A stretch of DNA of 64,000 nucleotides from positions 434,001 to 498,000 of the forward strand of contig NZ_BDCO01000003.1 of NCBI RefSeq assembly GCF_001613545.1, written 5' to 3'. The position numbers were made by a program, and so were the translations under genes. The notes under the pieces were generated by a model. The model searched no databases and was not told where the DNA came from. It was given only the letters and a program-made list of their open reading frames with translations. Source of the stretch: Terrimicrobium sacchariphilum (GTDB lineage: Bacteria; Verrucomicrobiota; Verrucomicrobiia; Chthoniobacterales; Terrimicrobiaceae). Shown piece after piece: positions 1 to 64,000 of the stretch. Within the stretch, counting starts at the first letter, position 1. Each line of letters opens with the position of its first letter.

Positions 1-1
1 C

Positions 2-2086
2 CTTACGAGGTCCTCCCCGGATGACCCATGGGTGTATGATCACGGTACCTCCGAGACAGCCGGAAACTCCGAGCGCATTCTCTATCTGGATGAGCCGAGG
101 ACGGGTGCCTTTACGAATGACGGTAATGCGCGGGAACCCGATTTTGTCGAAACGCTCAAGGCGGCCATCTCAGCCGGTTCGCTGGGCAAGAGCGCAGGCA
201 TTTATAATGGTGGCAGCGACTGGGCCAACGCCCGTGATCAGCGTCTAAATTATCAGCTGATGCAGATATTTGCGAATATCATCGATCAGTATGATGAGGA
301 TGGCTACCCGACCCATATCCAGTTTGATGGGATGGACTTCTATGGAGTGGAGAATCTCCCGTACCTGCAGCGTATCAAGATCTTCATGGCCCGGCTGTTG
401 GTCGATTCGGACCCTGCTCTCGACTCGAGCGGGAAGCCGCTGAAGAATCAGCCGTACTCCATGGTGTGGCTGCCGGAGGTCTGGAACCCCCACGATCCCA
501 ATCAAGCCCTGCCCGCCGATCGCCCGACAAAGTTCCGCGTGGTGGCCGACACCCTTGGTGTGGCTTTCCCCATGCAATATCGGGATTCCGCCAATAACAC
601 CGATACCTATTACAATGATGGGATGGCGGATTTCGATCCCGACAAGAACAACATCGAACTGACGCCGCTCGCATTGAGCAAGTCCTACGAGCCGACCATG
701 ATCAACCGGCTTTCCCTGGGTACGCCGTCGGTGCCGCTGACAAGTATCGATCGCAAGCCGCCGCCACCCACGAAGCCAACCGATCCGTACATCGACTGGA
801 GCCTTCAGGCCCCGGTCGATAGTGATCTCGCCGGTATTGCCAGCCCGGCCATCTTTGTGGACCTGAATGTCGCCAAAATCGGCCTCCGCTACTACACGAA
901 TGACCAGAAACCTGGCATCACCTTTGGGATGGAATATCAGGATGCCAAGACAGGCACATGGCATCGTTATCTGGACCGTACTCTCCTGCGCGCAGGAGCC
1001 GATGGCGGCACCGATAGCCCGCGCGGAAAATCCAAGAATCAAAGCGATTACGAATTGCAGAACAACACCCGTATCGTCGCTTTTGATCCGCGCTCCGACC
1101 GCTTTTCCACCTACCGCATCCAGGAACGTGATTCCGACTCCGGCGCCTATGTCGACAGTGTGTCTCTGCGACCGGATCAGAAAGCGGGCTATGGTATGAG
1201 CTACAATCAGACGGCAGACAATCGCCAGTCTCCCGCCCGGGATGCCAACTACGGATGGACCATGGGAACTGCGAGCATCACGTCAAAGTCCACCAGCGGC
1301 AGCGGCACGCTGGGATATGCGATGGGAACCATACTTCAGAATTCCACGACGGGTACACGCTACACGGACCCCGACGGCATCCAGCGCTCTGGCGATGGCA
1401 TTCTCGCGAGCGGAACAGATGTCGAGGGACAGATGTATTGGCCCAATAACGGGCCGAGCAGGCCGATCATCCTGAACCGGCCATTTCGCTCTGTTGCCGA
1501 GTTGGGGTATGTCTTCCGCGACACGCCGGGAAGAAGTCTCGATTTCTTCACCGACAAAAGCGGAGATGCCACCCTGCTCGACTTCTTCTGCATCGGCGAG
1601 ACGCCGAATGACGCCATAACCTCGGCACGGGTGTCGGCCAATACCCGCAACGTCAAGGTGCTCGTGAGTTTGTTGAAGGGGGCGCTGCGCGACCCCGTTA
1701 GCAAAACCACGTTGTCTGGCACTCGCGCTTCCGAGGCGGCACAGGCTCTGGTCGGCCTCACGACCGACGCCGCCAAGGGGCCGTTGCTGAATCGCTCGGA
1801 GCTCGCCACCCAGCTCCTCGCTGCACTCCCGGTTTCCAGTTCGGATAAAACGGAGCGTATCAAGCGACAGCGCGAAGTCTTTGTCCGCGCCCTGGCAGAT
1901 TCTCTCGAAACGAGAACCTGGAACCTGCTGATCGACCTGATCGCTCAGACCGGGCGTGTGCCCAATGGAAAAACCGCTTTTACGGATTTTCGTGTGGAGT
2001 CGGAACGCCACGTCTGGGTGCACCTCTCCATCGACCGCGTCACTGGAAAAATCCTCAACCTGAACGTTGAATCCGTCCATGAGTAA
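2..2086 (+). CDS. Verru_Chthon cassette protein A, C-terminal part (5' end outside window)
   Basis: The reading frame is open to the left edge, so this is the last 694 residues of a longer protein; the GTG at 32 is only an internal codon. The sequence has the character of Verru_Chthon cassette protein A, a large verrucomicrobial protein encoded with pilin-like cassette proteins B, C and D. The recognisable part is near nt 1495-1600 (ELGYVFRDTPGRSLDFFT followed by a DATLLDFFCIGE stretch). The rest is rich in Asn, Asp, Ser and Thr with many short beta-prone segments, fitting an envelope-associated protein. The C-terminus (RHVWVHLSIDRVTGKI) looks like a short globular end. The cellular role of the family is unknown. 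The partner cassette genes, if present, must lie left of the window. Identification rests on remembered family similarity. Confidence 0.75.
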   Translation, partial: LTRSSPDDPWVYDHGTSETAGNSERILYLDEPRTGAFTNDGNAREPDFVETLKAAISAGSLGKSAGIYNGGSDWANARDQRLNYQLMQIFANIIDQYDEDGYPTHIQFDGMDFYGVENLPYLQRIKIFMARLLVDSDPALDSSGKPLKNQPYSMVWLPEVWNPHDPNQALPADRPTKFRVVADTLGVAFPMQYRDSANNTDTYYNDGMADFDPDKNNIELTPLALSKSYEPTMINRLSLGTPSVPLTSIDRKPPPPTKPTDPYIDWSLQAPVDSDLAGIASPAIFVDLNVAKIGLRYYTNDQKPGITFGMEYQDAKTGTWHRYLDRTLLRAGADGGTDSPRGKSKNQSDYELQNNTRIVAFDPRSDRFSTYRIQERDSDSGAYVDSVSLRPDQKAGYGMSYNQTADNRQSPARDANYGWTMGTASITSKSTSGSGTLGYAMGTILQNSTTGTRYTDPDGIQRSGDGILASGTDVEGQMYWPNNGPSRPIILNRPFRSVAELGYVFRDTPGRSLDFFTDKSGDATLLDFFCIGETPNDAITSARVSANTRNVKVLVSLLKGALRDPVSKTTLSGTRASEAAQALVGLTTDAAKGPLLNRSELATQLLAALPVSSSDKTERIKRQREVFVRALADSLETRTWNLLIDLIAQTGRVPNGKTAFTDFRVESERHVWVHLSIDRVTGKILNLNVESVHE

Positions 2087-2765
2087 ATCCGTTCATCTCG
2101 TCCTTCTCCTGCTAATGGGCCTTTCTGTCCACGGCGCCGAACCCTTGACGCCGCAAGAACTGGTCGCCGCTGCGATCAAGGCCAAAGCGCTTCCGGAGTC
2201 TGCCGCCTGGCGCATGGATTTTGAAGTCGTGAAGGGATCGGACGAACCGGGGTGGGGCGTGAAGAGTATTACCTCGACCCGCGTCGGCGACCTTCAGAGG
2301 GATGTCCTCACCTGGAATGACGGTCGGACCTCGGAGGCATGGTGGATGGGGGGGGATTATCTTGCCAATGACCCCCGGCGCGAGACGATGCTCTACTCGC
2401 CCGAGAAAAAGCCATTGTCCGTGCTGGGCTGGATTTCCTGGATCGATGAGAAAAATTTCCGGGGCATCGAAAAACGCGATGACGGTTCCTTTGGCGTATT
2501 TTCCGCCGATCTGGCATGGACGCTTTACTGGCCCGGGTATTACAAGGTCGACTCCGAGGGCGTGGGGAGATTGCATTTGGAAGCGTTGTTTTCCCTCGAG
2601 GATGGCCGGCTGGTTTCGGTGCGCGATGGCAATGTGATCGGACGCTTCACTCGTCTGGCTCCCCCCGTTGAGGCGCTGGTTCCTCCAGATAAGTTCAGCC
2701 AGAAGCAAAAGACCATCCGGGAAAAAATCGCACGGAAGTTCCCGCGTATGCATTCCTCCGATTAG
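2079..2765 (+). CDS. Secreted protein of unknown function
   Basis: The 228-residue product starts at ATG 2079, overlapping the end of the cassette A gene by 8 nt, so the two are probably cotranscribed. A TTG at 2067 would add four residues, but the ATG puts a basic residue directly before a clear signal peptide (hydrophobic run VLLLLMGLSV, cleavage probably near HGA-EP). The mature part is about 205 residues, rich in Trp (WRMDFE, SEAWWMGGDY, WISWID) and without Cys, resembling small periplasmic or outer-membrane-associated beta proteins. I do not recognise a family. Its position directly behind cassette A suggests an accessory to that system, but this is inference from context only. Confidence 0.7.
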   Translation: MSKSVHLVLLLLMGLSVHGAEPLTPQELVAAAIKAKALPESAAWRMDFEVVKGSDEPGWGVKSITSTRVGDLQRDVLTWNDGRTSEAWWMGGDYLANDPRRETMLYSPEKKPLSVLGWISWIDEKNFRGIEKRDDGSFGVFSADLAWTLYWPGYYKVDSEGVGRLHLEALFSLEDGRLVSVRDGNVIGRFTRLAPPVEALVPPDKFSQKQKTIREKIARKFPRMHSSD

Positions 2766-2779
2766 GAGGCGGGCACGAG

Positions 2780-4552
2780 CTAGCCCGGAAAGCGACAGCG
2801 TACGATCACTCCACTTGGGGAGTTCGGGAGAAACTCAGCCGTTCCGTGGAGTTCTCTCACTCGCGTGGTGATCATCCGGAGACCGAGACCTCCGGCGATT
2901 GCGCTCTTTGGCAGTTCGCCATTCCCATTATCGCGGACTTCAAAAAGCCACGCCTTGCCGTTGCGATGCAGGGCGAGGCTTACCACCGAGGCATTGCCAT
3001 GTCGGATGGCATTGTGCACCGACTCCCGGGCAATCTGGAGCAGGGCGTGATCCGTCTGCTCGGGGAATGCAGGCATATCCGTCGGGAGGTCGAGCGTACA
3101 CTGGATCTCGAAAAGTCGATGGGTGTTCGCTGCCAGCCATTGCAACCCTCCGCGCAGTCCACCGTTTTTCAATGCAGGAGGGATCTGGGCAAAGGCGATG
3201 GCTCGGGCCTCGGCGACAGCATCTGTGAGCATGCGGGCGAACTCTCCGGCATCCTCCGCGGCTCGCCCCTGCATCCCGCGGGCAAGCGCTCGTGCACGAT
3301 AGGCGAGCCCGGTTAGCGTCTGTCCCAGGCCGTCATGCAGGTCGCGGGCAAAGCGTTCGCGCTCGGAGACCACGAGTGCCAGCTTTTCCCGTTCCGAGGC
3401 CCGCTCAATCTCGATTCCCAGCACCCAACCATAGCAGGCGGTGACCACCAGTACGGCCAGGAAGCTTGCGCCGATGATCTGCAGACGTGCTTCGGCGATC
3501 GCGTCCAGCCAGGACGAAAGGTCAAAGTCCATTGCCAGCCACGCATAGGGCTGCTTGTCCGTCGGGTTGACGATATGCTGGTGCGCCGTGGCGAAAGGTT
3601 GATCCGGTGACCATGTGACATAGGGTCCCGTATCCGAGCGGGTGTAGCTGTCGAGCAGCAGGCTCTCGGGATTTTTTATTCCCTCATGAGCCAGCAGAAT
3701 TGGGGACGATTCCTGAAAGGTCCAGATGTAGGCGTTCTGCGCGTCGGCGTTGGCCTGGAGGATCTTTTTCAGCTGCTTGGTCACTGCCGAGTAGGCGGGC
3801 ATCTTCTGGTCTGAGGGTTTTCCGGATAGCCGCAGCAGCGCATCGAGGTTGAGACCCAGCGCTGCGGTGTTTACCCGCCAGCCCAGCCGGTCGGCCTGCG
3901 CGGCGATGTATTGACGTTCCCTCAGGAGGCTGGCCAGCAGCCCGGCGACGAGTACGAGCACGATGGCTGCGCCGTAGATGAAAAGTCCCTTGAGAAATGC
4001 GGGGCGGTTTTCCCGATAGCCGGGGAGAGATTCCAGATGCCGGAGATTGATCCAGCAGCAAAGTCCGATTCCGATCATGCTCGCGATGGCGGCGGCTAGC
4101 GATGTCCACTCTGGCTCCAGCGGATGGCCTGGTCGGATGGCACTTCCTCCCAGCGGAAACTGGGGACCGTAGACGACGCACAGCGAGATCGCTCCCCAGA
4201 CGCCGAATGACAGCGCGCTCGTTCCGACAACTGCGAACGATGGGAAGTCCAGCCGGCGAGCCATCAGGATCACGAGCGTCGTGCTCGTTATACCGAGCAC
4301 GATCGTAGTGGCAAAGAGCACTCCCGAGGCTCGCATGTCCAGGTGCCCGACGAGCGGAAGGACCATGCCGATGGCAGAGAGTGCGGATGACGCAGCGAGC
4401 AGCAGCCAGTTGACGTTGCGAGTCTGCTCCAGCCGTGGACTTCCCAGCCGGAAGGCAATCAGGGCCGCCAGCGTAAACGCCACCGCACCCGCAAAGAGTA
4501 TCCAGTCCAGTAGAGCTCCCCACCGGGCGATGATCAAAAAATCCCTCATCAT
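2780..4552 (-). CDS. Membrane sensor histidine kinase, NarL/DegS (HisKA_3) type
   Basis: This 590-residue kinase has six predicted membrane segments in residues 10-210 (first near 14-34, last near 190-210). An extracytoplasmic stretch of roughly 145 residues follows, then a seventh segment near 358-379 leading into the cytoplasm. The HisKA_3 dimerisation and phosphoacceptor motif is RDLHDGLGQ with His406. The HATPase_c domain follows, with an N-box (ARESVHNAIRHG) and a G-box (DNGNGELP and GGLGLRMI). It autophosphorylates on His406 and passes the phosphate to the regulator encoded 30 bp upstream on the same strand. The signal sensed is unknown. The start is ATG 4552, and a second Met follows immediately. 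Confidence 0.92.
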   Translation of the reverse strand: MMRDFLIIARWGALLDWILFAGAVAFTLAALIAFRLGSPRLEQTRNVNWLLLAASSALSAIGMVLPLVGHLDMRASGVLFATTIVLGITSTTLVILMARRLDFPSFAVVGTSALSFGVWGAISLCVVYGPQFPLGGSAIRPGHPLEPEWTSLAAAIASMIGIGLCCWINLRHLESLPGYRENRPAFLKGLFIYGAAIVLVLVAGLLASLLRERQYIAAQADRLGWRVNTAALGLNLDALLRLSGKPSDQKMPAYSAVTKQLKKILQANADAQNAYIWTFQESSPILLAHEGIKNPESLLLDSYTRSDTGPYVTWSPDQPFATAHQHIVNPTDKQPYAWLAMDFDLSSWLDAIAEARLQIIGASFLAVLVVTACYGWVLGIEIERASEREKLALVVSERERFARDLHDGLGQTLTGLAYRARALARGMQGRAAEDAGEFARMLTDAVAEARAIAFAQIPPALKNGGLRGGLQWLAANTHRLFEIQCTLDLPTDMPAFPEQTDHALLQIARESVHNAIRHGNASVVSLALHRNGKAWLFEVRDNGNGELPKSAIAGGLGLRMITTRVRELHGTAEFLPNSPSGVIVRCRFPG

Positions 4553-4582
4553 TGATCGAATCCCTTGAATGCCGTTTTTTCG

Positions 4583-5224
4583 TCAGGAAGTTCTCAATCC
4601 ATTTTGCAGGCACCACCGCCTCGCTTCGGCTTGAAGCTGGGGCATCTGCTGGAGCGAGAGCTTGTTTTTGATATGCTCCTTGTGCGTCTCGATGGTCTTG
4701 ATGCTGAGGAAAAGCCGCTGGCTCATTTCCTTGTTGGAGAGCCCCTCGCCGACGAGTCGGAAGATCTGCCTTTCCCGTTCGCTCAATGGAGAGATGTCGA
4801 TGGTCGGCTTGTCAGATTCGAAAAGGTCGCGGATCGTCTTGCCCAGATGCGTTTCTCCTCTTGCCGCAGCGCGGATGGCATCGAGAATCTCCGAGGGATC
4901 ATCACTCTTGCAAACATAACCCGAGGCACCTTTTTCGAAGAGTCCCTTGGCTACTCCAGGGTCGGCGATCATGCTGAGTATGATGAATCGCGTGCCGGGA
5001 AACTCCCGACGCCAGCGGGAGAGGTTTTCACCCGCTTCATGCCGTCCCAGGATCAGGTCGCTCACAAAGACATCGGGTTTTGTTGCTGCCAGCACCTCGT
5101 CGATCGAGGTGATATCTCGCGCCGTTCCGCAGACCTCAAAATCCACTTCCGAGCGAATGAAGAGCTCCAGCCCGGACAACGCCACGGGATGGTCGTCTGC
5201 AATGGCTACTCGGATGGTCTTCAT
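4583..5224 (-). CDS. LuxR/NarL-family response regulator
   Basis: The 213-residue protein has an N-terminal receiver domain (IRVAIADDHP acidic pair, phosphoacceptor Asp56 in VFVSD) and a C-terminal LuxR helix-turn-helix (LSERERQIFRLVGEGLSNKE, then IKTIETHKEHI). It is the first gene of a two-gene operon with the sensor kinase 30 bp downstream. The frame is open to a TTG at 5299, but ATG 5224 places MKTIRVAIADD at the usual receiver N-terminus, so I chose it. It faces away from the S51-like gene across a 506-bp intergenic region and could control that side, but nothing in the sequence shows it. Confidence 0.92.
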   Translation of the reverse strand: MKTIRVAIADDHPVALSGLELFIRSEVDFEVCGTARDITSIDEVLAATKPDVFVSDLILGRHEAGENLSRWRREFPGTRFIILSMIADPGVAKGLFEKGASGYVCKSDDPSEILDAIRAAARGETHLGKTIRDLFESDKPTIDISPLSERERQIFRLVGEGLSNKEMSQRLFLSIKTIETHKEHIKNKLSLQQMPQLQAEARRWCLQNGLRTS

Positions 5225-5407
5225 GGGTAGGCGATTGGCACTCTGGCTCTCTTCGCAAATGCTGGCATCAACGACTAACATTGCATGGGGGGGATTCAAG
5301 GGATAGTTGGCTCTCCCCCAGAGGAAATGTCTTGGTTACCGGATGAATCTTGGCGCTCATCACGCGGGCGATGATCCTCGCGGTGTATTGGTAGTGTATG
5401 CACTGAT

Positions 5408-5438
5408 CCGTTTTCCGCCCTTTGCGGCGGGCGAACGG
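5408..5438. repeat. GC-rich hairpin in intergenic region
   Basis: An inner stem CCGCC/GGCGG closes the loop CTTTGC, and an outer CCGTT/AACGG pair is separated from it by small bulges. There is no T-run on either side, so it is not a typical rho-independent terminator. It lies upstream of both divergent operons. Confidence 0.35.
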
Positions 5439-5488
5439 CACTGGAGTGACGAAATACGACATTTGGCGGGAAAATGAAAACTCGACTT

Positions 5489-5513
5489 ATATACGATCAT
5501 ATTTATCGTATAT
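5489..5513. promoter_or_regulatory. Palindromic operator, copy 1 (upstream of S51-like gene)
   Basis: Perfect 9-bp arms ATATACGAT (5489-5497) and ATCGTATAT (5505-5513) flank a 7-bp spacer. A TATATA hexamer at 5488-5493 that could serve as a -10 element overlaps the left arm, which would suit a repressor. The same element with 20 of 25 identical positions lies before the PEP-CTERM gene at 7329-7353. The size and symmetry fit a dimeric HTH regulator, but the regulator is not in the window or not identifiable. Confidence 0.65.
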
Positions 5514-5730
5514 CAAGACGTGAGGAGGTATCAGAAAATGGTGTTTGGAGGATTGGCTTGCCGGATTTCTCATCAATCGGGAGTCGGGAGAAAGTCGAGG
5601 TCCATTCAGGCATCGGTGCTGGACAGCAGGCGGTCTCCGGTGAATCTTCCCGCTAACGGTTTGGCCATGCATGGGAGTGGATCGTGAAAGACCGCTCGCT
5701 CACGTCAGGCCTCTCGGGCATCCGGCAATC

Positions 5731-7284
5731 ATGAGAAAGGTCATCGTCAGTTTGCTCTTGGTCAGCCTCGCGCTTGCGGTGGCGCCCAACGCGTCGGCCA
5801 ACGTTCCGACAGTCGGTCCACGCGAGGGAGCGGTGCTCCTCGTCGGAGGCGGCGACAAAACCAGCATCTGGCCTATGTTCTTCGATCTGGTCGGGGACAA
5901 GAATGCACCAATTGTCGTGATCACGACTGCGAACGCCACGAACGACGAAACCAACAAGGACTTTCAGGAGCTAAAGGCGTTCGGCGCCACCAGGCTGACT
6001 CTGCTGCACACCGACAGCCGGGAGACTGCAAACTCCGATTCCTTTATTGCTCCGCTCCGAAATGCTCGGGCGGTTTGGATCGCGGGCGGGCGCCAGTGGC
6101 GGTTGGTGGATTCCTATCTCGATACCAAGACGGAGCGTGAAATTCAGGCGCTCCTCGACCGGGGTGGTATCGTGGCCGGCAGCTCGGCCGGGGCCTCGAT
6201 CCAGGCATCCTATCTCGTGCGCGGAGCCAAATCGGGCAACAAGATCGTGATGGCGCCGGGATATGAAAGAGGTTTTGGCCTCCTGAAAAACACCGCCATC
6301 GATCAGCACGTCAACACCCGCAGTCGTGTGGAGGACCTGGGAGAGGTTCTCCAGGCTCATCCTGAACTGCTCGGTATCGGACTTGATGAATCCACGGCAA
6401 TCGTGGTGAAAGGGGACACCGCCAGCGTGGTCGGTGCGGGATTTGCGCACTTTTCCAGCAGAGAGGCTGGCGCTGAGAAAATATTCGAGGTCGCTTCCGG
6501 GGCATCATACGATTTTGCGGCACGTCGGCCGGTCGATGCGATCTCCGAAAGCACTGGCGGCGCGGGCGATCATACGGTCGATGATAAGGGCGCGATCCGG
6601 GTGGCGATCTATGCCGACGAGGGCAGCCCAAAGGCTCCCGACCTTATCGAGGGCTGCCTCACGGATTTATCCGCAAAATTCCAAATCCGGCGCGTAACGG
6701 CTGAGGAAATCCGACAGGGCGCCTTGTCGAGTTTTGACGTGCTGGCTCAGGGCGGGGGCCGGGCCTCCGTCCAGTCGGACGCCCTGGGAGAAACGGGAAA
6801 AGAGCGCATCCGGGAGTTCGTCCGCAACGGCGGTGGCTACGTTGGCATCTGCGCCGGGGCTTATCTCGCAGCCTCCGACCGCCCGTACTACCTCCGACTC
6901 GTCAATGCGCGTGTGGTCGATCGTGAGCATTGGGCTCGGGGCGGCGGAGATGTTCAGATTCGTTTTACCGAGGAAGGACGGCGCGAGTTGCAGCAGAAAT
7001 CCCCGGTCGTGCAGATACGGTACAATCAAGGTCCTCTTCTTGCTCGTGATGCGCAAACCGATCTGCCCACCTATACCGAGTTGGCCGTGTTTGAAACTGA
7101 GATCGCTAAGAAAGGTGCTCCCCAAGGCGTGATGAAAGGCACCTCGGCCATGGTCAGTTCATCATTTGGTAAGGGGCGTGTCTTCCTGAGCAGCCCCCAC
7201 CCGGAGCGAACGGCCGGACTTGAGCGCATTCTCCAGGCTGCCGTCACTTGGTCCTCAGGGCGCGATAGTTCTCCCAACCCCTAA
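5731..7284 (+). CDS. Secreted cyanophycinase-like S51 peptidase fused to a BPL_N amidotransferase-like domain
   Basis: The 517-residue protein is counted from ATG 5731, which gives a clean signal peptide (MRKVIVSLLLVSLALA, cleavage near residue 23); the open frame extends upstream to 5671. Residues about 32-280 form an S51 domain like cyanophycinase: the nucleophile elbow GSSAGAS with Ser152, then DQHVNTRSR at 191 and GIGLDESTA near 216, all in the usual order. Residues about 290-517 resemble the biotin-protein-ligase N-terminal (BPL_N) class-I amidotransferase fold, with a Cys elbow GICAGAY and an SPHPE His/Glu motif, so this domain also looks catalytically complete. It would act in the periplasm or outside the cell. 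The substrate is unknown; cyanophycin-like or other isopeptides are possible. A palindromic operator lies 218 bp upstream and is shared with the next gene. Confidence 0.85.
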   Translation: MRKVIVSLLLVSLALAVAPNASANVPTVGPREGAVLLVGGGDKTSIWPMFFDLVGDKNAPIVVITTANATNDETNKDFQELKAFGATRLTLLHTDSRETANSDSFIAPLRNARAVWIAGGRQWRLVDSYLDTKTEREIQALLDRGGIVAGSSAGASIQASYLVRGAKSGNKIVMAPGYERGFGLLKNTAIDQHVNTRSRVEDLGEVLQAHPELLGIGLDESTAIVVKGDTASVVGAGFAHFSSREAGAEKIFEVASGASYDFAARRPVDAISESTGGAGDHTVDDKGAIRVAIYADEGSPKAPDLIEGCLTDLSAKFQIRRVTAEEIRQGALSSFDVLAQGGGRASVQSDALGETGKERIREFVRNGGGYVGICAGAYLAASDRPYYLRLVNARVVDREHWARGGGDVQIRFTEEGRRELQQKSPVVQIRYNQGPLLARDAQTDLPTYTELAVFETEIAKKGAPQGVMKGTSAMVSSSFGKGRVFLSSPHPERTAGLERILQAAVTWSSGRDSSPNP

Positions 7285-7287
7285 AAA

Positions 7288-7306
7288 ATCAGGGAGCCTC
7301 CCTGAT
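7288..7306. terminator. Short hairpin after the S51-like gene
   Basis: An 8-bp perfect stem ATCAGGGA/TCCCTGAT with loop GCC begins 4 nt after the stop codon. A run of six A precedes it, so a T-run follows it only in the - direction; on the + strand it lacks a clear U-tract. It may stabilise the mRNA 3' end or weakly terminate. Confidence 0.5.
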
Positions 7307-7328
7307 GTCTGAAAAGTCTCTAGCGATT

Positions 7329-7353
7329 ATATACGACTAAATTGATCGTATTT
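7329..7353. promoter_or_regulatory. Palindromic operator, copy 2 (upstream of PEP-CTERM gene)
   Basis: ATATACGA at 7329-7336 pairs with the ATCGTAT at 7345-7351, with the same overall length and phase as the element at 5489-5513 (20 of 25 positions identical). The common string TTATATACGA extends one or two bases further left in both copies. TATATA at 7328-7333 is a possible -10. The element ends 20 bp before the ATG at 7374, so a bound protein would block promoter clearance. Confidence 0.65.
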
Positions 7354-7373
7354 AAATCGAAGGGAAAATTGAC

Positions 7374-9197
7374 ATGAACAGGGTGAAATCAGCTTTGCTG
7401 GGGACATTGGTGGGAACGCTTGCAATATTCGACGCGCAGGCAACACAGTACACATGGACCGGAGCGCAGAATCGCTATTCGGTGAACTCGGGAAACTGGA
7501 GTTCCACTCCGACATTCACTGCGAGTGACACCATATATTTCTCGCAGTATGCCGGCGAATCCGCCAGCCGGGTGGTGGAGATTTCCGATGCCTTTTCGAT
7601 TGGAGCATTGGTCTTTGGTTCGGAAACAGGCCTCACTGGCAATGCCACCTCGGTGATCGGTTCCAATACCTTCGCCATCACGGTGGCAGGTGCTTCCGGC
7701 TCATCTCTTGGTCTTTCCGGCAGCCTGGCGTCGACCAATGTGGGCCTCTGGCTTCAGTCGGGAGCTGGGGCGAATGGATTCTATTACAGCAACAGCGGCA
7801 CCCCGTCCTCATCGCGGTCCGGTGTGGCGATCAACCTGACCTCCCCGAGCGTCACCTTCGTCAATGACTCGGCCAATCCATTTTATCTGAATTCCCGGAT
7901 AACGGGAACAGGCGGGCTGGTTTTGCAAAACGGGTCGTGGGTGATCAACTACAACTCGACTGCGAACGCAACATCGAGTTCTTTCACGGGAGGCCTTACC
8001 ATTGAGAATGCGTCACTGGATCTCAATGTCGGGACTGGCGTGAACAGTGACAATTCGTACAGTCCTCTGGGCAAAGGTCTCATCACGCTGGGATTGAGCG
8101 GATCGGACAAGGATGCGACCTTTGTGTTTACACAATTGACTCGTCCCGGGAGTAATACCAATCGACTGTCGGCGACATCGGGAAATATGATTTCCGTTTC
8201 GGACGGTACTGGTGCTCGCACCATCCGAAATGGAAATGATCAAAAGAAGGAGCTGTATACCACAATAACCGTCAATGGCTCTTCGACGCTGACTCTGGAC
8301 AATTCCAATATCAGTGGAGCTGTCTTTGAAATCAGCGCAACGAATTCGGGCGGCGGAGTCAGCACCCAGAACGATCTTCTCACCGGCCTAAGGGGCACGG
8401 GCAACCTGTACCTGACAGGAGGCGGTACTTTCTACACCAAGGCTGGCCTCGTAGTCCCGGAAAATGGTGTGCGCAACAGCTTCACGGGCAAGACTACAGT
8501 GCACCAGGGAACGTTGCAGTTTCAAGGTGATGGAGGTTTCCAGAAAACCTCGGTTATTCAGGTCGACAAAAACGGTGTGCTGGATGTCTCGGGGACTACC
8601 AGCGGCTCCTACACGATCGGAAGTAGTTCGTACCTGAGCGGTCCACAGACGCAAACCTTGAGCGGCACAGGCCAGGTGGTCGGTACCATACTGCTCGGGT
8701 CCCAGTCGGTTCTGCGTGCGGGAGGAACGGATTCCGGCTCCTATCGAGCTGCGCTTACTTTTACCAGCGACCTCTCACTAGGGCCGCTGACGATCGCCGA
8801 TATTGGCAGTTCATACTATGGCGCAGTCGATACGACGGGAGCTCTGGCTTATGCCGGTGAACTCCGCATCACTCTGGCTTCGGGTTTCACGGCGGGAGGT
8901 AGTTACGACCTCTTCAACTTCGCCTCGCTCGTCGCGGCGGACTTTTCCAGCGTCACCGTCTACTCGGGCGCGACCTCCTGGGGTAGCCTGGCTCTCGGCT
9001 CCGGGGGATTTTCCAGCGTCTGGCTCGGGCAGGTGAACGGGCAGGATTACGCTTTTGATCAGGCCACGGGACAACTCACTGTGAGCGTGGTGCCGGAGCC
9101 TGGCACAATGGCGTTGCTGGGTCTCGCCGGCGCGGTCCTGGCCATGAAAGTGCGGAAAACGCTTCGGCGTCGCGAGGGAGAGATCGCGGGAGCTTAG
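7374..9197 (+). CDS. PEP-CTERM protein with autotransporter-associated beta-strand repeats
   Basis: This is a 607-residue exported protein. ATG 7374 follows a good ribosome-binding site (AAGGGA, 7360s). The N-terminal signal segment (SALLGTLVGTLAIFDAQA) leads into a Gly/Ser/Thr/Asn-rich beta-helix-like body with almost no Cys. A PATR-type repeat is visible around nt 8460-8600 (NSFTGKTTVHQGTLQ). The C-terminus carries a PEP-CTERM sorting signal: VPEPGT, a hydrophobic segment (MALLGLAGAVLAM) and a basic tail (RKTLRRR). Proteins with this signal are normally processed by an exosortase and are linked to exopolysaccharide; no exosortase gene is in this window. It probably ends up at the cell surface. 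The shared upstream palindrome suggests co-regulation with the S51/BPL_N protein. Confidence 0.9.
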   Translation: MNRVKSALLGTLVGTLAIFDAQATQYTWTGAQNRYSVNSGNWSSTPTFTASDTIYFSQYAGESASRVVEISDAFSIGALVFGSETGLTGNATSVIGSNTFAITVAGASGSSLGLSGSLASTNVGLWLQSGAGANGFYYSNSGTPSSSRSGVAINLTSPSVTFVNDSANPFYLNSRITGTGGLVLQNGSWVINYNSTANATSSSFTGGLTIENASLDLNVGTGVNSDNSYSPLGKGLITLGLSGSDKDATFVFTQLTRPGSNTNRLSATSGNMISVSDGTGARTIRNGNDQKKELYTTITVNGSSTLTLDNSNISGAVFEISATNSGGGVSTQNDLLTGLRGTGNLYLTGGGTFYTKAGLVVPENGVRNSFTGKTTVHQGTLQFQGDGGFQKTSVIQVDKNGVLDVSGTTSGSYTIGSSSYLSGPQTQTLSGTGQVVGTILLGSQSVLRAGGTDSGSYRAALTFTSDLSLGPLTIADIGSSYYGAVDTTGALAYAGELRITLASGFTAGGSYDLFNFASLVAADFSSVTVYSGATSWGSLALGSGGFSSVWLGQVNGQDYAFDQATGQLTVSVVPEPGTMALLGLAGAVLAMKVRKTLRRREGEIAGA

Positions 9198-9210
9198 CTC
9201 CGACGCGTCA

Positions 9211-9765
9211 TTATGCCTCGAATTCCGGGGGTACGCTTTTCACGGGCTTGTCGGGATCGGGCGGGGTGAGGGTACGGTCGAGAAGCTCCCGGGCCCGGGA
9301 CAGCAGCTCGCGCAGCCAACGCTGCTCCGTGGCGGAGAATGTCCCTCGCAATTCGTCGATCCAGGCAAATTTCTCCAGCTCCATCTCTTTGAGCAGGGCC
9401 TGCCCTTTCTCTGAGATCTTCACGCAGCAGGCCCGGCGGTCGTGGGGGTTATCCACGCGGGCGAGCAGGCCGGAGTGCTCCAGGGTGTCGAGCAATCCAG
9501 TCATGGTTGCCGGACGAACGCCTGCGGCCTGAGAGAGATCGGTGGAGCGCAGGCTGCCCGTTGGCGAATTGTCCAGCAGCGTCAATATGACATAGCGGGT
9601 TTCATTAAGGCCATATTGCTCCAGAAAGGTCCCCCCGCATCGGTTTGCGAGATCGCCGACCTCCAGGAGATCGATGAAGACCTCGAAAGCGCCGAGATTT
9701 TCATCCGACATCCGCGCGGTGATCGCCTCCCGGAGGCTGCTGTATCGATTGGGCCGCGCGCGCAT
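9211..9765 (-). CDS. MarR-family transcriptional regulator
   Basis: A 184-residue winged-helix regulator. The MarR core is clear: NETRYVILTLLDN, then the recognition region LSQAAGVRPATMTGLLDTLEHSGL, and the wing VDNPHDRRACCVKISEKG. It starts 3 bp after the stop of the RND permease gene and is the last gene of the efflux operon, so it is likely made with the pump and may respond to its substrates. ATG 9765 is the first start; the Met at residue 19 (MSDENLG) is an alternative. It converges with the PEP-CTERM gene with 13 bp between stop codons. Confidence 0.9.
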   Translation of the reverse strand: MRARPNRYSSLREAITARMSDENLGAFEVFIDLLEVGDLANRCGGTFLEQYGLNETRYVILTLLDNSPTGSLRSTDLSQAAGVRPATMTGLLDTLEHSGLLARVDNPHDRRACCVKISEKGQALLKEMELEKFAWIDELRGTFSATEQRWLRELLSRARELLDRTLTPPDPDKPVKSVPPEFEA

Positions 9766-9768
9766 TCT

Positions 9769-12700
9769 TTAGGCGGTGTGGGGTTCCGTGGGTTTGGTGG
9801 TCAAGGACACATTCTTCGGCTTTGCGCGGAAGAGACGCTGAATCACGACGAAGAACAGCGGCACCAGCAGGATGCCGAGGAAGGTCGATGCGAGCGTGCC
9901 GCCGATCACGCCGGTGCCGATGGCGTTCTGGCCGCCTGATCCAGCACCCGTCGAGATGGCCAGAGGCACGACGCCGAGGCCAAATGCGAGCGATGTCATC
10001 AGGATTGGTCGCAGCCGCTGCCGGGCTGCCTCCAGTGCGGCCGTGACGAGATCCATCCCTTCCTCGAAGTTGGCCTTGGCAAACTCCACGATCAGAATGG
10101 CGTTCTTTGCCGACAGACCCACGATGGTCAGGATGCCGACCTGCAAGAACACGTCATTCGACAAGCCTCGCCCCCAGGTCGCGAGCACAGCTCCAAAGAC
10201 TCCCAGCGGCACAGCGAGCAGCACGGCGATCGGAATGGCCCAGTTTTCATAGAGCGCGGCAAGGCAGAGAAAGACGACAACGAGCGAGATGATGTAAAGC
10301 GATCCCGCCTGCGCCCCGGCGGCGCGTTCTTCGTAGGACAATCCCGTCCATTCGAATCCCACGCCCGGAGGCATCTTGGCGGCGATATTTTCCATGGCAG
10401 TCATCGCATCGCCCGTGCTCAGGCCGGGCGAGGCATTGCCTTGGATTTGCATCGAGGGCCGGCCGTTATAGCGCTCCAGCCGCGGTGACCCGTAGGTCCA
10501 GTGTCCTGTGGCAAAGGCCGAGAAGGGCACCATTTGTCCGGAGGCATTGCGCACGTACCAGGTGCCAAGATCATCCGGTTTCATGCGCGACTCGGGCTTG
10601 CCCTGGATGAATACACGCTTGACGCGACCGCGATCGACGAAGTCATTCACGTAGGAGGAACCCCAGGCCGCCGAGAGGGTCGAGTTGATGTCCGCGATGG
10701 TCAGCCCCAGGGCGCTGGCCTTCTCGCGATCGATCTCGACTTCAAACTGTGGCTCGTCATTCAAACCGTTAGGGCGCACGCCCGCGAGGCTCGGGTCCTT
10801 CGCGGCCATGCCGAGGAGCTGATTGCGGGCGTTCATCAGCGTTTCATGACCGACATTGCCGACGTCCATCAGCTGAAAGTCAAAGCCGCTCGCATTGCCG
10901 AGCTCCATCACGGCGGGCGGGGCGATAGGGAATACCATAGCCTCGCGGATCGCCATGAAGCGCCCCATGGCCCGCTGCGCGATGGCCTGCACCTTGTTTT
11001 CCTTGCCAGGCCGCACGGCCCAGTCCTTCATGCGGATGAAGGCGAGGCCGGAGTTCTGCCCGCGTCCGGCAAAGCTGAATCCCGCCACCGTAAATACGCC
11101 TTCCACGTTTTTGCCCTCCTCGTTGAGGAGATAGTTGCGCACCTTGGCCAGCACGCTTTCGGTATTCTCGATGGTGCTGCCGGGGGGCAGGGTTACGAGG
11201 GCAAACATGCGGCCCTGGTCCTCATCGGGCAGGAAGGACTTCGGCAGGCTCTGCATGATGATGACCATCGCGCCAACCACAGCGGCATAGATGACAAGAT
11301 AACGCCCCGACCGCTTCAGGATGTGCTGCACCGTCGCTCCATAGCGATGGGTGCCGCGATCAAAAGTGCGGTTGAACCATCCGAAGAATCCCTTGCGATG
11401 CAGGGAGTGTCCTTTTTGCACCGGCTTGAGCAGCGTGGCACAAAGTGAGGGTGTCAATACGATGGCGACGAGCACCGACAGCATCATCGCTGAGACGATC
11501 GTGATGGAAAACTGGCGGTAGATCACGCCAGTCGATCCGCCAAAGAATGCCATCGGGATAAACACCGCTGAGAGGACGAGACCGATGGCGATCAGTGCGC
11601 CAGTGATCTGATCCATCGATTTTCGTGTCGCCTCCAGCGGAGAAATTCCCTCCTCCGACATCACGCGCTCGACGTTCTCCACCACGACGATGGCGTCGTC
11701 GACCAGCAGACCGATGGCCAGCACCATTCCAAACATCGTGAGCGTATTGATGGAAAATCCAAACGCCGCCAGCATGCCAAAGGTGCCGAGCAGCACCACA
11801 GGCACGGCGATGGTCGGAATGAGCGTCGCGCGGAAATTCTGCAGGAACAGGTACATCACGCAGAACACGAGGAAGATCGCCTCGAAGAGCGTCTTCACCA
11901 CCTCCTCGATCGACAGTTCGATGAAGGGCGCGGTATCCAGCGGATAGATGACCTCGAGGCCCTCCGGGAAGTTGGGCCGCAGCTTCTCGATCGTGTGCTT
12001 GACGTTCTCCACCGTGGTGAGGGCGTTGGCCCCCGTGGCGAGGCGGATCGCCAGGCCCGAGGCCGGCTTCCCATTGTACTTGGCGGTGATGGAGTAGTTT
12101 TCCGCGCCCAGCGTGACCTCTGCCACATCGCGCAGGCGCACCTGTCCGCCGTCTGGGTTTACTTTGAGCAGGATATTTCCAAACTCCTCCGGCGTGGTCA
12201 TGCGCGTGGGGCCCACGACCGTCGCATTCAGCTGCTGACCTTTTACCGAGGGCAGCCCGCCGAGTTCGCCCGCTGCCACCTGCACGTTCTGCGCCGCGAT
12301 GGCTGCGCGCACGTCGCCGGGCGTGAGCTGGTAATTGTTCAGTTTTGCGGGATCGAGCCAGATGCGCATCGCGTACTGCGAGCCGAATACCTGAAAGTCG
12401 CCGACGCCCTCCGTGCGGCTCACCGGGTCCTGCACCGTCGAGACGATGAAATCCGCGACGTCCTTGTCGGTCATCTTGCCGTCTTCCGAGACGAAGCCGA
12501 CGACGAGCAGAAAGTTGCGGGTCGACTTGGCCACGCGGATGCCCTGCTGCTGCACCTCCTGCGGGAGGAGCGGCGTGGCGAGCGCGAGCTTGTTCTGCAC
12601 CTGCACCTGCGCCACGTCGGGATTCGTCCCCTGGCGGAAGGTGAGGGTGATCGTCATCTGCCCGTCCTTCGTGCTCTCCGAGCTGAAGTAGATCAGGTTG

Positions 12701-12924
12701 TCGATGCCGTTCATCTGCTGCTCGATCACCTGCACGACGGAGCTCTGCACCGTCGCGGCCGACGCGCCGGGGTAGTTTACGGAAATGGCGATCGCGGGCG
12801 GCGCGATGTTCGGGTACTGAGCGATTGGTAGTTTCGTCAGCGCGAGGCCACCTGTCAGCATGATGACCAGCGCGATCACCCATGCGAAAACCGGGCGATC
12901 GATGAAATAGCGGGCCAGATTCAT
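9769..12924 (-). CDS. RND multidrug efflux permease, AcrB/HAE1 family
   Basis: This 1051-residue inner-membrane proton-driven transporter matches the usual AcrB length. It opens with the typical [20 protein letters not shown], and ATG 12924 overlaps the stop of the membrane-fusion gene by 4 nt (ATGA), so the longer upstream frame to 13044 is rejected. The TM4 proton-relay motif [18 protein letters not shown] carries the two essential Asp residues. The porter-domain stretch [22 protein letters not shown] and the C-terminal [14 protein letters not shown] are also conserved. It pairs with the adaptor encoded upstream; no outer-membrane channel gene of the TolC type is next to it, so it probably shares one encoded elsewhere. 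Substrates are likely hydrophobic or amphiphilic toxic compounds. Confidence 0.96.
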
Positions 12925-14087
12925 GCGCCCTCCTTGCCGTCCTTGGTGATTTCCGAGGGAACGACCTTTGCGCCGGGAGCGGTCTTTTGCAGACCCTCGA
13001 CGATCACACGGTCGCCCGGTTCGATGCCCTTGGTCACGAGCCACTTGTCACCCACGATGCGGTCGGTCTCGAGCACGCGCGCCTCCACCGTGTTGTCCGC
13101 CTTGACCACGAGCGCTATCGGCTGACCCTTCACATTGCGGGTTACGCCGCGCTGCGGGACGAGCAGACCTTGTTCATTGACGCCCTCGGTGATGAGCGCT
13201 CGGACAAACATTCCCGGCAGCAGCGCCTGCTCCGGATTGGGAAATACCGCGCGCAGTGTCACCGATCCCGTGCCCTGGTCCACGGCGACCTCGGAGAATT
13301 GCAGCTTGCCGGGGTGTTCGTAGGTCGTGCCATCTTCCAGGATCAGCTTTGCCTGTGCCTCCTTGCCATCCACGCCCTTGAGTTCGCCCTGCTGGAACTG
13401 CTTGCGCAGCCGCAGGATTTGCGCGCTGGATTGCGTGACGTCCACGTAGATCGGCTCCAGCTGATACACAGTGGCGAGAGGAATGGTCTGCCCTGTGGTG
13501 ACGAGCGCGCCCTCCGTCACTGACGAGCGGCCAATACGCCCGGAAATTGGGGACATGACCTTGGTATATTCCAGGTTGATCCGTGCGGTCTCCGCATCGG
13601 CCTTGGCGGCTGCGACATTCGCATCGGCCTGCTTCAGCGCGGCGGAGGCGTCGTCGTAGTCCTGCTTGCTGATCACGCTGGAGGTGACGAGTTTCGCCCG
13701 GCGTTGCATGATTAGCCGAGCCACGTCGGCGGCCGCCTCGGCGCGGGCCACGGCGGCCTCGGCGCTGTCGTAGGCGGCCTGGTACCTGGCCGGGTCGATC
13801 TGGTAAAGCTGGTCGCCTTCCTTCACATCGCTGCCTTCCTCATAAAGGCGCTTCAGGATGATGCCGCCAACCTGCGGGCGAACCTCAGCGACCCGGTAGG
13901 CCGATGTGCGGCCAGGCAGCTCGGTGACGATCTCCACCGGCTGCGGATTGATCGTTACCACTCCGACATCCTGTGGCGGCATCTGGGGCATACCCTTGCT
14001 GCCGGGATTGTGTTTGCCGCAGGCTGTGAGGCCAAATCCCACCCCGAGTGCGGTGGCGGCGTAGAGGAAGGTTTTGCTGTTCAACAT
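12921..14087 (-). CDS. RND efflux periplasmic adaptor (AcrA-type membrane fusion protein)
   Basis: A 388-residue lipoprotein: the signal peptide ends in a lipobox (GFGLTACG), so the mature protein is anchored by its N-terminal Cys. The lipoyl half-motifs ([20 protein letters not shown] and [17 protein letters not shown]) surround an alpha-hairpin rich in Ala, Glu and Arg (residues about 100-165), as in AcrA. The C-terminus has the beta-barrel and membrane-proximal domains. The gene starts 5 bp after the tetR stop and overlaps the permease gene by 4 nt. It bridges the RND permease to an outer-membrane channel. Confidence 0.95.
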
Positions 14088-14092
14088 AGGAG

Positions 14093-14734
14093 TCAGTGGG
14101 AAATAAGGGGTTCGGAGAGCGATTGGGCGGTCGTTTCTTCAGAGCGTCGGAGGGCCTTGGCCACGAAACGGAGTTGAGCGCGCACGCTCTCTTCATTGCT
14201 ATCGTGGACGTGCCCGTAACGGATGTGGGGATGCAAGGCGATGCTCAGGCAGTCGAGCACCGCCTGGGCTGTTTCGGCTGCGTCCGTCTGGCGAAACTCC
14301 CCCGTCTCGACCCCCTGGACAATGAGTTGCCGGAAGGTTTCCTGTAAAAAAGTGTCGTAGTCGCGGATGCAGGGCCAGCCCTCTTCGACGGCCGTGACGA
14401 CCAGTTTAAAGATCTGCCGCTCGTTCTGGAGCAGTTCCTTGTGAAAATCAAAAATGCTCAGAACGCACTGCGAAAGGCGATCCATGGAACCCCCGCCGAT
14501 CGCGACGATCCCAGCCAGTTTGGCCTTGAGGGTGGCAATATTCCTCTCCGCGCAGGACTCGAGAATGGCATTTCGGGAGGGAAAAAACTTGTAGATGTTG
14601 GCCGTAGACATCTGCAGCTCGTCAGCAATGTCTGCGACCGTTGTCTTCATAAAGCCATACTGGCGAAACAGTTGATCCGCCTTGGTCATAATTCGAAGGC
14701 GTGTTTCTTCCTTGCTGGAGCGAACTAAACTCAT
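14093..14734 (-). CDS. TetR-family transcriptional regulator of the efflux operon
   Basis: The product is 213 residues from ATG 14734 (MSLVRSSKEETRLRI); a GTG at 14773 would add 13 residues. The N-terminal TetR helix-turn-helix is clear: IMTKADQLFRQYGFMKTT, then VADIADELQMSTANIYKFFPSR. The C-terminal ligand domain is variable, with three Trp-containing helices. It is the first gene of the tetR-MFP-RND-marR operon and probably represses it. An imperfect 20-bp palindrome lies just upstream at 14769-14788. No clear ribosome-binding site helps choose between the two starts. Confidence 0.88.
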   Translation of the reverse strand: MSLVRSSKEETRLRIMTKADQLFRQYGFMKTTVADIADELQMSTANIYKFFPSRNAILESCAERNIATLKAKLAGIVAIGGGSMDRLSQCVLSIFDFHKELLQNERQIFKLVVTAVEEGWPCIRDYDTFLQETFRQLIVQGVETGEFRQTDAAETAQAVLDCLSIALHPHIRYGHVHDSNEESVRAQLRFVAKALRRSEETTAQSLSEPLISH

Positions 14735-14768
14735 TGAGTGACGGAAAACGTAACTCGTCACCAAAATG

Positions 14769-14788
14769 TTCACAAGGTTATTTGTTAA
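14769..14788. promoter_or_regulatory. Candidate TetR operator (imperfect palindrome)
   Basis: Arms TTCACAA and TTGTTAA, 6 of 7 bases complementary, flank a 6-bp spacer. The site lies 35-54 bp upstream of the tetR ATG, in the AT-rich segment most likely to hold the promoter of the efflux operon. The assignment to this TetR protein is inferred from position and symmetry only. Confidence 0.35.
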
Positions 14789-14907
14789 TGGGATTAAATA
14801 AAAGGCAGCTAAATGTCTGGCAGAAGACCGTGGCTTCCTAGGGCACAGGAAGAAATGGGCGAACGAGTTGGTCAGCCATGGAGTTTTGGCCTATAGGACA
14901 GGTTCCC

Positions 14908-15684
14908 ATGAACCTTAGATTATCACGTTTCCCTCTGCCGGTTGTTCTCGCGGCCTCCGTCCTCGCCAGTGCCTCTCTTGTTTCAGCGCAGGAGGTTTGG
15001 CCGATGCCAAAAGTTCTGCCGACTGTTCCTCCAGGCGTAGCTCAGTCCACTTTTCCTCTTCCTCGCGTAGAGTGGGTAACTCGGGTCGCAGCCACAAATG
15101 CCAAAGCCGAGAAGGTTAAGGATTCGGTCAATTTGATCTTTGACGGAGATTCCATCACCGATGGCTGGCAGACGGGCGGCCAGCAGGTTTGGGCGGAGCG
15201 TTATGGGAAGCTTGGCGCTTTTGATTTTGGCATCAGCGGAGACCGCACCGAGCATCTCCTCTGGAGGCTTTCCTCCGGTCAGGTGGACGGGTTCAAGCCC
15301 AAGCTCGTCGCCATCATGATCGGGACGAACAACCTCGGCGCCCGCCAGTCGGTGGAGGATACCATTGCGGGCGTAAAAGCGGTCGTGGCCGAGTACCGCA
15401 AGCGCCTGCCGGACTCTGTGATCCTGCTCCAGGCCATCTTCCCGCGCGGAGCCAAACCCGAAGATCCTTTCCGCGACAAAATCAAGGCGGTGAACGCGGA
15501 GATCGCCAAGCTCGCGGATGGCGACAAGGTGGTCTACATCGACTTCGGCGACAAATTCCTCGAGCCCGATGGCTCGATCAGCCCGAAGATCATGGCCGAC
15601 GGATTGCACCCCGGACCTGACGGTTACAAGATCTGGGCCGACGCGATCCAGCCGATCATCGACAAATACGTCCCCGCCAAGTAA
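14908..15684 (+). CDS. Secreted GDSL/SGNH-family esterase
   Basis: The product is 258 residues counted from ATG 14908, which follows an AGGACAGG ribosome-binding site and gives a signal peptide (LPVVLAASVLASASLVSA). Block I is FDGDSITDGW with the nucleophile Ser82, block II is GISGDRTEHLLWR, block III is MIGTNNLG with oxyanion-hole Asn, and block V is DGLHPGPDGY with Asp231 and His234. All SGNH catalytic residues are present. The closest type is the acetylhydrolase/PAF-acetylhydrolase-like group, often used to remove acetyl groups from polysaccharides; the substrate here is unknown. The gene ends in a strong hairpin shared with the converging ilvD. Confidence 0.92.
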   Translation: MNLRLSRFPLPVVLAASVLASASLVSAQEVWPMPKVLPTVPPGVAQSTFPLPRVEWVTRVAATNAKAEKVKDSVNLIFDGDSITDGWQTGGQQVWAERYGKLGAFDFGISGDRTEHLLWRLSSGQVDGFKPKLVAIMIGTNNLGARQSVEDTIAGVKAVVAEYRKRLPDSVILLQAIFPRGAKPEDPFRDKIKAVNAEIAKLADGDKVVYIDFGDKFLEPDGSISPKIMADGLHPGPDGYKIWADAIQPIIDKYVPAK

Positions 15685-15699
15685 CGACCTGAGCCGCCC

Positions 15700-15723
15700 G
15701 CGTGCCCTCCGAAGAGGGCACGC
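15700..15723. terminator. Bidirectional terminator between GDSL esterase and ilvD
   Basis: A perfect 10-bp stem GCGTGCCCTC/GAGGGCACGC closes the stable tetraloop CGAA, halfway between two convergent stop codons (15684 and 15739). A short AAATTTT stretch follows on the + side. Likely terminates both transcripts. Confidence 0.8.
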
Positions 15724-15738
15724 AGACGGCAAATTTTC

Positions 15739-17427
15739 CTAGAGCTCCGGAGTCCGGAGCACCGCGCCGGTGTCGGCACTCGTCACCATCGACGCATAGC
15801 GCGCGAGATAGCCGTGTTTCACCTTCGGCTCCGGGCGCTTCCATGCCGCCTTGCGCTTCGCGAGTTCTTCCTGGCTCACCAGCAGCGAAATTTTCCGGTT
15901 GGGGATGTCGATCTCGATCTTGTCGCCAGCTTCCACAAAAGCCAGCGGACCTCCCGCGGCTGCCTCCGGCGAGATATGCCCGATCGCTCCGCCGCGCGTC
16001 GCGCCGGAGAACCGCCCATCCGTGATGAGAGCCACGCTTTCGCCGAGCCCGCGCCCCGCGATGGAGGCCGTTGGCGCCAGCATTTCCTGCATGCCCGGAC
16101 CGCCGCGCGGCCCTTCGTAGCGGATCACCACCACGTCGCCCGCCTTTACCTGGCCGGTGAGGATGCCGACATTCGCGTCGTCCTGCGAATTAAAGATCAC
16201 CGCCGAGCCGGTGAATTGCATCATCGACGGAGCCACGCCCGCCGCCTTCACCACGCAGCCGTCCGGCGCGAGATTGCCGAAGAGAATGGCGAGCCCGCCG
16301 CGCTCCGAGTAGGCGCGATCCCACGGGCGGATCACCTCGGGGTCCTTCACCTCCGCCTCCGAGATCACCTCCCCAAGCGTGCGCCCCGTGACCGTGATCG
16401 TTTCGCGATGCAACTGCCCCTCGCGCTCATCCAGCGTTTTGAGGATCGCCCCGATGCCGCCGGCGCGGTCGATATCCTCCATGTGATGAATGCCCGACGG
16501 CGCGACCTTGCAGATCTGCGGGGTTCGCGCCGCTATGGTGTTAAAGTCCTCCATGCTCAGCGGCACCCCGGCCTCGCGGGCGATGGCGAGCGTGTGCAGG
16601 ATCGTATTCGACGAACCGCCCATTGCCATGTCGAGGGCCAGCGCGTTTTCAAAAGCCTGCCGCGTAAGGATGTCCGACGGGCGGATGTTGTCGCGCACGA
16701 GGCGGATGATCGCCCGTCCCGCCTCGGCAAAGAGCGCATCACGCGCTGGGTCGGTTGCCAGGATGGAACCATTGCCCGGCAGAGCCAGACCCAGCGCCTC
16801 GCAAAGGCAGTTCATGGAATTCGCCGTAAACATCCCCGAGCACGACCCGCAGGTCGGGCAGGCCAGCCGCTCCATCGAGTCGAGCTGGCTCTCGGTGATC
16901 TTGTTGGCGGAAAGCTGGCCGACGGCTTCAAAGACCGAGGCGAGGTTGAGCGCCTTGCCGGTCTCGGGATCGCGCCCTGCCGCCATGGGGCCGCCGGAAA
17001 CAAATACGGTCGGGATGTTCACCCGCGCCGCCGCCATCATCATGCCGGGCACGATCTTGTCGCAGTTCGGGATGCACACCATCCCGTCGAAGCAATGGGC
17101 GCGCAGCATCGTCTCCACCGAGTCGGCGATCAGCTCACGCGAGGCGAGCGAGTATTTCATCCCCGCATGGCCCATGGCGATGCCGTCGTCCACGCCGATC
17201 GTGTTGAACTCAAACGGTACACCGCCTGCCGCACGCACAGCCTCGCGGACTTTCTGCCCCACCACATCGAGATGCGCGTGGCCGGGAATGATCTGCACGA
17301 AGGAATTCGCAATCGCGATGAACGGCTTGTCCCAGTCCTCCTCGGATTGAAGGACGCCGGTGGCGCGTAAAAGACTGCGGTGGGGGGCGCGGTTGGCGCC
17401 TTTTTTGATGGTGTCGCTGATGGCCAT
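15739..17427 (-). CDS. ilvD: Dihydroxy-acid dehydratase
   Basis: This 562-residue enzyme has the normal family length. It dehydrates 2,3-dihydroxy-isovalerate and 2,3-dihydroxy-3-methylvalerate in valine, isoleucine and leucine synthesis, in the cytoplasm, with an iron-sulfur cluster. Cluster cysteines are visible in [15 protein letters not shown] and [19 protein letters not shown]. The C-terminal EDD signature [20 protein letters not shown] is intact. The product begins [24 protein letters not shown], the usual N-terminus. It is transcribed away from a LysR gene with 86 bp between start codons, which suggests control by that regulator. No other ilv gene is adjacent. Confidence 0.97.
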
Positions 17428-17513
17428 GTTTGCGGTTGCTTGCGGCAGAGTATTGGAGATTTGCGGTATATGATGGAATGACTTGTTTTGAACGGATATG
17501 ATATCAAATCGGT

Positions 17514-18407
17514 ATGGATTACACCCTGCGCGAACTCGAGTGCTTTACCGCTGTGGCCGAGGAGCTTTCCTTCACCCGCGCCGCACGGCGTCTCCATTTG
17601 GCGCAACCGCCGCTCTCCCGGCACATCCGCACTCTGGAGGAGCGGCTCGGCGCGCAACTCTTTGACCGGCAGGGGCGCACCGTGGCCATGACTCCCGCCG
17701 GGCGGCTGTTTTACGAGGAAAGCCGCGGCATCCTGGCTCAGCTCGTACGGGCAGGGGAACTCGCCCGGCGTTCCGCCATGGGCGAGAGCGAACGTCTACG
17801 CATTGGCTTCGTCAGCGCCGTGCTCGGACCGGAGATCGCCCGGGTGCTCCGCGTATTCCGCGAGACGCATCCCACGGTGCAACTCATGCTGCATGACCTT
17901 CCTCCCGCCGAGCAAATGCGCCTTATCGCGGAGGGGCGTTTGGATGCGGGTTTCGTTGGGTTGACTCCAGTCGAGCGTCCGGCAGGTATCCGCTTCATTC
18001 GCTGGCGCAGGGAACGCGTTCTCGCCTACGTGCCTTCGGGTCATCGCCTCGCCCGGCAGCCGAAAATCGACCTTGCCGAGTTGATGGGCGAACGGTTCGT
18101 CGCTGTCTCCAGTGAAGCCGCCCCGGCTTTCGCCGTGTTCATCCAGGACATCTGCCGTAAGGCGGGCTTCCGTCCCCGCGTCGTCCTGGAGTCTGCGCGC
18201 GCCCAGGCTGTCGCTGTCATGGTGGCGGCGGGTTCCGGCGTCGCCTTGCTGCCCGAGTCGCTGGCAGACTTTACCGGCGGCTCGGCGGTGGCGATTCCCG
18301 TGAAAAAGCCGGTCGACATCGAGCACGTCTTTGCCGTTTCGTCGGCCCGGTTATCCCCGGCAATGGATGACTTTCTTGCTGCCTTGAAGAAAACCTCCGA
18401 GGCGTAA
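17514..18407 (+). CDS. LysR-family transcriptional regulator
   Basis: A 297-residue protein with an N-terminal winged HTH ([38 protein letters not shown]) and a C-terminal periplasmic-binding-like effector domain (from about residue 90). It is divergent from ilvD across 86 bp. That spacer contains a TGATATCA palindrome at 17499-17506, a few bases before this start, and further AT-rich dyads, as expected for LysR binding. It may activate ilvD or, less likely, the FGE gene 51 bp downstream on the same strand. The effector is unknown. Confidence 0.93.
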
Positions 18408-18440
18408 CGCCATGCATCGAGCACTGGACACGCCCGCAGA

Positions 18441-18473
18441 AAACCGGAAGGTTGCGCCATGAAACCGGAAGGT
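18441..18473 (+). repeat. 12-bp direct repeat spanning the FGE start codon
   Basis: AAACCGGAAGGT occurs at 18441-18452 and again at 18462-18473, a period of 21 nt. The first copy supplies the GGAAGG Shine-Dalgarno sequence 7 nt before ATG 18459; the second encodes the first residues of the protein (KPEG). It looks like a small tandem duplication. Confidence 0.6.
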
Positions 18474-19421
18474 CGCTCTCCCTGTTGTGCGCCCCGCCAA
18501 GAGCGCCAGGGCATGCCGCTATCCTCCGCCGAGATCATTTCCTGCGGCTGCAAAGTCTCGCACTTTGCCGCGAATCTGATCTCCCTTCCGGGCGGCAGAT
18601 TTCTCATGGGTACGGATTCCCAGGAGCGCTGGGATGCAGATGGCGAGGGGCCGGTGCGCGAGGTGGAGCTTTCTCCCTTTTCCATCGACGCGACCGCTGT
18701 GTCGAATGACGAGTTTTCCGTCTTCGTGCAGGATACCGGCTACGTTACGGAGGCCGAGTGTATCGGCTCCTCCTTCGTCTTTTGGAAGCAGCTCCCCAAA
18801 GCCTGGCAGCGGCGCGGCCAGCCGGGACGCAGCATGCCCGGTGCGGATTGGTGGATTCTCGTGAAAGGCGCGTCCTGGAAACACCCCGAGGGCCCCGGCT
18901 CGGACCTGGGCGGAAAGGGCGATCACCCCGTCGTCCACGTCTCCTGGAACGATGCCACTGCCTTCGCTCGATGGGCGGGAAAACGCCTTCCGACCGAGGC
19001 GGAGTGGGAATACGCCGCGCGCGGCGGGCTGGACCAAAAGCTTTATCCCTGGGGCGACGAACTGACGCCCGGCGGCAAACACCGCTGCAACATCTGGCAG
19101 GGAAAATTCCCGGACGAGAATCGCCCGGAGGATGGATATTTATGGACTGCTCCCGTCCGGAGCTACGAGCCCAATGGCTTCGGGCTCTACCAGACGTCCG
19201 GCAACGTCTGGGAATGGTGCTCAGATTTCTGGGGCACGCGCTGGCCGGAGGGCCGTCTGCGCAATCCCCGGGGCGCCTCGTTCGGCGAGGACCGCGTGAT
19301 TCGCGGAGGCTCCTTTCTTTGTCATGCTTCGTACTGCAACCGCTACCGTGTCGCAGCCCGCACTCACATCAGTCCGGACTCTGCGACGAGCCATTGCGGG
19401 TTTCGCTGCGCCGCGGACTAA
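18459..19421 (+). CDS. Formylglycine-generating enzyme (aerobic sulfatase-maturing oxidase)
   Basis: A 320-residue FGE-sulfatase-domain protein. True FGEs use a copper ion bound by two cysteines to oxidise an active-site Cys of a type I sulfatase to formylglycine. Both cysteines are present (Cys288 and Cys293 in GGSFLCHASYCNRYR), followed by VAARTHISPDSATSHCGFRC, nearly as in the human enzyme. The N-terminus has the bacterial CCAPR motif, then LPGGRFLMGTD and TGYVTEAE. There is no signal peptide, so it acts in the cytoplasm before sulfatase export. No sulfatase gene is in the window. The 3' neighbours on the opposite strand are sulfate-uptake genes. ATG 18459 has a good ribosome-binding site. 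Confidence 0.93.
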   Translation: MKPEGRSPCCAPRQERQGMPLSSAEIISCGCKVSHFAANLISLPGGRFLMGTDSQERWDADGEGPVREVELSPFSIDATAVSNDEFSVFVQDTGYVTEAECIGSSFVFWKQLPKAWQRRGQPGRSMPGADWWILVKGASWKHPEGPGSDLGGKGDHPVVHVSWNDATAFARWAGKRLPTEAEWEYAARGGLDQKLYPWGDELTPGGKHRCNIWQGKFPDENRPEDGYLWTAPVRSYEPNGFGLYQTSGNVWEWCSDFWGTRWPEGRLRNPRGASFGEDRVIRGGSFLCHASYCNRYRVAARTHISPDSATSHCGFRCAAD

Positions 19422-19440
19422 GGAGAAAAAAGTCCGCGGC
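19410..19440. terminator. Inverted repeat overlapping the FGE stop codon
   Basis: 10-bp arms GCCGCGGACT (19410-19419) and AGTCCGCGGC (19431-19440) flank an 11-nt A-rich loop. The left arm is coding and ends at the first base of the stop codon. It sits between converging genes (FGE and sbp). There is no T-run after the hairpin, so efficiency as an intrinsic terminator is uncertain. Confidence 0.55.
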
Positions 19441-19464
19441 TCAGCGAGGCTATGAAATGCCAGT

Positions 19465-20496
19465 CTACTTGCCGGCAGGCTGGTAAATCTGATCAAACAC
19501 GCCGCCATCGGCGAAGTGCTCCTTCTGGGCCTTCTTCCAGCCGCCGAAGGTATCGTCGATCGTGACGAGCTCCACCTTGGCGAACTTGTCGGCGTACTTC
19601 TTCAGGGTCTCGGGATTCGACGGGCGGTAAAAGTTCTTGGCCGCGATCTCCTGTCCCTCGTCGCTGTAGAGATACTTCAGGTATTCCGTGGCGACTTCGC
19701 GCGTGCCCTTCTTGTCCACCACCTTGTCGACCACCGTCACCGGCGGCTCGGCCAGGATGCTGAGCGAGGGCGTCACGATCTCAAACTGGTCGGGCTTTTC
19801 CTTCAGCGAAAGATAGGCCTCGTTTTCCCAGGCGAGCAGTACGTCGCCGAGACCACGTTCGGTGAAGGTGATCGTCGCGCCGCGTGCACCGGAGTCGAGC
19901 ACCGGCACGTGCTTGAAGAGTTCGGCAACGAACGCCTTGGCCTTTTCTTGGTCGCCGCCATTCTTCTTCAGCGCATCCGCCCAGGCTGCGAGGTAGTTCC
20001 AGCGCGCCCCGCCCGAGGTCTTCGGGTTCGGCGTGATGACTTCGATGCCGGGCTTCACCAGGTCGCTCCAGTCCTTGATGCCCTTGGGGTTTCCCTTGCG
20101 GACGAGGAAGACAATGGTCGAGGTATACGGCGAGCTGTTGTTGGGCAGCCGCTTCTGCCAGTCCGCAGGGATCAGGTCGCCCTTGTCGTGCAGGGCATCG
20201 ATGTCGGCTGCTAGCGCGAGCGTGGCGACGTCGGCGTCGAGTCCGTCGATGATGGCGCGGGCCTGCTTGCCCGAGCCGCCGTGGGACTGGTCGACCTTGA
20301 CCGTGTCGCCGGTCTTGCCCTGCCAGTATTTGGCAAAGGCGGCATTGTATTGGTCGTAAAGCTCACGGGTTGGGTCATACGAGACGTTGAGCAGGGTGAT
20401 GTCCTTGGCGATGCCCGCGGAGAGCCCCGCCGCGAGGGCGAGGATCGGAACCGCGATGCGCAGGGCCTTGGCCGGAGAGGTGAGACGAATCTTCAT
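19465..20496 (-). CDS. sbp: Sulfate ABC transporter substrate-binding protein
   Basis: A 343-residue periplasmic binding protein with a signal peptide (residues 1-30, ending LSAGIAKD). The body follows Sbp/CysP closely: [19 protein letters not shown] at the mature N-terminus, then [16 protein letters not shown] and [15 protein letters not shown], which bind the sulfate oxyanion. It captures sulfate or thiosulfate for a CysTWA permease, which is not encoded nearby. It is the last gene of a probable yezD-porin-sbp operon, 37 bp after the porin stop. It is assigned to sulfate rather than phosphate or molybdate by these motifs. Confidence 0.93.
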
Positions 20497-20533
20497 GGTG
20501 TTATGAAGGCGATGTGTTTGGTTTAGGTAATAC

Positions 20534-21991
20534 TTAGAAGGTCACGCCCAGCTGGAAGCCCAGCACGGTGGCATTGGCGATGTTGCCGGTGGCTCCGGGG
20601 CGAATGATGTACTGGAGGTCAGGCTGGACATAGGCCCATTGGTTGACCTGGATGCGGTAGGAGAACTCGAGCACGCCCTCGTAGCTCTGGATCGCGCGTC
20701 CGCGGCTCTCGTCGACGTCGGCTTTGACATCGCTGTAGTCGCCATAGGCAAAGGCCACGCCGAGCTGGTCGTTGTCACGCGTCGGGATGAGGCCCTTGTA
20801 GGCGAGTCCCGTTTGGAAATAGAAGGGCACGTTGGCCTGAAACGCCGGGGCGACATTGAACAAGCTGAAGAAGTACAATCCCTGGTCGCTCAGCTTCGGC
20901 TTCTCCGCCTTGATCGGCGCCTTGAAGTCCTTGCCATCCGCCACGCTCTTGCCGTCAGATGGTCCCTTGCCGAGCACCGGCGCGGGAGCTTCCGGCGAAG
21001 GCTCGCGGAAGAGTTGCTGGTCGACTTGGAAGTACACCAGCGTGCGCTGGTCATACGGAGTACCGCGGAACCCGGTATTCTCTACTCCCCAGTAGATGAA
21101 GCCCGCCGCGTATTTGCCCGGCAGCTTGGACGAGCCGATCTTCGGAGTGAAGCCCGCCTCCGTCAGCCAGTAGAGGCCGTTCAGCTCGGGATCGATCTGG
21201 TAACCGGCGAAGTTCAGGCCGTGGTTGCTCGTGTTCGTCGCGTTGGGAATGGCGAGGTAGAGACCCGACTGCGCATAGAACCAATCCGCCGGGCTGATCT
21301 TGCCGTAGCCGCCCCAGGCGCCATAGCTGCCACCCCACGGGATGCCGTTCGCGCTGATGCCCTTGCCGGACGTGTAGGTGTTGTTCAGGAAGAACTTGCT
21401 CAGCGGCTGGTTGATGAAGATATCCGTCGGGTTCTGCCAGCCGCCCGAGAGAGTGAGGAACTTCTTGATGCCAAAGAGTTCCGGCGTGGTGTAGGTCGCA
21501 TACGCATTCTGGAAACGCCAGAGTCTACCGCCCTGAAAGGTGCTCGGGGCGAAGTTGCTGCTCGCGCCGACCCACTTGTTTACGCCCGCGCCGCCGCGAT
21601 ACCGGATATCCGAGTAAAGCGAGAGGCCTTCGAGAGCTTCCCATCCGGTCAGCTTGGCCACGTCAAGCGTGCCTTTGAATTTCCACTCGTCGTCGTAACC
21701 GAAGCGCTGCTCCAGGCCGCCGTCGACGTTCCACAGGAAGTTGGCCTTCCACTCGACGCCGAGTTTCAAGCCATGCTCCTCGAGCGTGTCCCGCACGCCG
21801 AACCAGTTGCCTGTTGCGTATTTCCCGTTCCACCACTCGGCCAGCAACGACTTGCTATCGCTGATCGAGTTGCTCGAGGTCGAGATGACCGATTTGTTTT
21901 CGCCGGACTGCGCCAGGGCTGCACTTGAGGAGAGCCCCACCGCTGCTGTCGCGACCGCGATGGCCGCAAAGAGTGTTTTCTTACGTTTCAT
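20534..21991 (-). CDS. OprB-like outer-membrane porin
   Basis: The product is 485 residues from ATG 21991; a GTG at 22012 would add seven. The signal peptide is [19 protein letters not shown] with cleavage near ALAQ. The mature start [22 protein letters not shown] is the hallmark of the OprB (carbohydrate-selective porin) family, followed by amphipathic strands and a C-terminal strand ending in Phe (FQLGVTF), as needed for BamA assembly. OprB porins usually pass sugars, but the position between yezD and sbp suggests a role in uptake of sulfate or sulfated compounds; this is an inference. The gap to yezD is 97 bp. Confidence 0.88.
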
Positions 21992-22088
21992 TGTTTTTGG
22001 GCATCTCCACACTCCAGTGGTCTGGTCGTTGGAAATCAGTGGTTTTAGGCAGCCTCCAGAGACCTGGTCGGCGAAAAAAGGGAAGATT

Positions 22089-22271
22089 CTAGTCAGTCAG
22101 CCGCGTGCGTCGCGTCTGCCGGATTTCAGTCACTCGCCGGTCGTGCACGACGATCTCGACGACTCCAAAGGTCAGATCCCGCACTGCGGCCAGGATTTGC
22201 TCTTCGATGGGGTTTCGCTCCGCTTCATTCGCGGAGCCGGATTCTTTCAGGGACGGGGTGGTCACACTCAT
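22089..22271 (-). CDS. YezD-family small protein (DUF2292)
   Basis: A 60-residue protein with the YezD core IEEQILAAVRDLTFGVVEIVVHDRRVTEI. Such small proteins are commonly encoded with sulfate-assimilation or sulfate-transport genes; their biochemical role is not established. A strong ribosome-binding site (GGGAGG, 9 nt upstream) supports ATG 22271. It is the first gene before the porin and sbp, and a 23-bp inverted repeat lies 78 bp upstream. The charged N-terminal 20 residues are variable. Confidence 0.85.
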   Translation of the reverse strand: MSVTTPSLKESGSANEAERNPIEEQILAAVRDLTFGVVEIVVHDRRVTEIRQTRRTRLTD

Positions 22272-22348
22272 TTAGTGCTCCTCCCGATTGTGGATTTTGT
22301 CGGTGGTCAGCATGTCTGCCGTGGTGGTGGGCAGAGATAAACAGCTGA

Positions 22349-22371
22349 ATAACGACTGATCAAGTAGTTAT
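22349..22371. promoter_or_regulatory. 23-bp inverted repeat upstream of yezD-porin-sbp
   Basis: Arms ATAACGACT (22349-22357) and AGTAGTTAT (22363-22371), 8 of 9 bases complementary, flank the 5-bp spacer GATCA. A weak promoter (TTGATC on the - strand, then TTATCT 17 nt on) would overlap it. This is a plausible binding site for a sulfur-responsive repressor such as an Rrf2/CymR-type protein, but the regulator is not in the window and the match is by symmetry only. Confidence 0.45.
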
Positions 22372-22414
22372 TTGAAAAATATCACACGGGAAGGGGAATT
22401 TTGGGAGTCCGGCC

Positions 22415-24169
22415 TTACTTCGTCTCCTCGCCCTCGGCGAAGAACCCTTCGTTCATCTCACCGCGTTCCGCCGCGAGGGCCGCCACCTGCTGGCGGATCT
22501 CCGGGAAGCGCCGCAGGAACTGGCGGAAGTCGTTCTGGTTCAGGGTGACAAACTTGCTGTAATCCAGCGCGATCACGTCGGCGGAGCGGGGCTTGCCGGA
22601 GAGTAGCGCCATCTCGCCGAAGTAATCTCCCGCCGTGAGCGGAATCTTGCGATCCGCCACCCGCACCTCCACCTCGCCCGAAGAGATGAAATACACATTG
22701 TCCGGCGCGTCACCCGCGCGGATGATGCGGTCGCCGGGCTGGGCCGTCCGGGTTTCAAAATGCAGCAGCAGCACCTCCCGCTGCTCCGGCGTGAGATTGC
22801 TGAAAAGCGGGAACCGCTCGGCCAGTTCCTCCGGCGTGAAGGTCTTGTGGGCGGCTGCTTTCTCCGCCGCGCGCACCCGGGCGTCCTCGAGTTCCTTTTG
22901 CAGGGCGAGGAAGCGGGTCTGGCGGCTGTCCTCGAAGCGGGCCTTCCGCCGGGGATTTGCATTCACCCAGTGGCACGCCCGCTCGGTCACGGAAAACACC
23001 ACGGGATTGACCGTGATCGAGACCAGCGCTCCGGCCAGCACCAGGTTCATTCCCTCCTGGGTGAAAATCCCGTGCGCGATGCCCAGACTGGCCAGGATGA
23101 AGGAAAACTCGCCGATCTGCGCCAGCGACGCCGACACCATCAGCGCCGTGCTGAGCGGATACCCGAGCACCATCACGATGCCGAGTGCGGCGAGGGACTT
23201 GCCCACCAGGATCAGCGCCACTACCGCGAGCACGAGCATCGGCTTTTGCCACAGGATCGCCGGATCGAACAACATGCCGACCGACACAAAGAACAGCACC
23301 GCAAAGGCATCCTGCAGTGGCAGGGAATTCGTCGCCGCCTTGTGGCTCAGATCGGATTCATTCAGCACCATGCCCGCAAAAAACGCGCCCAGCGCATAGG
23401 AAACGCCGAAAAGCTTGGCTGATCCGAATGCCAGCCCGAGGGCGATGGCCAGCACAGCCAGGGTGAAAAGTTCCCGCGACCCGGTTCGCGCCACCTGCCG
23501 TAGTACCCACGGCATCACGCGAGGCCCGATCAACAGTGCGATCACCACAAATGCCGCCACCTTGGCCAGGGTGAGTCCCAAGGTGACGAAAATATTCCCA
23601 TCCGCCGCAGTTCCGTGCCCGCCGTCCTCGGCGACATGCCCTCCGAGTACTCCGGCAAAGGCTGGCACTAGCACGAGCGCCAGCACCATCGCGAGATCCT
23701 CCACGATCAGCCAGCCCACCGCGATGCGGCCATTGGGCGTCGCCACGCCGTTGCGCTCCTCCAGCGCCTTCAGCAGCACGACCGTGCTCGCCACGGAAAG
23801 ACACAGCCCCATGATGATGCTCGGCCCCATCGCCCAGCCAAGCAGGTGAAATACGCCCGCCGTGGCGGCAGTAGCCAATACGATCTGCCCGATCGCTCCC
23901 GGCAACGCGATCCGCCGTACCGCCATCAGGTCCGCCAGGGAAAAGTGCAGTCCTACGCCAAACATCAGCAGCATCACCCCGATCTCCGCCAGCTGGCTGG
24001 AAAGCACGGAATCCGCCACAAACCCCGGAGTGTTCGGGCCGATTAAGACCCCCGCCACGAGATACCCGACCAGCGGCGGCAGGTTGATCCGGTTCGCAAT
24101 GAACCCAAGGACAAACGCCAGCGCAAAGCCCACCGAGATTGTGGAGATCAGGGAAATATCGTGAGGCAT
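22415..24169 (-). CDS. Kef/CPA2-type cation:proton antiporter with cyclic-nucleotide-binding domain
   Basis: A 584-residue inner-membrane protein. Residues 1-390 form the Na+/H+ exchanger domain with about twelve membrane segments (FANRINLPPLVGYLVAGVLIGPN and GAFFAGMVLNESDLSHKA are typical of KefB/KefC). In place of the usual TrkA-N/RCK domain, residues about 430-570 carry a Crp-like cNMP-binding fold (FPLFSNLTPEQREVLLLHF, AGDAPDNVYFISSGEVEV, AGDYFGEMALLSGKPRSADV). The phosphate-binding cassette FGEMALLSGKPRSA is well preserved, so binding of cAMP or a related nucleotide is plausible. It probably exports K+ or Na+ in exchange for protons under ligand control. Confidence 0.93.
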   Translation of the reverse strand: MPHDISLISTISVGFALAFVLGFIANRINLPPLVGYLVAGVLIGPNTPGFVADSVLSSQLAEIGVMLLMFGVGLHFSLADLMAVRRIALPGAIGQIVLATAATAGVFHLLGWAMGPSIIMGLCLSVASTVVLLKALEERNGVATPNGRIAVGWLIVEDLAMVLALVLVPAFAGVLGGHVAEDGGHGTAADGNIFVTLGLTLAKVAAFVVIALLIGPRVMPWVLRQVARTGSRELFTLAVLAIALGLAFGSAKLFGVSYALGAFFAGMVLNESDLSHKAATNSLPLQDAFAVLFFVSVGMLFDPAILWQKPMLVLAVVALILVGKSLAALGIVMVLGYPLSTALMVSASLAQIGEFSFILASLGIAHGIFTQEGMNLVLAGALVSITVNPVVFSVTERACHWVNANPRRKARFEDSRQTRFLALQKELEDARVRAAEKAAAHKTFTPEELAERFPLFSNLTPEQREVLLLHFETRTAQPGDRIIRAGDAPDNVYFISSGEVEVRVADRKIPLTAGDYFGEMALLSGKPRSADVIALDYSKFVTLNQNDFRQFLRRFPEIRQQVAALAAERGEMNEGFFAEGEETK

Positions 24170-24261
24170 GGCGGGTATTTACCCGGCTGGAGGCGTTCGT
24201 TGCCAGTTTTACCGTTCTGGAAAGTCTACGGAGGGAAAAATGGGCCTTGCTGTATCGATTT

Positions 24262-25662
24262 CTAGAGCCTGACCATTTCGCCGGTCTCGGCATCGTAGAG
24301 TGAGTAAACGGCTCTTCCATTTGCGTCCTGGAGGCAGAGACCCTTGATTCCGCGCACTTCAGGGAGATGGGATTCGCTCTTTCCGCTCCCGAAAACCGCA
24401 ACTCGGATTTTCGTTGCATGGGGGAGAATGGCGGCGGCCATTTGTGAGTTTCCCGCGAAGGCTCGGAAGAATGCCTCGATGGTGTTATCGGTCGGCTTTT
24501 CCAGCCATTCTTCAAATGGTATTGTTCCCGTGACCAGGATGATCTCGTTGTTCTGGCGAACCTCCGACAGGCGTTTTCCAAGTCCTTCTGCCTGCCGTCT
24601 TGCCTCTTCCTTTAGTGTCCCGCCGGCGGCAGGGATTTGTCGGAAATCATTTGCCTCAAATCCGCCGACCGCCCCTGAGAGATACGCCTCCCGGCTCACC
24701 TCCGCCCCATCGATGACGAGGGTTTCGTCTCGAAACCCAAGGTCAAAGTGTCCATACGCGCCCACGATTTCCAGATCTCCCAGTGCGAAGCTTTGAAAAT
24801 CCAGCCCGTGGACGCCCGTTTGTGTCAGCGCGGGATGCCAGTAATGCAGTCTCACCGCCTCCGGGGAAGGCGATTGTTCCCACAGTTCCCTGGGCAGCCA
24901 GTGATCCTGAGGCCCGAGGCAAATGGCCACAGGGATGTCGCCTACAGCGGTTTTCAGAGCTTCCAGACTCTCCCGGCATTGCGTCGGGTGAGCGATATTA
25001 CCTGCCACTACCAAGGCATCGGCCCGGGTTTCGTCCAGAATCTTGCGCAGCTGGGAGAGTACCACTGGCCGACGCTTTTTGTCGTGGAGCAACAAATTGG
25101 CAGTAAATAGGATGCGTGGCTTTTCTGAACTTTTTTCCCTCTGTCTCCGCGAGTTAATGATTTCGATCGTCACGGCCAGAAGGATTCCCGCCACTGCTCC
25201 TGACAGGTTGATGAAGACATCCGTCACATTTGCCGTCCTGCTTCGGAAAAAGGACTGAATATACTCGCTGCCGACAGCAAACAGGATCGAGATCAGGAAG
25301 ACAAATCCCGCAAACCGGGCATCTGCCTTGGGCGAAATGAATCTCCACGATCCCCGGGTCCTCCAGATAAGGATTGCCAGGATCAAAAACTGCAAAAAGT
25401 GGCAGGTTTTCCGAAAGATGAGGTTGGCCTCGTAGAGCTGATGCATCGGGATGCCAGGATCAAACCAACGCAGGATGGGCTGGATGATCTTGAAAGTCGT
25501 CCCCCCCGACGCCCAATCCAGCGATGCGATCAGGATCAGCACCATCCAGAGCAGGGCAGGCCACCAGCGCTCGACAGTCGGAGAAAAGGCTTTTAAGGCT
25601 TTGGCCATGAGGCTATTTACCGTCATCAGAAGAGAATTCGACTTCGCAGGTAGGCTCTTCAT
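24262..25662 (-). CDS. VanZ-like membrane domain fused to a degenerate metallophosphoesterase-like domain
   Basis: A 466-residue protein. Residues about 30-170 hold four membrane segments of the VanZ type, with FRKTCHFLQFLILAILIWR carrying the RK..HF..F motif and a GSEYIQSFFRSRTANVTDVFIN segment. From residue about 184 a calcineurin-like fold is visible (RILFTANLLLHD, ADALVVAGNIAH, VAICLGPQDHW), but the metal ligands of the family (D.H, GD, GNHD) are replaced by N, GN and GPQD, so it is probably not a phosphatase. It diverges from the polysaccharide export genes with only 6 bp between start codons. ATG 25662 has no ribosome-binding site; Met at 25626 or 25608 are alternatives. A role with the polysaccharide locus is inferred from position. 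Confidence 0.75.
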   Translation of the reverse strand: MKSLPAKSNSLLMTVNSLMAKALKAFSPTVERWWPALLWMVLILIASLDWASGGTTFKIIQPILRWFDPGIPMHQLYEANLIFRKTCHFLQFLILAILIWRTRGSWRFISPKADARFAGFVFLISILFAVGSEYIQSFFRSRTANVTDVFINLSGAVAGILLAVTIEIINSRRQREKSSEKPRILFTANLLLHDKKRRPVVLSQLRKILDETRADALVVAGNIAHPTQCRESLEALKTAVGDIPVAICLGPQDHWLPRELWEQSPSPEAVRLHYWHPALTQTGVHGLDFQSFALGDLEIVGAYGHFDLGFRDETLVIDGAEVSREAYLSGAVGGFEANDFRQIPAAGGTLKEEARRQAEGLGKRLSEVRQNNEIILVTGTIPFEEWLEKPTDNTIEAFFRAFAGNSQMAAAILPHATKIRVAVFGSGKSESHLPEVRGIKGLCLQDANGRAVYSLYDAETGEMVRL

Positions 25663-25668
25663 TTTCTA

Positions 25669-26316
25669 ATGAAATCACTCCCACTCTGCCAATGGTTTCC
25701 TCGTAGTTCCGGTTGCATCCTTTTTGCGCTGGCTCTGGCTTGCCTCGTTACCTTCTCAGGCTGCGGCGGTCCCATGTCCTTGGGTACAACGGAGGCTCCG
25801 GCGAACTACGTGCCTCATAAAAAAGAGGAGGTCTATCGCATTCGCATCGGCGATGTTGTTCAGGTGGACGTATTTCAGGAACCAGCCATGACAACTCGCC
25901 AGCGCGTGCAGGGGGATGGGACGGTAGCGGTAGCGCTCCTGGGGCGGGTGGACGTGGTGGGGCTGACCACAGCGGGTGCCTCGGAGAAAATAGCCGCCCT
26001 CCTTGATGCCAAGCAGATCGTCAAGCCGCAGGTCAATGTCACCGTACTGGCTTACGCACCTCAACGATTCACCGTTATGGGTCAGATCAAGACCGCTGGC
26101 ATGTACGTCATCCCGCCAGAGGAAAACATCTCCCTCCCCGAGGCCATCGCCATGGCCGGCGGACCGACGATCATCGGCAACTTGAAAAAGGTCTTCATCA
26201 GCCGCAAACACGGCAACGAAGTCACCCGCATGCGGATGAATGCCCTGGCCCCTAGCGCTCAGTTTTTTCTCATCCAGGAAGGTGACGTGATTTTCATCAG
26301 CGAGACGGTTTTCTAG
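25669..26316 (+). CDS. Polysaccharide export lipoprotein, Wza family
   Basis: A 215-residue protein: the signal peptide ends in a lipobox (VTFSGCGG), then a Poly_export domain (YRIRIGDVVQVDVFQEPAMTTRQRVQGDGTVAVALLGRV) and one SLBB domain (RFTVMGQIKTAGMYVIPPEENISLPEAIAMAGG). It is shorter than E. coli Wza, lacking the second SLBB and the C-terminal transmembrane helix, as in many GumB/EpsA-type exporters. It would form the periplasmic/outer-membrane channel for a polysaccharide. The stop codon abuts the ATG of the Wzc-like gene (no gap), and the beta-barrel protein further down may supply the outer-membrane pore. Confidence 0.93.
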   Translation: MKSLPLCQWFPRSSGCILFALALACLVTFSGCGGPMSLGTTEAPANYVPHKKEEVYRIRIGDVVQVDVFQEPAMTTRQRVQGDGTVAVALLGRVDVVGLTTAGASEKIAALLDAKQIVKPQVNVTVLAYAPQRFTVMGQIKTAGMYVIPPEENISLPEAIAMAGGPTIIGNLKKVFISRKHGNEVTRMRMNALAPSAQFFLIQEGDVIFISETVF

Positions 26317-28920
26317 ATGTCGAACAGCCCATCAGATTCCACTGACCTGTTTTCCGGCTCCGGCGGAGGCTCGCCCTTTGACGTGGCGACGCTGCTCTTC
26401 ACGGCTCGTCGCCTGTTTTGGTTGCCCCTGGTCCTCGCTCCGCTGGCTGCCATTGGCGGATTCGTCTTTGCCAAGACCTCCACGCCAGAGTATCGCGCCC
26501 TCGCCGAGATCCGCTTGGAAAGCCGCTCGATGACTCCAGCGGCTTCGCTGTCCGGTCCCACCGCCGATGGCGCGATGAGTCCCGAGGATCAAAATACGAT
26601 CATCCGCACTTTCGTGAACCCCATCATGGCTCGCGAGGTGGTGAAAAAGCTGAAACTCGGCGAGCGCCCCTATTTCAACGGAAAGGCGCATCCCTCCGAG
26701 GACGATCTCGTTGCCTTCATCATGGCCAACACCAAGGCCAACATCGTCGTGGGTACCCGCCTCCTGCAGGTTGCGGTGGATTATCCCGACCCGTACGTGG
26801 CCATGGAGCTGGCAAATGCCATGGCCGAGGCGGGAATGAAGTACGACCGCGACCAGCGGTCGCTCGCCCTGCGCGAGAACGTCCAGTACCTTGAGGACGA
26901 GGTCAAAAAACTTGAGGCCAACCTCGTCGGTTCCGAGACTCGCCTCAACGACTACACCCGCACGCTTGGCAGCATCTCCATCGACCAGGACGTCAATATT
27001 GCCGCCGACAAACTCAAGGATCTCAATATGCGCTCGACCGAGGCGAGGGCGAAGCGTCTTCAACTTGAGAGCTCCTATCGGGAAATCCAGGCCTATCGCG
27101 AGAACTCCGATGCCCTGCTCGGCATCGAGAGCATCCGTTCCGCTCCCGGCGTCGCCTCGCTGATCTCCAAGATCAACGATCTCAAGGGCAACCTGGCCAA
27201 GCTCCTGAAGCGTTACCGCGAGGCAAATCCCTTTGTTATTCAGGCCCGGACTGAGCTCGCCGAGGTCGAAAAGACTCTTCGTCAACAGGCTCTTGATGTA
27301 GCCAAGGGAATCGAGGCCGATCTCGCTGCCGCCCGGAGAAACGAAGAGGGTATCGCTGCCGAAAAGGCGGAGCAGGAGGGAAAGGTCATCAAGGTCAAGG
27401 AGGAGTCCATTCAGTCCAACGTCCTCCGCCGCCAGATCGACGCGGATCGGCTCGCCTACGAGGCAGCCCTGAAGCGACTCAACGAAGAGCTGTCCCAGAC
27501 CCGCAGCCAGCTCGTCATGATGCAAATGTCGGGCCCGGCCGGTCCTGGATACATGGTCTCCATGAGCACCAGCAAGACGGTGGGAGTGGCGGGCCTCGGC
27601 GGGCTGTTCCTGGGGCTGGGATTGATTGCTCTCGTCGCCCAGCTTGATAAGACGATCAAGACAGTGGAGTCGGCGGAGTCGGCTCTTGGGGTTTCCGTGC
27701 TCAGCGCCGTGCCGCGCTACGGTCCGGCCAGCGACAATCCTGGGCTGCCTTTCCGCGATTACCCGGTGATGATGGATCGCTGCTGCGCCGCCGCAGAGGC
27801 TTTTCGTACCCTGCGGGTTGCCGCCGAGCCACCGGTGGGCATCGAGGAAAATGCTGTCATCCTTCTTGTCGGAGCCGCAGGCAATGAAGGCACCTCTTTC
27901 TGTGCGGCAAATCTTGCCGTCGCTTTGGGGCAGAGCGGTCAGCGCACTCTCCTGGTCGATGCCGACCTGCGACGCAGTTCCCTCGAGGAACGCATCTTCG
28001 ATTCCGTCGGGCAGTACGGCCTCAGCGATTACCTTACGGGTCGGGTGTCCTTTCCCAATATCATTCGTTCCACCCCGGGAGAGAATGTCGACGTCGTCAC
28101 CGCCGGCACGCCCCATGCCCATCCTGCCGAGCTGCTTTCCAAAGAAGCTTTTGCCACCTTCCTGGAGGAGGCCCGGCTCCTTTACGATCGCGTGGTTTTT
28201 GACTCTGCGCCTGTGACAGTCGTGAGCGACACCCTGCGATTTGCCCACCTCTGCCAGACGATCTGCTTCGTGCTGCGATTTGGAAAGACAACTCCCGCAG
28301 AGGCGAAGCGCGCCTTCGAGCTTCTCGCCCGGGGTGGGGTAAAGGTCACCGGCACCGTCCTGAACAATGTCTCTCCCGCCTTTCCTATCAAGCTCGGGCA
28401 TCAGGATCTCCCGGAGGAGGTGTTTTCCAACCAGGGCAAGTTTGAATTCCCGGTACACTGCCCCTCCTGCAACCGTACCTACGACTCGCCTGATGATTTT
28501 ATCCACCAGACCGGTCCTCCCGGGCCGGAATGGAGCTCCAATGTCTCTGGCTGGAGCGAGCAGAGTGAGCGCATCGTTCGCCGCTGCAATTGCAATACTC
28601 TCATCGTCCTTCCTCCTGTCATGCGACGGGACAATTCCTCAGCGGGAGCCAAGCGTCGCGAAGCTTTCGCTGAGTTGATGTCTACGTTGGAGAAATCCGG
28701 CCTTTCCCGCGACGCTGCCCGCACCAGTCTCCTGCTCACTCTGAAGATGGGGCGCAGCGAGATGAATGGAGAGGCCCACCGTGAGAACTCAGAGGCCAGC
28801 CAGCAGCGCCGCAAGCTTTACGACGAAGTGCTGGAGCGCCTGGTGGCAGGGCGCATGTCTCGTGCCGTCGCGGAGACCAAGCTTCTCCATGCGATCAGGA
28901 TCTGGCAAAATGCCCCATGA
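26317..28920 (+). CDS. Wzc/GumC-like polysaccharide co-polymerase with altered P-loop and Cys-rich tail
   Basis: An 867-residue protein. N-terminal Wzz domain: first TM near residues 33-52, then a long coiled-coil periplasmic region (about 170-400) and a second TM near 420-440. Residues about 500-700 form the BY-kinase fold with Walker A' (TLLVDADLRR) and Walker B (DRVVFDSAP). The Walker A reads GNEGTSF, with Thr526 where the nucleotide-binding Lys should be, so ATP hydrolysis or tyrosine phosphorylation is doubtful. No C-terminal tyrosine cluster exists. Instead residues 715-867 have CPSC (715-718) and CNC (757-759), a possible zinc site, followed by two helical repeats. It likely sets chain length or gates export. 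It overlaps the next gene by 4 nt. Confidence 0.88.
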   Translation: MSNSPSDSTDLFSGSGGGSPFDVATLLFTARRLFWLPLVLAPLAAIGGFVFAKTSTPEYRALAEIRLESRSMTPAASLSGPTADGAMSPEDQNTIIRTFVNPIMAREVVKKLKLGERPYFNGKAHPSEDDLVAFIMANTKANIVVGTRLLQVAVDYPDPYVAMELANAMAEAGMKYDRDQRSLALRENVQYLEDEVKKLEANLVGSETRLNDYTRTLGSISIDQDVNIAADKLKDLNMRSTEARAKRLQLESSYREIQAYRENSDALLGIESIRSAPGVASLISKINDLKGNLAKLLKRYREANPFVIQARTELAEVEKTLRQQALDVAKGIEADLAAARRNEEGIAAEKAEQEGKVIKVKEESIQSNVLRRQIDADRLAYEAALKRLNEELSQTRSQLVMMQMSGPAGPGYMVSMSTSKTVGVAGLGGLFLGLGLIALVAQLDKTIKTVESAESALGVSVLSAVPRYGPASDNPGLPFRDYPVMMDRCCAAAEAFRTLRVAAEPPVGIEENAVILLVGAAGNEGTSFCAANLAVALGQSGQRTLLVDADLRRSSLEERIFDSVGQYGLSDYLTGRVSFPNIIRSTPGENVDVVTAGTPHAHPAELLSKEAFATFLEEARLLYDRVVFDSAPVTVVSDTLRFAHLCQTICFVLRFGKTTPAEAKRAFELLARGGVKVTGTVLNNVSPAFPIKLGHQDLPEEVFSNQGKFEFPVHCPSCNRTYDSPDDFIHQTGPPGPEWSSNVSGWSEQSERIVRRCNCNTLIVLPPVMRRDNSSAGAKRREAFAELMSTLEKSGLSRDAARTSLLLTLKMGRSEMNGEAHRENSEASQQRRKLYDEVLERLVAGRMSRAVAETKLLHAIRIWQNAP

Positions 28921-30527
28921 AGACGCGCCCGCGTTGGAGGTCGTCTCCCGGCGTCTTCTTTCTGCTCTTCGCGGTGTCTTCTCTCCTGGGGCTCGTCTCA
29001 GGTAGAGCACAGGCACCTTTTCTTTCCCGTTCATCCAACCAGCCCGAAACTTTCGACACCGTTTATCCGGCGAATTACGCGCTGGATTTTCCGAATCTCC
29101 CGGAGTCCGATCCGATGAATGACGTTCAGGTGGAACTGCCGCCCGGCATCGACGTCCTCACCAACCCGGAGATCCTCGACTATCAGGCCGCGTTGAAGTC
29201 CGACATGCCTTCCCGGACGCCCGCCGAATACGATTCCGAGGAGGGCAACCGCATCGCGGACTTTCAGAATACGCCCCAGTCGATGGCGCTTTTCGGTAAT
29301 GACTACGCCTCCAACTCCGAGGTCGTCCTGAGCAACGCAGGGCATCCCATTTTTTACGATCTCAGCCGTACCGTCGGCTCATTCGGCTTGAATGAGACTC
29401 CACTCGTCACCGAGATGCCTCTGATCCCGGAGCCGGGCACCACTCTGGACAAGCCGATCGCCCCGCGCGCGAAATGGGGGCCTTGGAGGATGGCCCTCGA
29501 CGTAATGGGCAGTTCCTCCGTGTTCTACAATGTTTTTGGCAGCACGAAGAATCCCCAAAGCGACATGGTTTATGCCCTCAACCCGCGCTTCTACCTTGAG
29601 GCGGGAACCAAAGGATTCTTCAGGCTGTCCTATGCACCGAGCTTTTTGCGGTATTCGAAATTCAAGGATCTCGATAGCGACAACCAGAATCTCTCCGTTT
29701 CGGTGACCTATCCCTTCAGCAAACTGCGCACCGGAGCCTCCTTTTCTTATCTCACCCAGAGCGGACTCTTTCTCAACAACCCCTCAGGCCAGGGCCAGCA
29801 GGATACGGCGCTGGCCTCCCTCAGCGCATCCTATCCGCTGACGACCAAAGCCAATATCGCTCTCGGCTGGATGGGGGTACTTCAGCAAAACGACCCTGGC
29901 GGCCGAAAGACGGAGAATACCGCCACCCTGGGAATGTCATACACCCCGGGAGCCAAGGCGGTCTTTGGCGGACTGGTGCGTCTGGGCAGCATCCAGGCGC
30001 CCGCCGGAGATCAAAATTTCTTCGGTCTCCAGGGCGAAGCGGCTTATCGGTGGGATTTTCACTGGCGCTTTTCCGCGCGAGCCGGGGTGGATTGTCGCTT
30101 TCTCGACCCTCCGCCCTATGGCCAGTCCAGCCCCATGCTCACACCGGTCTTTGACTTGAATGCCAGCTACCACTGGACGGCAAATGCTACTGCTCTGCTC
30201 CGGTTTTACCGCTTTGTGGGTACGGATACCTTCACCTCCGTGAGCATGGACATTCAGACGGGAGCGGAGTTGGGCTTTCTCCTCCGAGCCTATCGCAAGA
30301 CGGATGTGAAATTCCTGATGACCGTCGGGTATACCGAGATGTTTGCCGAGGAGGAAAGCGGCGAGCAGAATTATGCATTCGTCCAGGGTGGTGTGTCCGT
30401 TTCCTACACTGTTATGAAATGGGCCGATGTGGTACTGTTTGGCAATGTTCAGCAGCGCTTCCAGGATGACCAGGGACTCAACTACCTCAGCGGTACTCTG
30501 GGCCTCGGACTCAATCTCAAGTTCTGA
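28917..30527 (+). CDS. Predicted outer-membrane beta-barrel protein of the polysaccharide operon
   Basis: A 536-residue protein with a signal peptide (FFLLFAVSSLLGLVSGRAQA). Residues about 40-190 are polar and Pro/Asn-rich. From about 195 to the end there are many alternating amphipathic strands with aromatic girdle residues (FYLEAGTKGFFRLSYAPSF, LSVSVTYPF, AGVDCRF), and the chain ends in Phe after LGLGLNL, typical of a BamA-inserted barrel. ATG 28917 overlaps the Wzc-like stop (ATGA), so the protein is coupled to polysaccharide export and may form the outer-membrane pore. I do not recognise a named family. Confidence 0.75.
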   Translation: MKTRPRWRSSPGVFFLLFAVSSLLGLVSGRAQAPFLSRSSNQPETFDTVYPANYALDFPNLPESDPMNDVQVELPPGIDVLTNPEILDYQAALKSDMPSRTPAEYDSEEGNRIADFQNTPQSMALFGNDYASNSEVVLSNAGHPIFYDLSRTVGSFGLNETPLVTEMPLIPEPGTTLDKPIAPRAKWGPWRMALDVMGSSSVFYNVFGSTKNPQSDMVYALNPRFYLEAGTKGFFRLSYAPSFLRYSKFKDLDSDNQNLSVSVTYPFSKLRTGASFSYLTQSGLFLNNPSGQGQQDTALASLSASYPLTTKANIALGWMGVLQQNDPGGRKTENTATLGMSYTPGAKAVFGGLVRLGSIQAPAGDQNFFGLQGEAAYRWDFHWRFSARAGVDCRFLDPPPYGQSSPMLTPVFDLNASYHWTANATALLRFYRFVGTDTFTSVSMDIQTGAELGFLLRAYRKTDVKFLMTVGYTEMFAEEESGEQNYAFVQGGVSVSYTVMKWADVVLFGNVQQRFQDDQGLNYLSGTLGLGLNLKF

Positions 30528-30576
30528 TGAAAATCTCTGGGCAAGTTTTATTTACGGGAGGGAGGCCCCGTGGATA

Positions 30577-30590
30577 AGGTTATGCAACCT
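30577..30590 (+). repeat. Small hairpin between beta-barrel and sugar transferase genes
   Basis: AGGTT/AACCT closes the loop ATGC, inside the 89-bp spacer. There is no T-run. Probably not a terminator; it could shape the mRNA before the sugar transferase. Confidence 0.25.
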
Positions 30591-30616
30591 GGCGCATAGG
30601 TGTCGGGATTTTTCGT

Positions 30617-32020
30617 ATGTTTCAGCATCGTGAATTAGGACTCATCCAAGGCTATCAACTAGGTACGACGATCATTCTGACGATCGTCTTTTGGGCCTAT
30701 TACTTCATCATGGAGTATTTTATCCCTGGTGTGGCCCTCACGGCAGCGACGAATTACTTCGAGTTCTATCTCGCCATCACGCTGGCCTTTCAGATTTCGT
30801 TTCTGATCACCAAGCACAACGACATCCTGTCGGTCTCGTCGGGTATGGTGGAGAGCCATCGCCTCGTCTGGTCGCACATCCCGCCTACGCTGGCTATCAC
30901 GTGCATCTTTCTCATTCTGACGAAGGATGCAGCCATCTCCCGGCTCTTTCTCTTTACCATCGTCCCGCTGCTCTACGTCGTCCTGCTTGTTTACACCCGC
31001 TTCTTTGCCCTGGACATTCTCCGCTTCATGCTGCACCACCAGCATCATAAGCTCCTCTTGGTCGGGGAGCCCTCCGAGCTGGAAAATGTCCGCTCACTCC
31101 TAGAAAAGTCGAAGCTCTTTGGTTTCGAGATCGTGGGCATCGTTACCGATGCTCCGCCGGAGGAACTGCCGCCCTCGATTCGCAAGCTCGGCGCTCCCGA
31201 TGATATGGAGGCCATTCTCGATGAGCAAAAGGTGGGAAACATCTTCATTCTGGGCAGTCCCCGCGATCGCCGTATGCTGGGCGGCTGGATGCGGCTCGCC
31301 GAGGCTCACGGATGCCGCGTCTCCCTCGTCAATGACCTCGATCGTTTCCTCCAGAGGCGTCTTTCCTATTTTCGCTGCGACGATGTGGATCTCATTGAAC
31401 TGCGCGAGGAACCTCTGCAAAATCTCGTGAATCGCGCCTACAAGCGCATCTTCGATATCGTCGTCAGTCTTCCGGTCGTCTGTTTCATCCTGCCGCCGTT
31501 GATGTTTGTGATCTGGATCGTGCAGAGGTTTCAGTCTCCCGGTCCCCTGTTTTTCCGGCAGATCCGCTCGGGCCTCGACAACCAGCCATTCACCATCCTT
31601 AAGTTCCGTACCATGTACGCGGATCAGTGCGACTCCGCTGCGCAGGCGACCATGGGGGATGCGCGGGTGTATCCGTTTGGCCGTTTTCTGCGTCAATACA
31701 GCCTGGATGAGTTTCCGCAGTTCTTCAATGTGCTTACCGGGCAGATGAGTCTGGTGGGACCGCGACCGCATATGACCCAGCACGACAAGGTGCTGGCCGA
31801 GGTCATGTCCACCTATCCGCTGCGGGGGTTTGTGAAACCGGGCATCACCGGGCTCGCCCAGATCCGGGGATTTCGCGGTGAGACCGCCACCCGCGACGAC
31901 ATCATTCATCGGGTGGAGTGCGACATCGAGTACGTCGAGACCTGGTCGTTTTTCCTCGATATCCGCGTCGTCTGGCGGACTGCCCTTCAGGTCTTGTTTC
32001 CGCCCAAGAGCGCCTACTAG
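30617..32020 (+). CDS. Polyprenyl-phosphate sugar-1-phosphate transferase (WcaJ/WbaP-type)
   Basis: A 467-residue initiating transferase of polysaccharide synthesis. The N-terminal half has four membrane segments (residues about 15-135), followed by a CoA-binding-like Rossmann region (LLLVGEPSELENV, then GSPRDRRMLGGW). The C-terminal catalytic domain (about 275-467) shows the bacterial sugar transferase motifs YKRIFDIVVSLP, SPGPLFFRQIRSG, ILKFRTMYAD, RQYSLDEFPQFFNVLTGQMSLVGPRP and KPGITGLAQI. It loads a hexose or N-acetylhexosamine 1-phosphate onto undecaprenyl phosphate in the inner membrane. It ends 3 bp from the end of the convergent glycosyltransferase operon. Confidence 0.95.
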   Translation: MFQHRELGLIQGYQLGTTIILTIVFWAYYFIMEYFIPGVALTAATNYFEFYLAITLAFQISFLITKHNDILSVSSGMVESHRLVWSHIPPTLAITCIFLILTKDAAISRLFLFTIVPLLYVVLLVYTRFFALDILRFMLHHQHHKLLLVGEPSELENVRSLLEKSKLFGFEIVGIVTDAPPEELPPSIRKLGAPDDMEAILDEQKVGNIFILGSPRDRRMLGGWMRLAEAHGCRVSLVNDLDRFLQRRLSYFRCDDVDLIELREEPLQNLVNRAYKRIFDIVVSLPVVCFILPPLMFVIWIVQRFQSPGPLFFRQIRSGLDNQPFTILKFRTMYADQCDSAAQATMGDARVYPFGRFLRQYSLDEFPQFFNVLTGQMSLVGPRPHMTQHDKVLAEVMSTYPLRGFVKPGITGLAQIRGFRGETATRDDIIHRVECDIEYVETWSFFLDIRVVWRTALQVLFPPKSAY

Positions 32021-32023
32021 CGT

Positions 32024-33103
32024 TTACGGAAACAGGACTCGCTCCATCCGGCGGAGGAAAGCAGCTTCTGAAAACTGTTCGGCGTGGGCGCGGATGGCCT
32101 CCGCATTCCAGGACGTGCTCTCGAGGCGCTCGACCGCCCTGGCCAGCGACTCGGGCTTCGCTTCATCAAAGAAGACACCGCTCAACCCCTCGACCACGGT
32201 CTCCAGGGCACCGCCCTTCTTAAGGGCGATGACAGGCTTGCCGCAGGCCATCGCTTCCACGGGCGTAATGCCAAAGTCTTCGTGCCCGGGAAAGAGAAAG
32301 GCTCGGCAACGCTGGAAATGGTCGCGCACTTCGTCATCCGAGCGGCGGCCAAGGAACTCAATGGACGGACCAGCCATCTTCTCGAGATCGGCTCGGTACG
32401 GGCCCTCGCCGAGGATAATGAGCCGCCTGCCGCTTTGGGTAAAGGCACGCACCGCGATGTCGATATTCTTGTATCCCAGCAGACGAGACACGATCAGATA
32501 GGAATCGTCATTCTCGGGACACACGGAAAAACGGTCCGTTTGGACGGGAGGAGGAATTACCTCGGATTCTCTGCCGTAGAACTGGCGGATGCGCTCCTGC
32601 ACATTGCGCGAATTCGCGACGAGGACATCCATGCGTCGCGCTGCGGTCTGGTCGAGTCTGCGCAAAGGCGGGAGGAAGGCACGAACCAGTCGGTTGAGCA
32701 GCGAATGTCGCACCTCATGATCGAGGTATTCATCTGTCTGCCACAGGAACCGGGTCGGGTTGTGAATGTAGCAGACAGTTCGTGTCCCGGGAGAGAACCG
32801 CATGTACTTGGCGAAGGTGCTCGAGCTGATCCAGGCATGTGTCGCGTCGGGTGGGGTGATCGAGCGGAAGGCGAGGGGATAGAGTGGCAGGTATTTCTTG
32901 AAGTGCGTGTGATGCTCGATGCCGGGCATGCCTTGCAGCCATGTTGTCCGGATGTCGGCATCGGCAAAGTCCGCCCACAATGTTTTTCGCGAAACGGCGC
33001 TGGTGTAGATGGGGGCGCTGGGAAAGCGACGGTGCATGGTGGCCACCACGCGCTCGGCTCCTCCCATCTGGATCAGGTAGTCGTGAGCGAGGACGAGGTT
33101 CAT
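32024..33103 (-). CDS. Glycosyltransferase, GT4 family
   Basis: A 359-residue GT-B enzyme, the last gene of the 17-gene run. N-terminal acceptor domain starts LVLAHDYLIQMGGAERVV, with the glycine-rich loop. The C-terminal donor domain has the E-x7-E motif in GHEDFGITPVEAMACGKPVIA, typical of retaining GT4 enzymes. The segment YIHNPTRFLWQTDEYLDH resembles WbaZ-type mannosyltransferases, but donor and acceptor cannot be read from sequence. ATG 33103 overlaps the upstream stop by 4 nt. Confidence 0.9.
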   Translation of the reverse strand: MNLVLAHDYLIQMGGAERVVATMHRRFPSAPIYTSAVSRKTLWADFADADIRTTWLQGMPGIEHHTHFKKYLPLYPLAFRSITPPDATHAWISSSTFAKYMRFSPGTRTVCYIHNPTRFLWQTDEYLDHEVRHSLLNRLVRAFLPPLRRLDQTAARRMDVLVANSRNVQERIRQFYGRESEVIPPPVQTDRFSVCPENDDSYLIVSRLLGYKNIDIAVRAFTQSGRRLIILGEGPYRADLEKMAGPSIEFLGRRSDDEVRDHFQRCRAFLFPGHEDFGITPVEAMACGKPVIALKKGGALETVVEGLSGVFFDEAKPESLARAVERLESTSWNAEAIRAHAEQFSEAAFLRRMERVLFP

Positions 33104-34242
33104 GCGTTTCGGGAAAGCCGGTCGAGTAGAGTATTGGTCTTTTGCCGGATGACGGAGAGCGAAAAGCGCCGCTTCGCGCGCTCGCGCCCGGCTTGTCCCA
33201 TTTGCTCCCGCAGGGCTGCGTCGGCGAGGAGGCTTTTCAGGGCATGCGCCAGGGTATTGGCATCTCCCGGCGGCGTGAGCACCCCGGTGACTCCCGCCTC
33301 GACGATCTCGCGAGGGCCGCCTGCGTCGGCGGCGATGACCGGCTTCCCCGAGAGCATGGCCTCGACCAGGACCCGTCCGAACGGCTCCGGCGCGGTTGAA
33401 CAGTGGACCACAATGTCGGAGGCCGCCATGAGGACGGGGATGTCGGTGCGGAAGCCGAGGAACTTCACGCGGTCTCCCATGGACTGCGCGAGAGTTTGGA
33501 GTTCCTTGGCGTAGGCTCGGTCGTCGTCGGTAAAAAGCGGCTCTCCGATGATCTGGAATGTCGCCTCGGGGATCTGCTTCGCGGCTTCAAGCAGGACATG
33601 CTGGCCTTTCCACCGGGCGATGCGCCCGAAGATGGATACGACCGGCCGCCCGTCGGGATTCCACTCCGAAGACACTCTCGCGATGGCTTCTGCCGGGATG
33701 TTGGCGTAGATGGCCGGGTCGAATCCATTGGGAACGACAGCGACGCTGGTTCGGCCTCCGGCTTTGCTGTACTGGTCGGCCACGGCTCGCGAGTTGGCAA
33801 TGACGAGATCGACCTGGCTGGCCGCAGCCATCAGGATGGCGAGGTTTGCCTGGCTGAAGTGCTCCCGGTTTGGCAGGTCGTGCAGATGAAAGACAAGAGG
33901 CCGCCGGGCGATGAGATTGGCGGCTACGCCGTGAACGAGAGCCTTGGCAGTGTTCAGGTAAACCACGTCGGCTTCTTTCATTCGTCGCGAAAGCGCCGCC
34001 AGATGAGCCAGCTGCCCGGGAACCGATGCGAGCAGGGCGGCAGGGCCGGATTCCTTCGTGACTCGCGCGGCCGATCCTTTGATGGGTAGGAGCTCGACCG
34101 GCACAGAGCGCTCTCGCAGGAGCGTGGCAAAGGGGCCATCGGAGAAAATTAGGACGCGGGACCCGGGTCGACCGCTGGCTAGATCGGCAAGACAAAGCTC
34201 CGCTCCTCCGAGCTGTCCGGTTTGATCGACGAACAGCGTCAC
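33100..34242 (-). CDS. Glycosyltransferase, GT4 family
   Basis: The 380-residue product starts at GTG 34242, which has GGAGG 7 nt upstream and overlaps the previous stop as GTGA; the longer frame to 34305 is rejected. The N-terminus is TLFVDQTGQLGGAELCLADLA. Donor-binding motifs are VVSIFGRIARWKGQHVLLEA and EPFGRVLVEAMLSGKPVIA (E-x7-E). It transfers a nucleotide-activated sugar in the cytoplasm to the growing lipid-linked glycan; specificity is unknown. Coupled to both neighbours by 4-nt overlaps. Confidence 0.9.
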   Translation of the reverse strand: MTLFVDQTGQLGGAELCLADLASGRPGSRVLIFSDGPFATLLRERSVPVELLPIKGSAARVTKESGPAALLASVPGQLAHLAALSRRMKEADVVYLNTAKALVHGVAANLIARRPLVFHLHDLPNREHFSQANLAILMAAASQVDLVIANSRAVADQYSKAGGRTSVAVVPNGFDPAIYANIPAEAIARVSSEWNPDGRPVVSIFGRIARWKGQHVLLEAAKQIPEATFQIIGEPLFTDDDRAYAKELQTLAQSMGDRVKFLGFRTDIPVLMAASDIVVHCSTAPEPFGRVLVEAMLSGKPVIAADAGGPREIVEAGVTGVLTPPGDANTLAHALKSLLADAALREQMGQAGRERAKRRFSLSVIRQKTNTLLDRLSRNA

Positions 34243-35384
34243 GACAGCACCTCCTCGTAGACATCCGCCACGCGTCTGGCGATGGTTCTCCAGTCGAAAC
34301 GGCACTCCACATAATCCCGGCAGGCAGCGCGCGAAGGGAGTTCTCCGGCCAGACCGCGACGTATTCCCTGCGCCAGGGCCGCGACGTCTTTTCCCTCGAG
34401 GACCAGTGAGGAATCAAGTTCGCGGACGGTCTCCGGCAACCCGCCCACGGGAGTCACCAGCACGGGCGTTCCGCATCCGAGGGACTCCAGTGTTGTCAGG
34501 CCAAAGCCTTCTAGAGACTCCGATGGCACGATCGAGAAATCCGCCGCCGCGTACGCAAAGGGTAACTCGTCGTCCGGCAGGAAGCCCGTGAACATCACGG
34601 ACTCCGAGCAACCCGTCCTGCTCGCTGTCTGGCGCAACTCAGCTTCAAGCCGACCCTTCCCGATAATGAACAGGCGGGCTTCGGGATGGTCCGGGCGCAA
34701 CATGGCAAAAGCCTCGATGAGCGATGCGAGACCCATGCGATTAGTCAGCCTGCGGACGCATAATACGATGGGTGCCTTCTCGGGCCAGCCCAGCCTCCTT
34801 CTGGCTTCCCTCTTGTCGCGAGGAATGAAGCGCTCCGTCTCCACGCCTCCGGGTACGATGCGGATTTTTTCCGCAGGAATCCGGTAGTCCTTGCTCAGCA
34901 CATTGCGGAATGCACTGGACAGCACGATGAAGCGATCGGCGGAGCGATAGACCCGGTTTTCAATCCATCGTTTCGCCATCACGGCCACGCGGGACTGACC
35001 CTCTCTGGCCGACTCGTCCGCCCAGGGGCCATGGAAATGGACAACATGCCTCCTCTGTTGCAGGTGCGGTATGGCTGCCGCGTAGAGAGAGAAATGCGAT
35101 GCAACGAGTCCATTCGGGCGGACCTTTTGTCCGGCCGTGCGAATGGCTTTCAGCCGATGGATGAGTGGATCGCTCATTGCGCCAAGACACACGGAGGCTG
35201 GGGTGCTCCCGTCCCACTTTTCCAGAGGGATGGTGCCCGGGGCAGAGCCAAAGGCAAAAGCGGTGCAGGGCTGTCCATTCGTTCGCAATCCCTCGGTCAG
35301 TCGTTGGAAATACCGGTCAACCCCGCCCTGCGCGGCGTCGAAGTGCATTCCCACTTCAATTACCGGATGCTCGCAGATCATCAT
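34239..35384 (-). CDS. Glycosyltransferase, GT4 family
   Basis: A 381-residue enzyme from ATG 35384, which overlaps the stop of the upstream gene (ATGA); a GTG three codons earlier is possible. Motifs: MHFDAAQGGVDRYFQRL (acceptor-side loop), APIVLCVRRLTNRMG and SEGLEGFGLTTLE-like region PSESLEGFGLTTLESLGCG. The sequence KIRIVPGGVETERFIPRD is a common GT4 inter-domain stretch. Role in the polysaccharide repeat unit inferred from context; sugar unknown. Confidence 0.9.
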   Translation of the reverse strand: MMICEHPVIEVGMHFDAAQGGVDRYFQRLTEGLRTNGQPCTAFAFGSAPGTIPLEKWDGSTPASVCLGAMSDPLIHRLKAIRTAGQKVRPNGLVASHFSLYAAAIPHLQQRRHVVHFHGPWADESAREGQSRVAVMAKRWIENRVYRSADRFIVLSSAFRNVLSKDYRIPAEKIRIVPGGVETERFIPRDKREARRRLGWPEKAPIVLCVRRLTNRMGLASLIEAFAMLRPDHPEARLFIIGKGRLEAELRQTASRTGCSESVMFTGFLPDDELPFAYAAADFSIVPSESLEGFGLTTLESLGCGTPVLVTPVGGLPETVRELDSSLVLEGKDVAALAQGIRRGLAGELPSRAACRDYVECRFDWRTIARRVADVYEEVLS

Positions 35385-36292
35385 CTCTTCCACACACGGG
35401 AAATCACCTGGGCAACCTTGAAGGAAAAGCGTCTCGTCTCCAGGTCGGGGAGCGCGCGGATCGGACCTTCGCTGGCCTCCAGGAAAAACGCGGAGGCCGC
35501 GCTCGGTTTCACTCCCGTTAGCGCTTGTCGGATGAAATTGCGCCTCCAGGCCTTGGGCCGGGCGATATCATGCGCGAGCAGGTAGAAATAATCCGTAAAT
35601 CCCATCCCCTCCGGGCCGATGACGGATTCCCTTCCTGTCCACGCCATCAGCGAGGCTGCCATGAGGTCCTGATCTCCCACGATGGGTTGATGGCGTTCCT
35701 CTAGCTGGAAGCTCCGGGTATTGCCTCCCTCTGCCTCGTAGGCCAGGGTCAGGTCTTCCCACACTTTCAGGAAGCTCGCCTGCTCCCGAGGCAGTGCCAC
35801 GAAACCGCTGTTGGGATAATGACCTGGCATGCGTTCCACCGCATGTCCTGCCGAGGTAATGAGGCGGCCCCATGCCATACGCCAGGGATGCGTCTCCGAA
35901 AGATAGGGGAAGTGGCAGTCGAGACAATAAGCCACTCCGAGACCTGCCCACTCGGTGAAAAACTTCCACGGACTCAGGAAAAGTATGTCGGGATCGACAT
36001 AAAAGATCTGCTCACAGTCGGGAAACTCCTCCAGCATCTGCCGCATCACAAAAGGCTTTTGAAACCCAAAGTGTCGGGGAGATGGGATCGATCGAAAAAG
36101 GATCTCGGCTCCTTCGAGATGGAAAACGCCCGGTCTGACTGGCTCGAGCTGTGCTGTCCATGCCGGGAGTTTCGAGGCATCGTGTCCCAGTACGATCCGG
36201 CCGCAGAATCCCTGCCGCACCGCGGAGTTGATCATTGCTGCTGCGCCGAGATGGTAGTCGCCTTGGTAGAGTGTCAGCAGGATGGTGTTCAT
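35381..36292 (-). CDS. GT-A-type glycosyltransferase with DxD motif
   Basis: A 303-residue protein from ATG 36292 (MNTILLTLYQGD); the longer frame to 36361 runs into the upstream gene. Unlike its neighbours it is GT-A-like: YVDPDILFLSPW contains the metal-binding DPD, and NSGFVALPRE and IVGDQDLMAASL follow at family-typical distances, as in GT8-like or nucleotide-diphospho-sugar transferases. No membrane segment. The stop of the preceding gene is 4 bp upstream. Donor and linkage unknown. Confidence 0.8.
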   Translation of the reverse strand: MNTILLTLYQGDYHLGAAAMINSAVRQGFCGRIVLGHDASKLPAWTAQLEPVRPGVFHLEGAEILFRSIPSPRHFGFQKPFVMRQMLEEFPDCEQIFYVDPDILFLSPWKFFTEWAGLGVAYCLDCHFPYLSETHPWRMAWGRLITSAGHAVERMPGHYPNSGFVALPREQASFLKVWEDLTLAYEAEGGNTRSFQLEERHQPIVGDQDLMAASLMAWTGRESVIGPEGMGFTDYFYLLAHDIARPKAWRRNFIRQALTGVKPSAASAFFLEASEGPIRALPDLETRRFSFKVAQVISRVWKR

Positions 36293-36296
36293 GTCG

Positions 36297-37430
36297 TCAG
36301 CGGGCGTGTGCGCGTTCGATGGTTGCCGCCATTTTTCCGGCGATGGCCCGGAGAGAGACATGCTCCTTGACCCAGTTCCTTCCAGAGGCGGCGAGCGTCT
36401 CGCGTGCTTCCGGATGCAGCATCATCTTGCGCAGTGCTCCGGCGAGGGCGGAGGCGTCGCGCTCCGGGAAGATCATTCCCCCGCCGGCGGCATTGATCAG
36501 GTGGGGGATTTCCCCGGAGTCGGAACCGATGACGGCGGTTTCACTGGCCATGGCCTCTGTAATGACCCGGCCAAATTGCTCCTTCCAGTTGGGCTGGGTT
36601 TCCGATGGGAGCACGAGCAGGTCAAACGCGCTGAGATAAGCTGGTGTCTCCTCATGCGGGACATAGCCGAGGAACTCTGCGCGGCCGGACAGCCCATTCT
36701 TTTCCAGGAGAGCTCGAAACTCCCCTTCGAACTCGCCCTTTCCGATCAGGACCAGCTTCCAGGGCAGGTCGCCAACCATCGCAAGCGCCTGCGCCAGCGT
36801 GCGCAGCCCCTTGGATTCCACCAGCCTCCCCACGAAGCCGATTACGGTCTCGCCCGGCTGTCGTGGCAGCAGTTTGAAATCCGCTTCCGCTCCCCGTGGT
36901 CGGTAAAGCTCGGGATCAAGCGGCAGGGCGCACACGCAGGTTTCTCCCTGAAATCCCTTTTCGCGCAGAACCTCGGCCACCGCATCGGTGATGGGAAAGG
37001 CGAAACGGCTTCGGCGATAGACCATCTTCTCCATCTGGGAAAACGGCGGCGGATAGGTTTTCAGGATGTTCTGGCAGGAATAAAAGCCGAAGGTCGATTT
37101 CCTGCCCGCCGCGAGGCACACCTGGGCCGTTGCCACTGCGTACGGCTCGTGGTTGACGTAAATTGCGTCGGGATTTTCTTCGCGGAGAAAGGCTCTCCAG
37201 CGTTTTCGGTAGGCATGCAGGATGATGTTGCCATTGGCCAGAACCGGGACCTTGATCACCCGTCCCTTCAATCCCGGGTAGGCTGCCTGGTCGAGGTTGT
37301 TGCCAAACTCATCCCGCCAGTCTGCCGGGATGACCAGCGTAAGGTCCCAGCCCGTCAGTTCCTCCAGCTCCGCATACAGCTGCTGGTTGGTGGCGGTGGC
37401 GCAGGAGTGACTGACGACCAGCAGCTTCAT
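36297..37430 (-). CDS. Glycosyltransferase, GT4 family
   Basis: A 377-residue GT-B enzyme. The N-terminal domain begins MKLLVVSHSCATATNQQLYAEL, an unusual loop without the GGA motif of its neighbours. The donor domain has VIGFVGRLVESKGLRTLAQA and PSETQPNWKEQFGRVITEAMA, with E-x7-E slightly extended. ATG 37430 overlaps the FkbM stop by 4 nt. Function within the polysaccharide pathway inferred from the cluster. Confidence 0.88.
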   Translation of the reverse strand: MKLLVVSHSCATATNQQLYAELEELTGWDLTLVIPADWRDEFGNNLDQAAYPGLKGRVIKVPVLANGNIILHAYRKRWRAFLREENPDAIYVNHEPYAVATAQVCLAAGRKSTFGFYSCQNILKTYPPPFSQMEKMVYRRSRFAFPITDAVAEVLREKGFQGETCVCALPLDPELYRPRGAEADFKLLPRQPGETVIGFVGRLVESKGLRTLAQALAMVGDLPWKLVLIGKGEFEGEFRALLEKNGLSGRAEFLGYVPHEETPAYLSAFDLLVLPSETQPNWKEQFGRVITEAMASETAVIGSDSGEIPHLINAAGGGMIFPERDASALAGALRKMMLHPEARETLAASGRNWVKEHVSLRAIAGKMAATIERAHAR

Positions 37431-38131
37431 GCCTTCTCCCGGGGAATGAAGAAATAGTTTCCCTCCGAACCCTCCTGTCCGGTCAGCGCCTTCATCGTCG
37501 TCTCCGCATAGCCCAGCCCGCCCAACAGTTCCCGCACTGGCGCGAGATTGCGCTCGCGAATCTCCACCATCATCACCGGCTGGTTCGCTTTCAGGGTTTT
37601 CGCCGCGCCGCGCAGGACCTCGAGTTCATGCCCCTCGACGTCCATCTTGATGAAGGTGACGCCCCGGAGCGCGAGCGAATCCAGCGTCACCGTCTCCACG
37701 CGCTTCGTGACATGCTCGTTCGTGTCGGGGCAGTTGCCCGGAGCGAGACTGGCCCAGCCGACCAGCTTCTTGCCGTTCAGGACGGGGATATAAAGCGTGG
37801 CCTCGTGGGCCTCGGAGGAGAGGCCCTTCGGCACCACCTCGATGTTGCCGGGATTCCAGGCTTTCAGCTCGGCCAGCAGGTCGTCATTGATCTCAAACGA
37901 TACGACCCGCTTCGCCAGCCCCGCCAGGCGATAGGAAAAGATCCCGATGTTTGCCCCGATATCCAGCACCGTGCCGCCTTTTCGCACCATGCGATCGAGA
38001 TACCGCAGCTCCGGTTCCAATCCGCCCTCCAGCTCCGTCAGCCGATACCGCAGCGGAATGTGCATTCGTTGCGGCGTGACCCAAAAAAGGACCCGGAAGA
38101 TGGCCCGCAGCGGGGTGATGAGCAGTTTCAT
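37427..38131 (-). CDS. FkbM-family methyltransferase
   Basis: A 234-residue SAM-dependent methyltransferase. The SAM-binding motif is GGTVLDIGANIGIFSYRLAG, then KRVVSFEINDD, and the FkbM signature FIKMDVEGHELEVLRGAAKTL is intact, followed by PVMMVEIRERN. These enzymes usually O-methylate sugars, so it probably caps or modifies the glycan; chain-terminating methylation recognised by the Wzt C-terminal domain is one possibility. Overlaps both neighbours by 4 nt. Confidence 0.92.
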   Translation of the reverse strand: MKLLITPLRAIFRVLFWVTPQRMHIPLRYRLTELEGGLEPELRYLDRMVRKGGTVLDIGANIGIFSYRLAGLAKRVVSFEINDDLLAELKAWNPGNIEVVPKGLSSEAHEATLYIPVLNGKKLVGWASLAPGNCPDTNEHVTKRVETVTLDSLALRGVTFIKMDVEGHELEVLRGAAKTLKANQPVMMVEIRERNLAPVRELLGGLGYAETTMKALTGQEGSEGNYFFIPREKA

Positions 38132-39288
38132 GAGCGGGCGGTTTTTCGAGCGTTAAGGAAATCAGCGTAAGCATTTTCCGTCATCTCTGCAACGCGATCC
38201 CAGGTGTACTTCTCCTCCACCAGCTTCCGGCCCGCTGCCCCGTAGGCGCGCCGCAGGCTCGCATCCCCGGCCAGCCGGTCCAGCACCCGCCCGATCTGTG
38301 CGCCATCATGCTCGAGGAACTCGCCGGTTTCCCCCGGCTGGATGAAATCCTCCGTTCCGTTGATCCGTGTCGCCAGGACGGGCAGCCCGCAGGCCGCCGC
38401 CTCGATCGTCGCCAGGCTGAAGGCCTCGTAGTGGCTGGGGAAGAGAAACACATCCGCCGCCCCCATAGCCTCCGCCATGTCGCGGCGGAACCCTCCAAAG
38501 ACGACCCGGTCTCCGACCCCGAGCGACCTCGCCAGCCCGAGGAATCGTTCCCGATCCGCATCGTCTCCGGCGACGAAGAGTTTGACCTTGGGAACCGTGC
38601 AGCGGGCCACACCCTCGATCGCAAAATCCAGCCCCTTGCGCGCCCATTCGCCTCCGGAGAAAAGCGCGACCACGTCGTCCGCCGCCAATCCATTGGCTGC
38701 TTTCCAGGCCAGTCTCTCTTCCTCTGCGAGGGGGCGAAAAATCGCCGTGTCCGCCGCATTGGGAACGATGCGCACCATCGCGCTGCCAATGTCGTAATGC
38801 GCCCGCAATTCCTTTTCCACCCCGTGCGACACCGGGAGGAAAAGCGGTTCCGGCTTCCGGGTGTACAGGGCGTGCTCGGCGGCCGAGGTGACGCGCAGGT
38901 ACAGCCACCGGGTCAGCCGACGGGCCGGCGAGACCTGCTCGGTTTTCGCAAAGCGATCGAGGATGATCTTCTTCGCCGGCTGGATGTTCTGGATCGTGAC
39001 GACATTGGCGCGGCTCGTATTGGGGCCGATGGAGTGCACGATGTCAAAGTCGTGGCGGCTCAGCATCCGGTTCGCCCGGGTGTGGTAGGTCCAGAAATCC
39101 GCGACTTCCGGCCATTGCACGCCGGGCACGGGATGCCATGTGATCAGCCCGAGGTCGATGTCCTCCGCCTTGCGGGCAAACAGGTGCACGTCGTGCCCCC
39201 GCCGGGCCAGTCGCTCGGCGACTTCGTTCACCGCTCGCGCACTGCCGTCACGGCGGTTGCAGTTGATCATGGCAAAGGCAATACGCAT
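38128..39288 (-). CDS. Glycosyltransferase, GT4 family
   Basis: The product is 386 residues from ATG 39288, placed 1 nt after the stop of the polymerase-like gene; the frame open to 39414 has no homology-like sequence. N-terminus MRIAFAMINCNRRDGSARAV resembles LPS-core GT4 enzymes (RfaG-like: GVSR/N..VAERLARRGHDVHLFA). Donor motifs: VVALFSGGEWARKGLDFAI and SHYEAFSLATIEAAACGLPVLA with E-x7-E. An LPS-core-like hexosyl transfer is plausible but not provable. Confidence 0.9.
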   Translation of the reverse strand: MRIAFAMINCNRRDGSARAVNEVAERLARRGHDVHLFARKAEDIDLGLITWHPVPGVQWPEVADFWTYHTRANRMLSRHDFDIVHSIGPNTSRANVVTIQNIQPAKKIILDRFAKTEQVSPARRLTRWLYLRVTSAAEHALYTRKPEPLFLPVSHGVEKELRAHYDIGSAMVRIVPNAADTAIFRPLAEEERLAWKAANGLAADDVVALFSGGEWARKGLDFAIEGVARCTVPKVKLFVAGDDADRERFLGLARSLGVGDRVVFGGFRRDMAEAMGAADVFLFPSHYEAFSLATIEAAACGLPVLATRINGTEDFIQPGETGEFLEHDGAQIGRVLDRLAGDASLRRAYGAAGRKLVEEKYTWDRVAEMTENAYADFLNARKTARS

Positions 39289-39289
39289 A

Positions 39290-40639
39290 TCAGGTTGCGG
39301 GCTTGAAGGTCTTCTGGCCTCGGTGTGCGGAGTGCCTCCGTGCGTAGTCGTCCATTTGCGGGCGGGGATGCAGGGCGAAACCAGCCAGGATGAAGAAGAC
39401 GATCGATCCCGCACCGGCGATCCAGTCCCCGGCGATGAGCGCGATGCTGCCGGTCACGAAAAACGCCTTGAACAGCATCACTGCATCCGTCCGGATACCC
39501 AGGCGCTCAAAGATTCGGATCTGCCTCCAGATCAGATAGAAAGCCCGGAAGAAGAAAAACGACCCGATCCAGCCAAAGGTGAACAGGATGGCAAAGTACC
39601 CGTTGTCTCCGATGGCCGCCCCAGCCTCGATCTCACCGGTATTTACTCGTCCGGCCAGTCCGGTCGATCCCAGCCCGGTACCAATGGGATTGCGGATGAC
39701 GGAGGAAAATCCGTACTGGGCGATTTCCATTCGCCCTTGGAATGACCCGTCCTTGGTGATCGTCGCAATCGAGCTGACGCGCTCGCTGATCTTGCCGGAG
39801 GTGGGAATGAGGCTCAGGCCCACATTTGCCGCCAGAGCGATGACGCAGAGCAGGATCACGATGCGGAATGTGTTCTTTCCGCGGTTCAGCAGCGGATAAA
39901 GCACGGCTGCCAGGCCGATGGTGATGATGGTGCTGCGCACAAAGGTGAGGAGGATTACTGACAGGATGAGAAGCACCGAGAGCCATCCCCCGATATTGCG
40001 CCACCGCTTCGCGCAGATCATCGGGATCACGGCAAAGCCCAGGAAGCTCGCCAGTGGACCACGCTCGCTCATCGTGGAAAATACCGTCATCTCTGTCGGC
40101 TTCAGCTTGCCCAGATACCCCTCGAATCCCACTGCCCGCACCCAGAAGGCGTCCCAGGCCGGAATGGTGAAATACTGGTACCATCCGTAGGCGCTCGCAA
40201 AGACCGCCGCCCAGCCAACCGTCTTGATCCAGCGGTCGAGGATGTCGTTTTTTCCCCAAGCCAGCACCGCACATGCCATGATTGAGAGCGGCGTTACATA
40301 TTCCGCCAGGGAGTAAACTGCAGCCAGCTTGTTGCGGATCAGTCCGACCGCGAATGCCACGCTCAGTGCGATGGCGAAGGAGATAATGATCTTGCGAAAG
40401 TATCCGGGTAGTCGGTTGTAATTCTGAAAGACCATCAAAAAGATCAATCCCGAGATCACCAGTGGCGTCAGGCTTACCGGGGACAGCGGATTGAAGCTCC
40501 CGGCCATCCAATCCACATAGCGCCGGATGCCGCGATTCAACACTGTGATCCAGACGAGATAGTCGATCAGCCACGTGGACCGGATCATGTAGAGATACCC
40601 GGCCGGTAGCACGATCGCGATGGAGACCAGCCAGTCCAT
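39290..40639 (-). CDS. O-antigen polymerase/ligase-like membrane protein (Wzy/WaaL type)
   Basis: A 449-residue integral membrane protein with around ten hydrophobic segments and a large extracytoplasmic loop near residues 290-350 (MEIAQYGFSSVIRNPIGTGLGS), the typical place of the Wzy_C/O-antigen ligase domain. The conserved stretch NPIGTGLGSTG is also seen in this superfamily. It either polymerises repeat units or ligates glycan to a lipid or protein acceptor; sequence alone does not decide. Its ATG directly abuts the stop of the upstream GT gene. Confidence 0.85.
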   Translation of the reverse strand: MDWLVSIAIVLPAGYLYMIRSTWLIDYLVWITVLNRGIRRYVDWMAGSFNPLSPVSLTPLVISGLIFLMVFQNYNRLPGYFRKIIISFAIALSVAFAVGLIRNKLAAVYSLAEYVTPLSIMACAVLAWGKNDILDRWIKTVGWAAVFASAYGWYQYFTIPAWDAFWVRAVGFEGYLGKLKPTEMTVFSTMSERGPLASFLGFAVIPMICAKRWRNIGGWLSVLLILSVILLTFVRSTIITIGLAAVLYPLLNRGKNTFRIVILLCVIALAANVGLSLIPTSGKISERVSSIATITKDGSFQGRMEIAQYGFSSVIRNPIGTGLGSTGLAGRVNTGEIEAGAAIGDNGYFAILFTFGWIGSFFFFRAFYLIWRQIRIFERLGIRTDAVMLFKAFFVTGSIALIAGDWIAGAGSIVFFILAGFALHPRPQMDDYARRHSAHRGQKTFKPAT

Positions 40640-41767
40640 TTACTGAAGCGCCTCCATCAGCTGCTTTGCGATCAGGTCCCAGGAAAAAACCGCGTCGTGA
40701 AATGCCTGTATATCCTCACGATACCGGGCTTTCTGACTGTGGTTGTTTAGGAAAGTCGCCCACTCCGCCGTATCCCGGGCAAAGTCGATGGCAGTCGTGG
40801 CCTGCGAAAGCAACAGCGCAGCGGGAGCCTGGCTGCGAAAGACGGAATCCGTCCACTTGGAGAGTGTCGTCGCGACGGGAACGCCATTCTGAAATGCTGC
40901 GATCACCGATCCGCGCCGCGTGGATATCCCGTCATTGAACGGCGCAAGGAGCAGATCCATCGCCGAAAGGCACACCCCGGCCCGGTCGGACGGTTGAATC
41001 CCCATGTCGATCACCAGGGACGAATCTCCCACCGCGCGGGCGATGGCGTCGCCATGCGGACCTACGTAGAGCACCTTGGCATGAGGCTGGTTTTCTTTCA
41101 CTCCGGCAAATGCAGCCCCGATCCAGTCGAGTAGCCGGCTTTCGTGCGCCGAACCGAAAACTCCCACCAGTATTGCGTCATCTGGCAAGCGCATCGCCCT
41201 GCACGCCTCCTCCCGGTCGAGCGAAGATCGGGCCACATTGGAACCTACCGGCAGGTGGACTACGGACATGGGATGTCCGACCTTTTCGATCTGCCTCACA
41301 TACCGCTCACTGGAGGCGAAGGCTACGTCGGCCAGTTTGCATATTTTGCGGAAAACCGGCCTTTGCCACCGCCGCATCAATGCAAACTTCCACGGCCATC
41401 TCGGCACCGTGGTCTCGTGAAACATCACCGCCAGCTTGAGGTGTGGATGCACCGCCTTGACGCTATTCAGAGCCTCAGGTACTGCCGGGCACCATCCTCG
41501 TCGTCCCCAGGAGAAGGGGTTGTACTGAAACACCAGCCAGCCGCCATTTACGCAGAATGGGAGTTTCCTGACCGACGAGAGATCGTGCGGGTCGAAAACG
41601 CCATGCACTTTCACCCCTTCTTGGGCGAGATGATCGCCCGTACGGGTGATCACCGGGATTCCGTCACCTATTGCCCGAGATAATGCGCCGCCCAGCCACC
41701 AGGTATAGTCTCCAATTCCATCGAGATCCGGGGGGTAGGCTGCGCTGACCAGGGTGGGCCTCGTCAT
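40640..41767 (-). CDS. Glycosyltransferase, GT4-like
   Basis: The product is 375 residues from ATG 41767, which overlaps the upstream stop (ATGA). N-terminus TLVSAAYPPDLDGIGDYTWWLGGAL has the GIGDY loop instead of GGAE. In the donor domain NDGISTRRGSVIAAFQNGVPVAT replaces the classic E-x7-E, a variant found in a subset of GT4-like proteins. Catalysis is therefore likely but the subgroup is divergent. Part of the polysaccharide operon. Confidence 0.82.
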   Translation of the reverse strand: MTRPTLVSAAYPPDLDGIGDYTWWLGGALSRAIGDGIPVITRTGDHLAQEGVKVHGVFDPHDLSSVRKLPFCVNGGWLVFQYNPFSWGRRGWCPAVPEALNSVKAVHPHLKLAVMFHETTVPRWPWKFALMRRWQRPVFRKICKLADVAFASSERYVRQIEKVGHPMSVVHLPVGSNVARSSLDREEACRAMRLPDDAILVGVFGSAHESRLLDWIGAAFAGVKENQPHAKVLYVGPHGDAIARAVGDSSLVIDMGIQPSDRAGVCLSAMDLLLAPFNDGISTRRGSVIAAFQNGVPVATTLSKWTDSVFRSQAPAALLLSQATTAIDFARDTAEWATFLNNHSQKARYREDIQAFHDAVFSWDLIAKQLMEALQ

Positions 41768-42987
41768 GATCGTGCGAAGGATTTTAGCAGGTCCGCGAGC
41801 CGATCGGCAATTTTCGCTGGCGCAAAGTGCTTCTCCGCGCACGCCCGCGATCGCGCTTCGTCGATTGTCGTCCGTGAGGCCTTACGACCAGCGACGATCT
41901 TGATCGCCTCAGTCAGTGTGCGGGGATCGTCATCCGCCAGCCGGATATCACCATCCGCCAGGTAATCAGCATTGCCATTGGTGCGTCCTACAATCACGGG
42001 CAGGCCGCAAGCCTGCGCCTCGGCCACGGATGAGCCAAAGTTTTCCTCCTCGCTTGGTTGGACCAGCACATCGTGATCGTGCAGGAGCGCTGGCACCTCC
42101 GCGCGCGGGACGAAATGCCTCCAGTCGAGTTGCGACGGGTAGGGAAAGTCGCGGATCAATTTCTCATAACCCGGGATGAATCCCACTCCTCCCGCGATCG
42201 TGAGCCGCAGATTCACACCATCACGGATGGCCCCGGCCGCTCCATCGAGAAAAAGATCCAGTCTCTTGCGCGGAATGATCCGTCCCAGCCAAAGGCACCG
42301 CAGCATTCCCTCCCTGGCAGGTATGGTCTCCGCCACGCGAAATGTTTCCAGGTCGATCGGATAGGGGAGCGCATGGATTTTGTCCCGCTCCCTGCCATAC
42401 ACGGTGATCAGCGTCTGCCGTGATTGCTCGCTTCCGACGAGAATCTGATCCGAAAATCGTAGTGGCGGGAGACCTGCCGGACTCAGGCGTAATTGTGCCA
42501 GTCCCCGCCATCGCAGCGCGGTGAGAGGGCCAGTCAGTCGGCGGATCTCGTCATAATGATTGAGCACGGACCGCGCATCCGTTCCCGGCGGTCCCTGGGC
42601 AAAGCTGACTGATGGTATTCCCTCCACCCGCCCTCGCGCATACTCGCCAAGCCAGAGTACGAGGGCAAATGGCCCTCGGGCATGGTACTCGGAGATTTGT
42701 CTGACCAGCAGTCGGTGATAGGTATGTGTGTCCACCGCGCCGCTGACCCCGCGAGCCACCGGGATACGTGACAATCTCGCTCGTACGCGATCGGCGATTC
42801 TGTTGTCCACGTCGACAAATGCAAAACCGGCGTGGTCTCCAACAGCTGGCCGGGGATCGACGAAGGATGCCTTGGAGAAAAATGTGATCTCGATCCCTCG
42901 CTCCAGCAGGCCGCGCAGCAGCAGGGCGTTGGCGCTCGCCACGCTCCCGGCTTCCTCTGAGACATATCCCGTGGCCGCGATCCGCAT
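41764..42987 (-). CDS. Glycosyltransferase, GT4 family
   Basis: A 407-residue enzyme starting MRIAATGYVSEEAGSVASANALLLRGLLERG. The donor domain shows MLRCLWLGRIIPRKRLDLFLDG and SEEENFGSSVAEAQACGLPVIV with E-x7-E. HALPYPIDLETFRV is the usual inter-domain segment. The gene starts 12 bp after the stop of the GT2 gene. Sugar specificity unknown. Confidence 0.9.
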   Translation of the reverse strand: MRIAATGYVSEEAGSVASANALLLRGLLERGIEITFFSKASFVDPRPAVGDHAGFAFVDVDNRIADRVRARLSRIPVARGVSGAVDTHTYHRLLVRQISEYHARGPFALVLWLGEYARGRVEGIPSVSFAQGPPGTDARSVLNHYDEIRRLTGPLTALRWRGLAQLRLSPAGLPPLRFSDQILVGSEQSRQTLITVYGRERDKIHALPYPIDLETFRVAETIPAREGMLRCLWLGRIIPRKRLDLFLDGAAGAIRDGVNLRLTIAGGVGFIPGYEKLIRDFPYPSQLDWRHFVPRAEVPALLHDHDVLVQPSEEENFGSSVAEAQACGLPVIVGRTNGNADYLADGDIRLADDDPRTLTEAIKIVAGRKASRTTIDEARSRACAEKHFAPAKIADRLADLLKSFARS

Positions 42988-42999
42988 CGTCCGTATACG

Positions 43000-43905
43000 C
43001 TACAGCCCGAGTTTGCGGGGAGCACGCCCCAGCTTTTGCTGTTCCAGCCAGAAGGGACTGCGCGGTTGGGCGTGGTATTTCATCAGCCAACCGGGCAGAA
43101 GGCCTAAAAAAAACAAATACTCCGCAGCGAATCTCCCTGCCGCCCTGATGTTGTCTCCCGACCATTTCCGGCCCCGGAACCGGCTCAGGATCACCAACAG
43201 CACGTGGCGGGGCAGCCTCCAGGCCACCTGTGCCGTCGTGCCGCCGAAGTCATAGGTGCTGATCACTCTCGACTCCCAGCGGCGGGCCAGCCTGCCTGCG
43301 GGCGGAGCACTCCGCAGAGGATGCCCGACGACTGCCTTGGGCAGGAAGACGACCTTTCCGCCCTTGAGATTCCATCGCGCGGCAAACTCCGTATCTTCAA
43401 AAGCAGCCATCGGGAAGCGCTCGTCGAAAGCTCCTGCCTCCAGAAAAGCCCTGCGGGAAATGGCAAAGTTGCACGAGATCAGCGCTCCGCCGCCGGGATT
43501 GTGCGGCGCCTCGGTCAGCAGGGAATCTGCTGATCCCTGGCGAATCGTAGCCCCCTCGAAAGCGATGTCCTCCTCGGCACTGTGATGGCCAAACTCCTCG
43601 AGGTAGGCGCGGAGAAAATCCACTCCCGGCTCGCAATCGTCATCGAGGAAGATGAGCCATTCGCCTGAAGCCGCCCTCGCGCCTGCATTGCGATTGGCTG
43701 CTGGCCCGCGCCGCGGACCGACGATGTGGCGTACCAGGGGAAACCGCTCCGAAAGCATCTTTCTGGTCTCGTCGTCGCGGCTATCATCACAGATGATGGT
43801 TTCCACTCCTGCGGCGGAGGCTTGTGGCATTACCCGGGTGAGGCACTCGGCGAGTTCGCGAGGTCGCTGATACGTGGGAATAAGGAGTGTCGCTTTCGCG
43901 TTCAT
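43000..43905 (-). CDS. Glycosyltransferase, GT2 family
   Basis: A 301-residue inverting GT-A enzyme, the only classic GT2 in the operon. N-terminus ATLLIPTYQRPRELAECLTRVM, then TIICDDSRDDE, and the DxD in EWLIFLDDDCEPG. The acceptor side is GGALISCNFAISRRAFLEAGAFDERFPMAA-like, with EDTEF as the probable catalytic-base motif. No clear transmembrane helix except a short hydrophobic LLVILS stretch near the end, so it is cytoplasmic or membrane-associated. Starts in a 4-nt overlap with the acyltransferase gene. Confidence 0.92.
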   Translation of the reverse strand: MNAKATLLIPTYQRPRELAECLTRVMPQASAAGVETIICDDSRDDETRKMLSERFPLVRHIVGPRRGPAANRNAGARAASGEWLIFLDDDCEPGVDFLRAYLEEFGHHSAEEDIAFEGATIRQGSADSLLTEAPHNPGGGALISCNFAISRRAFLEAGAFDERFPMAAFEDTEFAARWNLKGGKVVFLPKAVVGHPLRSAPPAGRLARRWESRVISTYDFGGTTAQVAWRLPRHVLLVILSRFRGRKWSGDNIRAAGRFAAEYLFFLGLLPGWLMKYHAQPRSPFWLEQQKLGRAPRKLGL

Positions 43906-44519
43906 TCCAGATCGGCCTCCGTCTCGTTCCGAAAGCGAATGACGCGGGCGGGATTCCCCGCAACGATGGCCCAGTCGGGTATGTCTTTGGCGACCACGGC
44001 TCCCGCTCCGATGATGGCGTGATTGCCGATCCTTACTCCGGGTAGAATGATCGCCCGCGTCCCGATCCAGACGTCATCGCCGATCCATACTGGTTCCATG
44101 GGCATATTGCCCTGCTGCATCACCGGAATGTCGATCCGGTCAAAGCGATGGTTGACGGTCCATATGACGACCTCGGGACCCATGATCGTGCAGTTCCCAA
44201 TATGGACCTCGCCGCGCAGGTCGCAGTCGATGCCGAGATCGGAGTCGTCACCCAGCCAGATGGTATTTCCTCGTCCAAAGGTCGCCCCATGCTCGATGTT
44301 CACCCTCTGGCCGCAATGCGCCAGCAGTTTCCCGGCGGTGAATCGACGGCATGCCTTGAAGAACGAGCCTCCCCAGCGGCTGTAGGAACACGGCAGAGGC
44401 TTGGCGAGGAGCGTATACGCCGCAAACCAGATGTTGTTCCTCAGGGCTTTCAGGGAGAGATTGATCAAGCGGTCCGTTGTTTGAGAGCAGTTTATCCTGC
44501 CGCCGCCACCTGTTGCCAA
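43902..44519 (-). CDS. Hexapeptide-repeat acyltransferase (WcaF/LbH type)
   Basis: Up to 205 residues. The left-handed beta-helix repeats (IEHGATFGRGNTIWLGDDSDLGIDCDLRGEVHIG) and the terminal WIGDDVWIGTRAIILPGVRIG ... AIIGAGAVVAKDIPDWAIVAGNPARVI place it with WcaF-like O-acetyltransferases; His in TVNHRFDR is the probable catalytic base. The start is uncertain: TTG 44519 overlaps the upstream gene by 28 nt; TTG 44468 would give a shorter protein beginning LINLSLKAL. No ATG or ribosome-binding site is available. It probably acetylates a sugar of the exported glycan. Confidence 0.85.
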   Translation of the reverse strand: MATGGGGRINCSQTTDRLINLSLKALRNNIWFAAYTLLAKPLPCSYSRWGGSFFKACRRFTAGKLLAHCGQRVNIEHGATFGRGNTIWLGDDSDLGIDCDLRGEVHIGNCTIMGPEVVIWTVNHRFDRIDIPVMQQGNMPMEPVWIGDDVWIGTRAIILPGVRIGNHAIIGAGAVVAKDIPDWAIVAGNPARVIRFRNETEADLE

Positions 44520-45640
44520 GCCTGCAAATGCGCGGCAAGGAGCGTCGCCTCCGTGTAGCGCTCGCGCTGGAGTTGCTGGCCGGTGGCTCCGAGTTGCGCA
44601 CGCAGCTTGGGCTGGTCCAGCAGAAATCCGATTTTCTCGCTCAGTTCCACTGGGTCCTGAGTTGCCCAGAGTCCGTTGGCTTCATCCGTCACAAGTTCCC
44701 GACTGGCTGCGGCCGTTCCGCAGATAACGGGCTTTCCATACGACCAGGCTTCGACATAGACGATGCCGAAGGATTCGTGGGCCGAGGGCAGGCAAAAGAC
44801 GTCGCATGCTGCGTAGGCATCGGATTTCGTACGGTTGTCGACCATGCCGAGATCGCGGTAGCTTTCGGCAGGCAGTGTGCCTCCTTTCAGAGGCGCACCT
44901 GGTCCGGCCAGCAATAGCACTGCGTGGGGATGCCGTTGCAGGACGAGCCTCCATGCCGCGATGAGGGCGGAATAGCCCTTGCCTTCATCCCGCCTCCCGA
45001 GAAACAGAACAGCTGGCCGCTGATCGATGCCGAGTCCTTGCCGCAGCCGTGTACCGTCTCCATCTGGCAGGCAAAAGGGGGGCAGCCCGCAGAGCCGCAT
45101 CTTTTCCGCCGGCAATCCCAGCCGAGCCAGATGATCTCGCTCATTTCCACTCTGGCAAAAGATCGTATCGGCTCGACAGTAAAGCTCGAGATCGATCGGT
45201 GCATCCCCCCATTGGCCGGGATGCACTGCCGGCCATATCGAGAAGGGGACGGCGAGCTGACGCGCCCACCTCGCCAGGGCAAATCCTGTGTGGTCCCATC
45301 CCGTGCCCGTGATGTGGATGGCGGAGGGAGATAGGTTATCCGGCATGCCGAGGCGACATGTGGCGATCCGCGCCGCCCAGCGAGGTGCTCTCGTTGAGAG
45401 CCGGGGTAGCAGGGCCTGCGTCATTCGCCCCAGAGAGGTTTTTTCCAGCACGTACAGCGGCCATGGTAGCTCTTCATAGCCGAGACTCTGATCAGGATGC
45501 CTATTGTATTCGCACAGGGAATGAACCGACTGCCCATGATCCCGTAGTCCGACCGCCAGATGACGCTGATATTCCGCCAGCCCGCCGATGTAGGTCGGGG
45601 CAATCTGGCTGGCGAGCGCTATGGTGGCGGTTTGGTTCAC
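44492..45640 (-). CDS. Glycosyltransferase, GT4 family
   Basis: A 382-residue GT-B enzyme from GTG 45640, which overlaps the upstream stop (GTGA). Acceptor side: IALASQIAPTYIGGLAEYQRHLA. Donor side: AVLFLGRRDEGKGYSALIAAW and SAHESFGIVYVEAWSYGKPVIC (E-x7-E). Specificity unknown; part of the polysaccharide operon. Confidence 0.9.
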   Translation of the reverse strand: MNQTATIALASQIAPTYIGGLAEYQRHLAVGLRDHGQSVHSLCEYNRHPDQSLGYEELPWPLYVLEKTSLGRMTQALLPRLSTRAPRWAARIATCRLGMPDNLSPSAIHITGTGWDHTGFALARWARQLAVPFSIWPAVHPGQWGDAPIDLELYCRADTIFCQSGNERDHLARLGLPAEKMRLCGLPPFCLPDGDGTRLRQGLGIDQRPAVLFLGRRDEGKGYSALIAAWRLVLQRHPHAVLLLAGPGAPLKGGTLPAESYRDLGMVDNRTKSDAYAACDVFCLPSAHESFGIVYVEAWSYGKPVICGTAAASRELVTDEANGLWATQDPVELSEKIGFLLDQPKLRAQLGATGQQLQRERYTEATLLAAHLQAWQQVAAAG

Positions 45641-46908
45641 GATCTCTTTGATGCGAGTGCCTGCCGATAGGTGTCAGTCACGATCTGCGCCGTCTTTTCC
45701 CAGGAGAATCCGCGTGCTCTCGCGAGACTCTTTTCCCGAAGATCCTCCCGCAACTCGCGGCGGGATACGAGTGACTGCATGGCTTGAACGAGGCCACATT
45801 CATCATCAGGCGGCACGAGGATGGCTGCGTTGCCCGTGACCTCCGGCAGCGAGGTCGTATTGGAGCTCACCACCGGCGCGCCGCACTGCATGGCTTCCAG
45901 TGGCGGCAGGCCGAAACCCTCCTCCTGCGAGGGAAAGAGAAATGCCGTGCAATTACTGTACGCCACGGCCAGTTCCTCGTCGCTCGCGGCTCCCGTGAAA
46001 TGAATGCGCTGGCGCAGTTCGGGCGCTTTTTCGATTTCCCGGTCGATCTCGGAGTGGTTCCAGCCGAGCTTGCGGGAACCAACCAACACCAGTTGATGCT
46101 CTTTCTCTGTCTTGGCAAATTCCTGAAAGCATCGGATCAGATGCGGAATGTTTTTTCTCGGCTGAGGATTGGCCACGGAGAGAAAGTAGGGCGCGTCCGG
46201 TATCCCATGCCGACGCAGGAATGCCTTGCGTGCATCTCCGTCTCCGGTGGGCCGGAAAAGTGATTCCGCCGCCAGCGGCATCACGATGACTCGCTCCGCC
46301 GGGATGGCAGATACCTTGATGAGTTCCCGGCGCGTGTACTCAGAGACACTGAGCACCCAGGTGCGAGCGGGATCTGCCAGAGCCAGGGTTTGTTCCAGCA
46401 TTCGGCGGTTGTATGATCCGGCAGGTTCCTCCAGGGGGAAAAGGTCATGCACGGTCAGCACCATGGGGCCGCGAAACTGACCATGCTCCGGCAGCGGACG
46501 AAAGGGGGAGTGGAACAGGGCGATCTTTCCGTCGAGCGGCCGGGGGGCGGCATCGAGCCGGGAGAGCGTGTTGAAAAGTTTGCTGGTGAAACTCCTTGGT
46601 GCATCGGGCCGGTTCACTCCGGCGAGAGACTGGGCATAGAGACTGCGAAGGCCGAATCGCGAGACGGTGCCTGCCATCACGGGCGGGCGCGGCGCCCAGC
46701 GATCTTTCCAGTAGGCATATGTGCGCGCGTCGGTTAGCGCAGGACGTTCATCACCGCCATGGCACCCGATCATGCAGAGTTCAAAGTCGTCCGAATACTT
46801 TAGGATATCGGCGATATTTTCGACGACGCGCCCGATTCCGGTGACGTGTTTCTGATCGGAATGCAGGTCCGCGCAAAATGATACGTCGTAGGCAATGCGT
46901 GGTTTCAT
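45637..46908 (-). CDS. Glycosyltransferase, GT4 family
   Basis: A 423-residue GT4 enzyme of the WbdA/MtfB-like type. Start MKPRIAYDVSFC at ATG 46908, in a 4-nt overlap with the upstream gene. The stretch VLTVHDLFPLEEPAGS and then YFLSVANPQPRKNIPHLIRCF and SQEEGFGLPPLEAMQCGAPVVS (E-x7-E) are strongly typical of mannosyl/rhamnosyl-type GT4 proteins in O-antigen clusters. The exact sugar is not deducible. Confidence 0.9.
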   Translation of the reverse strand: MKPRIAYDVSFCADLHSDQKHVTGIGRVVENIADILKYSDDFELCMIGCHGGDERPALTDARTYAYWKDRWAPRPPVMAGTVSRFGLRSLYAQSLAGVNRPDAPRSFTSKLFNTLSRLDAAPRPLDGKIALFHSPFRPLPEHGQFRGPMVLTVHDLFPLEEPAGSYNRRMLEQTLALADPARTWVLSVSEYTRRELIKVSAIPAERVIVMPLAAESLFRPTGDGDARKAFLRRHGIPDAPYFLSVANPQPRKNIPHLIRCFQEFAKTEKEHQLVLVGSRKLGWNHSEIDREIEKAPELRQRIHFTGAASDEELAVAYSNCTAFLFPSQEEGFGLPPLEAMQCGAPVVSSNTTSLPEVTGNAAILVPPDDECGLVQAMQSLVSRRELREDLREKSLARARGFSWEKTAQIVTDTYRQALASKRS

Positions 46909-48035
46909 GCGACGGATTTGAGCAAGCCCGCAACCACGGCTTCATTGCTGACCCGGTCGCGCCATTTGCGGGAGATGCGTTCGGGATCGCGCTGATGGTG
47001 ATCCCAGCGCTGTAACTCGGCCAGTGTGGCTCTTGCGAGGCTGGCGTCATCCCGATGTGTGGCAAGAGTACCCGATGCCCCTTGGTCGACCAGGGCGATA
47101 AAGCCCGGCAGAAGAGGGGCTACGACGGTCGCTCCGAGACAAAGAGCCTCCAGCGACCCAATTGGCTGCGTCTCCCAACGGGAGGAAGCGAGCAGAAAAC
47201 GCGCCTCCGCGAGGATATTCCGCAATTCCCCACGGGGGATGCGCCCGGCGAGACGCACTCGGGACTCTCTCGTCAGCGTGGAAAAATTCTCCATTCCCGC
47301 CCCGGCGACGACAAATCTCACATCTTCGCGCTCTGCCAGTACACGTCGGATCGTTCTCCGCAGCAGGGGGGCATCCTTTTGCACGTCGTCCCACCTGCCT
47401 CCGCAAAAGATGAGAGGCGGGCGTATTGCTCCTCCGATGGGCGCGGTGAGAAACTCGTCTTTCACACTATGCGGGACCACTGCGATTCGTTCGGCGAGTT
47501 CCTCTCGGCCGTAATGGGTGAAGATCACGTTCAGGTTTTCTGCGGCCTCCTGCGATTCGATCGCGATGGCATCCGAGGCTGCCGCTGTCGCGAGGATTTC
47601 CGCGTCTTCCTCCCTGCTCAAGTGAAAGTAGCGGCGCACCCAGTGGACGCCTTCGCGGAATCGGTCTCTGGCGGTTTGCGCAGAGGACAGGCATAGGGAA
47701 AGTGTCTCCCGGGGGAACACTCGTACGCTGGCCAGTCCGTCGCTATCGGCCCGAGTGACGGTGCGCGTCCCGGCCTGTCGCAGCGCGTTAAGGAGGAGCG
47801 AACCTTTCAGCCAGTTGAAAACAATCGCAATATCGAGTCCCTGTCGCCGCCAGTAGCCGACATCCGACATCTCTGCCGGGGAGGCTACCACGACCGGAAA
47901 ATCCGCTTCTCCCGCATCATTGCCGAGACAATATAAAAACGGTTCATGTCCCAGGCGGGCGAGCGCAGCGCAGTAACCGTCCTGATCGATGGAGGCTCTC
48001 CACCAGCGTGTGGTCAGAACGATCGCGACCTTCAC
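46905..48035 (-). CDS. Glycosyltransferase, GT4-like
   Basis: The product is 376 residues from GTG 48035 (VKVAIVLTTRWW), overlapping the Wzt stop as GTGA; the frame open to 48227 is rejected as antisense to wzt. Donor-side motifs: PLIFCGGRWDDVQKDAPLLRRTI-like region, then SSRWETQPIGSLEALCLGATVVAP with an E-x7-E-like arrangement. The acceptor domain includes QDGYCAALARLGHEPFLYCLG. More divergent than its neighbours but clearly GT-B. Confidence 0.85.
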   Translation of the reverse strand: MKVAIVLTTRWWRASIDQDGYCAALARLGHEPFLYCLGNDAGEADFPVVVASPAEMSDVGYWRRQGLDIAIVFNWLKGSLLLNALRQAGTRTVTRADSDGLASVRVFPRETLSLCLSSAQTARDRFREGVHWVRRYFHLSREEDAEILATAAASDAIAIESQEAAENLNVIFTHYGREELAERIAVVPHSVKDEFLTAPIGGAIRPPLIFCGGRWDDVQKDAPLLRRTIRRVLAEREDVRFVVAGAGMENFSTLTRESRVRLAGRIPRGELRNILAEARFLLASSRWETQPIGSLEALCLGATVVAPLLPGFIALVDQGASGTLATHRDDASLARATLAELQRWDHHQRDPERISRKWRDRVSNEAVVAGLLKSVA

Positions 48036-49291
48036 GTCTCGGCCCGGGCTTGCGAGGTCAGCCGGAAACTTGCGAGGACTTTGCCCGCGTTTTTGGCGCT
48101 TGCCAGGGAATAACCCAGCGTCGCTACATCGGAGCCGACATGAAACCGGCATGCATCCGGCCAGTGATCGATGATTCCGGCGCTGTGGAGGAAGGCCTCC
48201 ACCCGGTAGTCTCCCGGTGGCAGCCACGGGGAGTCGATCACCACCTCCACCTCACGGTTTCCGGGAGCAATGCCACCTCCGTCGAGGTACTCGCTGTTGA
48301 TGGCGAAGATTTCGTCATCGGCTTCGTTGCGAAAATGCAGCGAATAATGAAATTTTGCATCGTCGCGGAATTGTCTGATCCCCGCCCGGAAGACGAGTGG
48401 AGTTCGCGCCGCGAATTCTTCCGCCGTTGGGGTCACGTATTCCAGCCGATGTGTTCCGGTGCCAGATCGGGCGTTCATCGCCACAGCGATCCCGGTGTCT
48501 TCGGCGGACATGCCTTCCTTTTTGTACCGGGCGATCGTGTTTTCCGCCGTATCGGTCAGGACCAGGCGGCCTTCCTTGAGCAGGATGCCCTTGCGGCACA
48601 ACGCGGCGACAGCTGGCAGATTGTGGCTCACGAAGAGGACTGTCCGACCATTGGCGGTCACCTCCTTCATCTTGCCAATGCACTTCTTCTGAAACTCGGA
48701 GTCTCCCACGGCCAGCACTTCGTCGACGATGAGGATCTCGGGTTCCAGATGTGCCGCCACGGCAAAGGCCAGCCGCACATACATACCGCTGGAATACCGC
48801 TTCACTGGCGTATCGAGGAACTTCTCGATCCCTGCAAAGTCCACGATTTCGTCAAATTTTCGCCGGATCTCCGCCCGGGTCATTCCGAGGATGGCTCCAT
48901 TGAGATAGATGTTTTCACGCCCGGTCAGTTCAGGATGAAATCCCGTCCCGACTTCCAGCAGGCTTGCGACCCGGCCTTTGACTCCGACGCGTCCCGTGGT
49001 GGGTTCCGTGATGCGGCTGAGAATCTTGAGCAGCGTGCTCTTCCCGGCGCCGTTGCGTCCGAGGATGCCGACCACATCGCCCCGATTGACCGTAAAGGAT
49101 ACGTCCTTGAGCGCCCAGAATTCCGCGCTATCCGGTCCGGCCTGGACCTTGCGCGCCGCCTTGATCCAGCGGAGCGGAGCCGTCGCGACATTCTGGATGG
49201 CGTGGCGCAACGTACCGTAGGGCTGGAGCGTCTGGCCCAGCATGTAGAGCTTCGACAGGCCCTCGACTCTGATGACGATGTCGTCGCTCAT
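48032..49291 (-). CDS. Polysaccharide ABC transporter ATPase with C-terminal glycan-binding domain (Wzt)
   Basis: The product is 419 residues from ATG 49291, 2 nt after the permease stop. The nucleotide-binding domain has Walker A GRNGAGKST (78-86), signature YSSGMYVRLAF (about 166) and Walker B ILIVDEVLAVGD (about 196). The family feature YGTLRHAIQN near the N-terminus marks the TagH/Wzt exporters. Residues about 275-419 form a Wzt_C-like beta-sandwich (RLEYVTPTAEEFAARTPLV ... SPWLPPGDYRVEAFLHSAG), which in O9a-type systems binds the capped non-reducing end of the glycan. It drives export of a completed lipid-linked polysaccharide. Confidence 0.94.
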   Translation of the reverse strand: MSDDIVIRVEGLSKLYMLGQTLQPYGTLRHAIQNVATAPLRWIKAARKVQAGPDSAEFWALKDVSFTVNRGDVVGILGRNGAGKSTLLKILSRITEPTTGRVGVKGRVASLLEVGTGFHPELTGRENIYLNGAILGMTRAEIRRKFDEIVDFAGIEKFLDTPVKRYSSGMYVRLAFAVAAHLEPEILIVDEVLAVGDSEFQKKCIGKMKEVTANGRTVLFVSHNLPAVAALCRKGILLKEGRLVLTDTAENTIARYKKEGMSAEDTGIAVAMNARSGTGTHRLEYVTPTAEEFAARTPLVFRAGIRQFRDDAKFHYSLHFRNEADDEIFAINSEYLDGGGIAPGNREVEVVIDSPWLPPGDYRVEAFLHSAGIIDHWPDACRFHVGSDVATLGYSLASAKNAGKVLASFRLTSQARAET

Positions 49292-49293
49292 GC

Positions 49294-50175
49294 TCAGATG
49301 ATGTCGGCGAACATTCGTTCGGTTTTCCTGAAAAAGGCCACTCCGCCGACAAAGAGCCCGATGGATACAGCGAGCGAAAGCCATGTTCCGAGATGAAAGC
49401 CCACCGCATCGCCGCCCAGGATCGCCCAGCGAAAACCGTCAATGATGCCCACCAGGGGATTCAGGCAATACAAGGCGAACCATCCGGCGTGGAGTTTTTC
49501 CCGTATTACCTCGCTGCTATAAGCCACGGGGCTGACGTACATGCCGAACTGCACGACGAAGGGAACGATGAAACGAAAGTCCCGATACCGCACGGTCAAC
49601 GCCGTGATAAAAAGTCCTGCTCCCGTAGCCGCGAGGATGGCCATGAGAGTGAAAAGGGGCAACGCGAGCAGCCGCCATGTCGGCAGGAAATCATACCACG
49701 CCATCAAACCGCCCAGGATGACGAGGGAAACGGCGAAATCGACCAGCGATACCAGCACCGCGCTTGTTGGGATGATGGCTCGCGGGAAGTAGACCTTGGA
49801 GATCATTCCGGCGTTGTTCACCACGCTCTGTCCGGCATTGGACACCGCATTGGAGAAGAACTGCCATGGCAGCATGGCCGCAAAGACCATGATGGCGTAG
49901 GGCGCGGTGCCCAGCGAAGGGAGGCCGGCCACTTTGCCAAAGATCACCGTCATGATGATCATGTTGATCAGGGGTTGGAGGATTGCCCAAGCGGCTCCGG
50001 CCACCGTCTGCTTGTAGCGTACTGCGACGTCCCGCCACGCCAGGATGAAGAGCAACTCCCGGTACCTCCAGAGATCGTGCCAGTACCGCTTCTCGGAGTG
50101 CCCCGCCTCGATCACAAGATCGAAATCCCCAAACGAGTCGCTGGTAGCGGGCAGGGGAGTGGCAGATGAAGTCAT
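49294..50175 (-). CDS. Polysaccharide ABC transporter permease (Wzm)
   Basis: A 293-residue ABC-2-type membrane protein with six hydrophobic segments. The amphipathic gate and first TM region (ELLFILAWRDVAVRYKQTVAGAAWAILQPLINMIIMTVIFG) is the hallmark of Wzm/TagG exporters. It forms the inner-membrane channel with Wzt. It is the first gene of the 17-gene run, so the operon promoter should lie in the 126 bp upstream (50176-50301), where I see no convincing -35/-10 pair. Confidence 0.94.
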   Translation of the reverse strand: MTSSATPLPATSDSFGDFDLVIEAGHSEKRYWHDLWRYRELLFILAWRDVAVRYKQTVAGAAWAILQPLINMIIMTVIFGKVAGLPSLGTAPYAIMVFAAMLPWQFFSNAVSNAGQSVVNNAGMISKVYFPRAIIPTSAVLVSLVDFAVSLVILGGLMAWYDFLPTWRLLALPLFTLMAILAATGAGLFITALTVRYRDFRFIVPFVVQFGMYVSPVAYSSEVIREKLHAGWFALYCLNPLVGIIDGFRWAILGGDAVGFHLGTWLSLAVSIGLFVGGVAFFRKTERMFADII

Positions 50176-50265
50176 AACGTGCTCTACCCAAGGATGAAGC
50201 CTGACTCCGTGCGGCCTTGTCGAGGTATTTTCCGCATTCCTCGCCTGGCGGAGGAAGTGCGCTCA

Positions 50266-50298
50266 TTGCGGGCGGTCGGAGGATCGCCCCGCCTGCAA
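50266..50298. terminator. Hairpin after the RMD1/DUF155 gene
   Basis: 10-bp arms TTGCGGGCGG (50266-50275) and CCGCCTGCAA (50289-50298), with one G-T wobble, flank a 13-nt loop; it begins 3 nt after the stop of the - strand gene at 50302. There is no T-run downstream, so it may be a weak terminator. It also lies in the upstream region of wzm. Confidence 0.5.
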
Positions 50299-50301
50299 TA
50301 C

Positions 50302-51432
50302 CTAGATGTGCCAGAGCAGGGCGAGAATGACCTCGAAGATAATGAGGATCACGATCGCAATCTCGAGCCATTCCGCCCTCTTGCCCGAGGCCTCGTCAAA
50401 GAGCGCCGTGTATGTGTCCTTGATGATCGAGAGTTTACGGTCCACGGCTGCGCTTACTGGCTTCACGCGGAAGGAGTCGACGGCCATGGTGTAGACTCGG
50501 GCGAGATACACGTCCTCGGTGACCTGGAGCGCATTATCGACGCGCTCGGTGAGTTCCGTCACCTCAGCCACGAGGGTGTAGAGCTTGCGGGCGAGTTGGG
50601 AAAATTTTCGCGCCGAAAGAATGCTTGTTGCGCGCTGGGTTTCCTCGACGAGGTCGTACATGCGGGGCAACTCGTCATCGAGTAACTCGTCGTAGTAGCG
50701 AAACTCCAGTAACTGCGCATTAGCCATCTCCAATACCTCGACCACATCGGAATCCCCTCGCGGTTCGCAGACAAACGCCCGGTCCCAGGTAAGGACCACC
50801 AGGTCGTCCTCAAAGTAAGATCCTTTGTACCTCAGCAGGTCTTTCTTTGCACCCTCCGAGAGCGGGCGGCTTTCGCCGGAGAGGAGCGGAATCAGCTCGG
50901 GACGCTCCGGAAGCGAGGACACATCGACCGGGCTATCCCACTCCTGCACGATGGCGAGCAAGTACTCCTCCTGCAAATCCGAGTCAAAGGGCCGGATGAT
51001 GGTCGTCGTGAGAGGCTCCCGCACCTTGTCCAGCAGCGAACGCCAAAGCTCATGTTCCCCGCATCCCATCTCGCGATCGAGCGCATTGATCAGGGAGACG
51101 TAGCCATCCCACGGAGAGTCTGTCACCGGAACCCTCAGTGAGATCGCTATGACGCCAAAGTCGTAGAGTCTCGCGACTGCGCTGGCGCGGATTGTTTCGC
51201 TCTCGACGGGAAACTCGACGAGACCGAGGCTGAGGAGCACCGGCGGTACGTCGAAGGCGACCGCCTTGGCCGGCGTGTTGGCGAGCTTGGTCCGGCTGGC
51301 CCTTTCCCCACTACGGTCGGCCCAAAGGCCTTCCACTTTCGCGAGATCAATGGAGAAACTGACCTGGAAAAGTCGCTGGACGATGACCTCGCCGGCCTTG
51401 ACCTGGACGCTCGTGGCGTGTGTTTCTGCCAT
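50302..51432 (-). CDS. RMD1/DUF155-family membrane-anchored protein
   Basis: The product is 376 residues from ATG 51432; the frame extends to 51642 but that part overlaps the divergent sigma factor. The central part follows the RMD1/YagE (DUF155) family: YDFGVIAISLRVPV-like strand, YFEDDLVVLTWDRAFV and DVVEVLEMANAQLLEFRYYDELLDDELPRMYD, then a coiled coil and a single C-terminal TM (WLEIAIVILIIFEVILALL). Yeast members act on mitochondrial or membrane organisation; bacterial function is unknown. The C-terminal anchor suggests an inner-membrane protein facing the cytoplasm. Confidence 0.8.
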   Translation of the reverse strand: MAETHATSVQVKAGEVIVQRLFQVSFSIDLAKVEGLWADRSGERASRTKLANTPAKAVAFDVPPVLLSLGLVEFPVESETIRASAVARLYDFGVIAISLRVPVTDSPWDGYVSLINALDREMGCGEHELWRSLLDKVREPLTTTIIRPFDSDLQEEYLLAIVQEWDSPVDVSSLPERPELIPLLSGESRPLSEGAKKDLLRYKGSYFEDDLVVLTWDRAFVCEPRGDSDVVEVLEMANAQLLEFRYYDELLDDELPRMYDLVEETQRATSILSARKFSQLARKLYTLVAEVTELTERVDNALQVTEDVYLARVYTMAVDSFRVKPVSAAVDRKLSIIKDTYTALFDEASGKRAEWLEIAIVILIIFEVILALLWHI

Positions 51433-51521
51433 CCAGGCCCGATTTCTTGAGAAAATTCCTCCCTCGGTCAACGCCTTTCGTTGCCACCGCAGGTGACAAT
51501 CCGGTAACGAAGGGCAAAACG

Positions 51522-52388
51522 ATGTCGCCCGTTTCTTCAGAATACACCACTGAACTGTCACCTGCGGACGAGGATTTGGTCGCTCAGGCACGGCAGGGCG
51601 ACCTGTCTGCTCTGGACGCGCTCCTACGCCGCCATCAGGCATGGGTTTTCAACCTTGCGCTGCGAATGATCTGGCGTCGCGATCTGGCCGAGGATGCGAC
51701 TCAGGAGATCCTGATCAAGGCGACCACCCATCTTGCCGCCTTCGAGGGGCGGAGCCGGTTTTCCACCTGGCTCTATCGCATCGCAGCCAATCATCTGATG
51801 AATGTCCGCCGTTCCGAGATGGAGGAACGAAAGATGACCTTTCGAGACATGAGTCAGTCGCTCGATGAGTGCCTCGACATGGAGCTTCCCGATCCGCGAA
51901 GCCTCCCGATCGAAACAGGGCTCCTCGTCGAGGAAGCGAAACTGGGCTGCATCACCGCGATGCTCATGTGTCTCGACCGCCCGCAACGGCTGGCCTTCAT
52001 CCTGGGCGAGATCTTCGGAGTTTCCAGCGAACTCGGTGGCGAGGTCATGGAGATCTCGCGGGAAAATTTCCGCCAGCTCCTCTCCCGCGCCCGGCACGAT
52101 CTTTATCAGTTCATGAACGAAAAGTGCGGACTTGTGAACGAAGCGAACCCCTGTCGGTGTACGAAGAAGGCGGCGGCCTTCATGAAGCAAGGCTGGCTTG
52201 ACCCGGACAACCGGCAGTTCACTGACATGCGCATGGCCGCCGTCCGGGAGGTCGCTCAAGATCGGCTGGCGGAGCTTTGCGAAATCGACCGCGCCCATGC
52301 CGAGGTCTTCCGCGATGCCCCATTTTGTACACCTCGCGAGGGAGCAACCCGCCTCCGCGAGATTCTCGCCCGATCGAACTTTTCGTAA
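51522..52388 (+). CDS. ECF-type RNA polymerase sigma factor with C-terminal Cys-containing extension
   Basis: The product is 288 residues from ATG 51522 (good ribosome-binding site AAGGG); the frame open to 51420 is not used. Sigma region 2 is clear (RQGDLSALDALLRRHQAWVFNLALRMI, DLAEDATQEILIKATTHL, FSTWLYRIAANHLMNVRR). Region 4 is present but modified (LDRPQRLAFILGEIFGVSSELGGEVMEISRENFRQLLSRARHDL). About 80 extra residues follow, starting with NPCRCTKKAAAFMKQGWLDP, a Cys-X-Cys-containing tail seen in a subgroup of large ECF factors. No anti-sigma gene is adjacent, so control by the extension is conceivable. Divergent from the RMD1-like gene across 89 bp. Confidence 0.9.
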   Translation: MSPVSSEYTTELSPADEDLVAQARQGDLSALDALLRRHQAWVFNLALRMIWRRDLAEDATQEILIKATTHLAAFEGRSRFSTWLYRIAANHLMNVRRSEMEERKMTFRDMSQSLDECLDMELPDPRSLPIETGLLVEEAKLGCITAMLMCLDRPQRLAFILGEIFGVSSELGGEVMEISRENFRQLLSRARHDLYQFMNEKCGLVNEANPCRCTKKAAAFMKQGWLDPDNRQFTDMRMAAVREVAQDRLAELCEIDRAHAEVFRDAPFCTPREGATRLREILARSNFS

Positions 52389-52442
52389 GATTTTTTCGTT
52401 CTTCTGTCACAGGCATCCGGGAAATCGGTCTGAATGCTTTGT

Positions 52443-52859
52443 ATGAACACAGAAATCATTTCCCGTGTCTCGAAGGCCACCCTGGCTGGAGAGATCGCGT
52501 TTCCTGAACTCGTGCAACTCCTTCTCGCTGCCGGCGTGGAGTATTATCACATCGACTACGTGGGCGGTCGCAAGCGATTTTACGGCGCTGGCGACGAGGT
52601 GGTGGAAACCCCGATCACCTTTGAGAATCTGCCGCCTGTCGCTGCAGAGTTCAACCAGCCTGCCGTGAAGGCGGCGATCGTGGACAGCCAGCTCCATGGC
52701 CAGAAATATCGCCCTTTCACCGAGCGTGCAATGAGGGCCGGAGTGATAGGCTACTATGCCTTCCTGACCGGAGGCTGTGTGACGTACCTCGGTCGTCTCG
52801 GCTGCCAGCATACGGAATGGTTCCCGGGTCGCGGACCCGAGGCGGAAAAATCGGAGTAA
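52443..52859 (+). CDS. DUF1398-family protein
   Basis: The product is 138 residues from ATG 52443; an ATG at 52434 would add three. The sequence matches the DUF1398 type (E. coli YbcV-like): VEYYHIDYVGGRKRFYGAGDEVVETP, then AAIVDSQLHGQKYRPFTERAMRAGVIGYYAFLTGGCVTYLGRLG. Cytoplasmic, no signal peptide; function unknown. It follows the sigma factor by 54 bp on the same strand and could belong to its regulon or operon. Confidence 0.82.
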   Translation: MNTEIISRVSKATLAGEIAFPELVQLLLAAGVEYYHIDYVGGRKRFYGAGDEVVETPITFENLPPVAAEFNQPAVKAAIVDSQLHGQKYRPFTERAMRAGVIGYYAFLTGGCVTYLGRLGCQHTEWFPGRGPEAEKSE

Positions 52860-52885
52860 GAGATTCCAGGTGCCTTGGGCGAGAG

Positions 52886-53785
52886 TCAGGCGATCTCCAC
52901 CGCCCCGATGCCCAGGGCGCTTTCCTGCAAGGCCTCGATCAAAGCGCTTTCAGCGGAGACTCGCGCAAGAGTGATGCCGCAACGCCGGGCGGCATCCTGC
53001 CAAAGCGCGAAATGGTTCGCGTAAGTCGCCTGGTACCTGCGCATATCCTCCGAGGAAAACTGGAAATCCTGCCGGGCGGTCGATTCGCAATCGGCGAGCT
53101 CGGTGTTGCCAAGCCAGTCCGGATCGGATTCCGCCGAGCAGTAGGGGGCGAAGATGATGCTCCTCCCATTTCCAGCCGCCAACCCAGGGCAGATCGCATC
53201 GGGATTCGCGGCAAAGAGCAGGTCGCTGATCACAATACGTAGCGAAGCCGCACGCCAGGGAATCAGCTCAAGCCGAGGCACGCCGCCCTCCGTCTCTCCG
53301 GCAATGGCGATCTGGTGGAGCGCGAGGGAACTTTCCAGCGGGGTCGCTGCAGCTCCAGCCAGGCCGAAGACGTGGAGCGAACTTGCCGACCGCTGAACGG
53401 TCTCCAGGCAAAAGGCTGCGAGCTCCAGGCTGCGGCGGGTTTTCGCCGGGTCGAGTGCCATCGAGGGCGAGCAATCGATCACCAAATCCACAAGAGGCAG
53501 CACCTCCTCGCGATAGAGCTTCATCGTGTAGTGGCCGCTCCGCGCGTAGGCCTGCCAGTCGATATGGCGTGGATCGTCACCCGGCATGTAAGGACGGTGG
53601 TCCTGAAAATCGATCGAGCTTCCAGCCGCTGATCCAGAAACCGGCCCCGAGGTGCGGCGAAGCCCGCGAGTGATGGGAATGGTCAACCGGTCGGCTACGG
53701 CGCGGGCGGTGGCCACGGCAGCCTCTGCGTCGGGTACCAAAGAAAAAAGCGAAGCACCCGTGGATGGCACAGGTGCTTCGCTCAT
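52886..53785 (-). CDS. DUF58-domain protein (vWA-like)
   Basis: Up to 299 residues. The DUF58 signature IDFQDHRPYMPGDDPRHIDWQAYARSGHYTMKLYREE is intact, followed by a vWA-like domain (LVIDCSPSMALD with a MIDAS-like DxSxS variant). Members are normally encoded with a MoxR AAA+ ATPase and further vWA genes; none is adjacent here. The annotated ATG 53785 has no ribosome-binding site, and a terminator hairpin lies over codons 2-14; GTG 53716, with AGAGG 5 nt upstream, is a good alternative start. Function unknown, possibly envelope or chaperone-like with a distant MoxR. Confidence 0.82.
   Translation of the reverse strand: MSEAPVPSTGASLFSLVPDAEAAVATARAVADRLTIPITRGLRRTSGPVSGSAAGSSIDFQDHRPYMPGDDPRHIDWQAYARSGHYTMKLYREEVLPLVDLVIDCSPSMALDPAKTRRSLELAAFCLETVQRSASSLHVFGLAGAAATPLESSLALHQIAIAGETEGGVPRLELIPWRAASLRIVISDLLFAANPDAICPGLAAGNGRSIIFAPYCSAESDPDWLGNTELADCESTARQDFQFSSEDMRRYQATYANHFALWQDAARRCGITLARVSAESALIEALQESALGIGAVEIA
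53743..53782 (-). terminator. Rho-independent terminator of ndk-aspC, inside the 5' end of the DUF58 frame
   Basis: On the - strand, a perfect 11-bp stem (AGCGAAGCACC / GGTGCTTCGCT, arms 53772-53782 and 53748-53758) with a 13-nt loop is followed at once by six T. It begins 22 nt after the stop of the aminotransferase gene and directly after the presumed ATG of the DUF58 gene. Confidence 0.85.
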
Positions 53786-53804
53786 GAAGGGACTCAGGCG
53801 GGAG

Positions 53805-54968
53805 TTACAGCGTCTTGCAGAACTCCTCGATGCGGTCGAGGCCGGTCTTGATGACGTCGAGGCTCGTCGCGTAGCTCAGGCGGACCGTGCGGTCGTCGCC
53901 GAAGGCGATGCCGGGCACCACGGCCACATTGGCCTTGCTGAGCAGACGGTCGGCAAAGTTCTGCGACTTGAGGCCGAGGCCGCTGATGTTTGCGAGCACG
54001 TAGAATGCGCCGAGAGGTTTCACCGCGGTCACGCCCGGGATGGAGGACAGACGGTCAAACATGTACTGGCGGCGAATGTCGAATTCTTCGCGCATATCGG
54101 CCACGCACTGCTGGTCGCCCTTGAGCGCGGCAAGCGCGCCCTTCTGGGCAAAGGAGCAGGGGTTCGATGTGCTGTGGCTTTGCATCGAGTCGATGGCGCG
54201 GGCGATCGGCTCGGGAGCACCGAGGTAGCCAAGGCGCCATCCGGTCATCGCATAGGCCTTGCTGAAGCCGTTCACCGTGATGGTGAGGTCGTAAGCTTCC
54301 GGCGTGAGCGAAGCAATGCTGACGTGCTCGGCCCCGTCATAGGTGAGCTTCTCGTAAATTTCGTCGGAGAGGATGTAGATGTCTTCCTCGGCGGCTACCT
54401 CGGAGATGGCACGAAGTTCCTCGCGGCTGTAGATCGAACCCGTGGGATTGCCCGGCGAGTTGATGATGATCATTTTGGTGCGAGGGGTCATGGCCTCTTC
54501 AAACTGCTCGGCCGTGATCTTCCACGCGTTTTCCTCGGTCGTCTGTACAATGACCGGCTCAGCGCCTGCGAGGCGAACCATCTCGGGATAGCTCAGCCAG
54601 AAGGGCGCCGGAATGATGACCTCGTCGCCCGGATTGCAAACCGCCGCGATCGCGTTGAAGCAGGACTGTTTCGCCCCGTTGCTGACGATGATCTGGCTGG
54701 GCTTATACTCCAGGCCGTTGTCGGCGAGGAACTTCTCGGAGATCGCCTGGCGGAGTTCCGGTGTGCCGGAGCTCGGGGTGTATTTCGTGAAACCGCTCTG
54801 GATCGCCTCGATACAGGCCGCCTTGATGTGCTCGGGCGTGTCCATGTCGGGCTCGCCGGCGCCGAAGCCGCAGACGTCAACGCCTTCCGCTTTCAAGGCC
54901 TTGGCTTTGCTGTCGATCGCGAGGGTGAGAGATGGGGTGAGTTCTTTGACGCGGGTTGCGAGTTCCAT
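53805..54968 (-). CDS. aspC: Aspartate aminotransferase, class I (AAT I-beta type)
   Basis: The product is 387 residues from ATG 54968 (MELATRVKELTPSLTLAI), the usual start; the upstream frame is discarded. PLP-dependent: Schiff-base Lys237 in GFSKAYAMTGWRLGYLG, phosphate-binding region SNGAKQSCFNAI, NPGNPTG-like SPGNPTGS and a substrate Arg near the C-terminus (VRLSYATS). It interconverts aspartate and 2-oxoglutarate with oxaloacetate and glutamate, in the cytoplasm; some members also accept prephenate. It follows the ndk-like gene by 17 bp and ends before a strong terminator. Confidence 0.94.
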   Translation of the reverse strand: MELATRVKELTPSLTLAIDSKAKALKAEGVDVCGFGAGEPDMDTPEHIKAACIEAIQSGFTKYTPSSGTPELRQAISEKFLADNGLEYKPSQIIVSNGAKQSCFNAIAAVCNPGDEVIIPAPFWLSYPEMVRLAGAEPVIVQTTEENAWKITAEQFEEAMTPRTKMIIINSPGNPTGSIYSREELRAISEVAAEEDIYILSDEIYEKLTYDGAEHVSIASLTPEAYDLTITVNGFSKAYAMTGWRLGYLGAPEPIARAIDSMQSHSTSNPCSFAQKGALAALKGDQQCVADMREEFDIRRQYMFDRLSSIPGVTAVKPLGAFYVLANISGLGLKSQNFADRLLSKANVAVVPGIAFGDDRTVRLSYATSLDVIKTGLDRIEEFCKTL

Positions 54969-54985
54969 GGTTTTTGAGAGGTAGT

Positions 54986-56149
54986 CTAGGAGAGGTACGT
55001 ATCGATCAGAGGTTTCAGAGTATTCTCGTTTATCTGGATGATGTCCATTTCGCGACGCGCATTTTCGGCGGAATCCGATGCATGCGCCGCATTGATCATC
55101 ACAGTTTGGCCAAATTCCCGGCGAATTGTGCCCGAAGGGGCCTTCGACGGGTCGGTCGGTCCGAGGACTTCGCGAATCTTCCGCACAGCGTCGACCCCCT
55201 GGTAGATCAGGGCCACGCACTTTTCGCTGCCCGGCTGGTTGCGCTTCTCCTCCGTACAATTTGACGGGCGGGAGCCTGCCATGAACTGGACGATGGATTC
55301 CCAGTGGGAGCGCCCTGCGATGGGGCCAATGAGTTCGCCGAGCTCGGTCTCGGTCTTGGCGTCGATCGGAATGCCAAACTCCTCCTCGATGGCGAGGCGT
55401 GCGCGCTTCGCGCTGGGCTCGCGGAATTTATCCTGTAGCACGTCGAGCACGGGGCCGTAGAATTTTTCGGCTTGGGCTACGCTCATGTAATGAACCTTGA
55501 AGCCCACGATGTAGAGGCCGGTGCGGGAGAAAAGATCGATCACGCCACCGGGACGGGCGTTGGGGAAGCGGAAATTGTCCGGTTTGATCAGGACGAGTGT
55601 TGTTTCGACATTCTCGCCGGCCGGAAAGGGCACGGAATCCACCAGGATGCCGCCATCCGTGTCGGAGTATTTCGCAAAAATCTCAAGGTGCCTGCGGGCG
55701 GAGGTTGCGTCGGGTGCGGCCAGCACGCCCGGCTCGAAATAAACAACCTTGCCGTCCTCGACCAGGCAGTCGCCATAGGTATCGCGAATGGTTTCGCCAC
55801 TGGTGCGCTCCTGCATGATGTGACCCACGACCGAGCGGGTCTTGATCACGGCATCCTCTCCGCGCAGGACGAGGAGGAGAGCGCGCTGGCGTACGCCATG
55901 CTGGTCGGCGGCGAGATTTTTCAGGATGTAGTCGCGGATCAGCTCCTGCGTCTGGCGGTGACGGGCATTGTCCGTTTCGGAGACGCTGGCCTCGGCGAAG
56001 TCCTGAATAAACTCCTCGCTCGGAGCAAAAAGGCGACCGGAAACGAGCTCGAGGCCCGACCGCGAAAGCAGTCGGCCCACAATGCCGCCCGTCCGGGATT
56101 TCCGGAGCGAGTAGGGCGTGATCAGTACATAGGAAAGCTCGTCGGCCAT
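54986..56149 (-). CDS. Two-domain nucleoside diphosphate kinase-like protein (N-terminal domain degenerate)
   Basis: A 387-residue protein, more than twice the length of a normal Ndk (about 140-150). The C-terminal half (from ETTLVLIKPDNF near residue 183) has the kinase start, KVHYMSVAQAEKFYG, then VALIYQGVDAVRKIREVLGPTDP and SGTIRREFGQTVMINAAHASDS with the phospho-His at 356. An insertion near residues 245-305 lengthens this domain. The N-terminal half repeats the fold (LSYVLITPYSLRKS, ALLLVLRGEDAVIKTRSVVG, SGETIRDTYGD) but has no His in the NAVHGSDS position (EPGVLAAPDA), so it is probably inactive. It balances NTP pools or has a regulatory role. First gene of ndk-aspC. Confidence 0.87.
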   Translation of the reverse strand: MADELSYVLITPYSLRKSRTGGIVGRLLSRSGLELVSGRLFAPSEEFIQDFAEASVSETDNARHRQTQELIRDYILKNLAADQHGVRQRALLLVLRGEDAVIKTRSVVGHIMQERTSGETIRDTYGDCLVEDGKVVYFEPGVLAAPDATSARRHLEIFAKYSDTDGGILVDSVPFPAGENVETTLVLIKPDNFRFPNARPGGVIDLFSRTGLYIVGFKVHYMSVAQAEKFYGPVLDVLQDKFREPSAKRARLAIEEEFGIPIDAKTETELGELIGPIAGRSHWESIVQFMAGSRPSNCTEEKRNQPGSEKCVALIYQGVDAVRKIREVLGPTDPSKAPSGTIRREFGQTVMINAAHASDSAENARREMDIIQINENTLKPLIDTYLS

Positions 56150-56311
56150 GGAAAAGGTATGCCGCCCAGACGAGCGGGGCCGGTCTTAAGCGGGTCGGGA
56201 AGGTTATCGGCGGCAGCCGGAGGGGTCAACTGGCTTTTCGTGAAAACGACCCGGAAAAATGCCTGTTTACGACGCTTGCGGGTGCGGCGGGACCGGGATA
56301 GAGGGTAGGGA

Positions 56312-56914
56312 GTGATCCGGAGAGCCTACGACTGGATGGTTACCCAGTGGCATTGGCCTTACGCTACGGCGTTTGCCAGCATCATTTTGCTCCTCTTCAT
56401 TCCTTTGCTGTTTTCCATCGATCCTGCGGAGGCGATCATCGTCAGCATCATTTTTGCCCAGTTGCCCATCTATATGATTCACCAGTGGGAGGAGCATCGC
56501 GGTGACCGGTTCCGACTCTGGGTGAATGCCCACGTCGGCAGGGGCCGCGAGGTGCTCTCTCGACCTGCAACGTTCATTATCAACTCGGCGGGCGTATGGG
56601 GGGGCGACTTTCTAGCCTTCTACCTGGCCGTTTACGTCGACGCGGGCTGGGGCCTCATCGCTCTTTACCTGCCTGCGGTGAATGCCGTGGGGCATATCAT
56701 TCCTGCCGTGGCCACCCGCCGGTATAACCCCGGTCTCTGGTCGTCCGTCTTCGGGTTCGTACCGTTGAGTTGGGGTGGTATCGTCTATCTGTCGCGAGCG
56801 CTGGAACCCACGTTTTTCATGCAAGCGGTGAGCCTGGGGGTGGCGATAGCAGTTCACGTCGCGATTCTCGGTTACGTTCAGTCGCGCCTCCACGCGGAGA
56901 CGGCGACCTCCTGA
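56312..56914 (+). CDS. HXXEE-domain membrane protein
   Basis: A 200-residue membrane protein with five or six hydrophobic segments. The family motif HQWEEH lies in the second segment, with a conserved histidine in NAVGHIIPAV, a possible metal site. GTG 56312 is supported by a GAGGGTAGGGA ribosome-binding site. Function of HXXEE proteins is unknown. It stands alone on the + strand between the ndk and kdtA operons. Confidence 0.8.
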   Translation: MIRRAYDWMVTQWHWPYATAFASIILLLFIPLLFSIDPAEAIIVSIIFAQLPIYMIHQWEEHRGDRFRLWVNAHVGRGREVLSRPATFIINSAGVWGGDFLAFYLAVYVDAGWGLIALYLPAVNAVGHIIPAVATRRYNPGLWSSVFGFVPLSWGGIVYLSRALEPTFFMQAVSLGVAIAVHVAILGYVQSRLHAETATS

Positions 56915-56915
56915 A

Positions 56916-58211
56916 TCAGGAGCGCAGCGCCTCGAGGATTTCCACCGTGCGCCGGGTGGCCCCGCGATGCTGGGCGAGGCATTCCGCACCGCGCTGAGCC
57001 ATGGTGGAGGCTTTTTCCGGCTCCTTCAGACAGTCCTTGATGGCCTCTTCCAACTCGCTCTCATCCGCCACGCGGATGGCAGCACGGAAGCGCACAAGCT
57101 GGTCGCAGAGAGTGGCAAAGTTCTGCATGTTCTTACCAAAGATCACAGGCTTTCCGGCTGCGAGGGCTTCCGCGGGATTCTGTCCCCCTTTGGCGGTGAG
57201 GCTTTTGCCGATGAAAACCACGGAGGCTACCGGGTAGACGTCGCGGAGTTCTCCTGTGGTGTTGATTATGAGGGCTTCCGGACGGGACGGGGCATGAGTC
57301 TCGCCGGAGCGCAGAGTCACACGCAGGCCGATTTTCTCCAATTCCTCCTTCACCTGCCGGCCTCTCTCGGCATGGCGCGGTACGCATACGTAGAAAAGTG
57401 AGGCAAACTCCGTGCGGAGGCGGAGGTAAATCTCGCCCAGTATCGCTTCCTCCCCGGCATGAGTGCTGGCGGCGAGAAGGATCGGTGCCCCGGCAGGTAC
57501 GCCGAGTTCGCTGAGGATGGCTGAAAAGTCGCGCCCCGGGGTACGGGATTGCGCGGCATCGTCGAATTTCACGCTACCCGTGAGACGGATGCGGTTTTCT
57601 GTTACCCCGAGGGATTTCCATCGCTCGGCATCAGCCTCTTCCTGGACGCAGAGTACATCGAGCTGGTTGAAAAGCGGAGCGGTGAGAAACTTGACCTTCC
57701 GGTATCGAGACTCCGACCTCGGGGAGAGACGTGCGTTTACGAGTGCAAGCTTGGCCCCCTGGGCTTTGGCTTCGGCGGTGAGATTTGGCCAGACCTCGGC
57801 CTCCACCAGGATCATCATCTTCGGGCGCACGATGCGCATGGCACGCTTGGCGACCAGGATGAAATCGATGGGGTTGTAAATCGGCTCCAGCCATTCCGTA
57901 CGGCGTCGGCTGGCCAGGCGAAACCCTGTGGACGTGGTGGTGGAGAGCACGACGCGCAGGGACGGGTCGCTCCTCTTCATCTCGCCGATGAGTTTCAGTG
58001 CGATCAGCACCTCACCCACGCTTACCGCATGCACCCAGATGTTGTTGTCGCGCTTGAGCTTGTTCAGGACACGGGGTGAATAGATGGCAAAGCGCTGCCC
58101 AAATTTGTGGCGGTATTTGCCCCGCCTGATCATGCGCAGGAGGAAGCTGGGCAGCAGCACCAGCAGGACAAAGGGGAACGCCAGATTGTAAAGGAGCCGG
58201 ACCTTCTTCAT
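56916..58211 (-). CDS. kdtA: 3-deoxy-D-manno-octulosonic acid (Kdo) transferase
   Basis: A 431-residue enzyme (WaaA) of lipid A-core assembly at the inner membrane. N-terminal TM anchor (YNLAFPFVLLVLLPSFLL), then the catalytic-site region NNIWVHAVSVGEVLIAL with the conserved Glu, and the C-terminal donor domain SVVFIGKSLTAKGGQNPAEALAAGKPVIFG typical of KdtA. Its presence shows that the organism makes Kdo-containing LPS. ATG 58211 overlaps the rsmD stop by 4 nt. It converges with the HXXEE gene with 1 bp between stops. Confidence 0.96.
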   Translation of the reverse strand: MKKVRLLYNLAFPFVLLVLLPSFLLRMIRRGKYRHKFGQRFAIYSPRVLNKLKRDNNIWVHAVSVGEVLIALKLIGEMKRSDPSLRVVLSTTTSTGFRLASRRRTEWLEPIYNPIDFILVAKRAMRIVRPKMMILVEAEVWPNLTAEAKAQGAKLALVNARLSPRSESRYRKVKFLTAPLFNQLDVLCVQEEADAERWKSLGVTENRIRLTGSVKFDDAAQSRTPGRDFSAILSELGVPAGAPILLAASTHAGEEAILGEIYLRLRTEFASLFYVCVPRHAERGRQVKEELEKIGLRVTLRSGETHAPSRPEALIINTTGELRDVYPVASVVFIGKSLTAKGGQNPAEALAAGKPVIFGKNMQNFATLCDQLVRFRAAIRVADESELEEAIKDCLKEPEKASTMAQRGAECLAQHRGATRRTVEILEALRS

Positions 58212-58759
58212 TCCGCGTGGGCGTAGTAGGCCACCTCGCTCTCTCCGTATTGACGAACTCGGAGAAGGACGAGACCGACGGTTTCCGGCTCCGGGCGACC
58301 GATTACTCGCTCCACAATGGCGGTGCCGCCAGGGCGGAGCGCCCTGGCCAGCGCCGGGAGCTTGATGAGCTCGGTGGCAAAGTCGCGATCTGTTGGCTGC
58401 TTGGCATACGGCGGATCGGCAAAGATGAGATCAAATGACCCGTCGCCGTACAGTTCGAGAAACTTGAAGGCATCCATCTGCTGTACGCTACCGGTCAGCT
58501 TGGATTTGCGCAGGTTGTCGCGCACGCAGTTCACACTCCGGGGGTTTACGTCAACAAAGACTGCTGATTCCGCTCCCCGGCTCAGGGCTTCGATGCCCAT
58601 CGCGCCGGACCCGGCGAATATATCCAGCACGCGTGCGCCCGGCACAGCATCGCCGAGGCTGGAAAAGATTGCTCCCTTCACTCGATCCATCGTGGGACGA
58701 ACGCCCTCCGGGGGCTGGATGAGAGGCAGTCCCCGGGCCGAACCGGCAATCACTCGCAT
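58208..58759 (-). CDS. rsmD: 16S rRNA (guanine966-N2)-methyltransferase
   Basis: A 183-residue SAM-dependent enzyme that methylates G966 of 16S rRNA in the 30S subunit. N-terminal MRVIAGSARGLPLIQPPEGVRPTMDRVKGAIFSSL is nearly canonical; SAM motif RVLDIFAGSGAMGIEALSRGA and catalytic motif FDLIFADPPY are intact. Coupled to kdtA by a 4-nt overlap and 3 bp after the AsmA-like gene. Confidence 0.96.
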   Translation of the reverse strand: MRVIAGSARGLPLIQPPEGVRPTMDRVKGAIFSSLGDAVPGARVLDIFAGSGAMGIEALSRGAESAVFVDVNPRSVNCVRDNLRKSKLTGSVQQMDAFKFLELYGDGSFDLIFADPPYAKQPTDRDFATELIKLPALARALRPGGTAIVERVIGRPEPETVGLVLLRVRQYGESEVAYYAHAE

Positions 58760-58762
58760 CGC

Positions 58763-60142
58763 CTACTTGTCTCCCTTGTCTTTCTTCTGGGGCTGGCCGC
58801 GGAAGAGACTCTTGAGCATTCCTCCGATGTCCTGGCCGATGTTGATGCCGATCAGTTTATCGAGCAGGTCGGTCTTCGGGCTGTCGATGTGTCCGGTGAC
58901 GTTAAAGTCGAGGCGCTGGTACTCGGGATCGTCCGTCTTGACGAAGTTCTTCCCGAGCACGCCGCGGAGTTGCTGCTGCAGCTTGCGGTTTACGAGCAGG
59001 CTGGCGTCGAGGTCCATCTTTCCATTGAAGCGCACCGGGCCGGTGGCTTTCAATATCAGGTTCTCAGACTGCATCGAGAGGTCATCGATCCAGATTTTTT
59101 CCTCACGGACAGTGATATCCATCTTGGCGTCCTTGAGTTGAAGGAGCTGGAGCTCCTCGATCTGGAGCAGTTCCCCGAGTTTAATCAGGAAGTCGACCGG
59201 CTTGAGCTTGGCCGAAACGAGCTCAAAGTGGCCGGTTCCTGTCGTCAGAGCACTGTTGCGCGGATCACCGGTAAGGTGGAGTTGGCCGATGAGATTGCCA
59301 TCGGTTTTTCCAGGCTCGGCATGGGCTTCGGCGAAGAGCTTCTTCAGACGGGCATCCTTGACCGACACATTGAGGTCAAATCTCGGGTCGCCCAGGGCCA
59401 CGAGGTGGTAGCTGCCGGCGATTTCTCCTCCGGCCAGTGTTCCCTGGATCTGAGGCAGGTCGAGCACTTCTCCGTCCCAGGTGAATGGCCCTCCGACCTT
59501 GCGGGGATGCAGGTACCCCGAGATGTCGGTGGTGCCGACGTCAAACGTACCGGCCGCAGCGATGTTGTCGCTGACATTGGCATCGATGTCGACGCTCTCG
59601 AGCATGAGCACCGTGCGGTTCTTGGCATCCAGGAAAGCCACCGTGCCGCCGACGAGGCGGAGGCGCTGCACTTCGGCTTTGAAGGCTGCACCGACCACGC
59701 GTGGAGCTTCCGGCTTGCCGGGTGTCGGCTCCGCAGGCGGGACCGTCTTGACCTTGCCAGGCAGAGGAGCCATCCAGTCGCCGCTCGCGAGTTGGCGTAC
59801 GATGAGCATCGGCTCGTAAAGCGAGCAGTCGTAGATGACGAAGCGTTTATTGAGGAGCGGAAGGAAGGAGAAGCGAATCCGCAGGGCCTTGGCCTCGAGG
59901 ATGTTCATCTTCGGGGCGGTGGGATCGGGTACTTCGATGCCACGGAGGACCAGCCCGCTCCACGGCGTATAGCTGGTGGTCCGGATCTTGACATCCGTGC
60001 CGATCTGACGCGTAACGCTCTCGCGGATTCTCTGCTGTACGGTGCTCGATTGCAGGTAAATATTCGTACAAAGAAGCGCGAGACCCGCCAGCGCCACCAA
60101 TACCGCAGGCGCTATCAAAAATCTCTTGGCAAATTTTGACAC
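58763..60142 (-). CDS. AsmA-like periplasmic protein
   Basis: A 459-residue protein from GTG 60142. A single N-terminal TM anchor (FLIAPAVLVALAGLALLCTNIYL) is followed by long repetitive beta segments of the AsmA/DUF748/TamB type (KIRTTSYTPWSGLVLRGIEVPDPT and later a Wzz-free C-terminal DUF-like region LDFNVTGHIDSPKTDLLDKLIG). The C-terminal 30 residues are Lys-rich. Members are thought to help lipid transport or envelope assembly between membranes. First gene of the asmA-rsmD-kdtA operon. Confidence 0.82.
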   Translation of the reverse strand: MSKFAKRFLIAPAVLVALAGLALLCTNIYLQSSTVQQRIRESVTRQIGTDVKIRTTSYTPWSGLVLRGIEVPDPTAPKMNILEAKALRIRFSFLPLLNKRFVIYDCSLYEPMLIVRQLASGDWMAPLPGKVKTVPPAEPTPGKPEAPRVVGAAFKAEVQRLRLVGGTVAFLDAKNRTVLMLESVDIDANVSDNIAAAGTFDVGTTDISGYLHPRKVGGPFTWDGEVLDLPQIQGTLAGGEIAGSYHLVALGDPRFDLNVSVKDARLKKLFAEAHAEPGKTDGNLIGQLHLTGDPRNSALTTGTGHFELVSAKLKPVDFLIKLGELLQIEELQLLQLKDAKMDITVREEKIWIDDLSMQSENLILKATGPVRFNGKMDLDASLLVNRKLQQQLRGVLGKNFVKTDDPEYQRLDFNVTGHIDSPKTDLLDKLIGINIGQDIGGMLKSLFRGQPQKKDKGDK

Positions 60143-60178
60143 GCGGGGAAGCTACGAAACTCAGCCAGAATGTGAAGC

Positions 60179-61069
60179 GTGAACAAGAGCTCCAAGATTC
60201 TCGTCATCCTTAACCCGGCCGCTCGCAGCGAAAAAGCGAGCGCCATGCGGGAGCGGATTCTCGCCTTGTCACCCCGTGTCACAGTGTGGATGACCGAGTC
60301 CCCCGGTGATGCGCGAATGCTTGCGCAACGTGCTGTTCAGCAAGGCTTTGAATCCGTTATTGCTGCGGGTGGAGATGGCACGGTGAATGAGGTCGTAAAC
60401 GGTCTCGCCGGCGCCGACGTAGCCTTCGGCATCCTGCCGGTCGGCACGATGAATGTCTTCGCAACGGAACTCGGAATTTCTCAAAATCTTTCCAAGGCCT
60501 GGGAGGTAATCGAAGCCGGAAATTGCCGCCTGATCGATCTGGCCAAGGCCAACGAGGAATATTTCGTGCAACTTGGAGGGGTTGGTCTCGATGCCGCTGT
60601 CGTGCAATCGACCACCCCGGATTCCAAAAAAGCGCTTGGTCCGTTGAGCTACCTCATCACGCTGGCGCAGGTTGTCGCTCGCAAGCCACCCGAGCTTCTT
60701 ATCGAGCCGGTCGATGGTCCGGCCCGCAAGGGGAGTTTTGTCCTCGTCGGCAATGGTCGCCTCTACGGCGGACCGTTCGTCCTTTTCAAGGATGCCCGTA
60801 TCGATGATGGGCTGCTCGACGTTCTGGTTTTTGAAAATCAGAGTCATTGGGATATAATGCGCTACGTGCAAGCGATCGCTTTCGGCAACCACTCGGAGCT
60901 TCCCGACGTGCAGTATTTCCAGACCCGCGGATTACGGCTCTCCTGCGAGGAGTATGTCCCTGTCGAGCTGGACGGAGAGCTTTGCGGGCATCTGCCGTAC
61001 GAATTTGGATTTTCCAACCGCAAATTGAGTGTTCTCGCCCCCGAACCTCCGGAGGTCGCGAGTTCTTGA
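60179..61069 (+). CDS. Diacylglycerol kinase-like lipid kinase (YegS/BmrU family)
   Basis: A 296-residue cytoplasmic lipid kinase. ATP-binding motifs: ILVILNPAARSEKA, AAGGDGTVNEVVNGLAG and FGILPVGTMNVFATELGI, followed by the VPVELDGELCG-like C-terminal domain. It phosphorylates diacylglycerol or a related lipid (sphingosine-like substrates also occur in the family). GTG 60179 is the start; the ribosome-binding site is weak. Its stop overlaps the TTG start of the rhomboid gene. Confidence 0.92.
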   Translation: MNKSSKILVILNPAARSEKASAMRERILALSPRVTVWMTESPGDARMLAQRAVQQGFESVIAAGGDGTVNEVVNGLAGADVAFGILPVGTMNVFATELGISQNLSKAWEVIEAGNCRLIDLAKANEEYFVQLGGVGLDAAVVQSTTPDSKKALGPLSYLITLAQVVARKPPELLIEPVDGPARKGSFVLVGNGRLYGGPFVLFKDARIDDGLLDVLVFENQSHWDIMRYVQAIAFGNHSELPDVQYFQTRGLRLSCEEYVPVELDGELCGHLPYEFGFSNRKLSVLAPEPPEVASS

Positions 61070-61707
61070 ATCGAAGATTTGTCGGACCGCGCTTTTGGAT
61101 GATCCCGCTGCTGGTGGGAGTCAACACAGCCGTATTTCTCTTTCAGTCGCTGCTCTCAGAGCGCGGGCTGCTCGTATTTCAGCACGTGTTTGGCCTGAGC
61201 CGCGCTGGGGTGGAGGCTGGTTTTTGGTGGGAGTACATCACCTACGCCTTTCTCCACGCCAACTGGTTTCACCTCGGGGTGAACATGCTCCTTCTCTGGG
61301 CGCCCGGAAGGATTATTGAACGATTCATTGGTCCATGGCGCACCCTGCTGCTTTACATTTTTGGCGCGGTGGGTGGAGGCCTTCTCCAAATGCTCATGGG
61401 ACCGCAGCTCCTGCTGGGTGCTTCCGGTGCGGTATGCGCGGTCGTCGTGGCGTTTTCCACCTTCTTCCCGAGCCTCAACGTTCTTCTCCTGCTTTTCTTT
61501 GTCCTGCCGCTGGAACTCCGGGCAAAGTACCTGGGTTGGGGGCTGGTCGTTTCCAGTCTCCTCCTGCTGATCTTCGATCGGTATACGCCGATCGGGCATG
61601 CAGCTCACCTGGGCGGTGCGCTGGCGGGCTTTCTTTTTGCGAGGGTTAGCGGATTTTCCCGGCTCAGCGCGGTGGAGAACTGGATTTTTCGCCAGCGGGC
61701 AGGATAG
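61066..61707 (+). CDS. Rhomboid-family intramembrane serine protease
   Basis: The product is 213 residues from TTG 61066, in TTGA overlap with the lipid-kinase stop and with GGAGG 10 nt upstream; ATG 61099 is an alternative. Six TM segments. Catalytic dyad: Ser120 in LLLGASGAVCA and His181 in IGHAAHLGGALAGFLFA. The N-terminal loop FLHANWFHLGVNMLLLW carries the usual HxxxN oxyanion residues. It cleaves TM segments of unknown substrates in the inner membrane. It ends 17 bp before the convergent mtgA. Confidence 0.92.
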   Translation: MNRRFVGPRFWMIPLLVGVNTAVFLFQSLLSERGLLVFQHVFGLSRAGVEAGFWWEYITYAFLHANWFHLGVNMLLLWAPGRIIERFIGPWRTLLLYIFGAVGGGLLQMLMGPQLLLGASGAVCAVVVAFSTFFPSLNVLLLLFFVLPLELRAKYLGWGLVVSSLLLLIFDRYTPIGHAAHLGGALAGFLFARVSGFSRLSAVENWIFRQRAG

Positions 61708-61724
61708 CTTCTCGCATAGCGTGT

Positions 61725-62438
61725 TTAGCGCAGTTCCTGCGAGGGAAACGGCGCGCGAGATGACAGGCGCTCGATACGGCGGATCTTTCGCTGCACGGTG
61801 GCGTCGGGCATGACCGGTGACCACTTGCGGGGATTGGGCAGGATCGCCGCGAGAGCGATCATCTGCGACCGGGTGAGAGCCTGCACCGGACGATGAAAGT
61901 GCTCCTGTGCCGCGGCACCGATCCCGTAGATTCCCGGGCCGAGCTCGATATGGTTCAGGTACAGCTCGAGGATGCGCCGCTTGTTAAGGAACAGCTCCAT
62001 CCAGAAGGTGTAGTAAAACTCCAGCGCCTTGCGTACATACGAGCGGCCCTGCCAGAGGAAGACGGAGCGGGCGCACTGCATGGTGATGGTGGAGGCTCCC
62101 CGTACGCTCTTGCCTTTTTCCTCCGCTGCCTCGATGGCCTTGCGCAGTTCGGCAAAGTCAAAGCCCCCATGTTTGAAAAACGCCTGATCCTCGGATGACC
62201 AGATGAAATGGATCAACTGTACAGGCGTATCCTTCAGCGGTACCCAGATGATCGGGTGCTGGACCTCGGGCTTTGCGGAAAACCAGCTCTCGACGCGTCG
62301 CTGGAACTGCATTGGACTCGTCGGTGGATTGAGGAATCTGGCGAGTGCGACCTGAAAGGGCGGGATCGCCGCTGCAACCAGGATGATGATCGCGAGGATC
62401 TTGATCCATGGGCGGCGTTTAGGTTGCTTGGAGGCCAC
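61725..62438 (-). CDS. mtgA: Monofunctional biosynthetic peptidoglycan transglycosylase
   Basis: A 237-residue GT51 enzyme that polymerises lipid II glycan chains. N-terminal TM (ILAIIILVAAAIPPFQVALA), then catalytic-Glu region WSSEDQAFFKHGGFDF (Glu83), and RGASTITMQCARSVFLWQGRSYVRKALEFYYTF, followed by KRRILELYLNHIELGPGIYGIGAAAQEHF. All GT51 motifs are present and no transpeptidase domain follows, so it is MtgA rather than a PBP1. GTG 62438 is the start. Confidence 0.95.
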   Translation of the reverse strand: MASKQPKRRPWIKILAIIILVAAAIPPFQVALARFLNPPTSPMQFQRRVESWFSAKPEVQHPIIWVPLKDTPVQLIHFIWSSEDQAFFKHGGFDFAELRKAIEAAEEKGKSVRGASTITMQCARSVFLWQGRSYVRKALEFYYTFWMELFLNKRRILELYLNHIELGPGIYGIGAAAQEHFHRPVQALTRSQMIALAAILPNPRKWSPVMPDATVQRKIRRIERLSSRAPFPSQELR

Positions 62439-62498
62439 GGCGGGAGTTTGACTGGGTTCGATCTATTGAGAAGTCCGGATTTTTGCTACCTTCATCCT

Positions 62499-63191
62499 AT
62501 GAGAAATATCGTTGTAACCGGTTGTTCGCGTGGGTTGGGCGAGGCACTGGTTCGCTTTTTCGGAGCAAACGGCGAGAGGGTCATCGGGTGCAGCCGGTCG
62601 ATTGATCGGATGGAAACGCTCGGTGCGGAACTGGGCGGCGACCACGATTTCTCATCCGTGGATGTTTCCGATGATGAAGAGGTGAGACCGTGGGTGGCTC
62701 GCATCGTGAACCGATACGGCCCGCCGGACCTGTTGATCAATAATGCTGCCGTGATCGCTCCCAACGCTCCGCTCTGGGAGGTCAGCCGTGCCGACTTTGA
62801 CCAGGTAATCGATGTGAATATCAAGGGCGTCGCCAATGTGCTGCGGTATTTCCTGCCCTCGATGATCGAACGCAGGAAAGGTGTTGTGGTCAACTTCAGC
62901 TCCGGTTGGGGGCGCTCCACCTCGCCGGAAGTGGCCGCCTACTGCGCCAGCAAATGGGCCATTGAGGGCCTTACGCAATCCCTGGCCCAGGAGTTGCCTG
63001 AGGGCATGGCAGCCATCGCGGTGAACCCGGGCATCATTGATACCGAAATGCTGCAAAGCTGCTTCGGAGCGGGCGCTTCCCATTATCCCGGTGCCTCGGA
63101 GTGGATTCGCTCTGCCGGACCATTTTTCGCCGGGCTGTCGGCTGCGCAGAACGGATGCTCGCTTACGGTCCCGGGGGCAATGGAGGAGTAG
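62499..63191 (+). CDS. Short-chain dehydrogenase/reductase (SDR family)
   Basis: The product is 230 residues from ATG 62499; the frame is open upstream but that part is antisense to mtgA. Classical SDR: cofactor motif TGCSRGLGEALVRFFG (TGxxxGxG), NNAAV, catalytic Ser in VNFSSGWG and YCASKWAIEGLTQSLAQEL with the YxxxK pair. C-terminal AVNPGIIDTEM. Probably NAD(P)-dependent; substrate unknown. Its end overlaps the last gene tail-to-tail by 29 bp. Confidence 0.92.
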   Translation: MRNIVVTGCSRGLGEALVRFFGANGERVIGCSRSIDRMETLGAELGGDHDFSSVDVSDDEEVRPWVARIVNRYGPPDLLINNAAVIAPNAPLWEVSRADFDQVIDVNIKGVANVLRYFLPSMIERRKGVVVNFSSGWGRSTSPEVAAYCASKWAIEGLTQSLAQELPEGMAAIAVNPGIIDTEMLQSCFGAGASHYPGASEWIRSAGPFFAGLSAAQNGCSLTVPGAMEE

Positions 63192-64000
63192 CCTCCGGCT
63201 TCGGGGGCAGGTAATAAAACTTGATCGCGGGCTGGAGGTATTGCTGCGGTCCGGAGGGACACTGCCAGAGCAGAGTCCCCTCTGCGAAGAGCTGCTGGTA
63301 AAAAGCCTTTCTCCGCTCGTACTCGGTACGATCCTCCGCCTTCGGCTTGTGCGTTTTGAGGAAGAAGCGGTTATAGTCGTCGTTGGCGACGGCGATATAA
63401 CGAATGTCTTGGGCGCGGAGTTCGTCGATTGTCCCGACGTCTGCGGCGAAGAGCTTGCCGAGGATTTTCTGGTCGACGAAGTACGGGCTGTCTGCGTGGC
63501 GCTTCTCGTCGCGGCTGGGCAGGTTGACTCGCTTGTCCTGCACGATGATCGCGTCGGGCGGGACGTTCTTTTTCACGAACTCGATCAAGGCCTGGCGAGA
63601 GTCATTCTGAAAAGCGGCATCCACCCTCGCCAGCATCGTGCCGGACCAGATAATCGCGCATCCCAGCAGGACATGCCGGGCGACGAGGGAAACGCGGGAA
63701 AACCTGTCTCTCGCCGGGTGAAATGCTGCGAGTGCTGCAATCGTGCAGAAGAGCAGCGTGTCCGGCAGGAAATAACGGTGATGTGTCTTGGGCGAAAACG
63801 AAAGGATCAGCATGTATGCCACCGGGAAAAGCGCGAGAGCCCACTCGCTGGCGTGCAGATTCCGCCATCGATACCCGACACCGAACATTCCGGCGTAGTA
63901 AATGATCAGCAACGCCCAGATGAATGGATTCGTCGCATCGGCAAAGACGCGGGTGTACACCCCGTGAGGCACGGACCGGGTCAGGCCTTTGTGACCGTGG
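63163..64000 (-). CDS. GT-C-like membrane protein, C-terminal part (5' end outside window)
   Basis: The frame is open to the right edge with no stop, so at least 278 C-terminal residues are present (the GTG at 63972 is not necessarily the start). Several membrane segments (NPFIWALLIIYYAGMFGVGY, WALALFPVAYMLILSFS, LLFCTIAALAAF, VLLGCAIIWSGTMLA) precede a soluble C-terminal region with VDQKILGKLFAADVG and DIRYIAVANDDYNRFF, typical of ArnT/PMT-like (GT39) integral membrane glycosyltransferases. The catalytic N-terminal loop is outside the window, so the assignment is tentative. Confidence 0.6.
   Translation of the reverse strand, partial: HGHKGLTRSVPHGVYTRVFADATNPFIWALLIIYYAGMFGVGYRWRNLHASEWALALFPVAYMLILSFSPKTHHRYFLPDTLLFCTIAALAAFHPARDRFSRVSLVARHVLLGCAIIWSGTMLARVDAAFQNDSRQALIEFVKKNVPPDAIIVQDKRVNLPSRDEKRHADSPYFVDQKILGKLFAADVGTIDELRAQDIRYIAVANDDYNRFFLKTHKPKAEDRTEYERRKAFYQQLFAEGTLLWQCPSGPQQYLQPAIKFYYLPPKPEATPPLPPGP

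Follow-up and report, generated by a model that had tools for sequence, protein, structure and literature searches.

What does a Wzc-type polysaccharide co-polymerase do with its BY-kinase domain once the catalytic lysine and the tyrosine cluster are gone? This question is raised by a gene of Terrimicrobium sacchariphilum, which lies within the window, i.e., the whole 64,000-nucleotide stretch of contig NZ_BDCO01000003.1 that was analysed. According to the accepted model, cycles of tyrosine phosphorylation assemble and dismantle the Wzc ring, and this model is already strained by pseudokinases. An earlier note on this DNA proposed a pseudokinase scaffold with a cysteine-rich tail, and we followed up its claims by profile, structural and comparative genomic analyses.

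Gene, domains and locus

The gene and its neighbours have the following layout, with all coordinates given for the window.

24262..25662, minus strand: VanZ protein, divergent, with the C-terminal half a degenerate calcineurin-like phosphoesterase (profile and motif comparison)
25669..26316, plus strand: OPX-type export protein (Poly_export, SLBB), directly upstream (PF02563, 70.4 bits, cut-off 28)
26317..28920, plus strand: Wzc-type polysaccharide co-polymerase of 867 aa whose BY-kinase-like domain lacks the lysine and is followed by a C4 tail (frame, profile matches, PDB relatives)
26317..27726, plus strand: membrane and periplasmic co-polymerase part, residues 1-470 (sub-cut-off TIGR01005, TIGR03017 and Wzz matches)
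27727..28386, plus strand: BY-kinase-like domain, residues 471-690 (TIGR01007, PDB relatives, dN/dS)
27796..27816, plus strand: ExxRxxR motif, E494, R497 and R500 (invariant among the six tailed proteins)
27865..27906, plus strand: P-loop region, residues 517-530, with Thr for Lys at codon 526, 27892-27894 (alignment)
27946..27972, plus strand: Walker A' TLLVDADLR, residues 544-552, retained (alignment)
28186..28215, plus strand: Walker B region DRVVFDSAPV, residues 624-633, Asp629 retained (alignment)
28459..28593, plus strand: C4 part from CPSC (715-718) to CNC (757-759), zinc-ribbon-like (invariant Cys, predicted strands)
28627..28764, plus strand: first helix hairpin, about residues 771-816, predicted helices 775-793 and 798-816 (model)
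28792..28917, plus strand: second helix hairpin, residues 826-867, predicted helices 826-844 and 849-864, repeating the first (profile match, model)
28917..30527, plus strand: probable outer-membrane barrel protein, directly downstream (weak sub-cut-off barrel matches; order kept)
30617..32020, plus strand: polyprenyl glycosylphosphotransferase, WcaJ-like (PF02397, 202.4 bits; TIGR03025, 345.7, cut-off 295.55)

The co-polymerase and the kinase-like domain are fused in one frame and do not form a stand-alone pair. The gene position, the operon and the alignment are consistent with a Wzz-type co-polymerase part, whose profile scores lie below the cut-offs (PF02706, Wzz, 21.4 bits against a cut-off of 25.5; TIGR01005, 151.8 against 411.7), and two hydrophobic stretches at about residues 34-52 and 419-441 were read by eye as transmembrane segments. 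With 114.6 bits against a cut-off of 108.05, the following domain qualifies for TIGR01007 (polysaccharide tyrosine autokinase), which makes it an NCBIfam member of the BY-kinase-like kind, and its nearest solved relatives by sequence are BY-kinases, namely BceF (E 2.4e-29), Etk, CapA/CapB and Wzc. The ExxRxxR motif, which has a role in ring assembly, is also present.

The P-loop of the 867-residue protein reads LLVGAAGNEGTSFCAANLA, and Thr526 of its GAAGNEGTSF stretch, which the earlier note had read as the substitute for Lys, occupies the column of the Walker A lysine in alignments with BceF, Etk and CapA/CapB; two relatives have Ala and Val at this place. The further claim that Walker A' and Walker B remain holds as well, with Walker A' reading LLVDADLRR and the aspartates D548, D550 and D629 all in place. 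Past residue ~690, the usual site of the BY-kinase tyrosine tail, the protein continues with a linker, CPSC, CNC and then 108 residues, where the note had given about 100; the tyrosine cluster is absent, with one Tyr within the last 60 residues.

The OPX - co-polymerase - barrel order is kept in four related genomes (G008, G003, G004 and G005), and contig ends split it over two contigs in G007. Beyond the WcaJ-like gene, the window encodes glycosyltransferases and a Wzy_C protein. The locus is likely Wzy-dependent; no Wzx flippase was identified among the window frames searched. Besides this Wzy_C protein, the window also encodes an ABC transporter ATPase with a sub-cut-off Wzt_C match (48035-49438, minus strand). 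Four LMW tyrosine phosphatases (PF01451) are found in the genome, none of them within the window.

Lysine loss, its order and the selection on the locus

Besides the window protein, its genome (three contigs) encodes two further Wzc-type proteins, both having GEGKS and tyrosine-rich ends. Among the 26 genomes of the window's taxonomic family (f1), tailed orthologues were found in six, including the window's own. Residue 526 is Thr in the own genome, Ala in G008 from the same genus (g1) and Val in G003 (genus g3), and the three tailed proteins of genus g4 (G004, G005 and G007) keep the P-loop lysine in a GKS motif; the tailed copy of G007 is cut near its start by a contig end. A Verrucomicrobia MAG (L033), apparently identical with the G008 genome, carries an orthologue with 89% identity and Ala at 526. 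Since G008/L033 has Ala and G003 has Val at this position, a sequencing error at codon 526 was ruled out. No orthologue of the window protein was found in the third g1 genome, G009. In genus g2, a GEGKS-containing protein of G002 (L010, 1180-3615) has a frame that stops, whether by nature or by an assembly fault, within the kinase domain and possesses neither a tyrosine cluster nor a C4 tail.

For a broader comparison, we took the 59 best-scoring loci of the searches (L001-L033 and L082-L107), of which four (L002, L032, L033 and L030) were dropped as a second match of the same gene or for a missing kinase part. The P-loop lysine is present in 52 of the 55 BY-kinase proteins compared and all three exceptions bear the C4 tail, so that Thr, Ala or Val occupies the lysine position in 3/6 tailed versus 0/49 untailed proteins. 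Other active-site replacements include Asn for the second Walker A' Asp in L007 (G004) and L009 (G003), Gln at the same place in the truncated L010, Glu for the first Walker A' Asp in L084, and Asn for the Walker B Asp in L007. At least one active-site lesion occurs in four of the six tailed versus two of the 49 untailed proteins; the close relationship among the tailed proteins means that these counts are not independent. None of the six tailed proteins has a tyrosine cluster. Two of them, L006 and L008, keep every catalytic residue checked, and therefore the C4 tail alone is not a sign of a dead kinase. The coupling of lysine loss to the cysteine tail, which the earlier note had raised, is not supported, because the same tail occurs together with GKS in all three genomes of genus g4, a finding that the note itself had named as a refutation. 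Outside the tailed group, five Wzc relatives from family f4 (L093, L097, L099, L104 and L106) keep the P-loop lysine, have no C4 tail and contain at most 2-3 tyrosines per 25-residue stretch near the C-terminus; they may have left phosphotyrosine control by a different route.

Outside the family, the nearest relatives without the C4 tail are three proteins from family f7 (36-38% identity), which have both GKS and the tyrosine cluster. In a midpoint-rooted maximum-likelihood tree of 24 proteins with their tails cut off, the f1 proteins group together at 100/99 and the f1 and f7 proteins at 100/100. The lysine-less genera g1 and g3 group at 91/96, short of the strict mark of the tree tool, and the tree gives no settled order among g2, g4 and g1+g3. 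Judged by this distribution, the C4 tail appears to be the older feature and the lysine loss the later one. In the simplest history, the C4 tail would have replaced the tyrosine tail within f1, and the lysine would then have been lost once before the g1/g3 split, followed by drift to Thr, Ala and Val; the lysine may also have been lost twice.

The window gene (G000) was compared with its G008/L033 orthologue by the NG86 method. The dN/dS ratios are 0.081 for the whole gene, 0.069 for residues 471-690, 0.086 for residues 691-867 and 0.097 for residues 713-867, all of them rough because dS is about 0.8. Within the stretch 513-556, these two proteins differ by two residues, N523Q and T526A. Purifying selection on the kinase-like domain is strong, and a domain conserved in the absence of its catalytic lysine would be expected of a scaffold.

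The divergent VanZ-phosphoesterase gene beside the OPX gene has relatives in L033 (3933-5342), L037 (5554-7086) and L038 (1521-2963). In G007, the C-terminal half is recognised as a calcineurin-like phosphoesterase, scoring 36.4 bits with PF00149 (cut-off 21.5) and containing SDLH, GD, GNHD, THT and GHTH, which we take to be the metal-site motifs of this family; this intact copy sits on a contig where a second PCP copy is represented by its first ~281 residues only. The G004 half is borderline (PF00149, 21.0 bits for the whole protein and 22.7 for the half alone) and reads SDLH, GD, GNQD, THT and GHTF. Both g1 genomes have ANLL, GN, GPQD or GPRD, and TGT in the same places; the GHxH motif is missing, and Pfam finds no phosphoesterase in their VanZ gene. 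The phosphoesterase-derived half in g1 has a dN/dS of 0.163, indicating purifying selection. As judged from these motifs, genus g1 appears to have lost both the kinase lysine and the metal-site motifs of its neighbour. In G005, the phosphoesterase frame stops once the first motif is passed; only VanZ is present in G002, and G003 gave no match to the VanZ-phosphoesterase in the 10 kb looked at.

The C4 tail

The four cysteines are invariant in all 21 aligned tail domains (15 stand-alone genes and six fused forms), a hand-chosen set from which G140, G439 and the later-found G602 were left out. In each of the six fused tails, the last 45 residues match the same profile positions as the preceding stretch (E 2e-8 to 5e-4), hence the helix hairpin is a tandem repeat. 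The zinc ribbon suggested by the earlier note found a divided answer in structure prediction: a two-sequence AlphaFold model of the tail (mean pLDDT 65.7, pTM 0.52) has short strands round both cysteine pairs, but its confidence is modest and Foldseek gave no match at E <= 0.001 (best E 0.19, 7egb_R). The best Z score in VIA-align was 5.3, and neither program named a structural relative. A model of the kinase-like domain plus tail was useless (mean pLDDT 40.2). The cysteine pattern and the tail model are consistent with a zinc-ribbon-like part that would bind metal.

A search of the tail against Pfam and NCBIfam at E <= 10 gave no family over its cut-off. The best PDB profile match, the zinc-finger protein 2i13_A (E 0.0017 as the full-sequence value, with no individual stretch within the limit), was rejected as a chance CPxC likeness over 23 positions. 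A literature search for BY-kinases and zinc yielded no cysteine or zinc tail by title, and one on Wzc and exopolysaccharide in Verrucomicrobiota yielded no such tail, as judged from the listing alone. By these Pfam, NCBIfam, PDB profile and title-level literature searches, the tail is undescribed.

Stand-alone copies of the tail domain are encoded by frames of 148-170 codons (212 in G072, from stop to stop). With a seven-row profile, the domain was found at E <= 0.001 in 13 of 213 genomes of the order and in 8 of 387 genomes of the phylum sample, and a wider profile found it at E <= 1e-4 in 11 of 384 genomes of the class sample; fused forms are included in these counts, some genomes are shared between the samples, and the weakest matches, G140 and G439, may be due to chance. 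Across the order, phylum and class searches, the fused tail was seen only in family f1. A search of the window's genome turned up no stand-alone C4 copy (the next match, at E 0.009, contains stops), and a search of plasmid records with one stand-alone tail protein was negative at E <= 0.001. Among the g4 genomes (G004, G005 and G007), a stand-alone C4 gene immediately follows the divergent VanZ gene that adjoins the OPX gene; having this gene as well as the fused tail, the g4 locus encodes the C4 module twice. In family f7, the stand-alone C4 gene adjoins a hybrid histidine kinase gene (HATPase_c and receiver) in all three loci tested (L070 4527-5162, L072 8183-8644 and L080 8127-8594), and L071 looks alike by eye.

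A proposed tail-controlled scaffold, its alternatives and known systems

We consider the window protein to be a ring-forming co-polymerase of an exopolysaccharide locus, whose BY-kinase domain serves as a structural pseudokinase controlled through its tail without a phosphotyrosine cycle (probability roughly 0.55). The pseudokinase scaffold of the earlier note thus stands as the best reading, with the catalytic lysine and the tyrosine cluster lost and four invariant, zinc-ribbon-like cysteines present; given the loss of both the lysine and the phosphorylated tail, the protein is probably a scaffold rather than a kinase. For E. coli Wzc, passages of PMC8285477 and PMC11986026 describe the unphosphorylated octamer as stable, with tyrosine tails entering the neighbour's site and phosphorylation breaking the ring, and the inactive K540M mutant as octameric. 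By analogy, a protein having neither the lysine nor the tyrosines should stay in the ring-forming class. The kinase-like domain would still build the ring, and ring assembly and release would be set by binding events at the C4 and hairpin tail, since the protein would be unable to phosphorylate itself and has no tyrosine cluster. Docking could take place through a metal-stabilised ribbon and the hairpins, and nucleotide occupancy would possibly add control. The retained E494, R497 and R500, the conserved OPX - co-polymerase - barrel order and the absence of a PF01451 phosphatase from the window also speak for this reading. Counted against this scaffold reading are the three tailed proteins that keep GKS and the Walker A' and Walker B motifs that the window protein itself keeps.

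The alternative that overlaps most with the scaffold is a lysine-less but nucleotide-binding assembly switch similar to BcsQ, in which ATP or ADP would steer the ring without tyrosine phosphotransfer. We regard it as possible, though doubtful. E. coli BcsQ has GGVGTTT, with Thr in place of the P-loop lysine, also in its PDB chains, and is described as ATP-bound in a passage of PMC11470070; the Wzc K540M structure was solved with ADP-Mg, as stated in part of PMC8285477. In light of these two statements, lysine loss is not proof of lost nucleotide binding, and nucleotide occupancy may still matter in the window protein, where the Walker A' and B aspartates are kept. The pocket is, however, not strictly conserved among the lysine-less members, since residue 526 drifts between Thr, Ala and Val and G003 has Asn for the second Walker A' Asp, and the window protein is not a BcsQ by profile (PF06564, CBP_BcsQ, 13.3 bits against a cut-off of 21.3; TIGR03371, 19.4 against 157.85). 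A redox- or metal-sensing role of the C4 tail, switching the ring on or off, is unlikely: the invariant cysteines and the hybrid histidine kinase genes beside the tested f7 stand-alone copies speak for it, but structural zinc accounts for the cysteines equally well and no regulatory link is seen at the window locus.

Continued activity as a tyrosine kinase, with the role of the lysine filled by another basic residue or another protein, is highly improbable. The retained Walker A' and B motifs and the two other GEGKS Wzc proteins of the genome would allow for it. The alignment of residues 440-700, however, reveals no replacement lysine, a possibility that the earlier note had left to be checked. 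R559 and R576 mark the only positions at which the three lysine-less rows share a basic residue that is missing from the three GKS rows; as both lie outside the nucleotide motifs, a lysine function supplied from elsewhere was judged unlikely, and there is no tyrosine cluster to serve as substrate. The least credible scenario is a gene in the course of decay, for which the drifting lysine position and the lost motifs of the neighbouring phosphoesterase could be cited. Such pseudogene decay is disfavoured by the dN/dS of 0.081, and the frames are open at full length with the operon order kept.

A more speculative and rather doubtful extension of the scaffold reading is a phosphorylation-free ring of the Verrucomicrobiota, where the C4 and hairpin module took over control from the tyrosine tail, in g4 possibly by binding the stand-alone copy, and where the kinase and phosphoesterase centres then died in the window lineage while both proteins stayed under selection. 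Apparent stages of such a change survive: an outgroup with lysine and tyrosines, one genus with the lysine only and two genera with neither. This series makes it testable what replaces phosphotyrosine control, with the C4 tail as a concrete candidate. Worth following are this tail module, the series of relatives at graded stages and the locus with its double degeneration.

Similar to E. coli Wzc (PCP-2a, an active BY-kinase), the window protein is a co-polymerase fused to a BY-kinase-like domain, has Walker A', Walker B and ExxRxxR, and is encoded beside an OPX gene. Unlike Wzc, it lacks the P-loop lysine and the tyrosine tail, has a C4 and helix-hairpin tail instead, and has no LMW phosphatase gene in the window. 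BcsQ, from cellulose secretion, shares with it the P-loop threonine and the service to exopolysaccharide secretion. It belongs to a separate subfamily, forms a stand-alone ATP-bound dimer with BcsR, and has no co-polymerase part and no C4 tail.

Closer parallels are found among pseudokinases. According to passages of PMC12004946, EcpK, acting with EpsV in M. xanthus, and HfsB, acting with HfsA in C. crescentus, are held to serve exopolysaccharide co-polymerases without phosphorylation, and they resemble the window protein in having a kinase-like domain without the catalytic motif or a tyrosine tail and a helical C-terminus. However, they are polypeptides of their own; all three Walker motifs are missing from EcpK, whereas the window protein has lost the lysine only and kept the aspartates, and the same passages describe no C4 tail for EcpK or HfsB. 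As a further group, PMC12004946 cites pseudokinases fused to their co-polymerase, among them SMc01795. Another fused protein, PssP2, has no Walker motifs and no tyrosine cluster and yet affects polymer length, as stated in part of PMC4182512. The window protein matches these fused PCP-2 pseudokinases in combining a co-polymerase and an inactive BY-kinase-like domain in one polypeptide; it differs from PssP2 in keeping Walker A' and B, and the relevant parts of both papers mention no C4 tail for this group. The fused BY pseudokinase is thus a kind already in print, and the C4 tail is the variant.
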